DNA of 64,000 nt from positions 617,438 to 681,437 of the forward strand of contig VWZL01002562.1 in NCBI GenBank assembly GCA_013396915.1, read 5' to 3'. This stretch comes from Stercorarius parasiticus (lineage: Eukaryota; Chordata; Aves; Charadriiformes; Stercorariidae). Of the stretch, positions 1 to 64,000 are shown one piece after another. A program made the translations under genes and the position numbers. The stretch's first letter is position 1; each line of letters opens with the position of its first letter. The notes beneath the pieces were generated by a model, which saw only the letters and a program-made list of their open reading frames with translations, did not search any database and had not been told where the DNA came from.

Positions 1-402
1 GATAGTAACTAATAACTACTAATAAAGAACTGCTTTTCTGTTCTAGTGGTATCAGATCAGCTTTCACCTACTCCACCATAGGAAAAGAAACAGTAATACT
101 AGGAAAGCCTTAATCCACTATTTGTGTCAGATTCTACATTTAGTTTAAAAATTCCATTTACTTAAAAGACATAATGCATCTTTATCAAGATCTAGACAGG
201 AAATGCTTTTAGTTAAACGCAATGTTTTTTCTCCATAATGGTGCCATTTTGCAAATTTTAGCGCTGAATTAACATTCAGGAAAGTTATGATTTTTTACTG
301 TATTTTGTACAGAGCTGTTTGAGATACCCAAGTCTGTAAGCAGTTGGCAGAAGAGACAGGAACTCCTTTTCCCATTTATTAATTCAAAACACAATATAGT
401 AC

Positions 403-511
403 CTTATTGTTGTTCTCACTTGAAGAATCCTCTTGAACCTTTATACGCCTTCGTTTCTTTTTCTGTTTGTAACTGCGCTGGTTTTCTTCCACCTCAGCTT
501 TCTTGGCAGAT
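403..511 (-). CDS. ATRX: ATRX coding exon 14
   Basis: 109 bp encoding [20 protein letters not shown] then [16 protein letters not shown]. It is the last ATRX exon in the window and ends in phase 0 just before the Glu-rich segment that precedes the helicase. Acceptor TTTTATAG, donor AATAAG|GTACTA. No further exon is visible in 1-402. Confidence 0.96.
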
Positions 512-3500
512 CTATAAAAAAAAATTTTAAAAGGCAGTATTATTGATTAACAATAATAATTCATTGCCTCACTGAAAAACAGTGATAAAAAAGTAGATGA
601 ATTACATTGCTGATTTATAGAATATATATTCCTTTTATGCAATCAGGGGTTTACTTCCAAATTCTTTCTTCCCCCTCAACTCACTGGACACACATAGCAA
701 CAGTCTATTCCAGACAACCCTGAAGAATCTCAGAATTGTTAAGTATTGGTTTTCTACTGCAACCCACTATTCCTCAATGGACATTGAAATATTTGGCATA
801 AAAATACTCCTTTTTTGTTAATCTTTTTTTCGTACTGGCTCATCAAATTGCTGTGTACCACGTACTGTGGTACAAATTCAAAATTCTCACATTTGCAGCA
901 AAGTTAATTAGGAGATACGAAATTATAGACAAGTATCATAAAAGGTTTTAAGGAGTGATCCAAAGTCTTTAACTTTTACCATCTGTCTAAACTGCACTAT
1001 TAAAACCCCAAAACCAAACAAAAGATAAGCACAATTGAATTTTATTTATACCTTGTTCTTGGACGTTGGTCATCTTCAGATTCACTGACTTCTTCACTAA
1101 CTGCAGATTCATGAAACTCAGAGTCATTTGAATCATCGCTGCTCACTTTAAAAATAAAAATATGATTTAATGTTGAATATAATTGCAAAGTTAGCAACAT
1201 TACCTATCTTCTAATTACACAACAAACTGTTTAAGATCAACCAGCACCGTAATAGTTCATTTCAGACAGTATCGAACCCATTAAACGTACTAATGCTCTA
1301 GTGACAGAGACTGTAAGGTGGCTGTGGTTTTTTGGGGTTTTTTTGTGTGTGTGTATGGTTGGACTTGATCTCAAAGGTCCTTTTCCAACCATGAAGATTC
1401 TGTGATTCTATAATAAGAAGCAACAGGAACATAAGGGTTACAGAGCAGAAAAGCTTAACATCTAAGCGCTAGCTGAGACCTGATAGATGGCGCACTATGC
1501 CAGTAAGACTTGAGGTCTTATCTAAATATAGTTTAGAAGCAAGTGACAGAAAGCATTATATTAGAAAGCGTCACGTTTCAAAGACAGTGCATGAGGATAA
1601 GGGAACAAAATGGGGAACAGTACAGAATTTCAGAAAACAAAAGATTTTTAGTTAAACAGAAGCTTTTGTTTCATATGTTTTAGATGAATCACGCTTCACA
1701 ATTCATGCAATTCATGCAAACAACCCTTACTTACTAACACGTGCAATTATATTACTGCATTTATGGCTTGATGTTTCTTCAGGTAATGCAAGTTTAAAAC
1801 TGACTCAAAAGACAATTAAAAATACACCTAAACTAGCAGCATTAGGTAATACTTCCATAAGTACTTTTGGGAGCCATCACTGGCGTTTATAGGTAGTTAA
1901 GACCAGCATGCCATTTAGCACCCTTGTAATTTCAGTTTGACCTTGAACACAGTGGAAAGGTTAACTGCTTTATGAATAACAAGGCATAAAACAAGGATTG
2001 TTTTACATACATAGGGAAACACAATATTAATAACACAGGGCTAAAAAATGGCAAGCTGAAATAAAGTATATTGTTCTACTTGAGACTAGTGAACTTAAAA
2101 AGACACTGAAGAATGCTGAGAATTAGTCTGGCTGCACCTTATTTGCACACTGCCACTGTAATCTGCAATTACTTTTCTTGAAAGAAACGTCGCTGGTAGA
2201 GTTATAATTCTGTAAGGGAGGAAAAGCACGAATATACACTCAGATAAAAATAAGTGTTTTCATGAAGGAAAATGAAAAACAAATTGCATTGCACTTTTTC
2301 GTGTGGGGAACATGGCAAAAGGTGGCTAGCATTAGTGCAACACTAGGACCAGGGAAGTACTGTGCACCCTTGCTGCCACTGGCCAGGAAACACTATCAAC
2401 GTCTACACAGCCCAGGGTGGCAGCGAGCACTTGTCACTACTATCGCCCTCCTCCTCTGCTCAAAATGATTACATGCAAGGGGCTGGCAGGTCCTTTGTTC
2501 CTGCATGCAACAATGAAAATGAAAAATCCAAGTCAAGCATCATTTTGTAGTGCCATCTGGTGTTCAACTAAAGCTTGCAACATTTAAATTCTAGGATGGA
2601 GGAATTTCTGATGCACAAGATCCAAGTTAAAGAGAGAAATTACACAAAGGACAAGACTGATTTTCACAAATTGGACATACTGGGCTTGCCTCTGCTATTT
2701 AAGATTAACATTCTAAGACTCAACAAGATTAATTCAATTCAGAGGATACAGTTAAGTGGAAAGAGCTGCATTTGTAGTCAATATTTTAAATAAAACAATT
2801 TATCAAACACAGGTAAGAGAATTGTGGATTTAATACACAAGGAAATTTATACAGAGATTTTAAAATTACAGAATTTCAAATCTCCACTATAACATGCTCT
2901 GGATTTATTGTATAGAAGCAAGTACTTTTTGTGACAAAAAACATTTGGATTATGTACCTTTCCTTCTATTTCTGCGCTTGCCTTCTTTTTTCTCTTTTGG
3001 TTTCACCTTTTTTTCTTCACCAGATTCTCCGTCACTCACTGTCAGCTTGTGCCTCAGCAGTCTGTGTCTGTACCTAGGCTTCTTTGATTCTTCTTCCTCT
3101 GAATCCGATTCAGAATTATCTTCCTTTTCATTTTCTTCTGTCAGAGATAAGAGGTAGTACAACATGCACACTCGTCATCTTTTTCTTACTTAGATTTGGC
3201 AAGAATTAAAATATGAATTAATTTAGGCTAAATTCTGTCCTTTTCCAGCATATCATTGTTCCCTCAAATTTTAAGTATTTTACGCTGCCTGAACACTTGG
3301 AATGTCTCTTCAATGACTGTGTACGTTAGTCAAGTCTCTCCCATACATTTGCATGTCTTACTTTTCTGTGTAGATTATTCCTCACAAAGCCCTACGACTT
3401 CTGAATTGGTTAAAAAAACCCAAACAGACTATTAACAAAAAAATACACTTACAGAAGAGTAAAAGGATAATCCTCATGTCATGTACACTGGCCTCTATTT

Positions 3501-6500
3501 GGCAACTACCTATCAACATCAATGATACTGTTTTGCTGATAACTGAAGAAACTTTAATAATTATAGTTTTCCCAAGTGATCTTTGAAATTATGACAGGGG
3601 ATACAGCACCACTTTTTCCCAGATGCCTTTTGGTGCTCACCATCATCTCCCGTGTTTTCATTTTGTTTTCCAGTTTTCTTTTTTCCTTCATCCGATTCAT
3701 CATCTGAAGATGCATCCTCATCAGAGGAAAGATTGGCTTTGATTTCTTCTAAAAGCATTTTCTTGGCAATTCTTTGAAGTAAAACAGAAAGAACTATTTA
3801 TTCTATTGTTCAAGTAAATCCGTGAATGATAAGTGTAATCCTATACCATTCAGAACTTCAAAAAAAATGGTTGAAAGCTGAACAAAAAAAAGATATATGA
3901 TGAAAAGTCATTGTGGTAAGACAGAATATATCAGCAAAAGTCTTACGTTAAATGTAACGTGTTAACTTGCTTTTAAGAAAGCAAGTATGTATAATGCTTC
4001 TTAAAAAAGAAGTTTCATGCTTTACAGCAAGACCGAAGATAGTTATAAAATGTACAAACTTAAACATTTCATTTTATTCATGGTCTATTTGGATGGACTC
4101 TTGTCAGTTCTGGGACAGGCACCTATATGAACTAACTGTAACAAGAATGAGAAGACGCAGCAGACCAAATCCTAGTACTTAAATCATTCCCACCCAAAAT
4201 GGTTATTGTGCTTACTTGATTTAAATCAATGAGATTAATTTCTTGAGGCACTGAATCTACTTGACTAGCGCATATGTAAACAGTAATAGTTTTAAAAACA
4301 GTGTATCACTGAACACGTTTTAAACAAGGAGAAAAAAAATTATTGCAAATTCATTAACTCACAGGTTAAAAAAAAAAAAAAAGAATTTATTACCCTACCT
4401 CTACATAGCTTGCCTTCAAAGGTGTTACCATTCTAATTGCCTGGGCCCCCACCCTACTGCAAAAAGAGATGCTGTAGTAACTGAAGCAACTCATGATATC
4501 TCAGGATGAACTGATATGAAGCACCTTGGGAAAAAGACTCACACTGAATCCCTCATTTAACTACAAGAACTTGCCCTATAGCAACTACAGCAAAAAAAAA
4601 AAATATGTGTATATACATATACACACAAAAATTTTTATCAAACATTAGGGGACCCGAACTTCAAAGAAAAATTACAATCTTATTTCCTGTTCCCCAAACT
4701 GTTCGCTCAGTACTTCCAGGTGGAAAAAAAAAAACAAACCTGAAAGAATGAAACCAGGCCTCCCTCATATAAATATAAGAAATATTATAGTTTTCATTCC
4801 ACGGTCGTCAATTTTAAATCAATTTTTTTTTTCCCTAGGTCAAATCTAGTCTGTCTTGCCTTTCAGGAGAATTAATGGATAACTGTATGCACATAGTTCA
4901 GAAAGGGAAAGCTTTTATACCAGCCAAAACAAACCATAGTTCAAAAACCATGAAACTGAACCACAATCTAGGCTTCACTTGGAAATGACAAAGGAACAGT
5001 GATCCCTTAAGTACTGCTTCTTATACATTAGAAAATTGTTACTTTTATGTAGCACTATGAAACAGGTTTAAAGAATCTGTATTTCATTTTTCAGTACGTA
5101 ACGCGTCCCTATAACAAAGGAGCTTTTCAAAGGGAATTTTCCCAAGGTAACTTTCCTAACACTTTGTACAGTATTTTCTATTTTTGAGTGGTAGTATATT
5201 TTCCTAAAAGATTCTAATGCTAATGAATATTCAGTTATTATTAAAAGATGGAAGCAAAATGGTTTAATAAATATTTAAGATTTCTCAGTGAGTCAATGCC
5301 TATCCATCAGCATCCAAAACACCCTCCCTGAGAAATGGCTTATGAAGAAATAGCTATTTAAAATTTTAAAAATGCAGTACACTCAGTAAGCTTTAATTCC
5401 ATATATACCACCAGATCACAGTGTGAACCCAATGAAAACTTACTAAAATTCATAAATAAGTTAACATCCTCTTCCAAATGTTTTTTTGCATTAGGTCCTT
5501 GCAGAGGAATTGGAAAAGGGACTTTGTTGTTGGCGGTGGTTTTTTTGTTTTTTTGTTTTTTTTTTAAACCCACCACATCATGTATAATAGCAACAGGAAT
5601 AAATAGCTCCTTATAAAAAAAAAATAAGACTATATTTCTTCCATCTCTTAATGGTCAGAAGAACTTTTTCTTCAAAATGAAACTGCTTGGAATATCACAG
5701 GTTGGTGTCTCTTTAAAGGCTTTTAACATGAATTATTAACCTTCTGTGATTCTGTGTAATCCTACTCCAGGAAATGCAGACAACAGCAGTTTGGCTATTT
5801 TTCTTGTTTAAAAAAAAATGACAATATCATCACCGAAGTTTTGCTTTGGAGGAGAAAAAGCAGCAGAAAAACTAAAAAGAACTGCAAAATTTTAAAATTC
5901 AATCCTGAAAGTATGGGCTAGTAATACTGCCTTTGACTTATTTTGGATTGTCCTCGATTGCATTAGCAAAGTTAACACAACTTGTACATGGACAACAATA
6001 CTTACCTTTCATACCTTTAAAAATTATTTATGTATTTTTAAACAAAGGTTGACTTTGGTTCTTAACGAAAGACATATGTTTTTATTTGTTCTTTTAGGAA
6101 ATATTTTTATAGGGGGAGAGGAAAAAAAAAGCAGCATATGCATCATTCACCTAGAAATACCATGCACAAAATCTACTACCCATAAAGAGAAGATGCTGTT
6201 ATCTTCCTACTAATCATCATCATAACCACCAACCACATTGGGTAAACTTAACTAGTTTCTAATTAATTATTTATAATAATATTGATTAATAAGTTATTGC
6301 TTTTATACTCTGAGACGGAAAATGAGACTTTCTTAGCTATGATAAAGATTCAGCCACTTTGAATCAAACTGAGATGGAACTGCTTGTTTAGTGAAAAAAG
6401 CTACATTCTCTTCAATGCGTTCTACTGGTACGATGTCAGGCTAAAAATTTAAGACACTGTTGAGACGATCAGAATTAAGATTCCTATTTTTAATATAACT

Positions 6501-9500
6501 ACATATCTGATAGGAATTAAAAGTGTAAGCAATATTAGAACCAAACAGATTAAGCCTTGTAAACGCATCTAACAAATGATTGATATAACAAATGGCTTAT
6601 GTGAATTGGAATAAACTGAGTACTGGAGTCTTGAAACTGGTTTTAAATTAAATTAAATGTGGTCAGGATAACACATCACATTTCTATTTTGAGATATAAA
6701 ACCATTTAAAGTGACAAAGTCTCTAAACTAAGAAACTTCTTATGCTAGCTTTAACATTTTAATATTTGCATAAACATCAAACTGCAAGTACCAAGAAAAA
6801 GAAGCTATGATAGTGCGAGAACTCCCCTGCTCACAGTCTTCCAGAGAAACCCATGAAAATCAAAAGATCCTGTAGTATTTACTTGGGTTAAAGACATAAA
6901 AGATATTCTTGGCCGACCACATTTAATAGTTGAACGCCCTAAACAAATATAATTAAGAAGCACAGAGTATGACCCCCAGCACATACCCTGGTATGACAGT
7001 ATGACTCCCAGCACAGCACTTCAGGTAGTAAAAGAAAAAAAAAAAAAAACTAAAACACAACAACCAAAAAGCCCCTGCATTTCATTCACTTCTGCCACTG
7101 ATCTGCTGTGACCTTGAGCATGGTCATGTTACCTCACCTCGCTCCATCTTACCTAAACACATCGTGAGATTTCTATAAAGGACATTTTCCCAACACGTAT
7201 TTATACAGTGCCTTACAGAATGGGACTGTAATCTCAACCAGGACATATAAAACCAACTCTAGAATAGAATAACAATACATATATGTATAATTTCATATAA
7301 ATCAGGATTTAAATGTATTTCACCTTTGTCAGAATGACACCAACAACACATATTTATAAATAATGAATTGGTTACTATGTATTCGCTAACTTACACTGAA
7401 AGAAAACATTTTTTAAAAAGGGGCAAACTGGAAGTTACCCAGGAGTTGCTTGTTCACAGTATAGGACTACTTTAAATGATCCTTCAGACATTTCGGCAAA
7501 ACAGGAATAGTAGATGCAGCCTCTCGTGATGTGGAGTCAAGTCCACACGACAATTTGTACCATTCTTGTTCATGAATTTTAGACTGCCAATATGATGGAC
7601 TCATTCACAGATTGTCGAAAATCTTGTTGAGACAATGCTACCACTGTAAAAGTGTGTTTTCTTCTTAAAAAGTCATTAATTTTAAATATTAGTTAATTAT
7701 CATGACAGATTACTACCAATTAGATTGCATCAACTCACACGTAGTGTTCATAAATACCTACTAATTACACGTAGAAATAAGGTTGCCCAAAACAAGCCTT
7801 TGGGGCCATGGGAAGGGGACATTTTTATGTGGCTAATAAAAGCCACCATTCATTCAGCTAGAGCACTACTGAATTAAATGGGCCTTTGGTATATATTACT
7901 AAAAAAATTTAGAACCATTTAAAATATATTATAAGAGATGAATATCTGGATGAAGTGTCACACATGTTTTTTTTTTTAAAAAAAAAAGATAGTAAAAACT
8001 GCCAAACACCTTGCTCTAAATACTGTACTGTCTCTGTTGAAAGAGTCCGATTTTCAAGCTGTCGGAGTTGTATTAAATTAAATGCTTGGACAAGAAAAAC
8101 GTTTTACAAAAATTTATTGCAACCATCAAATACTTAAAGGCATTCTGCATTCAATACACTATTAACTTCTTAATAAACAAAACTACTGCAAATATATTAA
8201 ACAGTACCATTTAAAAGATCAGAAGGACCAATAATAGATATTTACACAACATAAGATGAAAGCATACAGCACTCTATGTCATATTATGATCCATTTGGAT
8301 ATTGCACTTTGGCAAAGATGATTTCAAGACTATTAATATTCATGTCATGCACATCCAAAGGTATGCAAATAACAGAACATCTAAACTAGAGACTTGCGAA
8401 CATGACAGTTCCCACACTACAAATACCCAGTAGGTACTATGTACCCTCTTTGGCCTGGAAGAAAATAGGCAACTTATCTGAATAGTAGGTAAACTATTTA
8501 AACACTTTGTGTTGAGTAAACAGAAGAACAAGCTTTTAACTTCTTGAAATTTGTTCCATCTCTTTACATTTTATATATCTGATTTTGGTGCCAAGTACAA
8601 CACGTGATGAATGTAAAATTAGACTGCAATTACCAGTTAACATGTCTGAAGGTTGACAAAACTGTTTATTGACAAAGTATCTCCCCATCTCATATATTCA
8701 AAATATTCCCTAAATAAAAACTTCAAAGATGCAGCTTAGAAACAAAGTACAGAAACTGATTTTTAAACCTCAAATTCATATTACTAATTTGTTTGCTATC
8801 AATTGGTTAACTCATTTCCCAATATAGCTCTTAAACTAATAATTAATATCTGTCAGCAACATTTGTATGATAAACACTGAACTTTGACAAAAGTGTATTG
8901 GCTTAGTTATCAACCAGAAACACTTAAGAAACAAACAAACAAAAAAATCAAAACAGGACTGAAATTAAAGCATCATTTTAAAAAAAAGTCTTGATTACCA
9001 ATGTTTATGTGTTCTGCTTATGACCCCGTGCTGTCAAGTCCCTAAAGAGCATCTTTCTTTAAAAGCTGAATTATTCGATTAAATTTGATGACTGAAAACA
9101 AGCAAGAACTACATCAGCAGCAACGTTTTGATGCCAAACTGAGGTCCATAAAGGATATAAAACAGTGTTTTTAAAATTCACTTCAGCCACAGATCAAAAC
9201 ATACAACTCTGTGAAACAAAGATACCACATTCTAAACTAGTAAGGCTCAGAAGCAGAAAAAGATGCCATCAGCAACTGTGCAAAGCTATGAAGCTGGTCC
9301 CATACATGCTATATGGCAGAAAAAAAATCAGTTTCTGAAATACTGTATAAAAATTTGTTGAACAACTCTTTAGTCTAACTACAATAACTTCCAAAAAAAA
9401 GAAACTGTGGTTCATAATTGAGCAATACTTCATGTTGTGCGTTCACTCATTAGGAAACAAAGCTTTAACATTTTCTAGCCAGGCTAATTTTGATAACTAC

Positions 9501-12500
9501 AGTAGTACTAGTAAAATATGACATGTCTTAACTAACTATATCTTACATAAGATTCATTTTTATTGAACTTGAAACTGAAGCAATACATATAAGCCACAAT
9601 TCTGAAAATATCTATGCAGACTTAAAATTTATATGTATAATTAGTCTCTCTGATACCAGTTAAGCCTATGCACAGTGCTTGGAGAATCAGGGCCTTAACT
9701 ATCCCATTAGTCACTTCAGTATTCTTTAGTGGATTAAAACTCAGTTTAATTAACAGCTGAAAAATATCTAATACTGATTTCTCCACATTTACTTTTCTCT
9801 TTATTGAGAAAATGTTTTTCAATTAAAAAGACAAATTATGTAACAATAATAACCAAGTTCAATCTGAAAATAATTTAGCACTGCATTTTGCACAGATGCA
9901 AAGTTTTACCTTCTATTGATATAACTAGCTGAAATTCACATTTATCAGAAGCTTTTACCTTTCTGAATGAAATATTTGTCACAAACCTCACACTTTAAAT
10001 GAGAACATAAAATGGACAGTGATGCAGTGCATTTATAACACACCCTACGCAAGGTGTGTTAGCTAACTAAATAACTTTCTTTGCATTTCTGGATTTTGGC
10101 CTCTGTTTTCTGGCCCCTTGTTCAAACTTGCGGGAAGCCCGTGAGTGAGTCTTTACAAGGCAGGCAGTCGTGGTTTTTACAACCTGCTTGCTCTTCCGTT
10201 GTGCCGGTTTGCGCCCACGCCTAGGGTGTGTTATAATCTTTTTTAAGTCCTTACGGATGGTATCATACCTATTCTCAGGATCGTCATCATCATCATCCTC
10301 CTCCTCCTCCATTGGAACAGCCCTTGATTTAGTCTCTCCCTCATCTCCTGGGGGAGGAAGGTGAAACAAAAAAACAGAACACATGAACACTTAATACATG
10401 TAAAATCAGCAATAAACACCACCACCGCCACTTTTCTACTAGCAAACAAAAAAGCCAGTTACCTATCTTGACATACAATTACTTTTATTAATAAAAGCAT
10501 CTTGCAGTACTCCTATGCATAGTATGCTTGCTACTACACATAATTTGCAATTCCTTCCTTATTACATACTGTGAGATTTGGATTTTTACACCAAAACAGA
10601 GACTGAATAATCCACCTAGGACTCAGAAATTAAGTTTCCCAAGAAGCGTAAAATGAAAAGAAGGCTGAAACGAATATATTGCAGAATCACTTCCCAACTT
10701 ATGAGCTACCCCGCTGCCATTAGTAAGTACTCGAGAACAGTAATCCCTGCCTATTTTTGCTTTCAGAGTATCCAATACAACGCATGTACATTTGTTGCAC
10801 ACGTGTGAAGACTTCTGTTTTGAAAACTACCTGTGCTATCCTTACTGCAAATATCAAAATTCATCTGCATCATGTGGATACTGTCTTATATGGAAAGGAC
10901 ATCAAAACCAATAGCATGGCACATGCACAAGAGAGAAGAGCACAGTATGATACCTGCCTTTTAAACTCCTCTGCGCTCTCCTGGATGAACTGAGAGGAAT
11001 TCACATTACTTCTAGTACACTCCCAGGCCTTTCCCCTTTCTTTGCTCTCCTTCTTCTAACTCGCGTATAAGTCAGTCAAATCTGCTAGTTAGTAAAATTA
11101 AGCTTAGGAAAAAAGACCTCAAAATCCTAATGAGCTGAGATCCCCATATTCGTAATTTCTACTGTTCATTTTCTACCTGTGGGGAGTGGACTAAAACTAC
11201 GCTGCCAAGAGGCACTGTATGTTGTTTTAACATACACGCGTCCTGGAATTGCCGCTCACCAGATGTCTGACAGGACTGTGTAAGAGGTGATCACAGAAAG
11301 ACCCTCACCCTTGGGCTTAGATAAACAGAAGTATCCTGTTGGTTAAGGCAGACTCTAACGTCTCATTCAGTGATCCAACTACATCGCTTGTTCAGACACA
11401 GAAAAGACTCTTTTGTTTATCCACCTATTAAGCCAAAAGCAAACTGAAGAGAAAGGTCAAATCTGCCTCCTCTTAAAATAATATAACAAAGGCAGATTCT
11501 CATAGAACCATATAATAACTAATGTTGGAAGGGACCTTCGGACATAATCTACTCCACCTCCACCCTCAAAGCAGAGACAACTCCGAAGTAAGGTCAGCTT
11601 TCTCAGGCCCTTGGCCAGTCAAGTTTTGAGTATTTCCAAGGACAGGAATTCCAAAATTTGACAGGGCAACCAGCTTCAGGCTTTGACCATCCTCAATGTA
11701 AAGAATTTTTTCCTAATATCTAATCAGAGTTTTCCTTGCCAAAACTTGTATCCACGGCCTCTCATCCTTTCATCATTCATCTGCCTCAGCCTTCTCTATA
11801 ACTACCCATTAAGTGATTAGAAGACAGTAATTAAGACTCACCAGTTTTAGTATTCTCTTCTACAGGCTAAACCAACCCACTTCTCTCTCAGTCTAACTCT
11901 ACTGTCAATCATGCCACATCACCATCTCATTTTTCCAATTTGTATGCTATTATCCATCTCTCCCATCCAACCATTATCCAATCTTTCCACTTGTGACTTG
12001 CAAATAAAACCATCACTGCCACTGCTTCAGACACCTTCTGATATATTACAACCAACTTTTTTCTCCTAGGCCATTTCAATACCAAGTCTATGAACACACA
12101 CTGTATGTGAGCAATTTTATTTTTAAAGTATATTTCTTTGAAGGTCCAGTGATGCTGAGAATTGTTGCATATGGGTTACACTCACTGCGTATCATCAATT
12201 ATTTATGGGGAGTGTTTTAACAGCCGTGGCAATTACCACATGCAAGACACTAGTTTATTACTATATAAACCGTTCGTTATTCGTGTATCTCCCCCGGCAG
12301 TGGCATCACTGAGGAAAACATTGTTTTGTCAGCGATCAAGGAAAAGCCCTAGAACTCCCAGTATTACATACAGAGACACAACTGATTTCAGCAGAGGACC
12401 TTGAAAGGCCAAAGCAGCACAGCACCTGTGAAAAGCAATGTTTGCACCTGCAGAGATTAATAACTCTCCAGAAACTGAACTACAGAAAAACTTAGCGAAG

Positions 12501-15500
12501 AAGTGGGTCAGCATCAAGTTGATAGGAAAAAGGAGGAACCTTATTGTTTAATTTAAAATCCAGGTGTTCTGGGGTTTTGTTTGTTGGGGTTTTTTGTTGG
12601 GTTTTGTTGTTTGTTTTTTTTTTAAGAAATCACAGATATCAGTCATCTCATTTTGCATTTAGTGTCTGCCTACAAGGGCTTTTCAGGAAAGCCAAAATGC
12701 AACTATGTCCCTTCTGCTATCTTCATAAGCATATTGCTATTTTATTCATTTTTCGTTTAGTTGCAGCTTTGCAAACTACTGTATCCAAGCCAACAGTTAC
12801 AGTGCAGTCATGTACAGAAAGTTCTACGAAACATCATTAGAAGCAAACAAATAGTAAACAATTAACCTGTCACAGCAAATAGATTTCGTTTTTTCTAGTT
12901 GAAAATCCATTTACTAAAAATGTGTACTGTCCATGTAATGTGAAAACTACTGTTCTTTAAAATCAAGTGTTCAAATTCAGCAGTTCTGAATTTCTTTCTA
13001 ATTTCCTAAAGATGTAAGACACTGACGAGGTAGTTCTATCTTGGCAAGAAAAAGAATTATTACTATTAAACCTGCTACAAAAGCAATAAGCAGTGACAGA
13101 TTTCTGTTAACTGACACCAGCTGCTCTAAAGCTACATGGGTCTCATGAGGCACAAAGGTCTTGAGGCACTTGATTTTTAAATTGTATACTACAATGCCAC
13201 AGGTCTTCAGAGTCATCTCTAGTGCATAACCATAAGCTAACAAATTTGAGGTCACTAGATACCCACTGCTTAAAACCAGCTTCTGCTAAATAGTGCCTGG
13301 GCAGCCAAAAGAGGAACAGGCTTTTGAAAGCTGTGCTGCAAGGAAATACCTGCTGGAATTACAGACTTCTCAAGCCTCTCCATTTCCAGTCACATCCTTT
13401 CTTCCCCACGTGTGACAAGCTGCACAAGTTGAAATGGGCGCTTCCAAATCAGTATCAGAAAACATAACTGGCTGCAAATGTTTAAATGTTTAATTACAGC
13501 TGCTTATGAATATTTTCACTTCTTATTAAATATTACCCAAATCTTACAAACTTCCTCTATTAGTATATTAATAATATGTGTAGGTGAACATCTTTTGCAC
13601 ACCTGATGACTGACAAAATCCTGTACCAGCAGACAGCATTAAGTTTTCGGTCACCGGCATAATTTTCTGCTCATCACTGCTTCCATCACCTGTTGAATTC
13701 TGTTCATAATTTTCTTCCTTATCAGATGAGGATGAGGAAGTGGAAACCACCTTCTTTTTTAAGTTACTCTTCTTACTTTCTTTCACTGACCCTCTTTTAA
13801 TCTTCTTCTTACTGTCTTCATAGGACTCCTCATCAGAAGAGGACAATGAGTCATTCTGTTCTTTCTTGGACATTTTCTTTTTGTGACTTATTTTTTTCTT
13901 TTCTTTAGATTCAGTTTGTTTTTTACTCCGCACAGCATCTTCAGAAAAACTCTCCTCTTTTAGGGGAGATTTCTCAGCATCAGAGGATAAATCAAGCTGT
14001 ACTCTTTTAGATACTCTCTCTCTCAAATTCCTCCTTTGCTCTTCTTTAAGCACTGGTTCATTTTTAGTTTTGTCATTTTCAGAAGAATTGCTACTTCCTT
14101 TCTCTGGAGATGACTTTTCAACATCAGAAGAGGAATCATCTTGTTCTTTCTTGTAACTTTTCTTTTTCAATTTTTCAGATTTCTTTGTTTTGTTTTCTGA
14201 TCCTTTTTTATTCTTGAATCTGTCTTTTGAAGAATCAAAATCATGCTCTTTCTTGGCAGATTTCTCAGTACTCTCTGACGAAGAATCTTCCTGTGCCTTT
14301 TTCTTTTTCAAATCCTTGCCCTTCTTAACTTCAGTTTGCTTTTCACCTTTAGGACAACTCTCCTCCTTCTCCAGTGAAGACTTCTCAACATCAGAAGACT
14401 CATTGTGCTTTCCCTTTACAGTTTTTTCTTTTAAGTCTCTGTTTGTCCTTTCCTTAGCAGCTGACCCCTTACCAATTTTTTTATCCTTAGAAGAATGATT
14501 AATCTCCTTCTCTGGGGAAGGCTTTTCAGCATCATCATCTTCAGAAGATTTATCTCTTTGTTTCCTCAAATCTTTCTTTCTCTTACTGCTTACTTTTTTC
14601 CTCTGCTCTTCTTCAGAAGAATCATAACTATCATCTTTTCGTGAGTATTTTTTCTTAGCTTTTTTTGCAGACTCAATTTTACTCAGAATTTTTATTTCTT
14701 TTTCTAACTCAGAATCATAGTTTGAAGAATCTGAATAGTTTTGTCGTTTCTTTTTAGCAGCAGCAGAATTTTTAGCTGATTTGCCTCTTTTAGCATCTAA
14801 ATCTGAGCCAGAACTGGAACTTTTTCTTTTTCGTTTTCCATTTTCATCCTTTACTGGTGAATTCTTTAGAAAATTTAAAGTCTTCTGATCATTTGTTGGT
14901 GCTTCACTATTGCTATCAATATCTGAAGAACTGCGACTCATCATAGCTACTTCTTTAAGAACAGCTGGCATTTCGTCAGAATCTGAGCTATGATCTAATA
15001 CATATGGCTTTTTTGATTTAGAAAGTTTATTAGGGCTAGGACCATCAACAGTACTGTCAGATGAATTTCTTTTATCATTTTTCCTCCTTGGCTGTCTTGA
15101 TGATTTCCTCTTACGTTTTTCATTACATGTGTCATTGCTATCTTCTTCTGAATTCGATGTTAAAGGACTGATGTCTGCTTGGCGCCTTAGAGGTGTGGTC
15201 TTCACACGTGGTGATCTCCTGAGATCAGATTCCTCTGCAAGTGAGACAGTTTCGTTCTCCGTGGAAAGTTCACTGCCAGCATTATGATTTTGTTTTACAG
15301 AATCACATTTTTCTGCTCTAGGTACTACATCAGCATCCTTACTTCCCTTCTCTAGACTGCCGTCTTGATCTTCAGCTTTAACTGTTGACTCCGAAAGGGA
15401 AACAGGAGTCAATTTTACAATCAACTCTTTTGTTCCTTTAGCCGATGACTTTAACTTAGTACCACCTTTGGTATCTTTCATAGGAGTGTTCAACTTTGTA

Positions 15501-18500
15501 TTGGAATTTAAAGTCTCGTGATCTGTTCCTGTATTTCCATTGTCTGTCTCATCTGATGTAATCTGAATCTCCATAGCAGATTCTGGAGTCTCAAAAATGT
15601 CTTCAGGAACAGATGAGGGAATGGACACTATATCCATGTCTAAAGCCTCTGTACTATTAGGTTTATACTGAGGTTCTTCATTTCTGCCAGACCTTTTATC
15701 TTCACCAGAAGTACACTTATCTGTTTGCTCCATTGTTGGAACACTTTGATCCATGGGCTCGCTGTCAGGCCGTTCTGATACAGCTTTTTTCTGTGTCTTT
15801 ACGGTGTCATCCTCTTTTAATGCCACATGTTCCTTTCCTTCATCTTTTTTCACCTCATTTTTTTCTGATCTAACATCAGGTTTTTTCTCTTTGGTATTTT
15901 TATCTTTGTTTTTAACATTCAAAGCTTGAATCTCCAGGTTCAGACCTTCTTCTAGTGCTAGATGAGCTTTTTTCATGTCACTCAACACAGATTTAAAAGC
16001 TTTTAACTGACAAAGTTGCACAGTTGGGCTTATTTCTACATTTTCTGCAGCATTTTTCAAAAAGCTTACAAAGCTAGAATTCAGATTTGCTGTAGTTTCA
16101 ACCAGCTTTTTTGTTTTCTTAAGCAAGTCTTTTGGCACCATTAGTGCTTTATAAGAATATGTTAGTGAACCTGAATATGAATCATCTAGGTTTTTTTCTT
16201 CACCATTACAATTTGAATTATTTCTCTTTGGAGAAAACTTGACTGTCTGGTCATATATTTTACTTTTTTCACTTTCAACTTTTATCTTTTTTTTGTTTTG
16301 TTGTAGTAACTGTTCTAAATTTTCAAAGACACTGTCACATGCAGTGACCAAGTCCAACAAAGGCTCTGGATGGCAAATATAGCAGTGCCACTGGTTATTT
16401 TCATCCAGTATAGTCGATAGCTCCTTTCGACCCAGGTTGCGCAAAATGCACTTTTTACAGAAGGCGTTATGGCAAAAGTCACAGCAAATCAAGTTTCCAC
16501 CTTCAGCACACCACCTGAAATCAGACATAAGAAATATAAGTGTCTTATCTGCATATCAACCAGGTGACAAGTTTGAAAAGTTTACATATTTTTCACTATT
16601 TGATAAAGAATTTGCATTTTAAAAATTCAGGTGATAAACAGATATCCATTATTTGAAAACATAATTAAAAGCATGACTGAAAAGCACTCAATTGACTGAA
16701 CTGGAAAGTCAGAAAAATTAAGATCTTAGATTAACAGTTCACAAAACTGAAATGACCAGTAATACCCTAACACAATTTCAGCACCCATTTTAAGTAAGAG
16801 AAAAAAATTAATTGAATTTTATTTTCCATGTTTCTTCTAAGAATTTAAAAAAAAAATATTTTATTTTACTGCGAAATGGATTAGCTTAAGTCTTTCTAGC
16901 TTTAACTGGTATATTACTACTAGAGGCACATATAAAAAAAGAAACATGTTTTTTGATCTATGTTTAGACTGCAGAGTCTTTGACGAAGACCTGAAAAGCA
17001 GCTGACAAGTAAGCTCATAAGCATCACAGACTGCGCAATTTTGATTGGATTACGTATTTAGGTATTTAACAGAGAAGTACTTTAGTATTTCAAAAGTGGG
17101 AGATGCATCTGGAAAAGTAAGTTTTTGTTGCTCACAAGGTTTAGAATGTCCGATTCTAACCTCACCTTTAAAGTATTTGTAAGGCGGCATGCTATTTAGT
17201 TAAAAATGTGACATCTTACAAGTGTTTACTATTAGATTTCTTTATAAAATGCTTTCCTGTTAATTACTAAAATAACAATCAAATATTTACAAAAACCCTC
17301 AGGTTGAGCATTTCTTTGTGAGAAACAATTGTTGACTAAGCTATCATTACTGGTCTTTATCTGTCAATATCTGTCAATAATTTCATTATTGCAAGAAAAA
17401 AAAACCACACCCAAAACAGAAGACCTGTGGGTGTTATTTCAGTTTTTGTACACTTACCTACACTGTTCATCCATCCCATCTGAATCACGGCTAATGTCAT
17501 CGCTCATGTAATACTTGTAACAAGTCTGTGAAGAAAGAGATAAGACAAGGAATTTTTTATTAAATCTCTACTGGACTTCAGTAGTTCATATGATTTCAGC
17601 ATGTATTAGAAGCAAGCCATTAAAAGCAGCAGCTGCAAGGTCTCCAGCATTCTAATCCTTTTATGTTTGTATTAATCTAAAAAACATCTTCCATAGATAC
17701 AACAGGTCCTGAAACATGACTTCTTATTTAGATAGCTCAAGGTTTACTTGAAAATTAAATAAGCTTTCATTTGACAGCTGCGTATTTGCATATTTTGAAA
17801 CATCAACTGAATGCTTCTCTTCAAATCTGAAAGTTTTTTCCATCTATTTCCTATGTAAATCAACACCACGTATTCCCTGACACAATTAATCATACATAAT
17901 TTACAATTCTCAGCTGTATGCTCCTTATGTTAGCAATCGATCCCATAAGACTTTGAATAAAAAGGTCTTCATCATTTATCCTGATGTTAACATCCAAGGC
18001 TTCCATTTCCAGATGCAAACAAGGCATTTTCATTGAAAAATTGGTAATGCTAAGAAAAAAAACCCCACAACTCAGCTAGTAGTAGCAGTGGCTTCAGTTG
18101 CTGAATTCTATAACCAAATTTTGACAGTCTGGGGCTTTTTCCCAGTTGCAAGTAAAGAAAGTTCGCCCAGGCTTGGAAGCTCTACTTTGAATCGGGATTA
18201 ATACAAGCTCTTAGCTAAATTCTGTCCTTTTACCCAGTGAATCAGTGAATTCAGAATCCAGAAGAGGCTTCAGCACCTGAATTTAAAATTATGCCGCCTC
18301 TTTATCTGGAACAGTTATACACTTGTTCAACTAAACAATAACAATCAGGAAAAAAAACACAGTAAAAACTGATGTTTAGACATGTAAGGGAACATATATA
18401 GTCAAAGGAATACAGCTTCCCAAGTCTGGGACTGTTTACCTAAGCAGAAGAAAAATAAGGAAAGAACTAGGCACAGAAAGTCATGGAAGACATGGAGTAT

Positions 18501-21500
18501 GCAGATCAGGGACTTTCGTTCCTCTCTCTCACATTAATGTAAGGCCATGTTCAATTAAGTACAGAAACAGAAAATTTTCAGGAAACAAGTGACACAATTA
18601 TCTAGCAGAGCTCACAGTCAAGAACTGCTATTGAATCCAACATCCTGAACAATTTTCAAAAATGAACCAGATATTCTTGCAATGCATGCAAGTTATGTAC
18701 AGCTGCACGTTAAGGACTTCCACATCTAGGAACAAGAGTTAGGACTCCCACGAAGCCTGAAAACAGTTGTCTTGTAAGCTGATTTTTCTAAAGCATGTTT
18801 TATAAATGAAACAAGCCAGAATGAATAAAAGAAATGAGCCAGAACATCAGACTAGACAGACATGCCTGAGACAGTATGTCCGCTGTATATGTAACATTAA
18901 TTTGGAACTGGTGGGGAAGCAGGAGGAAGGAAGAGAAGAGGAATGCAAATTTTGCAATGTAACACAGATCTGTATCTCTCTATCTTTAGAGATACCTTTA
19001 TAAATACAGAATCTGTACAACTATAGAGATATGCAGGAGAAGTATCTCTATATCTCTTTGAAAATTAAGAGAGGTCTCCAAAACAGGGGGAAGGGATGTT
19101 TCCTTCCTCCCCTGCTCGCCCCCTCTTCCCACTGCAGGCAGATTAAGGCCTAACTGAAGCCACCATGTAACCATGTAGCTGAAGACCCAGATGCTGGGTT
19201 TGGGTTATGGACTAGACCATCATTACAGAGGCTGCCACAAATTATAACAGTCGAGGAGCTGTACATGAGTGAAACTGAGATGGCTTTGAAGCTACTTTTC
19301 TGCTTCTTATTCCGCCGTTGTTTTACATACAATGCTTTACCAGGAGATCCAGAATTGAATCTGCTCTTATAATACGAGTAGCCAGAAATTTCAGACAGAT
19401 CACTTAAAACAAAAAATTCACTAAAATTATAGCATTAAATCTGTAAAAATAAATTATAAAGAAATCGCAATGACTTTAACTGGAATATAAGAAAACAATA
19501 TAAGTTTGTAAGCTGTAATATAAATTTGTAAGCTTTACTTTGTGTTTTTGTTTTCTGCTTTTAGTTTCCTTATTTGCAACAGTTAATGACTGAAAAGTTT
19601 ATTGGATAATAAACAAGAACTACTCCCACAAAAATCCCACCAATATGACATTTCAAACAAAACCAAACAGTACAAACTGTAGAACTGTTTACCACATACC
19701 TTACAAATAAGAACTTTCAGTGTAGGATGTCTATAGATTGAATCCTTTTGAAAATGGTTCACCTGTTGCCCACAAGCTGTACAGCTTACAATTCCATGTA
19801 GTCCTTCCTCTATAGAGAGGATTATAAACCACATATTAATTGTTTTCATTATTTTTTTTTTAAGAAATCTGTATATACCTATTTCATTTTCTTACAGTAT
19901 TTTGGCCTATTAGGTTTTTCATATGCCTTTATTACTTTACCACCCAACATTAAAGAAATCTTTCTGTAACCACTCACCACTTAAAGACTGAAAGAATTTT
20001 CCTCTAAAGTCTATAGTCCACTCGGAGCCATGAGACAATTTTTTTCCTTTGAGAGATTTAATTCAGGTAAACCGGTCACCTCAGGAGAACACCCTAAATA
20101 AACTGTCATCACTAAAAATCTTTCAAACCAGCCCTGATATTCTGTACAACCTCATTTAATTTTTGTTATTTTATACCACTTTAATTCATGTTTGTATTAT
20201 GGTATTTCTTTCACATACAGTTTTAGCTTCTCAAAGAAAAATATGGGAAGTCGTTACAGAAGATGTATGAAATCCTTGTAATAGTGCCTGAAGAAATCTT
20301 TTTTCACTTTTTGTTCCCTTCCTGATGGTAGGGTTTGTTGGGTTTTTTTGAAACTACAATTTTGCTACAATACATATGTTCTCAGGATCTTGCTGATTGC
20401 TCCCACAGTTTGTGTACCACTCTGCTGCTATATCTATTTCAGTAGAGAAAGCGTTTCTTTAATGTCAATCCCTCAATTCACTTTGAAAGGTGATGAACTT
20501 GGGTTTGGGAGGCTTGCTACGTGCCAGACTCTTAAACTGACTAATTAATACCATGAGAACATTTTGTTTTCAACAGCAGTGATGCTTTCAAGAAAAAGGA
20601 AATTAATTTGCGAAATCTCATACACTCAGTTCGTACACTTTCAAAAACTTAATTCAGGATCAAGGAGGTAGAGGTTTGATATGGGATCAGTTAACTGTGA
20701 TTTGTCTTCTGCTGTCATGTTCACTAAGCAGCATAAGGAAACGAATTCAAATGCTTAATTTAATGGTAACAGTCTGTGTACAGACATATATTTTATTTTT
20801 TTTTAAAATAATCACTACCACAGAACTAAAAGCAAGCACCAACATCACAATGTTAAGGAACTGAATGAACATTCTCAAGATACAATACATGGTACTACCA
20901 ATACGCTATTAAAGCACAATCTCAAATAGTCTACAGGCCAGTAAGAACAACTAATAGACCCCTACAATTCAGTGAAAATAGCACGTCCGAAATTTTTAAT
21001 ACAAGATTCGTTGTCTTCAAATTCAATGCATGCATGATCGCATGTACTGCGGAGCTCGTGGACTTGCAAAGCACTCTTACGTCCCCCCAAAAAGCTCAAA
21101 TATCGAGTAAACACATCCATAACATTGTACTACTCGGAAAAGAGTACCCCATTCTATCATACCAAGCAGTACAGAAGCCTACCCGGGCTTTGTCGAACAT
21201 CACAGCCCTTAAATGGGTGTAAGAATGCCAGAGGGTAATAGCCAACTGAGGGAGAACACGCTATTCACTGTGAAGTCCCAAGCCGCTTTCCCCTTTTCTA
21301 CGACTTTAACGAGAAGCACTACTGCCTCTTTCCTAAAATCTGCATGTTGGCACAAGAAAAAAAAAAGATAATTTATCAGGCAAATCTTTGTAAGCCATGT
21401 TACTCCTACAAATGATGAAGATCCAAAGAAATTAAACAACTACTAATTCATTAATACTTACTTTGAAGACATTCCTAACTATGAGTTTATTAGCAAAAAT

Positions 21501-24500
21501 ATAACCATAAGCACTCTGCAGACACAAAACTTGACAATAAGGCCTGACACAATGCCTCTTAGAGTCTTGGATAACAGCATCGGGACGCTAGAAAGGCAAG
21601 AGTTCTATTACTACTATTATCCCTAATATAAACAGGACATATAACTCCTAATAAAAATGCGAAGATGCACTGCATAAAGAACAACATACGGCATCTTTTG
21701 TTTCATTATTTATTTACCTGCACTGTGCATAGAATTCAGGATCTCAAGTAACTGGGACTACACGCTTACCTGCTTAAACCAGTAATACTTAACTTTGCAT
21801 GTGCACAGGCTTGGCACCTCTTTCTAGTGGCAAGAGAAAGGTAAGTGCCACTTCATGTAACTAGACTCGCTGCATGCAGATGTAGAATAAATGGATCCGC
21901 ACTGCCTCTTCTGTGCATGTCACAAAACAAAACTGGTTTGATACATCCCTAATCTGGCTGCTCTTGAGGGAGACTCTGGTCATGTCCCTCGTGCCTGGAC
22001 ACCTTTCCTGGTCTGGAAATGAGGACAACACAGCTGCAGGCAGTACCTACGCCATTTCCCTGAAAGTTGACAGCAGCTTAACACATGTACTGGATAGCTT
22101 TAAAATCAAGTCAGAGACTATCAGCAGTGACACAGACATAGCTGAGCTTGCCCTGGACAAAGGTATGGCTTCAACAAACTCCTGATGTCCTATGTCAGGC
22201 ACCAGTACATGAGTAACCAGTCCAAAGGAAGGCCCGCAAATTCTCTAGGAACAGAGAAAAAAAAAAGTCTGGAACGGCAGGTCATATGAATTGTCCTGGG
22301 GATGCAGACACAGGCCACAAAGTTCAAGCAGAAGAGTCCTATCCTTTTAACACTATACACCTAAAGATTTCTGTTGGACCGCTTGTAAAATTATTCTAAA
22401 CACAAATGGAAAAAGCATTCCTATAGGCTGAATAGGACATCTTGCATGAAGAGAACAAACTGACTTTCAAAGATTAATAATTTAGAGAAAATGTCAGTTC
22501 TCAAAATGCGATTAAAGTCATGCATGAGCCCGTATGTATGCACAAGCACATCTCCACACAGTCCATTTCACTCCCCTTCAACCACAGATGGAGAAATAGC
22601 ACTTATTAAATTACAACAACACTTTAAAACACAGCAAGGATCTCAAATGATACAATGGGAAGAATGAATAGTGTGTACAAGAGCTGTTTGTCTGAATGCC
22701 CTGGGTAGTGCTGTAGGTGTGTGAACTAAGGTATTCCTAGTAGCATTAACAAAAAACTAACAACTAGTAGCAACTAATAAAAAAAATTGGCTACTTTATA
22801 CATAATCCTCCCTCTCCTTTACTTTTTAGAATCAAATGGGATGAATTTTTGTTATCACTGTTATCTACCTAACTTCTCCTCAGTTTTAGCAGCAGATACG
22901 GAAAACCAGCTGGCACAGCAGCTTTCCAAAGATACCCTTCCTTAGAAGGGCCCACTGGTAGGGAATTTCCCACAATTTAAAAACAAAATAAAAAAGTCTT
23001 TGAGTTGTTAGACGTTTTGGGTTTCTTGTTAGCTTACTGATTGGTAATATGCCTATACATATCCCTGCTCAAACATGGTTGCTTTCTTGGCGAGTCAGCG
23101 AATGTTCCTGTATCAATGGTGTTCCAATGTAACTCCTTAAAAAAGGAATACCTGTAACAGCTGATCGCAACCAGGCAACTGTTCTAAATACAAAGCACGA
23201 AGGGTCCATATGGAGTACCTAATGATGCATCCTATAGCTACTGAAAATAAGTAGTTTAATGAGAACTAATCTTAGCTTTCACTGCTGCATTGCAGGCACA
23301 GCAGTGGAGGCTAACTTCAGTCAGCTAGAATCCTTAATGAACAAAAAGCCAGAAGAGTGGAGGTATTTTTAGGATAATTTATTAGAAATATGAAAAATTT
23401 TCAGATGTACCAAATGTGGTCATGAGCAACAATTTAAACACGTCTCAATAAATGTTTTAAATTGTATTTACCTCCACGCTTTTTGGGAGCTTCAGGTTTC
23501 ATTTTAACGGTATTTCTGCTTCTAAATTCAGGCCCTTTAAAATCATCTTTGTCTTCATTCAGCACTGGCTCAGGCTGTACAACCACTGTACCTAGAATAA
23601 TTTTATTTAGAAATTGGAAACCATTACACATCCAAATGAAGTGCAAAAGTCCTGTTTAAATAACAGCCAACCTAGTACCTTAAAAAAAAAAAATAGTGCA
23701 ATCTGGTGACTAAAACTCAACAAAGTTTTGAATGCACAGATGTTCACAGAAAAAAAGAAACAAAAGTGAAACCAAAAACCACCACCACACACTTCAAACT
23801 ACGTCTGTTTTGCAGCTGTAGGACAAAAGCCAAAGACTGAACGGGCTCTGAGGAGCAAATTCTACTCTCTTTGCCCTGATGAGGTACGTGCAGAACAGGA
23901 GTGTCGTACTGCTGGGTGTGTGTAGTACAGGAATTTGTAGTGCAATGCTACAGATAAAGAACTTTCGTTAGGTCACTTGAATCTAGCAAAAGCCTTAGAG
24001 TAACTGTTCTTTTCTCTCTTTCCCCCTTTCTATTCAGTTTTCCTCATTTGAAGTCATTTCATGAAAAAGCAATAGAATAAAACCTGCTTTGTCTTTAACA
24101 AAATTCAGAAATTTACTTTTTTATTTGAAGAGTACTAATCAAAACTACGTGGGTGAAAAACCATCTTTCCTACTTAAGAGATCAGTTTTAATAATTTGTT
24201 GTGAGGACACTGGAAATAATCTAAGATTCTGATAAAATAATTTTAAAGTGACTGCTTTAAATACTGCTACTCATGCAGTATGCAGCAGCAGTCCCTCCAA
24301 TTTTTCCTTTAACTTTCATAGGTAAGAAATGGAAGAGATTAATCAAACTCACACTATAGTTAAGAGGAGCAGGATGCAGACCTATAGTATTAACTATTTT
24401 AAAAAGGGTATTTAAAAATAGATAACCTCCCAGATTTAGTTTTGCTTCTGTTGATCTAATTGTTAATAACCTCAAACACAGAACGATAAACTAAGTCAGA

Positions 24501-27500
24501 CTTGAAAGTGACAGAGTTTGAGACTCCTAAAAAACCAGAAATGAATCATTTCCCCTGTTTCATGTTGGTTTTATACTGCTGTCAGTAGACATTTGAAATT
24601 AAGCCACCAGCACATCCTGGTGTACCCACAGATTAAAGTATGCTGGGTGCAAAACTAAGTGTGCTTGGTTTCCTCTTTTAAATGCATGCACACAGGGTGT
24701 TCGTGTGTTTGTGCACACATGCATTCTACTTAATTATTTATGCTGCATCAAAATCTTGGCTAATTTGCTGAATTCAGAAACAAAGACAGACATGAACTAC
24801 CTTTAGGCAAGCTTTTCATATCAACATCGTTTTCTGAGTTTTCATTTGAAATATCTTCATTTACTGTTTCATCTAAGATTTGTTCATCATCTGATCCAAC
24901 ATATTTTGTTACAACTGTAGGTTTCCTGCATAAACAGAAAAAAAAAAATCACACCGTGACAAATATTACATATTGCAATACAGGTAAGCCTAGTGCTTTG
25001 CAAGCAAAACACCCTATTAACTGGAGAAACCTATATTCTTTTTAAATTCATTTAAGACATCGTAAGGTGGGATGCTCTGAGTTATTGTAATAAGTAAGTT
25101 GTAATTTCTTGTTAGGAACAGAAATTCTCCCCTCCTATGCGAAAGAAAAAGATATACTAATAAAGTATTTTTGTTTCACAGGCTTGCTGTATTTTCTTTT
25201 TGTAAAGTCGAGGTTTTATATGTTTTTAAGACGGTACGCAGGAAAGTCACGCTTTTAGGAAAAAAGCCTGAATGAAACACAAGTGAATGTCTACTCAGAA
25301 TATTTATCCATCATTCCCAGGCAACACAAAGAGAACACACAGATATTAGCAAATGACAAAAAGCAGCTTGGCAGAAAAGATGCTTGCAAGGAAAGGAAAT
25401 AAAGGAAATGCAGAAAGAAATGAAAAAGACAAGTGTTGAATAAAAAGACCAGTTGCCGGAATTTCACAGAAACATAACTTAGAACTGAATCCATTAAAAC
25501 GAATGAATTTACTATGTCAAGGCAGGGAGAAAATAAGAAAGAAAAAAAAAAAACGTTGAGCATAATTTTCAGTAGTCTGAAGGTAATACATGAACTACTG
25601 CAAGATACTGTTTGTGCCAGTATCAGACACAGTATGATAAATGTATGAATGAGAATACCTTTAGTGATGAGACAGGAAGCAAAAAAGCAAGATGGTAAAA
25701 ATAATATAAATTTAAAGAGTTCAGCAGAACACTGGATTTGGAATACGAGGGAGAAATTAAAGCCAAATATAAAACCACACTTGCAAATATGGAATCAAGA
25801 CAAGCAGAAAAAGGAGAATGAAGAGTATTATTTAATTCCAGCAGATATGATAAAATAAACAAAAAGGAGAGTGAAAAGAGATATACAACACTTCTAAGGA
25901 ACAGTAAGAAGGCAGTTGTTGACATCATGCATTTAGGAGAGCTCACCAATCTATACAGTATACTTGGATTTTAAAAAAAAAAATCATGAAGGACAACTTG
26001 AATAAGCATCAGCTGAGAGCAAAAAATGAGGAGTTTTGCTAGAATAAGTTTGCTGTTACTTAGGTCACAAATAATTTGTCTCCTGTAGGTTCAAACTGGT
26101 TGGTGAACAGTTAGCTCCATACTTTTTTAAATCAAGAAGCAGAAAAGCATTAGGCAGAGATAAAGCAAACAGCAGTTTCTGCAGAGGACAACTTAAAGAA
26201 ACATTTTGATTCCACAGTCTCCCAACAGTAAGGTAAATAAACCCTTTTTCTGTATGACCCAATTTACACTTTGGGAAGAATCCTGCATGTAGGAATAGAA
26301 AGAGTGAAGGAACAGTTGTATAAACCATTTTGTCCTGAAGACATAGGATAATATTGTTACCTTTGTTAATAAAAATCAAGCTTTATGATCTTAACCTTTG
26401 ACCCCGAAAGATGGTTTGAATTTTAAGTGCAGTATGAGGCTTTTTTTTACCAGCACTCTGCTAACTTTAGATTTATAACTAGATTTATACTGGTATATAC
26501 TAAAAGTATCAGGCAAAGCACATGGACTTTTCTATAGTTTCACATGCCAAAAAGTAATTTATTTTAATTTTCCAAACCAACCTTTTTGAACGTGACGATC
26601 CTAAGGATTTGGTTCTTTCTGAAGAACTACTGCCCTAAAACCAAGAAAAAAATTAAAAAGTCAACACATTTGTGACCAAGTGACCTGTCAACAAAAACAG
26701 TTTCTTACATTAACTAGAACGTATCTCAGAAGTCACCAGTGCTCTTACAAAAAAAAAAAAAAGGTAACAAAGTGACACTCAATTTCAACAGTCATACCAG
26801 TTCAGTTAAACTAAATCTATGGAGTTTCAGATCAGTAGTAAGACTCCATAAAGTCATTATTCTCTTAAAAACAGATTTAAAAATAGGTGTTGCCAAACTC
26901 TCAGCTAAGTCACTAACATTGACTAACCTGCCTATGAAAACATCTTAAAAGAAATTAAGAGAGGGCACTGTTGTAAGTTGAGACATTCAGAGAGAAACAC
27001 TGAATGTATCTCAAGCACTGAGTCTTCGTGACATTGAGGAAATTCTCTCCTTGCAGTTCTCACTTGCACTACCTGCTGGAAGTTCTCTCAGCTTTCTGGA
27101 GAACGGACTGAGAACAGCTCATGACCACTGCAACAAAGTGAATTTAGCATTTTCTATACTAGCCATTCTGCACTAGACATGCAACTAAAATTCAAAAGCA
27201 TTTTTATTCCTACCTCTTCTCTATTGTTCTCCATTGAAGCCGGACTACTTTTAGGTTCTCTACTCTTACCTATGGAGAAAAATTAAAGCAATACAGTGAA
27301 ATGCAAGAAATATTAAAAGTTCTTCACATTGTACATCATTGCATTGGTTATGTTTCACCAGTGTGAATAAAGATGACTGTGTGACTTTCAGAGATGAACC
27401 ATTGCACAATAGAACAACAGTCCACTGAATAGCATACATCTTACAGAAATCATTTCGAAATTATTTTCAGTTAAGTTGCTGACAGGCTAAAAGACAGCCT

Positions 27501-30500
27501 TCCCAGTGTCAAAGAAATATTGAAGAAATTAAAGTGTAACTGTGTATGAAGAAATAATACAGTTGGTGCATTTTTTTAATCTCTAAGAGCTTAGTTATAA
27601 GAACTCTTAGTTATAAGAATACTCTAAGAGTATTTTCTCTTACACATCTTCACATTAAAAACACAGTATTAAATCTGGGATCATGGAACCACAGACAAAA
27701 ATCCCATTTGATACAGGACATGATAGAGAATCCCCATTTCTCGATCTTGGGAACTGTGGAATATAAAACCTAAAGCCACGCAACCTATCAGAATCTGTTC
27801 CATCTCCCAGTGCAGGTAATGGAAGGGAAAGCTTCAAGTTCAGTTATTCAATGATACTTGTATGAAGTTGCTCAAAAGGCTTAGTAATAGCAGTATTTTA
27901 ATAGATGCACTACTGAGAAAGACACAAGTAAAGTGGTAGTGTAATTACAGGATATGTATCATGATCATTGGTGATTTTAACATAAGATTGCTAGCACTGC
28001 AACTTATTATATTCCTTACACTTCAGTTTTTGGAAAAACAAGCAATTTTCTTCTAGACTCACAGAATGGTTTCAGCTGGAAGAGACCTTAAAGATCACCT
28101 AGTTCCAAGCCCCAGGCAGGGACACCTTCCACTGCACCACAGTTTAGTTTATTATTCTGCTGAAGTATCACCTATGTTAACAGTTCAGTTTGATAGTGAC
28201 ACAAGGAGGTTAGCACCACACAGCAGCAGTCTCTCTCTCAAGACAAAACAATAAAAGATAGTAACGGCACACCAGAAAACCCACATAAGTTCATTATTTA
28301 GGACAACAGGAGTTTGAAAATAAACTCCGTAACACAGCCAACACACTCTCGTTCTCCTGTACTCTATCACTTCAGCACAACTTTTAGCTCATTAAACAGT
28401 AGAGATTGAAAGGTTTTGCACCTATATCCAGTCCTAGTTAAACCAGGAAACAGATTTAACCTAGTTAAATTTGGAAACAAATTTTACTCAGTACTGTCAT
28501 GAAATATTTTCGCTTTTTGTGACTGTAATCAAAACAAAATGTTTCAAATTCGTTACTTACTTCTAACCTGGGTCGGGGCAATCCCAAGCACCGATATAGG
28601 CTGGGCAGTGACTGGCTTGAAAGCAGCCCTGAAGGACTTGGGGGTGCTGGTAGACAACGGGCTCAACATGAGCCATCAGCGTGCACTAGCAGCCCAGAAA
28701 GCCAATCGTATCCTGGGCTGCATCAGGAGAAGCGTGGCCAGCAGGCCAAGGGAGGTGATTCTCCCCCTCTACTCCACTACCGTGAGACCCCACCTGGAGT
28801 ACTGCATCCAGTTCTGGAGCCCCTACTACAAGAGAGATATGGACGTGCTGGAACGTGTCCAGAGAAGGGCCACGAGGATGATGAGAGGGCTGGAGCACCT
28901 CTCCTATGAGGACAGACTGAGAGTTGGGGTTGTTCTGCCTGGAGAAAAGAAAGCTCCAAGGAGACCTCACAGTGGCCTACCAGTATTTTAAGGGGGCCTA
29001 CAAGAAAGCTAGTGAGGGACTTTTTAGGATGTCGGGTAATGGTAGGACTAGAGGGACTGGATTAAAACTAGAGATGGGACGATTCAGACTGGACGTCAGG
29101 AAGAAGTTCTTCACCATGAGGGTGGTGAGACACTGGAAGAGGTTGCCCAGAGAGGTGATGGAAGCCCCATCCCTGGAAGTTTTTAAGGCCAGGCTGGATG
29201 GGGCTCTGAGCAACCTGATCTAGTGGGAGGTGTCCCTGCCCATGGCAGGGGGGTTGGAACTAGATGATCTTTAAGGTCCCTTCCAGCCCTAACAATTCTA
29301 TGATTCTAACCTGTAACTAAAAATTTCTAATACCAAATTTGACCTAGTGTAGGACTCAAAGTTTTTCAGAAGTATTATTTTGTTTTCAAATGTTTCCAGA
29401 TTACTTGTAGAAATCTTTTCCAAACAATTATGAAAGTATAATCTCCAGGACTTTTTCCACGAGTAGGACTGCAAAAGCTTTACTTCAGCAGAAAAAACAA
29501 GATACTAGCCTTACACATTCAGGAAAACTGAACAAGGAACCCCTAGCACAGAAATAGAATCACAGAATCATAGGGTTGGAAGGGACCTCTGGAGATCATC
29601 TAGTCCAACTCCCCTGCCAGACCAGGGTCACCTTAGAGCAGGCTGCACAGGAACGCGTCCAGGCGGGTTTGGAATGTCTCCAGAGATGGAGACTCCACCA
29701 CCTCTCTGGGCAGCCTGTNNNNNNNNNNNGAGGATGACCTCCCTCGACCCGCTGGCCACACTCTTCTTGATGCACCCCAGGATGCCATTGGCCTTCTTGG
29801 CCACAAGGGCACATTGCTGGCTCATGGTCATCCCGTTGTCCACCAGGACTCCCAGGTCTCTTTCCACAGAGTTGCTCTCCAGCAGGTCAGCCCTCGACCT
29901 GTACTGGTGCATGGGGTTATTCCTCCCCAGGTGCAGCACCCTACACTTGCCCTTGTTGAATTTCGTAAGGTTTCTCTCCGCCCAACTCTTCAGCCTGTCT
30001 GGGTCTCTCTGTGTGGCGGCACAGCCTTCCAGTGTGTCAGCCACCCCCACTAGCTTTGTGTCATCAGCAACCTTGCTGAGGGTGCACTCTATCCCCTCAT
30101 CCAGGTCATTGATGAATATATTGAAGAGAACTGGACCCAGTACTGACCCCTGGGGAACACCACTCGTCACTGACCTCCAAATAATGTACATGTTTCCCAT
30201 CTCACGTTTCATAGAAGGTACGTTACCAGTAGAACTAGCTTTTTCCACGTTTAGAAAAGATTCAGAACTAAAAGAAATACTGTATCAAAGGCCTATTATA
30301 TACTTATTAAAATATCACCACTTAAATCACTTCAGGACTTTGCATAATTGCCCCAGTGAACTGTGATACAGTGAAGTAACAACACAGAGTTATTTGACTT
30401 TAGAATCATATATACATTAAAAGTAAAAAAAAAGTCTTTTTACCTATAGTTTTGTTTTTAGATAATGCTGGAGGAGAGTTTGCGTCCTCAGATTCTTCCG

Positions 30501-33500
30501 ATGAGTGAGCCAAGAAGTCATGAAGTTTCTGCACCAATGTATTCAACTTGCTTTCACTGTTAACATACAAGTAAAACTTGAAGTTACCTATAGATCTCAC
30601 TCAAATTTAGCAATCTTGAAAGGAATTATGTTGAATCTCAATTAATAAACAGCTACAAAATAAACTCAGTTATTGCTTAAACATTTGTTTCTCAAACAGA
30701 ACATCAAAACAAATAAAAAACACCACACAATTTTGTTAAACCCTGAGGAAAATAATAGGTGCAGCCTTACTGACAAGAAAGCACTAAGGACTCTCTTAAC
30801 AGTAACAAGAAAAAGCCTACTTTAAATAGTAAAACTATAGTTTTTACTATTTAAAATATTTTTTGCTGTTTAAAATTATTTACCGAATTCAAGGAAGTCT
30901 GAGTGGTAATTCTGCTATGACATGAAGATACGACAAATGAATGTAAGATTCTACTTTCTCAGAAGCTGAACAGGTAAAAATAATAAAATCTTTATTTTAT
31001 TGCCTAAAATGTAACCTTTCAGGATAAAAGACACTACAAATAGCAGAAGTGCACCTACAATCTTAGAAACAAACAGGTCCGTTGAATATGACAGATCTAC
31101 ATCCTTATGCAAAGCTTCTATTAAATCAGCCATGTGCATATATACTTTGTGTCCTGTATTAATTTTGTCAAAATCCAGCCATGTAGAATCAGATCATTTC
31201 TTGATCTGTTTGTATTAATTAATTTACAAAAAATATTATCCTGGGGATTTTCACTAGGCAGTTTTAGACACCAGGAAATGTTAGTCTTACCTTTTTACTG
31301 TAATAAGTACATATACGACTCTTTTATCCTATGCTTTTGTTAAAAAGCTATACTACTTCATAATCAACATGTTATCCCCTCTCATTGTACGTTGTTTATT
31401 TCAGATTTTCTCCTCCCAAAGCTTTTAGAATTTCTTGAGACAAGTGCCTTTCCCTAGCTGCAAGTGCACTGCCTGAGGCCAGGGGCAGTCGGGCTTTTAG
31501 ATCCCGCTGTATCCAGAGTTGCCAGTCTCTGCTGTCTGTCACTGCTTCCCTCTGGACGCTATCGGTCCTCCAGAATCTGTCAGCTGATACGCCTGAGTCA
31601 TCACAGCTTATCACCTGCTACATATGGGTTTTCAAACTGCTGAACTACACTACACCCTTCATAAATTAACCCAGAGGCTTACACCCTTTTCACTTTTTAT
31701 CTCCCCATTACTTTCAAAACAGTCTTCTGATAGCAAGAAGCAAGATTTTTCTGCCCGTGTTGTACAGGTTGTAGCAACTTTTGAATATTTATCAGCTCAA
31801 TCCACTCACCTTTGCCATCTCTACTATTTCTCTGAACACATCAATTTATTAACTTCTGACTTTCAATTTAACTGTTACTGCTAAAAAAAAATAAAAATCA
31901 CCTGTTTTATAAGAAGGACATGCAGGCAAGCATTCTCTTGAGCAATGACTGAAAGAGTATCATCACATTAATGCAAATGACTGTTTGAACCAGTGAAAAT
32001 AACCACATATAGACCAGTATAAAACATCCATTTAAAGAAAAAAACAAACCTGTAATTTCTTTAAATCTTCTGAAGTACTCAAAATAAAATAAAACAGCAC
32101 TTTGTAATGGAAAGATTTTCTGCATGAGTAAAGGACACTTTTCTTTCGAGGCTACATACATACCATCACTCACCTGAGCAACTTTAAAAGTGTGTAACAA
32201 AGCCTGTTTTACTCTCAAGTGTATCTTAAAATTTTTCTCTCAATCTGTTTAGAAGTCTTTCCCTCTAATTACTGGACTAATGCTGCTACACTACTGCCAG
32301 TCCCTAAACTTGGGCTTCCCTTTTTGTCATGGATGGAGGGCATACTTAGAAAACATTACAGAAGATGATGGCACGCTTCAGTTTTAACAGATTGCATACT
32401 CTGCTTTGGAAAGGAGATTTAATGACAATTTATTCACATTAAGTTTAAAAAAAATTAAGGAGTTGTTCAGAATTATTTGATAGTGAAAGTACATAAAGAG
32501 ATTTTTATGTCCATTACAGATGGTCTGAAGAACTAATGCACATTTAGAAAGGCCACAAAAAAAGTACATTTTTGTTAGTAAAAACAAAAAAACCCACATG
32601 TGGAATTCTGCTCATTTAGTTTATAAATAACTTGTTTTGGTAACAACATTTTAGAAAAGAAAATGAATTATAATATTATTGTTCTCAATACAAAACAAAT
32701 TCAGAATAGTATGCATGTCCGTTTGTAACTAACACTTGGAACATTTATTAACCCTTTCCCATTTATTAACCCTTATCCTAACTAGCCTAAAATTATCATT
32801 TCAGAGGAAAATGTTCATACCAACAAACAACAACCAAAGAAAAAAAAAATCTACAAACTAATACTAAAAAGTCTTCTCAACTTGCTTTTTCCTCTTGATT
32901 ATTCACCATTTTGCACCATAAGCCTGTATTAAGGACTATCAGGTCAAATGTAAGTAAAGGTGTTACACGTACTATACTTCACCACAAAGACATTTAAATT
33001 TAGGGCAGTGCTTTACCTGTTTTTGTACAAAAGCGATTTTATGTCATGCATTTATAGTTGAGAACATATTATCTACAATCTTTTTTAAAGCTTCTACTGC
33101 AAAATCCTCATTCTTTGTAATATATTAATACTCACCCACTATTAAATTGATCACAACCTATAAAATGTGCATTTAAAAAAAAAAAAAAAACAAAAAACAT
33201 AGGAGCCTAAAAATTTACAACCATCTCAGAAGCATTAAGTGAAACAAGCAGTCTCCCTCTACTATATAGCAACAGTCCCTACACTATTTAATAGAGTTTT
33301 CAGGCTTGCATGTTCTAAGCAACTGGCTTCACCATCAGTCCAGAGCTATTTAAACACCGTTTAGCCTAATTAAAACAGGGAAGAAAGGAAAGGTGTCCTA
33401 CTATTATTGGTTTGGCCATGAACCTGATTTGTGACCTTGGGAAACTATCTTAGAAGAATACCATTTCTTACCTAAATTCAGAGCAAGTGCTGTAATCTTA

Positions 33501-36500
33501 AACAGTAAATGCCTAGCCCTTATTAGGATAAAAAAAAAAGTATGTAATATGCAAACCACATTACTAGGCTAAATGATTCTACAAATCAATAGACTTTATA
33601 AGAAGAAAAGTGAAGGGCCAGGTGGTGTCCTAATCTAGACACAACATACTTAATGCAATTTGGTTGTTAACTGCTGTCCCCTTGTTTGCGTTTACCTGTA
33701 TTGGGTTTGCATGGCAAGGGTTTGGTAGTAGGGAGGCTACAGGGGTGGCTTCTGTGAGAAGATGCCACAAGCTTCCCCCATGTCTGGTGGAGCGAGTGCC
33801 ACCCGGCTCCAAGAATGACCCACCACTGGCCAAGACTGAGACCATCAGCAACGATGGTAGTGCCTCTGGGATAACATAGTTAAGAAGGGGGGGGGAAAAA
33901 AAAAGCTGGGCAACAGCAGCCCATGAGAGCAGTGAGAATATGTGAGAGGAACAACTCTGCAGACACCAAGGTCAGTGAAGAAGGAAGGGGAGGAGGTGCT
34001 CTGCACCAGAGCAGAGATTCCGCTGCACCTGGTGAAAGACCATGGTGAGGCAGGCCGTCCCCCTGCAGCCCACAGAGGTCCACGGTGGAGCAGATAGCCA
34101 CATGCAGCCCATGGAGGACCCCACGCTGGAGCACATGGGTGCCTGACAGAAGCTGTGTCCCTGTGCAGAGTCTGCACTGGAGCAGGCTCGCAGCAGGACC
34201 TGAAGACCCATGGAGAGAGAAGCCCACGCTGGAGCAGGTTTGTTGGCAGGACCTGTGACCCCACGGGGGACCCAGTCTGTTCCTGAAGGACTGCACCCAT
34301 GGAAGGGACCCATGTTGGAGAAGGTCATGGAGGACTGTCTCCCACAGGAAGGATCCCACGCAGTTCATGAAAAACTGCAGCCCATGGGAAGGACTGACGT
34401 CGGAGAAGTTCATGGAGGACTGTCTCCCATAAGAGGGACCCTATACTGGAGCAGGGGAAGAGTGTGAGGAGGAAGGAGCAGCAGAGACAACATGCAATGA
34501 ACTGCCTGCAACCCCCATTCCCCATCCCCCTGCACCACTCAGAAGGAGGAGGTAGAGAAATCAAGCGTGAAGTTGATCCCAGAAAGAAGGGAGGGATGGG
34601 GGAAGGGCTTTTAGGGTTTGATTTTATTTCATTACGCTACTCAGATTTTATTGCCTGGAAATTAAATTAATTTTGGATTATACTGTGAAACTACACTAGA
34701 AAAACCTTGTTATTGTGCTCATTTTCTATCTACTTTCTTCAGACACTTCAAAAACATACGTGGGGAATGTCCCCGTTATTGTAACATCTGGAAGAACAGT
34801 TTTAAAACAGTATTTTCTTTAAATAAATTAATTTCTCATTCTTCCACAAGATCCTACCAACTTTTAGTCTAATTCAGTGCCCCTCATCCGAATTTCAAGT
34901 GGCTACTGAAAGACAGTGAAACAGGAGTGCTTTCCAGCTTTTCATCTATGTCAATGTTGACAAATACACTTTTCCTAAATTTTTCCTAAGTACTCACCTT
35001 CCTTAAGTTCAACACTTGCCTAAAATTTTTCTGTTTAAACTTTTAAAATAGTTCAAGGGCACAAGTTTTTTAAATTAATCTTTACAGCTGCTTCAAGTTA
35101 GGTCCAAATAATTCTTCACTTTTGAAGTTGAAATTAAATACTGCAGAACAAGTATTAAGCAGACAAAATTAAACAATCCTCAGAAAAAAAAATTAAAGAA
35201 AAATAAAACCAGATGTGCTTTTAAACTGCCGGTCTGTACACTACTATCCTCTGCTTCAGAGTGTATGCCTATGTGAATGTCAGAAACCCGACAGCCCACA
35301 ACAGAATTCTGGATATTTTAATTAAGACTGTGGGAAGAGGAAGAGAAAGAAAAAGACCATGTCCACATTAGAACACAGTACGGTTTGGTGCTCATGACCC
35401 AATATCCATGCTACATACATTTCAGTAAGTCAAACTAGGCGTAGTCCGGTTCTGCAGACTGAACAAGGGCTAGCAGTTGGAGCACATCAAGAATGCTGAA
35501 GGACATCTTTCCACTTATTTCCACCCAGAAGGAATCCAGTTTGTGTACTCCAAGCATCCCCTGCATTATCAACAAAACTAATAAGCAAAGACAATCTGGA
35601 GACAACTTTCAAAAATGCACTTCTTAATTCAGATGCTAATATGCACGAACCCAAAGTTCTGAAGGAGGTCACAACATATTTTTCTAAAGCATTTCTGTGT
35701 CTAATGTGTTACAAACATGATCATCTTTGACAATTACAGTTTTACAGTAAATAAAGCTGAAACTGATGTAATTTAATTCAACATGCAATTTCAAAACTCA
35801 CACTAGGCATCCTTTCCCCCCCCCCCAAAAAAAATGTGTAATTTCTTTTCACACTACCTAAGCCTTGATACAATCAGGACAGTATTCTGTCACCTACAAA
35901 TCTTCATAGAAGTTTTTCTTCATGAGAAGGAAAAGTGCTAGACCTACCCCAATTCAAAGATGTCAGTTACAAGAGCAGAGCCTACATAGTCATTTCATAT
36001 GAAATTTATCAATATTGTGGCTGAACACACATGAATGAAATAGCTTAAGATCATTGGAAAGAGTGAAAGATGACAAAACCTACAATAGAAGTTTCTTATT
36101 TTCTTATCCCTAATCTGAAAAGGAGTGAATATACCTGCAATATGCAAAGAAACCTACTTCTCTCTGAAAAAATACATAACCAGAAAATAAAATCAGCCTA
36201 CCATTGTATCCATTGGACAAGTAAAACAATATGATTTTATAAAGGTGGGGAAACAGACCACTTCCTACTGGTTGTTTTCTAACTCAACAATGGTTTTCCA
36301 AGGGCAAAGCAACATGATATTGTACAGCCGTACAGCCCAAATCAGACTAATATTTTATAACTTATTTATACTGATGCACCAGTTACGCCAAAATCAGTGA
36401 GGCTTTACAATCAGGATTCACACAATCTGCTCAAGTTGGCATGAACCTGCTCTACTGCCAAAGGATGCAAACCCTCGTGCCCCAACACACACACCTGATG

Positions 36501-39500
36501 CCACTCACACCCTCAGTTCTCTCCTTTCTCTTCCACATCAGTACGAGTATTTGTTTTGACCTATGCACAGAAGCTGATCCATATTGAAAGTAGCCATTTC
36601 TTCTACCAAATCTAGATAATTTCCCTAATCCGGGTCACTGCTCATTGGTATGAATGTTTCTGCAAGAAGAGATGATGACAGCCTGGGCCGGGGAGGAAGG
36701 GAATGCAACTTCAGTGGCAGCAATACGCTATGTGAGCTTGAACTATCACACAGCAGCAAAATTAGCTGTTGAGGCAAATGACACCAAGAATCCCAGAACC
36801 ATCTACGTTGGAAGGGACCTCTGGAAATCGCTTAGTCCAACCTCCCAGCAAAAGCAGAGACAGCTACTGGAGGTCATCCAGAAATACGTCCAGTCAGGTT
36901 CTGAGTACATCCACAGACGGTGGCTCCACAACCTCTCTAGGTGACCAGTTACAGTGTTTGACCATTCTCACTATAAAAAAGTTCTCAAATGTTTAGATGG
37001 AACTGTACAACATTACGCTTATTAAATCAGATACAGTCAGAAAATACCTGAATACCAAAGCTCTGACTGAAAAGAGATGCAGGCATCTAGCACTTCATCA
37101 AACTCAAAGATTCCATGCTTAAGACTTCATTAATACAGACTCACTCTTCTACTTTGTTTAGAATTGACTTTAAATTCACAGGGGCTTAATCAAGCCATAC
37201 CATCCAGTTGGAAGACACAGGATGAAGTAACTTTGGAGCTTAAGTACACCATAACAGGTTCAGACAAGTAAACAGAATTATTCTCCTCCAGACACACAAG
37301 GGGAATGAAAAAGCAATGGTTAAAAGTTACTAAGAGACCCCATATTCTGTTCAAGGAAAATTACACACTTTCTTTTTGTTAAGATGGTATCCAAACAACT
37401 ATATCAGGGTTTGGCTAGGAATTACCATGCTTCACTAAAAAGTGAAAAATTCTTTGTTTTTTAATGTGTTTCTTTAATGGGAGCTAAAAAAAAATTAAAG
37501 AAAAAAAGAAAAAAAAGCTAAGACACAATCTCATTGTTAGGTTGGTTTGAATGCCACATAGAAGTCTCTAACTTTGATGGCAAAATAATCTGGAAGCTAA
37601 AAAAGACTGAAGTCAACCACTTGAAAAATCTAAGTACAGTATTTTCACCTTTATGAGACAAAAATCATGGCTAAGTCAATACCTTACTATAGTGATTCAG
37701 GAAAGGAAGCTCAAACTAGCATATATAACATACAAAATAGAAAGTTGTATTTAAAAAGCTTAAAGATGCATTGTTTAAAGGGAAAGACAGGCTGGCTCCA
37801 CATCCAATAGCATCATGTCCCTCTAACTCTAAAACTGCCTTCTCTTTTGCTTCATTTGCCTTCTGCTTCCTGGAGTTCAATCACAGATTCTCAATGAGAC
37901 ATCATTCATTACAAACTCTGTCTAAGAATTAAAGCGTGCCCCTTCAAGTCTCCCAGATATTTCTACTCACGTTTGCTACAGGTTTTAAGGGTTGTAGTCC
38001 ATCTGAAGCACAGTTTTTTATTTCACATGATTAAAGTCATGTCTGTTTGCCCCACTGTCAGTCCTGAATTTATTGCCTAATTTTTTGGGGTTTGCTTTAC
38101 ACAATAGGTGTATTTGCCCAACAAGGCTTCTACAGCTGAACCTATAAAGACCTACAGTTGGACAGACCTAGTAAGACAGAAATTTCTATAACTGTGCAGC
38201 TTTCAGACTTGCAAATAAACTGCTTAAATGGCAATAATGCTGAAACCAGTCAACATCATGCGTAATCAAGTTCTTGAATTTTTCAAGGTTTCACTCTTTT
38301 TCTAAATTTAAAAAAAAAAAAACCAAGGAAATCAACATCCATGAATCCATCTTGAATGGTAACTGCCTGGTGGCTAGATGTTATAACAAATTATGAAAGC
38401 TTTACACTCTTCCTTTAGTAAATCAGGGCACTTTACCTACCATCTTTTAACATCAATATAAAACTTTGCATTATTTTTGCTACTGAATTTCTTCAATTTC
38501 TTCTTTCTCCTCCTGACTCGGTACTGGAAAAGCCTGCAACTGACCTATCTGTGAACTGATTCATGTTTCCAAGTCACCTGCAGGCACAAGCTGAGCTCCA
38601 GTGATACAAAATGTGATTTCATGAGGTTCAGTGGTATCCTTAGGCTTCCCTGTTTATAAAAGACACATCTAGGGATCCAATTTAAAAAACTTACTTTGTC
38701 ACGGACCGCAGGCATTTGTTTTTATGGTGAATGCAGCACATTTTAGTATTGGTTTTGATACTTTCTTTTGGTGAGGTATATCCATGTAAAAAGCACTAAC
38801 TTTTCCCCCCTTCAAGCAGAGAGTGCAAGTGCTCATCTATAACGGTACTGGGAATTTCAATTTCCACAATGTTAAGGCCATCCTACTGCTGAATTTGTAC
38901 TATACACCCCTTTGTGACACCAAATTGTTTCATAGCAAATGAAGATACCTTCAGTCAAGCTCTATAGAGACCCTGACACAAAGCTTACAAAACCCAAACA
39001 GAGACAGTATTGTACTAAAACAGAAATAATGAAGTCACCGCAGTAAGTTCCTCTCTTAGAGAATTTCATTTAATTAGTGCAAACACATTGGCTCTGGGGC
39101 ACATCTGGCACAGAAGATGACAGCCCCCCTTCTTGAGGGAAGAGTCAAAGAATCTGCTTATGCCCATTCCACATGACTGCGTAAAAGACTGCTAACTTGC
39201 ACTGTACCTTCAGAGAATATGTAAGATTGCTACTGACTTATTTTCAATTAGATTATTATGGCATTAAAAAACATGCCTCAAACAATCCTATAATATCACA
39301 TAGAACAAGACATTCAGGTGACTCCAAAATGCAGAAAAATTAACAAAAATGTTAAGATCAAGCTACCAAATTATCATACCGAAATTTGCAAAGTCTGAAC
39401 CATCAAAAAAAAATGAAGTTTATTTTGCCAACTTAAAAAATCTAGTATCACAACATTGACTACCAGATGGTTCAAGTGAGTAAGATTCAAAACTTGTTTT

Positions 39501-41908
39501 CTTCTTCTATTGTTGTGCTTATTTTGTACAATGTAGGAACTGATCGGTTTTTTGGGCAAAAGTTGTAGAGAAATTTTTATAAATCTTTACAGAGGCAGCA
39601 TTGGTTTGGTTTTTTTTAAGTTTTTTAGTAAGTTACTCCAGTTTTCACCATGTTTTTCAGCATTCCAAACTTCTCATCCTGGGGGTGGGAGACTCCTAGG
39701 TTCTTAATATTAAATAAAAGTATTGCTTATAACAAAAGTTTAAAACTTCATAGCCAGCAGGCTAGTATTGATTGATTACTCCTCTTTTAAACAGTGTAAG
39801 TCTATATTCCAGAACAGCTGGGAAAAGATTTTTCCACCAAAATTCTATTGTTTGCATATCTTCCAAAAAATTCTAACAACAACCTCACAGTTTTATTTCT
39901 GTATGCGTCTTACATGAGCAAAACTACTGATAAGAGAAGATGAAACAAATGTGTAGGGGTGACTGTGCAGGGTGACAGAAATGCAGGCAGCTGACAGGCC
40001 AACAGGACTTGTGGGAAATTGGAACAAAAGAGAGAGAGAGAATGTGTCTCTGTGATTTTCTTTTCCCTCTTGCTCTCTCCAACTCCAGTTTTAAGCAGAA
40101 CTTGAATTGACAGAAAATAAGAAAAAGCCCATGCAATGTGTTCATCAGCTTATAACCCTGAAACCATAGTACCCTACAATGTCATGCCTACTTCCTAGCA
40201 GGGCACTGTTCTTCCAAAAAACCAAACCATTCAAGATGAGCTCTATACGGGATGAGAATTATAAAAAACATTTAGACTGAATGAGAACTGAGTTCACAAA
40301 CGGAAGAGAAGTTTGGAGCACCAAAAAGAAAAATATTATGTCCACCTACTTAACAGTAGTTTGTTGCAGTGCCTGCTCATTACACGGGACAGATCCAACC
40401 CAAGGACTACATATGATCTCACATCTATTTTGTACACACTTTTTGATCTTCAAGATTACAAATAATCTGAAATAATACGATTTACCTTTCTGTCTACGGG
40501 TAATCTGAAAAATTGCATGCAAAATGTATAAGTTTCTGTATCCTCTTCTACTGAAGCACCAACTAAAGGAGCCCCTTAGTAGCAACACTAATTGTTGCGC
40601 TAATGACAACATAAGAATATGCAAAGAGTTAAGTACAAAACCTTCATAATGTAGACCAGGAACAAGTGGTTCAAAAAACAATAAAGCAGAATATGGGAAA
40701 ACAGAGAACAAAACACAATAGTCACACTAAAATAGAAAGCAAAATGGAAAAGCATTTTTCAGGATATTAATTATGACTGTAGAACAGTCAATAAACATTA
40801 GTAAGCCGGATCTTTTTGCTATATAAACTCCACCCTTGATTTTCAGGGACTGGTGAAGAAAAAGGAGAAAGCCCCTTAATTAGTATTTTAGTCTATACAT
40901 GAAATAATCGATCCAACACAAAAGTGGTTTAACCTGTCAACATACTTTAAGAACACAGAGGGGGAAAAAGTAGGAGTGAGAAAGGGGGAGAGATGGGCAA
41001 CCCCCATCTTACAAAATAAGGAAGAAAACATATGCAGAACAAACTGCTAACTTTGTTGGGAAGTCATGCACCAAATAATGTATATTTGCAATACTCATGA
41101 CTTGCATCCAATGTGATCAACATCAATAACAATTATAGTCTTTTAAAAATCTCTTTCTGTTAGAAGTAGATGACATATGCATTACTTTCTCAGAAGTGTT
41201 AAGGCTTTAAAATCAAGCAATACACGAGAGGAGAACTACCATCCTTCTAACTTTTGGCTGGAACTAAACAGAAGTTATGAATTACTCAAAATAAGTCTAA
41301 AACCGGATGGTGAAGATACACAAATATGACCAGAGAAAAAACTTTATCCAAAGCTCAGTAATCAAGACAGCACGATGCTTCCCTTTCTTAACATTGTTTG
41401 ATTTTGATGATATGTGCAACATTCGTGAGGGTCAAGGGACAATACTTTATTGTCTATATAGTGCCTCAGGCATTTGGAGTATTTGTGGGTGATGACCTGT
41501 TCATCAGACCCCTTGAGATACCAATAAACTGAAACCACACAAAGCCAACTATTGATTAATAGCTGAACATGGCGTCTTTCTGAACACTGACTTTACTCAG
41601 GTTTTTTTGCCAGCTTGCTTACTTTACGCAGCAAAACAGGAGCACAACACGGCAGGAGGCTGCTCCTCAAAGGTAGAGGGAGATGTTTATAAACCAGCGT
41701 GAAAACAGACCCCTCACGGGGGGGATCGGCGGGATAGAAGGACTTTTACTACAGCGCAAACACGTGGGGCGGGGGCGGACAAACGGAGGGCACATCCCCG
41801 CGGCGGGCGATGGCGGCGGGCGATGGCGGCCCCGCCCCTCCGGGCCTTCCCGCCGGAACGGGACGGGGCAGCCCTACCCGCCCNGTACCTCACGGGCTCT
41901 GCGGTCAT
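403..41908 (-). CDS. ATRX: ATRX, 5' part (coding exons 1-14; 3' exons outside window)
   Basis: ATRX is a SNF2-family chromatin remodeller that, with DAXX, deposits histone H3.3 at heterochromatin, telomeres and repeats. Joined exons (all - strand): 41908-41889, 30556-30444, 27269-27214, 26634-26582, 24925-24801, 23591-23472, 19809-19700, 17525-17458, 16514-13603, 10347-10269, 3771-3641, 3137-2958, 1145-1052, 511-403. They sum to 4,170 nt, or 1,390 codons, in frame at every junction, with GT donors and AG acceptors. Exon sizes 113, 56, 53, 110 and 68 equal the human sizes as I remember them; exons 5, 6, 9, 10 and 11 differ by whole codons. Domains present: ADD (about residues 163-300), HP1-binding motif (588-596), DAXX-binding region (exons 9-12). 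The helicase core lies beyond position 1. Identification is very secure; only the transcription start is unknown. Confidence 0.97.
1052..1145 (-). CDS. ATRX: ATRX coding exon 13
   Basis: 94 bp encoding [20 protein letters not shown] then [12 protein letters not shown], matching human VSSEDSEDSDFQESGVSEEV... with conservative changes. Acceptor TTTAAAG, donor ACAAG|GTATAA. Confidence 0.95.
1357..1410 (+). repeat. CR1 LINE 3'-end fragment
   Basis: About 54 bp resembling the extreme 3' end of CR1 (GGTTGGACTTGATCTCAAAGG, then CCAACC...TTCTGTGATTCTA). Severely 5'-truncated, in ATRX intron 12. Confidence 0.8.
2958..3137 (-). CDS. ATRX: ATRX coding exon 12
   Basis: 180 bp. It encodes an acidic start ([17 protein letters not shown]) and then [20 protein letters not shown], which is identical to human, followed by a Lys-rich end (KRRNRRK). 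Acceptor CTGACAG, donor AAAG|GTACAT. Confidence 0.96.
3641..3771 (-). CDS. ATRX: ATRX coding exon 11 (DAXX-binding helix)
   Basis: 131 bp encoding [19 protein letters not shown], then [16 protein letters not shown] and NENTGDD. The first part matches the human segment exactly and forms the core of the DAXX-interaction region. One codon shorter than human. Acceptor TTCAAAG, donor GATG|GTGAGC. Confidence 0.96.
9800..9805 (-). terminator. Candidate intronic poly(A) signal for ATRXt
   Basis: A canonical AATAAA on the minus strand lies about 260 nt past the stop of the retained-intron frame, with a TGTGG-containing stretch just beyond it. A second AATAAA is at 9559-9564. AATAAA occurs often by chance in AT-rich DNA, so the support is its position only. 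Confidence 0.4.
10067..10268 (-). CDS. ATRX: Putative ATRXt-specific terminal coding segment (retained intron 10)
   Basis: If the donor after exon 10 is not used, the ATRX frame continues for 66 codons to a TAG at 10069-10067. The tail has about 23 Lys/Arg and includes an AT-hook-like core ([14 protein letters not shown]). This composition is unlike translated intron DNA elsewhere here. As I recall, mammals make a truncated isoform, ATRXt, by failing to splice the intron after this exon (intron 11 in the older exon numbering) and using an intronic poly(A) signal. The predicted product is about 1,285 aa, with ADD and HP1-binding parts but without the exon 11 helix of the DAXX site or the SNF2 motor. 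Expression is inferred, not shown. Confidence 0.62.
10269..10347 (-). CDS. ATRX: ATRX coding exon 10 (acidic run)
   Basis: 79 bp encoding [12 protein letters not shown] then [13 protein letters not shown] and an Arg codon split at the donor. It aligns with the human acidic exon ending in DDDDDDNDPENR. The run is encoded by GAG and GAT/GAC repeats and is a likely length-variable spot. Acceptor CCCCCAG, donor AATAG|GTATGA. The frame stays open past the donor (see the ATRXt entry). Confidence 0.95.
10348..13602 (-). other. ATRX intron 9
   Basis: AT-rich intron containing a CR1 fragment at 11,500-11,800 and a GT-rich simple stretch near 12,565-12,625. The minus-strand 85-codon frame at 12,998-13,255 has a hydrophobic segment but no recognised family, and I do not call it a gene. 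Confidence 0.7.
11500..11800 (-). repeat. Degenerate CR1 LINE fragment
   Basis: Reverse complement of a CR1 3' end: tail-like TCATAGAACC, then GTTGGAAGGGACCTTCGGA and the typical downstream text (CTCCACC..., CAAGTTTTGAGTATTTCCAAG). Strongly diverged, so an old copy. The left edge is clear; the right edge is approximate. Confidence 0.8.
13603..16514 (-). CDS. ATRX: ATRX coding exon 9 (giant exon)
   Basis: 2,912 bp, open throughout; about 160 bp shorter than the human exon as I recall it. It starts with the PHD finger ([20 protein letters not shown]..., Cys ligands intact) and a helix that closes the ADD domain. The HP1-binding motif VKLTPVSLS is at residues 588-596 (near 15,392-15,418). From there to residue 1193 the protein is low-complexity, with alternating Lys-rich and Ser/Asp/Glu-rich blocks. 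These include about six degenerate units built around SSDxEKSxxKE. The 3' end ([14 protein letters not shown]) begins the DAXX-binding region. The shared open frame extends past 13603, but the conserved donor TCAG|GTGTGC is where exon 10 joins in phase. Confidence 0.98.
17458..17525 (-). CDS. ATRX: ATRX coding exon 8 (ADD domain linker)
   Basis: 68 bp encoding [20 protein letters not shown] then QCR. It supplies the last Cys of the GATA-like finger and the first Cys of the PHD finger, whose motif continues in exon 9. Acceptor TTCACAG, donor TGTAG|GTAAGT. Confidence 0.97.
19700..19809 (-). CDS. ATRX: ATRX coding exon 7 (ADD domain, GATA-like finger)
   Basis: 110 bp, as in human. It encodes the first part of the ADD zinc domain: [20 protein letters not shown], then [16 protein letters not shown]. 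The C-x-x-C pair of the GATA-like finger and its next Cys (LIC) are intact. In the family this finger and the PHD finger bind the H3 tail unmethylated at K4 and trimethylated at K9. Donor AAG|GTATGT. Confidence 0.97.
23472..23591 (-). CDS. ATRX: ATRX coding exon 6
   Basis: 120 bp encoding [20 protein letters not shown], then PEFRSRN and a Lys-rich end (PKKRG). It is two codons longer than the human exon because of a small insertion after FRSR. It leads directly into the ADD domain. Acceptor TTCTAG, donor GGAG|GTAAAT. Confidence 0.96.
24801..24925 (-). CDS. ATRX: ATRX coding exon 5
   Basis: 125 bp. It encodes [14 protein letters not shown] followed by an acidic segment ending in MKSLPK. One codon shorter than the human exon (KPSIVTKYVESDDE...MQSLPK). 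Acceptor TTTATGCAG, donor AAAG|GTAGTT. Confidence 0.95.
26582..26634 (-). CDS. ATRX: ATRX coding exon 4
   Basis: 53 bp, as in human. It encodes [18 protein letters not shown], a Ser/Arg-rich linker matching human GTSSSEKSKSSGSSRSKR. Acceptor GTTTTAG, donor AAAAG|GTTGG. Confidence 0.94.
27214..27269 (-). CDS. ATRX: ATRX coding exon 3
   Basis: 56 bp, as in human. It encodes [19 protein letters not shown], aligning with the poorly conserved human segment that ends in MENSKEE. Found by phase and position; too short to stand out as an open frame. Acceptor CTCCATAG, donor GAG|GTAGG. Confidence 0.9.
28057..28140 (-). repeat. CR1 LINE 3'-end fragment
   Basis: About 84 bp resembling the reverse complement of the CR1 3' end: TCACAGAATGGTTTCAGCTGG, ACCTTAAAGATCACCTAGTTCC and GGGACACCTTCCACTGCACCA. 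In ATRX intron 2. Confidence 0.85.
28568..29309 (+). repeat. CR1 LINE, 5'-truncated, carrying the ORF2 C-terminal region
   Basis: About 740 bp of CR1 3' part. It encodes a decayed ORF2 end with recognisable blocks ([70 protein letters not shown]). A frameshift between about 28,930 and 28,990 splits it into two frames, and it ends at a TAG near 29,223. The 3' UTR follows and ends ...CAATTCTATGATTCTA. It is antisense to ATRX (intron 2). Dead copy. Confidence 0.93.
29554..30181 (-). repeat. CR1 LINE, 5'-truncated, with reverse-transcriptase fragment
   Basis: Reverse-oriented CR1. The 3' tail is at 29,554 (TAGAATCACAGAATCATAG) and the coding part extends to about 30,181. The decayed ORF2 shows reverse-transcriptase palm motifs: [21 protein letters not shown], and VADDTKLVG in place of the usual FADD box. 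The element is interrupted by an 11-base gap at 29,719-29,729. A full CR1 would have several hundred bases there, so there is a deletion or an assembly collapse. It lies tail-to-tail with the CR1 at 28,568-29,309. Confidence 0.93.
29719..29729. other. Assembly gap (11 N)
   Basis: Eleven unresolved bases inside the CR1 element of ATRX intron 2. Confidence 1.
30444..30556 (-). CDS. ATRX: ATRX coding exon 2
   Basis: 113 bp, the same length as the human exon. It encodes [20 protein letters not shown], one of the most conserved stretches of the ATRX N terminus, then an acidic/Ser-rich segment. The acceptor is TTAACAG and the donor is TATAG|GTAAAA. Confidence 0.96.
33697..34680 (+). mobile_element. 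Avian endogenous retrovirus LTR (solo, 3' end probably truncated)
   Basis: About 1 kb that is much richer in GC than its surroundings. It starts TGTATTGGGTTTGCATGGCA and resembles a common bird LTR family, which I believe is ERVL-like; I cannot name it with confidence. An A-rich tract follows ACATAGTTAAGAAGG at about 33,880. The body is a series of degenerate units built from CTGGAGCAGG, CCCATGGAGG and GGCAGGACCTG. No gag, pol or env is present on either side, so it is a solo LTR. Open frames of 100-177 codons across it result from its GC-rich repeats and are not genes. It lies in ATRX intron 1, antisense to the gene. Confidence 0.75.
36788..36995 (-). repeat. CR1 LINE fragment
   Basis: Reverse complement of a CR1 3' region: AATCCCAGAACCATC, GTTGGAAGGGACCTCTGGAA, TAGTCCAACCTCC, and GGTGGCTCCACAACCTCTCT further in. 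Diverged and in ATRX intron 1. Confidence 0.85.
41884..41884. other. Single unresolved base at ATRX intron 1 donor position +5
   Basis: The donor reads GTAC then N. Position +5 normally favours G, so the strength of the donor cannot be judged from this assembly. Confidence 1.
41889..41908 (-). CDS. ATRX: ATRX coding exon 1 (start codon)
   Basis: Twenty coding bases beginning at the ATG (41908-41906) encode MTAEPV plus the first two bases of a Ser codon. The human protein also begins MTAEP. The donor follows at 41888-41887 and reads GTAC, then an unresolved base (N) at intron position +5. The exon lies in the ATRX CpG island. Confidence 0.93.
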
Positions 41909-42063
41909 GTCTCCGCTGCCGCTGCTCGGTGCGGCCGGCCGGGCCGGAACCGGGCTCAGGCGCTGGAAGGAGACAAAGCCGTTATTGCCACCATCGCAAG
42001 CTCCGCCGCCCTCTTATCGGAGGGAGGCTGAGGCAGACCTGCCTCCTGCCGCCTTCCTCTTTC

Positions 42064-42095
42064 NNNNNNNNNNNNNNNNNNNNNNNNNNNNNNNN
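42064..42095. other. Assembly gap (32 N) in ATRX promoter / 5' UTR
   Basis: Thirty-two unresolved bases in the CpG island about 155 bp upstream of the ATRX start codon, probably within or next to the 5' UTR. GC-rich gaps of this kind are common in bird assemblies. Confidence 1.
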
Positions 42096-42400
42096 CCCAG
42101 CGATTTTCTAATTGGGCGGCTCCGACGGGGCCTGTTGCTAGGGTCGTTCACGTCACCGTCCCAACCTTCCCCGCTCCGATTGGCTAGAGGGAGGGTTACA
42201 TCACCGTCAGGGGCCTGACGTCACGCACCAAGTCCCGTGACATCATTTCAAAACAAAGTGTATTGACGACTTTGCCCAGCAGGGGGCTCCCGCCTATGGG
42301 TGCTCCATGGCCTCCGCCATTGCGGCGGAAGCCGAGAGCAGCGTCCGGTCTCACCCAATCCCCAGCCACCACCTCCATACTCAGAGCACCCCGGCTTTGG

Positions 42401-45400
42401 GCAATGACACAACCCGGATTCAACAGCATCGAGTTAATCACGGCATTTAAATACACCTTCCATCCGAAGAGTAACACAGCGATGACGGCCAAACTCTTAA
42501 CACCAGCACCACCCTAACCCTCTGTGGGAATCAGCCACTGACTCAAGCTGAGCAGGGCAGAATCAAGCTTTAAGGGAGAGCATTTCCGAACAACAGCATA
42601 AAAAGACAGCAAGATATGAATAACATCAGCTCTACTGAGAATTATCAAGGTTGAACTTGTTGAACAGCACCCAAGTTAAAATGCTAGCAAGAGCATCACT
42701 TAAGCCCAGCTTTGCTAGAAGTATGCCAAGATAATTTTCCCTGCTTGTACTAGCAGCTTCTACATTCCCATCAGATGTTAAAATCTATATGAAAAGAAGA
42801 GGACTGGAATACATCCCTGTTCAGAGGGAAACAAGCTACATGCTTTCGTGAGAAGGCTCCCAAGCTCCACAGGCCGGCATTTTCATGGAAACTTCTGTCT
42901 CCCCACACAAATTAAACAGAACAAAACCAAGTCCAGTACCACACAATCTGAAACAGGTGGCACAAGTATTACTCCCTTATGATAAAGATAACCAGTTTTG
43001 AAAATTAATATCTTTTTCTACAGAAATTAAAAAAAAAAGTACCAACTCACCTGGTTTCATAAAGCAGTGTGTGAAATACGAGAAAAAAAATTGTAAGTGA
43101 AAGCCTTGTCATCTTAAGTATAACTATTCCTTCATCTCTATTTCATTCTAAAAGGCAATGATAACAGAATAAATAGCATTTTTGCACTTGGGCACATACA
43201 AGCTTACACATCCCAGGGAAATTCTACAAACTGGTCTAAACAGAATTTGCTTTAGAATTTAACATATTACCCAAGAACTGCATCCTGTATTTGCTGAATT
43301 AAGAGTAATACCAAACAGCAGGTTTAATAGCAGCTTTGTTAACAAATGACATCTCATGGTCAATGCTACAGTTTTAAAAGACCAAAGCATCACCTGCCTT
43401 CTGACTAGATTTTAGAAGGAAAAAAAATAAAAATATCAGTGTTAAATGACTGCTACAAATTCCATTAAAAAAAATTGCAAAAAGCTATTCCATTTTTTTG
43501 CCACCAGACAGATGAACTATACCAGAAGCACTACCTATTCTTAGTTCTGCTTTAGTATTCCAATTATGTGATTGAAATAAGAACACAAAACATTTATGTT
43601 CCCTCTTCAAGGGATCTAGTCTGCTTTATTGACTAATATCCTGATTTAGAATAAATACATATATGTATTCATTACTTTTACTCTATAACATTTTTTCTTT
43701 TACTATTTCCTTGGGAGATGGAAGCAGGTATTTAAAAGCAGTTTAAAAAACCAAACCATTTAATTGCCTCCAATTCACAACTTTACGTAGAAGTTGCACA
43801 TGAAAAAGAAAACTTATTGTGAGAAAAGTCAAGATAAAGGAAGAATGGAAATGTTCCCATCTCCTGACAATTACTCCAGAAGACAAAATCTGATAATATC
43901 ATGAGGTTGTCAAAAAACAGATTGTGGAAGCACAGCACAATCTGCTAATGAAGAGAGGCTGCGTCCATCTGTAGAGAAACATTCTGCACATCTAACATAC
44001 CCACAGTTAAGTTCCCCCAGCACACAGGACCCCTTCCCCCAGCACTCTACTAGTAGACACTGCTGCCTGCTCCAACGTATCTGGAAGAATGAGGATTCAG
44101 AGCTTTGTTTGCAGGACAAACCAAGGGCCACTGTAGAGTCTCATCGCACTGATTATTTTTTTTTTCCCCATAATGATAGTAATTAGTTTTCTTAAGTAGA
44201 TATTAGCCTACTTTTAAGAAAAATGGCTGAAAGACATGTATAGTTACCAACTGACAAGAGAATATTTTAATAACTTTATGTGCTCCTGACCTAGAAATAC
44301 AAACTACATATACATCTTTTTCAGATTATTATCTGTAGTAAAAGTAGCACAATTAATCCAGAACAATAAAACGCTATGCTTAAATTCATTTTATAGGAAT
44401 GGTCAAGATCTAAGCTTTTAAATGGAATAGATTATGTACAATGAAACTCATTGTCTATTTGTCAGACAAAAAAGCATGATAAAAACTGTAAACAGACAAC
44501 TGCTTACTCAAGAGCCTGGGTTTGTTCTTTGTTTTGCTGTTATTCTATTCCCCTTAAAAAAGTTCAAAGTGATGGTGTGGAATCAGTTGAGTAGTGGCTT
44601 GTATTTGATAATTAAACCTTTTCAGCATGAGAAAGCAGTAAACAACAGGGTCCAATCAAGAAACAAAGTGCCAGTACTTTTCCAAATCCTTTTTGAGAAT
44701 TAATTTCTCATAGCAGATGAAAGCACTTTGAAATTTTAACTTCTTTAAAAAGTCTGATTGCTGCATAAGTGATTTTCTGCGGTAGACTGGATAACTTCTA
44801 AAACAGACTATTAGAAACCATTGCTAATAAGCCATAAAGGAACACTACAGACCATTCTTTTCTCACAATAAAGCTTGGCTAGAAGATGCCATGATCTAGC
44901 ATAATCCAATGTCATGGGCAGTATATCCAAACAAGCATAAGCGATTCAGGTATTTGATTTTCTTTGGATGTTCCAAATGTTTAGGAAGTTAAGCAATTGA
45001 CTTTTTTCAGTACTTCCCAAACTTTTATTTTGTCAATAATATAGACTAGGAATAGAAAGTCACAGTTATGCTTACTTTCACACTTTCTTAACAAGGCTCA
45101 GAAAAAACCTTGCAGTACATTTAGTTAGATGTCCCAATAGTCATGACCATAAAAGCATCTACATTTTTCTACTAATGGCAGCCATCTTTCTAGGCAGCTA
45201 TCATCTCATCACATTCCCCAGACACTGATGGCTGTCCCATTGCCTGCCAAAAGGTTTCACTTGTTCTTACCCTCATGCCTGAATGTGTATCTTAATCACA
45301 TGATTGCCTACGTACACTCAGCCACACGGACATCACCAGCCGAGGGATTAAGGTTATTTGCACAAGCACCAAGCCATACACAGCAGATGCAGAGCTGAGC

Positions 45401-46885
45401 CCAATTTCCGTCTTGTTGGAGGACTAAGCAGCTCTGCCCCTGAAGAACATGTGCTTCTGAAGCATCTCTGTGAAAGGCTTACCTGCAGGAATGACTACTA
45501 GGCACCACCATTACGAAGCACGTTCTGCACTGAACACTAGAGTGGTTTGAAGACAGGAGCTTCCAGGAAACAGTAGATAACAAACCGTTACCTAGATTAA
45601 TCCAATTAGATTTACTGTCTTGCTTTGGGCTTAGCTCAGAGACCTCCCTGAATTATTCCTAGCTATTATCCCAAAAATAATTTTTAAATACACCACAGCC
45701 CCTTCTCAAGAGCAGAAAAAGCAGTAATCTTTGAGGCCAGCTACATTTGCGAAACCACACAGTCCATTTTCAGCTACAGAACATTTCAGCTACAGCATTT
45801 CTTCCTTTTATTATGTGTTCTCTAAAAGGTTAGCTTTTACAGTACTTCTGAGCTCTTGAATGACTCACTTTCTAAAGGAGATGGCTTCATCAAACTCCCA
45901 GTTTTAGCATATCAGTTCTCAAATGCATTGTCTCTTCCACCTTTGTACTAAACTACTTAGTGAGATGCACATGTCACTGGTCCCAAAGAATCACTTTGGG
46001 TACCAATTATAGCTGGTCATTACCTCTCCACTGCTGCCCAAGTTAAATCTTTCTAGAATTGCATCCTCTCTAAATCCGCTACAGGTCCTTGCAAGCACTC
46101 AATCTTCCTTTGCTCCACTATCACACTTGTTCCCTCCTCCATGCACTTCAGTTTCAGCCTAGAGAGCAGAAAAACTGTTGGAAAAAGTAAGCATTATTTT
46201 CATTTCATATGTCAGCATGGAAAAGGAGGAAAACCCAAACTCTTAACTTCTATACCACCTTAAGTGGAAGCCAACGTGTCTCCACCATCCATCAGCATGA
46301 TATGCAACTGTTTAAAGTTAGTCAATATATAATTAGATGCTTTTTAGAGGGATAGAATAAAATATGTACCACGTCAGAAAACAAGTCTGAAAGTTTAAGA
46401 AAAACATTACAACTTCAGAACGAGATTGTAAGACTTTTACCTGCATTGCTAATGACTGAAGTACAACCAACCTTAAAGTTTATTGAAAGCATTGTACCAA
46501 CAGGGCAGGAAAATAAGCAACAGACATAGTAGTCCAGAGTTGTTCCAGGCAAATCTATAGCACTAACTAGATTCCACCTCCAGAAGTGCTATTAGTGGAT
46601 CTGTCTAGGACTCCAGGAAGCCAAGCTTTTCACCTCAGGACAGCTGTCAAAGACAAGTAAAATCCATGCAATCTTCATGCTGTTAGCTGGCTACATGAGA
46701 AGACTTCTAGTATTGACATTTTGGGCTGTAATTTCCCACATAAACACAAATATGCCACTAACAGAGTCTACTCAGCCATACTCAGGTTATTTACTATATA
46801 CACGTTTCTATTAACACATTGAAGCAATAGTGGAAGAAAAGAGGTTGTTTGTTTTATGCTAAAGTTCAAAAGACACAGGCGCATG
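42401..46885. other. Intergenic region between ATRX promoter and MAGT1 3' end
   Basis: About 4.5 kb of AT-rich DNA between two genes transcribed in the same direction. I see no coding frame with recognisable similarity, no RNA gene and no clear repeat. A consensus minus-strand splice donor (CCAG|GTGAGT) near 43,052 could belong to an upstream non-coding ATRX exon, but this is only a motif match. Confidence 0.5.
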
Positions 46886-48387
46886 GATTAGACTAAAAAA
46901 TTTTATTGAAACTTGTCCAAAATCCAGTCAGGGACACAATTTATCCATTCCACTAAGGCTTGTCATTCTGTATGGCATAGAAAAATGAATCTCAACAAGT
47001 TGAAACATCAAACAAGTAAGTTAGTGAAGTTAAGGCACTTGAGATATGTTTAATTTAGCAAAATTGCATAAGAATAACATTCTACTTTGAATGATATAGT
47101 CCTTTCTGAGAGTCAATCTAAAGCATCCAAATTCTATAACCCCTTGAGACAGGGGAACGGGAAAGCAGGAGACAGAAGTCTCATCATATTTTCCTCTGAT
47201 TAGTAACCTCCAAGGCTGCCACAGCCTATGGAAAGGAAGTATTACTGAATCACACTGCAAAGATTTCCTGTAGTGCAGGTGCTGAACTACACAACGGTTT
47301 GGGCTGAGGCACAATGTCTTCCACTCAAGAATCCTTAAGGCAAAGTATCTTTGTCAGGCAAGAGAACCAAAGGAGAAAGCAAAAGGCACATACATTCAAT
47401 TGTAAGGCTAACAAATCTTTCCTGGGGTAACAATATTTATCCTGGGATTAGATACCTCTGCCCACTCCAATATCCTCCTCAAGAATAAAAACTTGGAGAA
47501 AATAAATGGAGAATGGAAGAATTTACATAGTTCCCAAAAATCTGATACTTGTTGGTTTGTCAGGGCTTCAAGCAGTAACTTGAAAGCCACTTAGCAACCT
47601 TTAATTCATGCTACAGATAGCTAGTTACCGTTGGAGCTTTGGTTTGTGTTTTGGAGAGTGTGAGTGTTGGTCAGCATAAGAATATTTTTTTCATCTCTGC
47701 GCGAATGTTTAAAACTTAGATGTTGCAGTTTCAGCATTTGGCAAAGAAAGTTTTTAATGAATAATTGAATTAATAACTCTGTTCTGCCTGTTTAAAATTC
47801 TCCATCTGTGAAACAACCTCTCACATCATTCAGCGGTTAATCTCAAAAATGAGATACAGCTCTAGAATATGCACATTCCACACTGGAATTCAGAGTATGC
47901 TCCAAGGGTTGCACACAGACTGAAGGAGAAGATTTCCAGGTACATGAAGATGTTTTCTCAACCATGAAAAGGCATGACAGAGAAGTTATTGTCACCTGCT
48001 ATGCACAATCAGGAAATAAAAGTGATAAATATTTGAGGGGAAAAAGAAACATGTGGAAAACAGATTATCCCATTGAATTTAAAGTATTGTTTCTAGTTAG
48101 TCTACAGAAATGTAGTTCTAAGCATTAAGTTCTGAATTTCACTAGAAGTAGAGCTGTTTAAGAAGATATAAAGCTTATGAAAAAGAGATTGCATCTTAAT
48201 ACTCTGTGTCCTTCAGAGCAAATTACTTGTTATATTTAAGGCACTACATGTCGTCTTTGGTTCAGTGTTTAACTATCTCGTTCAGTGTAAAGAGAGGTAG
48301 CACGAACCACACGCTTTTAGCTCTTCCATTCCATTACACGCCATTTCAGGGTCACCGTCCTTCTGATGTTACAGATTCCGGAATCCT
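46885..48387 (-). other. MAGT1: MAGT1 3' UTR
   Basis: About 1.5 kb from the stop codon to the expected cleavage site just past AATAAA at 46,907-46,902. I see no earlier AATAAA on this strand between 48,387 and 46,908. Short open frames here (47,030-47,314 and others) are not conserved as far as I can tell. The exact 3' end is inferred. Confidence 0.7.
46902..46907 (-). terminator. MAGT1 poly(A) signal
   Basis: AATAAAATTTTTT on the minus strand, the first canonical signal downstream of the MAGT1 stop codon. Confidence 0.65.
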
Positions 48388-48403
48388 TTAACTCATTAGG
48401 AAA
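48388..48403 (-). CDS. MAGT1: MAGT1 exon 10, coding part (16 bp)
   Basis: After acceptor CCTGCAG the exon completes Ser and encodes FLMS then TAA (48390-48388), the same C-terminal residues as human MAGT1. It is too short to show as an open frame and was found by searching for the known ending in the right phase. The rest of the exon is 3' UTR. Confidence 0.9.
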
Positions 48404-51400
48404 CTGCAGGTACAAACCAGCAAATATTCTTATTAATTTTCTAAGAAACAAAAGGTGTGCAACATTCCACTTAGCTTTCATATATCCCGAGAAAATCAGA
48501 ATGAGAAACCGGCCCGGATGCAACAACATAAGCAGCTGTGGAGAAGTCACTTAAAAGCGAGTTTTCCAGTAACTCAGAAGTCAAGATAACCACATCTTAA
48601 CTACAACAGAGTTAGCAGAAGCACATACGACCGTTGCATAGACCAGAATAAACGCTGACAAGCTATTAAACAGGGAATAAGTTCAGCTCTCTTCTGGTCT
48701 TGAGAAAAGTCTTCATGAAATAACAAGTTTTAGTGTTTAGATATTTTTTAAAAAAAGAATTGACTTCTCATAGAAAGGGGGTAATATTTGCCTATGGGAT
48801 TAGCCTTCCAGAAAACTAAACTCATTGCAGAAGCTGAAATGGTTAGAAGCTGGTCCCTCAGCATGTATTTATTCCTTCAAAATGCATGAAGACATGTAAA
48901 AACATGTTTTACATGTAAATGTAAAAACACACAAGATATCTATACTGGTCATATATATATTAAGCAGTCAATTAGTAGTGTTAGACTCTTTACACAAGCA
49001 ATCCCAAAATGTACACAGCTTTAAAGCGTCAGTCATCCTCCTTGTTCTCACAAATAAGGATTAATAATCAAGGTGTATGGATATGGAGGAAGAGAAAAGT
49101 AGAAAAAAAGACACTTGTTTTCAGCATATATTGGCTGAGATATCACTACAAAAATAGAAACATTTTATAATACGTAATGGCATGAACAGGAGAGTACCAG
49201 AATCTTTCCTTTGTCCAGACTGAAAAATCACGATATCCACCAAATACCATTATTTCTGGTGATTATATTGACCAACATTGCCACTCATTGAGAAGCAACT
49301 GGAACATTTTTAAAGGAGTATTTCACACCAAATTAGATTTCAGAAATAGGCCCTTTGCCTATTTCTCCATTCTGGTTTAAATTAATATTACCAGACAAGG
49401 AGACAGCAGTCATCAGGAACAGATTCATTCACAAGCATACAGTCCAGAAGAAAAAAAAACCCAAAAAACACCAAACCTAGCATCACTCTCAATCTTTAAA
49501 CCCTCCTTTGTGTTTACCCACTTCCTTTAAAGAAGGCTATGGCATTATACCTGTATTGCAATGCACAGGAAAACACTGAAGCGTCAAAAAAGACGTACCT
49601 GTATGGGTAGCCATGGTATTTAGATCTGAAGACAGACAGCAGCCAGCTGAAGAACAGCACCACCAAGCCAATCCCAGCAATACACATGACTGTAAGAGAT
49701 GCAGAACAAGATTCTGGTAATTTGACAGCTGTCCCCAAAAACACCACAGTGACTGGGTGTTTCAAAAGCATTCTGTAATATTTACAGATTAGGTCAGATG
49801 ACATCTCTATTAGAGTCACTGAGAAGAAATAAATAACACCAATTTTCTTTCAAATTCCTACTGTAAATCAATTTTATACCATTGCTTTAAGAGAAAGTAA
49901 GTCCCTTCTTCTCTCCCTTACTAGCAAAATGCTGCAAAGCATCTTTATATCTCCCCATTTCTCAAAAGGGCTTTGAGTTTATCTTGCAGTTCACTAAGCA
50001 ACTCCAAACGCTGCCAAAAAACCAAACTATTCACTTCTGCTTAGAGGTGGGAAGTGTACAAAAACCAACAGTGCAAAAGCATTTCTATTAAATAGTGTAT
50101 CAAAAGTCTTTACTGGTAATAGCTTCTCTTAGAAAGACAATTATTAGTACTTACTTTTTCTTTTCCCCACATCCATGTCAGAAGTAGCAGCTTCGTGGAG
50201 GAGTACCATTCCTAAAGTAACACCACCATCTATGAATGCTGGTTAAGGCTAAATCAACAAAATACAATAGGCTCAATACACTCATTCCTAATCTTGTAAA
50301 TTCAGCTCCCACACCATACCCGGGACGTTAAAACTCACTGGAAAAATTAAAGACTTCTCAGCTAAACCAGCAAATATGGGGGAAAACACAAATGAAAGGT
50401 ATTCATAAATGTCAACTTATAAGAGACAATAAATACAAAGATTAAAATATAAACTGGAAAATGTAGTAGGTGGTGACACAAAATTAAAAACATGCATTTA
50501 TTATCTCAGCTTGTCATGAAACAGCGTTCCTTCCCAGAGAGCTCAGTTGACTCCAACTGCTGTTCTACCCCACTGGAAAATCCCGAAAGGAATTAAACTT
50601 TTGTATTATACTCAGCTAATAGAATGAATAAAATGCATGCAATGTTTAATCTACAGGATCTCTTCCAAGTAGCAATATTTCAGTCTTTTATAATTCTTCA
50701 ATTAAAAAGAATAATTAAAGCTTGTGAAATTAAGGAAGCACAGACAACCTAAGAGGCCTGACATTTGCCAAGAGCGAATCCCAGCAAAGCAAAACAGTCA
50801 ATCCAGTGTAACAAAATGCAAAATTCCCAAAGATTTCATACCATTTTGCGATAGATGTTCAGTACCAATCCTCCTTCTGAAAGGAGAAATACTTAGCACT
50901 GATTGCAATGGGACCGTTAAGAAATCTTCCATTTCAGATACAGTCTACCTTGAGCACAAGAGAAAAGTGACTTCAGCCTTCAGGAACCCTGCCAACTCCT
51001 ACCATTTTAAATGTCTCCAGCAACTGGTAGATTGGGTCCATAACGTGACGGATTGCAATAACACAAATAAACATCTACAAAAAGTTTCTAGGTTGAATCT
51101 GAGTGCATCAGAAGCGCAAGAATAATCAAAAAAAGATCAGAAGTTCCCCTCCAAAGGGATGTTTTAAGTTAAAAAAAAACTTAAGAGCGTTGAAGTTCTT
51201 TTAACACCAGCATATTTAAACATCAATTGCTTACTTTATATTATTTTATTACAAAATTCTAATGTTTCACTTGCTGAAATTTGGATTTTTGAATAGATAA
51301 AACAAGAGAAAAGGAGGAAATCAGCAGAAGTCACTCTGTTAAAGAACACTGGGTTGCAACAGAGACTTGTTAATCATTGTCAAGCCGTGAAGAGGACAGG

Positions 51401-54400
51401 CACTTTTAATGAAGTTTTGAAATAATGTGCCTGAAGTAAGTCTGCTATACTTGTGTACTATAAAATGTAAACAATTTGGGACTGTGAAGCTGCAGGAAAA
51501 AAAGACACTCCTAAATAAAATAAAAAATCCTGAATAAAAGATAAAATAATGCACAGACTGACACAGGTGACAAGACAAGAAAGAAAAGCTTGAGTCAGAG
51601 ATGACTGAAGTCGCAGATGTTGGGTCAAAAACAGGTATGTGGGAACAGAAGAAGAGAACATTGAATTTTAGTGATTTAAAACTCTTATGACTCCAAAGAA
51701 ACATTTTTATACAAATGAGAAATGCAAAAGCTCTCAACCTACAAGTTTCTGCTTGCCTGTCTTGATGGCATAATACTGGCATGGAAAAATCCTGAATCCA
51801 CAAACAACTGGTAAGATTAAAAGTAAAGAAGGTAAGCAAAGAAATAAAAGAAGAAGGATCAGTAATAGAGGAAGGAATTAAACACCAAAGCAACAACTAA
51901 GTCAGTCAGATTGAAAAGATAAGAGACGCACACAGAGGAACAGGGGCTATCCTGAAGAATCTTATGATTCCACAAAGATCCACATCTTTAACACTGTATT
52001 AATCTCAGTCATTAAGCAAGGAAAAAGGTGGTGAGAAAGCAGTCAACATTTTTCTATTTAAGTTAAAGATCACTGGCATAGAAAAAACATAGTTGGCAGC
52101 ACAGAAGGCTCTACAAGCTTCTGCATCAGTATTGGGTGACAGTAATGAGTTTGACAAAGTAGTCTCATAGAAAAAGCAGCAGCATAAGCTAACAGAAAAA
52201 TCGTTACCAACCACATGCTTCTCAGTAGGAAGGATACTAAACAGAAGAACAATGTGTGTTTCTGCCACAAATTGGGCTTGGCTGCTTCCATGGATATAGT
52301 TCTGTAAGAGACAAAGCGTAATTGAATTTAGAAAAGACTGGAGTCAACTTTGACTCGATTACCAACATCTATAGAGCTTGGAACTCTGTCTCTTTCAGTA
52401 GACACGACGTTAGAGCACGAACAATTTCATCCATTGACTATGGATTTGAGGGGGGAGCTGTATCAGCATCAAAAATCCTTCTTCTATTAATATGCACAAT
52501 CAACCCGAAGTATCATTCAGATTATAAGAACTGCAAGTGCAGCTACAACCTTCATGGTCCAGATCCCCTGTTCAGCAGGGCAAAATACCATAATTATGCC
52601 CTTCTGCACCCACTGCGATCAGTCTGATCCATTCCCAGACTTGGATTCTTAGGTTACATACGTTGCTCCTCTGCGTGTGAATCCTACTCACTTGGTTCCA
52701 GAACCAAGCATTTGAAATATTTTTCATGGCATACCAGGAGAAGGAACATCACTACCAATACCATCGAAGCTTTATTCTTCAGTCTCAAAAAGGCTTAGGA
52801 ATGATGTAAACAGAAGAAACTATAGGAAGTGTTTTCAAGAACACATTTAAAATATGAGAACTTCCTGTCAGTCAGTTGGCTTGGTTTTATTTCCATTAAT
52901 AGTAACCAACTGGGTTGACAGAAAATTTGAAATTTGTGAAAGAATACCATTTTTTTAATCCCTTATGGGAAGCTTTACATCACTATGGTTGTGATGTTTT
53001 ATCTAAGTAGGAAAAAAAGTCTGATAAGCAGATCTACTTTTTATGGAAAAATAGAGGGCCTTACCCACCTAATTGGGCCTGAAAAGACATTTCACCAAAT
53101 TAATTCCCTTCTGAGTAAAATACATGACAAAAGCCAATATGTGATGCGTAAGTACCTGAAGAGATGCAGTACTCTCAGTACATTCTGACTACTTTTACGG
53201 TGTATCTCATTTTGTATTATGTACAGAGCAGTAAATTTCAAGTGATGTTAAAACTGATTTTTTCCAAGGAATGATATTTCATATGTCTAAGGTAACTAGA
53301 CATTAATTTACCTTAAGAATCTTGAAGAAAGAGGTTTTTATATGGAAGTCATTAGATGGGTGTATGAGCTGAAGACTGTTTGACATGGAAGACTCAACAT
53401 AAACACCTTATTTTGCTGATAGCAATTTAGAACTATAATGTCTCTTCATAACTAGGGATACAATCTATGTACAAGATAGAGGAAAGCAAATGTCACAGGT
53501 AAACAAATGCTGAAAACAAATAGGAATGGTTAAAAGACACATAGGAGGTCAGAGAAATGGAAGACACCGGGTAATTTAAATTAATTTACCCTCAGAATAT
53601 AAGCAAAGAGCATTGTCATTGTGCTTCCTCCAAGATGTATCACTTTATTTACTTTTATGTTTTGGGGAGATGGGGAACTGGGAGGAGAACAATAGGAAGA
53701 ATGAAAGAAATGCTCACCTTAGGTTCTGAAGAAAGAAGGGAACACAAACACACCCCCCATCCAAACAACTTGTTAGCAAATAGTTTTGGTTACTCTGTAT
53801 GCTATCCTTTTACACTAGAGCATTATTTTAGTACCATCTTAGCTTTCTGTGATTACTAGAATAATCAGAGTTCCTCCACAAAAAGACCTTGAACTCTCTA
53901 GGTATTAACACAACAGAAAAACTCCAAGGTAATACTTTGGAACCCGTATGTCTCATTGCCAGCAGAGCACCATCCATGACTGCTATCTAGTGCTTTACTG
54001 CATGGAAAGCACCTCAAGCAGTTCCTAACATGAAACTGAACATGTTGCTAAATGGTAAATTAATCTTAGTATTTCTCAACTGATTAAGAATTGCATTTCT
54101 CATTCTGTCTCTTAAAAGCTTATTACTGAGCACAGAAAGTAAGACACCTTAAAAACCCTTACACAACATTTGCCCTTACTCTTAGAACATCGCAGAACTA
54201 ATGCTACCATTCTTACAGAATTAATGACTCATTTAACGGGTAGGAATGACCTTCCTATCCAAACGGAATTCTAGATAAGGGCTGAAGTTATCACAACACA
54301 ATTACCCAACAGAGCACTTTGTTTTGGATTAAGATCAGAGTTTCTTCTTGGCTTAAATAGAAGAAAAGGATAAAGCTAATTGGAAGAAAATCTAAATCTT

Positions 54401-57400
54401 TACTGGAGCTCTAACACTCCTGCCTCACACAAAACACCACCCCTCTTTTACAGGTATATTTAAGAGAAGACAGATCCTCTCTGAACTAATCAACAGCTCT
54501 CTGATTTGCCTTGCTCACTGCAGGAGTCGTTAGGCTCACTGACTTACAAAGAAAGAAGGCAAGAGTAGAATTTGCACTCTGACTTGCCTCTTTTAGTATA
54601 ACCCTTATTCTGTAGAAATACAACAGAAATGTAGAAAAGAAAACAAAGACTTACCACTTGTCCTGTATGGGGATTCTTATGAGCATAGGGTGGACCTCTA
54701 ATGTGGTTCCACATTTGGCCTGATGTCATTGCTAACACAAAACACTGAAAGGGAAAGAAGAAAGACGATTTAATAGGAACTTTTTTTTATTTTTACCCAA
54801 TTTCTTTTCATTTCATACCAAAACGTACTGGTCTGGAATACAATCTTAGGCTAAGTATTGTCCTACCTTTTATTTGTATAAAAAGCACCTAAATCAAGCA
54901 TTAACTGAGCTGAAAAGACAGAGATCAAGTATTATCCAACTACCAAAAAGTAAAACTAAAAGTGTACCTCGTTTTCCTCTAACAGGTTTAAGCATCTTTA
55001 AATACAAAGCCTTTTAAAGACTCGAATTGCTATGAAACTCATGACAACAGGTAGACAATAGTTATAATTACTCACTAAAGCAGCAAATGCCCAGCCAGTT
55101 TTGTTGTACAGAAAATCCAGATTGCTTCCACGCAAATACACGAGGCCTCCAACAACAGCCAGAAGCAGTCCTAACATCAACGGTCCAGCATAGTTTGGTG
55201 GCCTTATCACACGAATCTAAACAGAGGATATTTAAATTATTTTCCCTCAATGGGATTATACATTATACCCGCACTCGTGCTAACAAAACCCACAATATAT
55301 TAGAGGGGAGGGGGGAGCAGGGGGGGAATAATCAACACACACACAAATTTTCTATATAATACATCTGACTTGGGAAGTAAGTAATGCTTCTTCCTTCATT
55401 ACTGTAACTTCAGTTTTATACACCTTTACCCTACCTAATAATTTAAAGACTGTTTTTCTTCCATAGGAACAGAAAAGGGAGAAAGGAGGAGATGAGTTTT
55501 ACCATCTTATCAAATACAGAATTACACAAAATATTAGAACACAGAATGCAAGGAAACTTAAAGATGTTGTCATGCTGCAACTCGATTTTGTAGACAAGAG
55601 GTATTTAGAGTATCTGAGAGCAGATCGTTAGCCACGGAACACAACTGAGGTATTTCACAGCTGAAATTACACAGTAAGTGAGTGCTGCAGAAGTGGTGAT
55701 GGGGAAAGTCTGTATATACTTACATTGACATCAGTTCTGTCAGCCACCCAACGAGCCAGCTGTTCAGCTGCAAAGCCTCGCACCTGAAGTTCGTATGTGT
55801 CACCCCTTTTAGGCTTCCCTTTAGCAGGAAAGTTAATGAAGGTTGGAGCAGAATTCATGTTTAGCTGTATTTAGAAAATTCACAGAAGATACAGCACCAT
55901 GAAAGGCCTATTTAGTAAAACATTTCTATTCCATGTGTATCTTGCAACATCATCACTACGTCAATCAGAAAAAGTAAGTATTCAATAAATAGATTTCATT
56001 GGCAACAACTTAAAAAAAAAGTAGAGACAGCACACAGTAGCTTGCATTTCTGTATTTCATAAAAGCTATTTATATACTCCTGCTATATATACACTCCCTT
56101 CTGTGTTCCATGCTGTTTTCTGCTTTTAGTATTGAGAAGAAGTTTTTTTAGCTCTGTCACTATCTGTCTTAAAAAAAAATTGTTACTTCTGAGAAGGCTT
56201 TTTTTTTTTTAAATACCATTGATCATGCTTTCTAAAGTGATTGACATTTCTTTGTTAGTACTCAGATCAATAGCTATCAATTCAAAATATTCAGACCAGC
56301 TAAGAGGATATTATAATAAGTAAACAAAAAGTAGTTTTACAAAATGTAGCTCTATCCTTTCCTAACACTTTTTTCCTATAGCATTCCAGGGTTTTTTTGA
56401 TCTGTTTCTTCTCTAAATACTACTTTTGGGAGAGAAATCTGCAAAATAGGAATACATACAATAATCTATAAAGGCCGTAGCTTGATGAATTAATTTTTGA
56501 TGTAACACTACAGGAAAAGTTAAGAATAATAATAAAAGACAACCCTTTCCCCTTCTCCAGTCAAAAGGCTTCCATTTAATACAACAGCATTGCCTAAATT
56601 GTGTAGCTATTAAATAGAGATGAGTATCTCTTTAAAAAAAAAAAAGGAGTTAAGATTTGCAAAACTATAATGAACTATTAATGTGGTCTACAGTTGCAAG
56701 CATACATGCAATGTTCTCACACATTAAAAAAAATACTGTTACATATTGTTAGTAGAAGAGCAAAATGACTGGGTACTTGAAAAGAACTAAGTTAAGCCAC
56801 ACTGAAAGCCTAATTTATTGTTCTCTAGTAATATAAAAATTGTAATAGCTGTCCCTAACAACATTGGTGCTTTCTACCTTGCATCTTCATGTATCATAAA
56901 AGATTTCTATTAAGAATTACAGTGTAAGTTACTATAGAAGACAAAGTCAGAAAAACCAGTCAGAGAAGCCAGTTTACTCCTAGTGCCTATTCCAGATTTG
57001 TCAGTTCTCTTAATATTACTGCCAACATGCTACTGCCCTCTGCACCACTTCTCATATCTTCCGAGTGGCAGTTTATAACTTTTCAATTATTTCTTTAACC
57101 ATTTTAACATTAAGTTTTGTATACATCTTTGCCTTCTTTCCCTCAGTCTTCAAAACATGAGTTAAAAATAACATTAGAAGAGAAAAACAGACATTACCAT
57201 CTGAAATACATCTGAGCCTTCATCAAAATCTACCATAGCAAAAAAAATCTTGTTGGTAAATGCACTGGAATATCGCCAGGAGTTTGCCAGAATCTGGTAT
57301 TCCTCATCAGCTTGCCTGTAAAACACACAAAGTGAGATGCTGTATCATGTTTGTCCAGAACAAAAGCTATAAAATGGATGAGGGAGCTGTAGCGACCCAC

Positions 57401-59454
57401 CCCGTTAACACATGCATACCACATACCCCACATTAATTTTCTAGTGTTAAAGAAAAAGTTTAAGGCCAGACACTCATCTAACAATCAAGGGAAGCATCTG
57501 GCACTTGCAAGGGCAAGTTTTGTTGAGTCCATGAACACAAGCAGTGATCAATTCTAATTGAAATTTTAAATGGCACCCAGCAGCTCATGATTTGCTAGTT
57601 AACACAGCATCAAAATGGGTATAGGTGTGCCTTCTTTTCCATGTCAGAGGATAAGAAACCAATTAATTTCAACTAAGTATAAAAATCACCTTTACAGACC
57701 ACTGACACCTCCAGATTTATACAAGAAGGCCATAATATGGTTAAGGATCCAGCACGTTATAACTGTAAATAAGTGTCAATAAACATATTAACTAGCAGAA
57801 CTTTTAGACTGCCTGGCCAGCAGTAATTCTACAAACATTTTTTCAGCAGCTCATGCCAGAAAAGTTGAGTTTACACCCTCTCTTTCTCCAGAAGCCTATC
57901 AGCATGAACATTGTCCCTGCAAAGCCACAATTATTTTAGGAGGGAGACAAATAATTAAGGGCTATGTTGTTTTCTCACATGCATATTACGTATAAATTTC
58001 CACACGTTTAATTTCAAATATAAACTTGCTATAATTTACCCTAGTATATTCCTCCCACATACATGAAAGTTTTATCCTGTTCTTAAATTTAATTTCCTAA
58101 AAACATACAATGACTTCCCATTTCTAATTTAGGACTAAATTAAGCCCATACTTGCATACAACACACTGTCTGTGAGGCTGAAGAGCAGTGAACATCACAA
58201 TCACCGAGTAATTTCTGGGTGGTGCCTTCACAAGGCGTCGAAATTTGTCTCCATTCATTCGAATAACAGATCTTTTACTGGCCCACTCCATTAGCTGGTT
58301 CACTTTTTCTGATAACACCATCTGAAAATAAAGTCAGAGAAACACTGATTTTTTTTGTTGTTTTTTTTTCCCCTAGTCTCACAGTACAGTCTTAAAGGTT
58401 TTTACATTTGACATTAACAAAGAGCCGCACTGTATTTCATAGGAACACTGTCCAGATGATGCTATGCTTCATTAAGATTCTTGAAGGCATTCACAGATCC
58501 TTTTGACAGTCATGTTAATATTATACGTTTACTTTAACCACTTAGTAATACGCATGTTTTAAGCACTTGGCATTACACATGCTGGTGAAGACTATCAGCT
58601 CACTGTACTTTTTCATGTTGCTAATTGTAAGATTTCTTTCAGATGTACAAACTGGCCCAAATCACTCCTCAGTATTTATTTGATACTAAGCATCACACTC
58701 TGTTTCAGATTTCAAAACTTGGTGGAAGCAGAATCAACACTAGAGATGGAAGGACCAAGCAAGTGAGCTCAACACCTAATTTTCGGCATTGCCGGAAGAA
58801 AAAGGATTCAGTACATATCAGGAGAACTGAAGAGCGCTCAATACTAAGCTCTTCTTTAAAAATGAGCCAACCAATTCTATAACATTATACAAAGTATTAG
58901 ATAAGTGACAAATCCCCAAATATCACTTCTATCATAAACTACTTCTCTACTCCTTATTAACACCCTTCTCAGATAAATACTTGAGGATAAGTAATAAACT
59001 ACTCTTCTTTGACTTACAACTGACACAAGTACACACAGAGGGACATTTTCAAACCCTAGGACTCAAGCGTCCGAAAATAAGGAACACCTTTTAGTTATAA
59101 CCAAAGACAGCCAGTCCACCCACTCTCCCCCTCCACATCCCACACAGAAGACAAGAACGGGAGAACCTGGGATTAAACACGCACAAAAATAAAAGAGAAA
59201 TTAGAACTCTCTGATTCTAAAAGGCCAAATGCTCCGCTCGGCCCCCAGGCGCTCCCGCGGGCTTTCCCTCAGGGCCTGGCCGCCGCTGCCGGGGGCAGCC
59301 GAGCCTCGGGCTGGGGGAGGCCCACGGGCGGCCCAGGTCACCCCAGCCCGCGGGGCTCCCGGCGGCACCTCACCTCCTTCCGCTTCTGCCCGGCGGCGGG
59401 CGGCCCGCCCCAGGCCAGCAGCAGGAGCAGCCCCAGGCCCAGCAGCGCCGCCAT
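48388..59454 (-). CDS. MAGT1: MAGT1, oligosaccharyltransferase oxidoreductase subunit / magnesium transporter 1
   Basis: Complete 10-exon coding sequence of 328 aa (human 335). Exons: 59454-59374, 58321-58152, 57315-57198, 55864-55724, 55216-55076, 54744-54655, 52301-52238, 50229-50155, 49689-49599, 48403-48388, with every phase consistent. MAGT1 is the OST3/OST6-type subunit of the STT3B oligosaccharyltransferase in the ER and was also reported to support Mg2+ uptake. Features: a signal peptide of about 22 aa ([17 protein letters not shown]...), a luminal thioredoxin fold with the redox motif CVVC at residues 80-83, and four membrane segments (in exons 5, 5/6, 7/8 and 9). The C terminus is YPYSFLMS, as in human. 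No broken exon. The start follows a CpG island and encodes the signal peptide directly; an in-frame upstream ATG exists at 59628. Confidence 0.97.
49599..49689 (-). CDS. MAGT1: MAGT1 exon 9 (last membrane segment)
   Basis: 91 bp encoding [20 protein letters not shown] then RSKYHGYPY, with a Ser codon split AG/T at the donor (AG|GTACGT). Contains transmembrane segment 4. Confidence 0.96.
50155..50229 (-). CDS. MAGT1: MAGT1 exon 8
   Basis: 75 bp encoding [20 protein letters not shown] then GKRK, with split codons at both ends. Ends transmembrane segment 3. Acceptor TTCATAG, donor AAAA|GTAAGT. Confidence 0.95.
52238..52301 (-). CDS. MAGT1: MAGT1 exon 7
   Basis: 64 bp encoding [20 protein letters not shown] then F and the first base of an Asn codon. 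Starts transmembrane segment 3. Acceptor CTTACAG, donor TTTA|GTATCC. Confidence 0.96.
54655..54744 (-). CDS. MAGT1: MAGT1 exon 6
   Basis: 90 bp (30 codons) encoding [20 protein letters not shown] then [10 protein letters not shown]. It finishes transmembrane segment 2 and the conserved [13 protein letters not shown] loop. Acceptor TTTCAG, donor GTG|GTAAGT. Confidence 0.97.
55076..55216 (-). CDS. MAGT1: MAGT1 exon 5 (first membrane segment)
   Basis: 141 bp (47 codons) encoding [20 protein letters not shown], then [20 protein letters not shown] and GWAFAAL. Contains transmembrane segment 1 and the start of segment 2. Acceptor GTTTAG, donor TTA|GTGAGT. Confidence 0.97.
55724..55864 (-). CDS. 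MAGT1: MAGT1 exon 4
   Basis: 141 bp (47 codons) encoding [20 protein letters not shown], then [20 protein letters not shown] and ADRTDVN. Includes the cis-Pro loop (APTF) of the thioredoxin fold. Acceptor ATACAG, donor AAT|GTAAGT. Confidence 0.97.
57198..57315 (-). CDS. MAGT1: MAGT1 exon 3
   Basis: 118 bp encoding [20 protein letters not shown] then [19 protein letters not shown], the middle of the luminal thioredoxin-like domain. Very close to human. Acceptor TTTACAG, donor ATG|GTAATG. Confidence 0.97.
58152..58321 (-). CDS. MAGT1: MAGT1 exon 2 (thioredoxin-fold start, CVVC)
   Basis: 170 bp encoding [20 protein letters not shown], then [36 protein letters not shown] and a split Lys. Contains the CxxC redox centre. 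Acceptor TTTCAG; donor GCAA|GTATGG, with the Lys codon split AA/G. Confidence 0.97.
59374..59454 (-). CDS. MAGT1: MAGT1 exon 1 (signal peptide)
   Basis: 27 codons: [20 protein letters not shown], then AGQKRKE. Leu-rich signal sequence with likely cleavage near AAG|Q. The sequence diverges from the human signal peptide but keeps the Q-R/K-K-E end at the splice site. Donor GGAG|GTGAGG. Confidence 0.93.
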
Positions 59455-59720
59455 AACCGCCCTGCTCTGCCGCCTCACGCCTATTGGCGGGCGCCGGCCC
59501 ACCGGCAGTGCAGCCCCGCCCAGGCACTTCCTATTGGTGGCGGTGCCGGCCCGCGACTGGCCGCCGGCCTCTGATTCGTTAAACCTGCCTCCAGCACGGG
59601 CCGCCGCTAACCTATAGGAGCAAGGCAAGCTGGAGCCGTGCGATTGGCGGAGCCCTCAGGGAGGGTGGGGCGTGCCGGGACCCGCGGGAGATGGCGGTGG
59701 GAGGCTTTCTTCGTCGGCCA
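59455..59720 (-). promoter_or_regulatory. MAGT1 CpG-island promoter
   Basis: CpG-dense region upstream of MAGT1. It has three ATTGG elements (CCAAT boxes read on the minus strand) at 59,483-59,487, 59,533-59,537 and 59,643-59,647, an ETS-like CACTTCC at 59,525-59,531, and a YY1-like GAGATGGCGG near 59,688. No TATA box. CCAAT boxes spaced through a CpG island suggest a constitutive promoter that may fire in both directions. Confidence 0.7.
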
Positions 59721-59880
59721 CTTTCGAGGGGGTGCCGCGGTTGCCCTGCTGCAGTCCTACACCTTCAGGATACACCCAACGCCTGCAGTTCTTCAGATAT
59801 TGCGAACTGCTTAACAGCCGCAGCTTGCTGGTGGTCCCCGAGGGGGGCGGCTCCGTTGCGCGGGGCCAGGCCTCACGTCG
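59691..59880 (+). other. Possible divergent first exon opposite MAGT1
   Basis: An ATG in a strong context (GGAGATGGCGG) opens a 73-codon frame, and a consensus donor CG|GTAAGC lies at 59,880/59,881. The encoded sequence resembles nothing known to me. It more likely marks a divergent non-coding transcript from the MAGT1 promoter than a protein. No downstream exon could be assigned. Confidence 0.3.
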
Positions 59881-59982
59881 GTAAGCCCCAAGAAATCAAA
59901 AAGGGAGTCTAGAGTAAAACTCCAAGGAACTTAACCGGTAGCTCCCCCAAAGGTGTACGCTTGCTTAGTTTTAAACGAAGCA

Positions 59983-60420
59983 AGGGGCACGAAGATGATC
60001 ACATGCTGGAGCACATCTTCTATGAGGACACACTGAGAGTGCTGGGGTTGTTCAGCCTAGAGAAGAGAAGGCTCTGGGGAGACCTTAGAGCCCCTTCCTG
60101 TACCTAAAAGGGCTACAGGAGATGCGGAGGGACTTTTTACAAGGGCATGTAGTGATAGGACGAGGGGTAATGGCTTCAAACTGAAAGAGGGGAGATTTAG
60201 ATTAGATGTTCAGAAGAAATTCTTTTCTGTGAGGGTGGTGAGACACTGGCAGAGGTTGCCCAGAGAAGCTGTGTCTGCCCCATCCCTGGAGGTGTTCAAG
60301 GCCAGGCTGGATGGGGCTTTGAGCAACCTGGTCTAGTGGGAGGTGTCCCTGCCTAGGGCAGGGGGTTGGAACTGGATGATCTTTAAGGTCCTTTCCAACT
60401 CTAACCGTTCTATGGTTCTA
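59983..60420 (+). repeat. CR1 LINE 3' fragment
   Basis: About 440 bp of CR1 3' end: CTGGAGCACATCTTCTATGAG, GGTTGTTCAGCCTAGAGAAG, GACTTTTTACAAGGGCATG, then GTGGTGAGACACTGGCAGAGG and the 3' UTR text ending in GTTCTATGGTTCTAT. Better preserved than most copies here. It sits between MAGT1 and the tRNA gene. Confidence 0.93.
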
Positions 60421-60715
60421 TACATGCAAGTGTATTCCTGGGTTATGTGTTAAAAAGACTGTTAAAATTGTACCCGGGGAAATCCTCAGCTGGTGGGTAA
60501 TGGGTTACGGGCTCTTGAGTGTAACTGACACAGAAACGTGGTTTTAGTCCTGCTTTATTTTTTATTTTTCTCTTCGAGGGCATGTACATTACTGAAATTA
60601 TTTCTGGCGCCGTGCAGAATGTCCCTGCAATTTCCGTTTGCACTAAAATCTCTCTCTGTAGCTGTTCGGCCCTTGTAAAAATTTAAATTCCCACGGGGTA
60701 AAAAAACTGCACATG

Positions 60716-60720
60716 AAAAA
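60716..60720 (-). terminator. Pol III terminator of tRNA-Leu
   Basis: Five T residues on the minus strand, 4 nt after the tRNA 3' end. Confidence 0.85.
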
Positions 60721-60724
60721 GCTG

Positions 60725-60840
60725 TGTCAGAAGTGGGATTCGAACCCACGCCTCCATACGGAGACCAGAATACCCAATCCGCTACGGGAAGGCATACAAC
60801 GCCTTGAGTCTGGCGCCTTAGACCACTCGGCCATCCTGAC
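60725..60840 (-). tRNA. tRNA-Leu (anticodon CAA) with intron
   Basis: 116 bp, with an 84-nt mature form. The acceptor stem pairs GTCAGGA with TTCTGAC, with discriminator A. The A box (TGGCCGAGTGG) and B box (GGTTCGAATCC) are intact, and the long variable arm is typical of Leu tRNA. The anticodon CAA is at 60,806-60,804, followed by G and then a 32-nt intron (60,802-60,771) before the 3' half of the anticodon stem (TCTGG). Vertebrate tRNA-Leu(CAA) genes carry an intron at this place. A TTTTT Pol III terminator follows at 60,720-60,716. It runs away from COX7B, about 300 bp upstream of that gene's start codon. Confidence 0.97.
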
Positions 60841-60879
60841 ACTACGACTAAAAGATCCACCGACAGCTTCTTATCGCTT

Positions 60880-61143
60880 GCCTGACGGCGCCGCCCGCCT
60901 TCCCGAACCTATAAACGGGAGAGGAGCCCCTCTCCCTCTCTCCTGACTACGAGGCTTCTCCCACTCTCGCTCCGTCGCAGCGAGGAGCCGTCTTTCCCCC
61001 GCTGCCGCGCGGCCCCGTTACCCACAGGGCTCCGCTCGGTAACGCGGCGCCTCGGCCACTTCCGGCGCGGCCATTTTGTTTTTCACTGTTCGCCAAGGGT
61101 ACCGGCGTCCCGGCGGCGGCAGGGCCGTACTTCGCCTGTCAGC
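60880..61143 (+). promoter_or_regulatory. COX7B promoter and 5' UTR
   Basis: CpG-rich, TATA-less. A CACTTCCGG ETS/GABP (NRF-2) site at 61,057-61,065 is closely followed by GCCATTTTG (reverse YY1-type) at 61,070-61,078, about 70 bp before the ATG. GABP and YY1 sites are usual in promoters of nuclear-encoded cytochrome c oxidase subunits. The true start of transcription probably lies near these motifs. Confidence 0.7.
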
Positions 61144-63271
61144 ATGTTCCCTGTGGCAAAGGCTGCTCTGAACCTCACCGGTAAGCAAGGAGGAGGCTCT
61201 CTGGAGTGCAGAAGTGATGGGGCTGTTTCTCGGGAGTAGACGGTTTCGGCAGGGGGGTCTCCCCGCGGTGGGGTGCCTTCACTGTGAGGGCTGTCCCTGA
61301 ACAGTCGTGAGGGCAGCGGGTGACTCTCTTGTCCTTTGTCTGCTGCTTTTTTTTTCTCTCTTTTTTTCTGCCTCTCTTACCTCCTAGTTGTTTTTACTTG
61401 AGCTGACCTTGGGTCCCTTTCCTCGGTGCTTTTCATCCTCGATGGTAACTAAAGGCACGTTTAGGTCTTGTTACCTGAAGTGTCAAGGTGTAGTCAGTCA
61501 GTGACCAGCCTTCAAACTCAAGGGTAAAGTTACCTCTTCAGTGATAGACTCCCTAATGCTTAATCCAGCCCTTTCAGATCTGGTCCCGAGTCGTGATGTC
61601 TGAGGTGCGTGCACCTAAAATAAACGAGATTAGCAGCGTTTCTCGATAGATATTCAAGCTTCTTTTTTTCTGCTTAAAAAAAATTATTGACCTGATAAAA
61701 GATTCTATTTTGTAATGTTTTTCTTTATGCACAAATCGCTGTCTCATCAAATGCTTTGTACACAACTACTAAACAGTCTCCATGTTTTGAAGCTGGTGGT
61801 TTGATTCTTAATCCTGTTTTCTCCTTAATAAGTATACCTTTTATACGTTATATCTACATACATCATACATCCTGTCATCTGAAGATATCCTCCTGCATTT
61901 TGTTCTCTATTATTTACCTCATGCGAAGGCCCACAGTTATTTCCACTTCCTTCTTCACCTCCTTCCCCTCCCTTCAAAAATCTTGAAGGGAAGGTGTTAC
62001 CCATACCCACTATCTTCAACCGCTTAATCTGATAATGAGCTTCATCCTGAAAATGCTTGTATTAGGTACGCATACTGACAATATAGATATTTATACACAG
62101 AAATCTGAAACTTTTACAATATAGATATTTATACACAGAAATCTGAAACTTTTATGTACTAAACAAAATATACTATTAGAGAAATAGTAATAATTAAAAG
62201 TGTACTTGAACTTCCACACTGAGGGCCCAAAGAAAACATATTGATGAAAAAGGTAATTTTGAGGATTTTCTTACTGGAATTAGACTTCAGGAGTAACTTT
62301 CTTGAGAGATATTGGGAGAGCTGAAACAAAATGCAAGGCTTTCTGTATATCCAAGTTTTGGAATCATTCCATAGCTCTAAGTCCAAAAGATCAATTTTTT
62401 TCAGCTTTTCATGAAATCTTTCAGTGGTTATGCTTGCCTCTCTGTTGATGGGAGATGAGGCTTGTGAATGGTTTGAATGTATATTTTAGTTGATTTCTGT
62501 ATTTCTAATTCTTTTTAATGTTCATTAGCTCGTGGCATTCGGCATACTGCAGTAAGACAAGCTCATCGCAAACATGAGCCTGACTTCCATGATAAATATG
62601 GAAACCTGGTACTCCTTGGTGGAGCCGCAGCTTTTGTTACTGTCTGGGGATATGTAAGTTGTCCTTTTTTTTTCCACTACTCTGTTGTGACTGTAGCTGT
62701 AAACTTGCAAGCTAAGTTTCACAAGGGGTTACTTGTTTGAAATAACTTACATGGTCAGAATTCAGGAGTTTTTTATTTAAGTCAATAGTAATGTGATAGA
62801 AATGAAAGTTGTTAGTTAATATTTTGATGTTGAGTTGTTACACAAATCTCTGTGTCTATGGCTTGATTTTAAAATGTAGTAGAAACACAAGTGTTCTCTA
62901 TTTTACCCGCAATTTCTAAGCTATACAGGTAGGAGGTTTTAGCAGAAAAATTTATAGATTAAAATATCGGTATGGTGATGGGGTTTTACATTTGAGATTC
63001 TTTGTTCAAAAGCTAGATATTTTGAGATAGAAAACGGAGGTATTTAAATACTATTCAATATAAACATATTCCACTTCCTTTATTAGATGTCATGTTCTAA
63101 TATAAGAAATACAAACCGAAAACAATAGAAATAGTCCTCTATAGGAAGGTTTCTTTGATTTCAGAGTTAATAATCTTGATTTTTATCCTCCTACAGGTGT
63201 TAACACAAGCTGGAATTGAGTGGGGCTTGTCACCTGTTGGCAGAATCACTCCAAAAGAATGGAGGGAGTAA
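61144..63271 (+). CDS. COX7B: COX7B, cytochrome c oxidase subunit 7B, mitochondrial
   Basis: Complete gene: exons 61,144-61,180, 62,529-62,653 and 63,197-63,271, 237 nt, 78 aa (human 80). COX7B is a small single-pass subunit of respiratory complex IV in the inner mitochondrial membrane. The basic N-terminal presequence (MFPVAKAALNLTARGIRHTA) precedes the conserved PDFHDKYGN motif. A membrane helix (VLLGGAAAFVTVWGYVLTQ) follows, then the conserved end GIEWGLSPVGRITPKEWRE. Donors are ACCG|GTAAGC and TAT|GTAAGT; acceptors are TTCATTAG and CTACAG. The two-residue difference from human lies in the presequence and C terminus. It is transcribed away from MAGT1. Confidence 0.97.
61181..62528 (+). other. 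COX7B intron 1, with a perfect 38-bp tandem duplication
   Basis: AT-rich intron whose first 150 bp are still CpG-rich. At 62,078-62,115 and 62,116-62,153 the same 38 bases, starting ACAATATAGATATTTATACA, occur twice without a mismatch. No other repeat or gene is seen. Confidence 0.9.
62654..63196 (+). other. COX7B intron 2
   Basis: 543 bp, AT-rich, with a T-rich acceptor region. Nothing else is recognised. Confidence 0.85.
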
Positions 63272-63374
63272 CAGCCTTTGCTTGTAATAAGCTGGTCTAA
63301 ACTTTCACTGAAAAAATCACCATGTAATGGCATTTCTTCTCTGATTACCACTTGTACAGTGGCATTCCTGGTCT

Positions 63375-63380
63375 AATAAA
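63375..63380 (+). terminator. COX7B poly(A) signal
   Basis: AATAAA about 105 bp after the stop codon gives a short 3' UTR ending near 63,395-63,400, as expected for small COX subunit mRNAs. Confidence 0.85.
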
Positions 63381-63541
63381 CATACCTAGAAACCTCTCTG
63401 GCTCTTCTAGGTTTCCTCTATGCTCCATGTCTGCTGAAGTGTAAGAAATAGTGTAAAAACTCAAAACAATGAAATCCTGTTGTAGGTGGTCCTCGTTGTT
63501 CCCATGAGGGTCACTGGTGGTTAAGGGACAGATCCAAAACA

Positions 63542-63690
63542 GCATCTAAACCATCACTAATCTAAACCATGTCCCTCAGCACCACGTTTACCCGTCTTTT
63601 ATATACCTCCAGGGATGGTGCCTCAACCCCTTCCCCTGGGCAGCCTGTTCATGAACCCTGTTCTACTCTGATGCTGACAGATACAGTCCA
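63542..63690 (-). repeat. CR1 LINE internal fragment
   Basis: About 150 bp resembling the reverse complement of CR1: CCATGTCCCTCAGCACCACG, TTACCCGTCTTTTATATACC, CTCCAGGGATGGTGCCTCAAC and CTGGGCAGCCTGTTC. No 3' tail is present, so it is an internal piece. Lies just downstream of COX7B. Confidence 0.75.
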
Positions 63691-63859
63691 TTTCGCCAGA
63701 TGTGTGTGCTTCAATGAACCTCACATGCACTCTCAGCAGAGTTCACATCTAATGGCAAAGTTTATGTTTTCTGTTGAGATCCCATTTTTTTTTCAGTATT
63801 TTTACCTCTTGAATCACTGCAAATAAGTTGCTTCTCTCAGAGGCCTCTGGGAGTCCCGA

Positions 63860-64000
63860 AGAGCTACAGTGAGTTTCCGAGCCGCTCCCCTGCAGCGGGC
63901 AGTGTCCCCGCGCGGCCCCTCGCTGATGCTGACGGAAACGTGATATTTCCAATTACTTTTGGTGTCATCAAGACGCCGTCACGTGCCCGGCGGCGCCGCC
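63860..64000 (+). promoter_or_regulatory. Start of a CpG-rich region at the right edge (next promoter?)
   Basis: CpG density rises sharply in the last 140 bp and includes a GTCACGTG E-box at 63,978-63,985. In human the next gene after COX7B is ATP7A on the same strand, so this may be its promoter. No coding sequence of that gene is visible here. Confidence 0.4.

What the first reader, a model, noticed from the sequence alone, without database searches (positions are those of the whole stretch)
10067..10347. ATRX exon 10 reads through its splice donor into a long basic tail: a likely bird ATRXt terminal exon
Seen: the ATRX frame stays open for 66 codons past the donor and encodes a Lys/Arg-rich tail with an AT-hook-like core (RRGRKP). 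It then stops, and AATAAA follows about 260 nt later. Known, from memory: mammals make a truncated isoform, ATRXt, by retaining the intron after this exon. Inference: the isoform is ancient, and its tail may be a DNA-binding module that replaces the SNF2 motor. Because the exon 11 helix would be missing, it should also lose DAXX binding.
Basis: partly seen in the sequence, partly recalled or inferred. Interest (0 to 1): 0.75.

Follow-up and report, generated by a model that had tools for sequence, protein, structure and literature searches.

The report
Bird copy of known ATRXt tail
This stretch of a bird's ATRX gene encodes the special end of a known short form of the protein, ATRXt; it is real and old but already described in print, and its suggested DNA-binding motif is not shared with the mammals, frogs and coelacanth examined.

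Summary
On the minus strand the ATRX frame runs from exon 10 (10347-10269) through its donor for 66 codons (10267-10070), stops at 10069-10067, and AATAAA follows 262 nt later. The open frame alone is weak evidence: about 3% of the window's GT sites do as well. Conservation decides it: the tail ends 88 bird, 2 frog and 7 mammalian records; the lynx record has 1331 aa and a 61-aa tail, the sizes printed for ATRXt. [quoted passage not shown] So the ATRXt reading is right and already known. I add one older relative, a coelacanth gene model (40 of 66 tail residues identical). DNA binding by an AT-hook is not supported: no profile match, and the RGR core is in 81 of 89 bird records but 0 of 10 others. 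Loss of DAXX binding is half right: the crystallographic contact residues go, but the direct test I found in print still co-precipitated DAXX. Bird transcripts could not be tested.

The parts
13603..16516 (-). ATRX exon 9 (large exon; second half of the ADD domain plus the long charged region); the 5' boundary given is where the tblastn match begins, not a mapped acceptor
   Evidence: ORF and PDB match to human ATRX ADD; tblastn with the Chauna ATRX record; donor CAG|GTGTGC at 13602
10269..10347 (-). ATRX exon 10, shared by full-length ATRX and ATRXt
   Evidence: spliced full-length records read ...PENR|IAKK
10070..10267 (-). exon 10a: 66-codon read-through tail of ATRXt
   Evidence: found in birds, mammals, frogs and coelacanth
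10067..10069 (-). TAG stop codon of ATRXt
9800..9805 (-). AATAAA, candidate intronic poly(A) signal 262 nt after the stop; use not tested
3772..10268 (-). intron 10 of full-length ATRX (about 6.5 kb), whose start is retained in ATRXt
   Evidence: donor TAG|GTATGA, acceptor CAAAG|AATTGCC
3641..3771 (-). ATRX exon 11, begins with the DAXX-contact helix IAKKMLLEEIKANL, absent from ATRXt; the 3' end is inferred from the best-scoring donor
   Evidence: match to ATRX chains of 9l06, 5y18, 5y6o and 5grq

Best explanation
The segment is the avian exon 10a of ATRX, the terminal coding exon of the known truncated isoform ATRXt. When the exon 10 donor is not used, the transcript runs into intron 10, translation adds 66 basic residues and stops, and an intronic poly(A) signal ends the mRNA. 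The product keeps the ADD domain and the long charged region, loses the SNF2 motor and replaces the exon 11 DAXX-contact helix with a conserved tail. By analogy with human exon 10a the tail most likely works as a nuclear/nucleolar targeting and RNA- or chromatin-association segment. Shown here: the open frame, stop, hexamer and deep conservation of the peptide. Inferred from the human work: isoform production and nucleolar targeting in birds.
For: Open frame, stop and AATAAA. Of the 92 proteins, 90 end with this tail (88 birds, 2 frogs; a few stop short of its end), 1 (P0081) has its first 47 residues internally and 1 (P0092) lacks it. (96 proteins) adds 7 mammalian records of 1169-1334 aa, each with a 61-residue tail; lynx P0094 is 1331 aa, the length printed for ATRXt. 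Tail identity to the window exceeds that of the rest of exon 9 in frogs (60 vs 47%, 2 of 2 records) and mammals (68 vs 52%, 4 of 7 records). Neutral simulation of the tail DNA at 0.8 substitutions per site gives 26% mean identity and 6.8% stop-free even without indels. Coelacanth P0100: 40 of 66 tail residues identical, alignment score 193 against at most 67 in 2000 shuffles. [quoted passage not shown] birds, GFP fusion goes to the nucleolus.
Against: No transcript data for any bird were available. Nearly all bird rows are marked 'partial' and are probably homology-projected models (recalled), so they show the peptide in each genome but not use of the isoform; such models can hide frameshifts, a few tails carry small in-frame insertions or deletions (for example P0045, P0048, P0049, P0053, P0083), and a species with a broken tail would not appear. 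Within birds the tail is not always more conserved than exon 9: passerines 73% (58-86) against 82% for the rest of exon 9 (6 records). No reptile record with the tail turned up: the turtle and crocodile models that I printed (P0104-P0106, P0119) have neither exon 10 nor tail before IAKKML, so reptiles rest on the paper's legend. The exon 10 donor is not unusually weak: 5.7, sixth of 12 best-scoring candidate donors (-0.8 to 10.3; recalled matrix, sites not verified). Deleting exon 10a from human ATRXt reduced but did not abolish nucleolar localisation.
Confidence: 0.93

Rival explanations
1. The read-through frame is a chance open frame in an intron with no function.
For: About 3% of GT sites in the window have as long an open frame; AATAAA is common.
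Against: The peptide is conserved to frogs, mammals and coelacanth, far above the neutral simulation; mammalian ATRXt protein is demonstrated in print.
Confidence: 0.01
2. The tail is a DNA-binding AT-hook module that replaces the SNF2 motor.
For: RRGRKP is present in the window and an RGR core in 81 of 89 bird records; the tail is 35% Lys+Arg.
Against: No Pfam match for the tail up to E 10 (HMMER filters may drop weak ones). The core reads RRGHK or RHGQK in mammals, KRGPK or KRGSK in frogs and RRGLK in coelacanth: 0 of 10 non-bird records have RGR. Deleting exon 10a from human ATRXt left localisation to H3K9me3 heterochromatin. Non-specific nucleic-acid binding by a basic tail is not excluded.
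Confidence: 0.08
3. The conserved start of the tail (YD[ST]I..D[LF]KKIITHP) is a replacement amphipathic helix that keeps a DAXX or other partner contact in the short isoform.
For: Counted without gaps in the 99 records that hold PENRY, hydrophobic residues stand at +4, +8, +11 and +12 after PENR in 96, 99, 98 and 94; +1 is Tyr in 97 of 97 tails aligned without that selection. Residues 1-15 are the best conserved part in frogs and mammals (70 and 82%). ATRXt co-immunoprecipitates DAXX despite lacking the exon 11 helix.
Against: In register, the contacts K1273, L1276, L1277 and I1280 become mainly T/S, K, D and K/T/S, and L1276A or N1269A-K1273A abolishes binding by ITC. In tinamous and Galloanseres residues 1-15 are the least, not the best, conserved part (83% against 87-90%). 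Hydrophobic moment is borderline for the bird peptide (0.58; 5.0% of shuffles reach it), better for the mammal one (0.62; 0.4%), lower for two frogs (0.46, 0.36), and the real exon 11 helix itself scores only 0.20, so the measure does not pick out DAXX binders. The co-IP was with transfected protein and the authors place binding in residues 1189-1270, before the tail. The structure tool was off.
Confidence: 0.12
4. The tail is also an in-frame cassette in long ATRX, spliced from an internal donor to exon 11.
For: The Eurypyga gene model P0081 joins 47 tail residues to IAKKML; the coelacanth model P0100 also reads the tail and later exon 11, with 160 residues between PENR and IAKK.
Against: Both are gene predictions; of the 128 proteins loaded only these 2 have residues between PENR and IAKK, though the search behind them listed 120 of 309 hits. 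The corresponding window GT (10127, CAA|GTTTGA) scores about 0.
Confidence: 0.04

Closest known systems
ATRXt (truncated ATRX isoform) with exon 10a; Levesque and Picketts 2026, PMC13074095 (abstract, introduction passages, Results, Discussion and legends seen; figures and Methods not); earlier papers call it retention of intron 11 (passages of PMC1464382 and PMC6862095 seen); original report Garrick et al. 2004 recalled, not read
   Same: Same read-through of exon 10, same peptide family, stop and downstream poly(A) signal, same loss of the SNF2 motor and of exon 11
   Different: Tail of 66 residues in the window, 61 in mammals; the window has RRGRKP where most mammalian records have RRGHKQ; expression in this bird untested
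DAXX-binding motif of full-length ATRX (residues 1265-1288, PDB 5Y6O; PMC5662737, abstract and passages seen)
   Same: ATRXt keeps the shared start of the motif up to PENR (N1269 included)
   Different: The helix IAKKMLLEEIKANL is replaced by YDTIRKDLKKIITH; the contact residues are not kept in register
AT-hook (family recalled, from no call)
   Same: Short basic stretch with RGR in most birds
   Different: No profile match; core absent from the mammals, frogs and coelacanth examined

Membership tests
ATRXt isoform | In-frame read-through of the exon 10 donor into intron 10 | tested here: met
   66 open codons after the donor in the exon 10 frame; that the transcript does this is not shown
ATRXt isoform | Tail homologous to exon 10a of mammalian ATRXt | tested here: met
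   67-68% identity to the 4 of 7 mammalian records compared; lynx record 1331 aa with 61-aa tail
ATRXt isoform | Stop followed by an intronic poly(A) signal | tested here: inconclusive
   Stop met; AATAAA present at 262 nt but the hexamer is common in the window and its use is unknown
ATRXt isoform | Keeps the ADD domain, lacks the SNF2 domain | tested here: met
   ADD part in exon 9; the read-through frame stops before exon 11 and all later exons; a statement about the predicted product
ATRXt isoform | Expressed transcript and protein | not testable with these tools
   No RNA-seq, 3'-end or protein data for birds
AT-hook DNA-binding motif | Profile match and conserved GRP-type core (core recalled) | tested here: not met
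   No Pfam hit for the tail up to E 10; RGR in 81 of 99 records, all birds
DAXX-binding motif of ATRX | Contact residues K1273, L1276, L1277, I1280 | tested here: not met
   No record of 99 keeps any of the four letters; nearest are one M at 1276 and one I at 1277 (counted without gaps); contact list from PMC5662737
Nucleolar localisation signal | Targets a fusion protein to the nucleolus | not testable with these tools
   Shown in print for exon 10a-GFP in U2OS cells; bird tail untested

The most novel reading that the evidence does not exclude
The read-through exon performs a helix swap: the first 15 residues of the tail form an amphipathic helix in place of the exon 11 DAXX-binding helix, so alternative RNA processing exchanges the partner-binding helix of ATRX (keeping a modified DAXX contact or recruiting another partner), with the tail peptide already present in the common ancestor of coelacanth and tetrapods.
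Probability: 0.12. Interest if true: 0.55.

Novelty: already known. Interest (0 to 1): 0.22.

Why it matters
It supports, in a bird genome, that the ATRXt tail is an old and selected part of the ATRX gene and not a mammalian by-product, extends the peptide's age to lobe-finned fish by one gene model, and removes a conserved AT-hook as a general explanation. It also sharpens an open conflict: the residues that bind DAXX in the crystal are replaced in the 99 tails examined, yet ATRXt is reported to pull down DAXX.

Tried and rejected
Tail against solved structures up to E 10: no match. Tail against viral contigs: 60 pattern matches, no relative. Pfam on the tail: none; the only hit on exon 10 plus tail is BLOC1S3 at E 0.03, 14.8 bits against a cut-off of 27, over residues 7-49, which span the acidic run and the first 22 tail residues, rejected. 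Weak-donor idea: the exon 10 donor ranks sixth of 12 candidate donors, so no special weakness is claimed. A frameshift at the C-terminus (window KVI-stop against KVFR in many birds) was considered; the window and 4 of 6 shorebird records (P0001-P0004) have 66 residues, but as these records are marked partial their ends may not be stops; left as ordinary variation. dN/dS could not be computed because only the window's DNA was at hand; regional identity and a neutral simulation stand in for it (the exon 9 segment there ran two codons past the splice site, which is too little to matter). Papers on intronic polyadenylation with ATRX and DAXX: one listing, not followed. Search for ATRXt with coelacanth: 0 papers in the held open-access library; the word does not occur in the main text of PMC13074095. 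Its figures and supplements were not seen. The literature claims rest on six searches of that library; subscription papers are mostly missing.

Full report
What is there. On the minus strand exon 10 of ATRX (10347-10269) ends in PENR and a donor TAG|GTATGA at 10268. Reading on, the frame is open for 66 codons (YDTIRKDLKKIITHPRRGRKPAQRKSKQVVKTTTACLVKTHSRASRKFEQGARKQRPKSRNAKKVI), stops at 10069-10067, and AATAAA lies at 9805-9800. In the spliced form exon 10 joins exon 11 (from 3771), which begins IAKKMLLEEIKANL.

Is it more than chance? By itself hardly: in the whole window 124 of 3912 minus-strand and 86 of 2868 plus-strand GT sites have at least 66 open codons behind them, as do 4 of 201 in intron 9 and 0 of 416 in the rest of intron 10. 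The tail differs from the rest of the intron in G+C (46 against 32%) and CpG ratio (0.74 against 0.28), but exon 9 has a CpG ratio of 0.27 too, so this is no coding mark.

Conservation. A search with exon 10 plus tail gave 92 proteins at E up to 1 among 199 candidates; 90 end in the tail: 88 birds from tinamous to passerines, and the frogs Xenopus laevis and Nanorana parkeri. One (Eurypyga, P0081) carries 47 tail residues joined to exon 11 and one (Chauna, P0092) is a long-form model without the tail. A search with the frog tail gave 96 proteins among 153 candidates, adding 7 mammalian records (one coded bmy, lynx, and five records of two rhinoceros species), each with 61 tail residues. The lynx record has 1331 residues, the length printed for ATRXt. 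A third search gave 309 proteins, of which 120 were listed; it added coelacanth P0100, whose long gene model contains the tail after PENR with 40 of 66 residues identical to the window (44 of 70 with PENR). Whether the coelacanth frame can end there with a stop is unknown: the model runs on, with 160 residues between PENR and exon 11. No reptile record with the tail appeared; the turtle and crocodile models printed lack exon 10 and tail, so reptiles rest on the paper's legend.

Strength of constraint. For chosen records the tail is more like the window than the rest of exon 9 is in frogs (60 vs 47%), mammals (68 vs 52%), tinamous (87 vs 79%), Galloanseres (87 vs 84%), shorebirds (99 vs 93%) and other Neoaves (95 vs 89%), and less so in passerines (73 vs 82%). 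Residues 1-15 are the best kept part in frogs and mammals but the least kept in tinamous and Galloanseres (83 against 87-90%). These are protein comparisons on subsets (2 of 2 frogs, 4 of 7 mammalian records, 24 of 88 bird tails); records with a broken tail would not have been found, and some tails carry small in-frame indels that projected models could use to hide frameshifts. dN/dS was not possible.

What it is. Levesque and Picketts 2026 (PMC13074095; abstract, passages, Results, Discussion and legends seen) describe the same element: ATRXt reads through exon 10 into intron 10, gains 61 residues from exon 10a, stops, and has a downstream poly(A) signal; [quoted passage not shown] Older papers number the intron 11 (passages). 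The bird tail was therefore already in print, and bird sequences of it are in public protein records.

What the tail does. In the human-cell work an exon 10a-GFP fusion went to the nucleolus; deleting exon 10a from ATRXt reduced but did not abolish overlap with the nucleolar marker UBF and left H3K9me3 heterochromatin localisation; ATRXt lowered rRNA levels, and full-length ATRX did likewise. I therefore take targeting to nucleolus and RNA-rich chromatin as the likeliest role, by analogy. The AT-hook idea is not supported: no profile match, and RGR occurs in 81 of 99 records, all of them birds (81 of 89), none in 7 mammalian, 2 frog and 1 coelacanth records.

DAXX. Window exon 11 matches the ATRX chains of 9l06, 5y18, 5y6o and 5grq; 5y6o is named there as a DAXX-ATRX molecule, the other two peptide entries being DAXX complexes is recalled. 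Published contacts are N1269, K1273, L1276, L1277 and I1280, and L1276A or N1269A-K1273A abolishes binding by ITC (PMC5662737, passages). Taking R1270 as the last shared residue and counting without gaps, the tail puts T, S or C at 1273, K, T or M at 1276, D, E or one I at 1277, and K, T, S, Q or H at 1280, in 99 records. The tail keeps its own hydrophobic spacing (+4, +8, +11, +12 in 96, 99, 98 and 94 of 99 records), which would suit an amphipathic helix; the moment is borderline for the bird (5.0% of shuffles reach it), stronger for the mammal peptide (0.4%), lower for the frogs, and the real exon 11 helix scores lowest of the five, so this measure is no test of DAXX binding. The helix swap is my most novel reading and is untested.

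Species. By exon 9 the closest of the fetched records are the courser Rhinoptilus (96.3%) and gulls (95.2-95.6%); the window is probably from a shorebird. This is inference.

Verdict. Observation confirmed; ATRXt reading right; AT-hook inference not supported; DAXX inference structurally sensible but contradicted by the one direct test found. Already known, with a modest extension to coelacanth.

Noticed in passing
window 29628-30284, minus strand: Reverse-transcriptase fragment (Pfam RVT_1, E 3.9e-9), probably a CR1 LINE copy (recalled label), just downstream of an early ATRX exon match at 30558-30439; the stretch also holds a short N run.
   Followed up: partly
window 60725-60840, minus strand: Rfam tRNA match of 50.2 bits spanning 116 nt, which suggests an intron-containing tRNA gene; ARAGORN did not report it.
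   Followed up: partly
window 59338-59655, minus strand: Open frame with a signal-peptide-like start followed by QKRKE; resembles the first exon of MAGT1, a neighbour of ATRX in mammals (both recalled; no Pfam match).
   Followed up: no
P0081 (Eurypyga helias) residues 945-991; matching window GT at 10127: A gene model splices 47 residues of the tail in frame to exon 11, implying a longer exon 10 in long ATRX; the corresponding window donor scores near zero.
   Followed up: partly
P0100 (Latimeria chalumnae), after PENR: Coelacanth gene model contains the ATRXt tail, 40 of 66 residues identical to the window, older than the groups named in the 2026 paper's legend.
   Followed up: yes
tails of passerine records such as P0087-P0089: Passerine tails are less like the window than the rest of exon 9 is (58-86% identity in 6 records) and seem richer in Arg and Ala, perhaps relaxed constraint or GC-biased change.
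   Followed up: no
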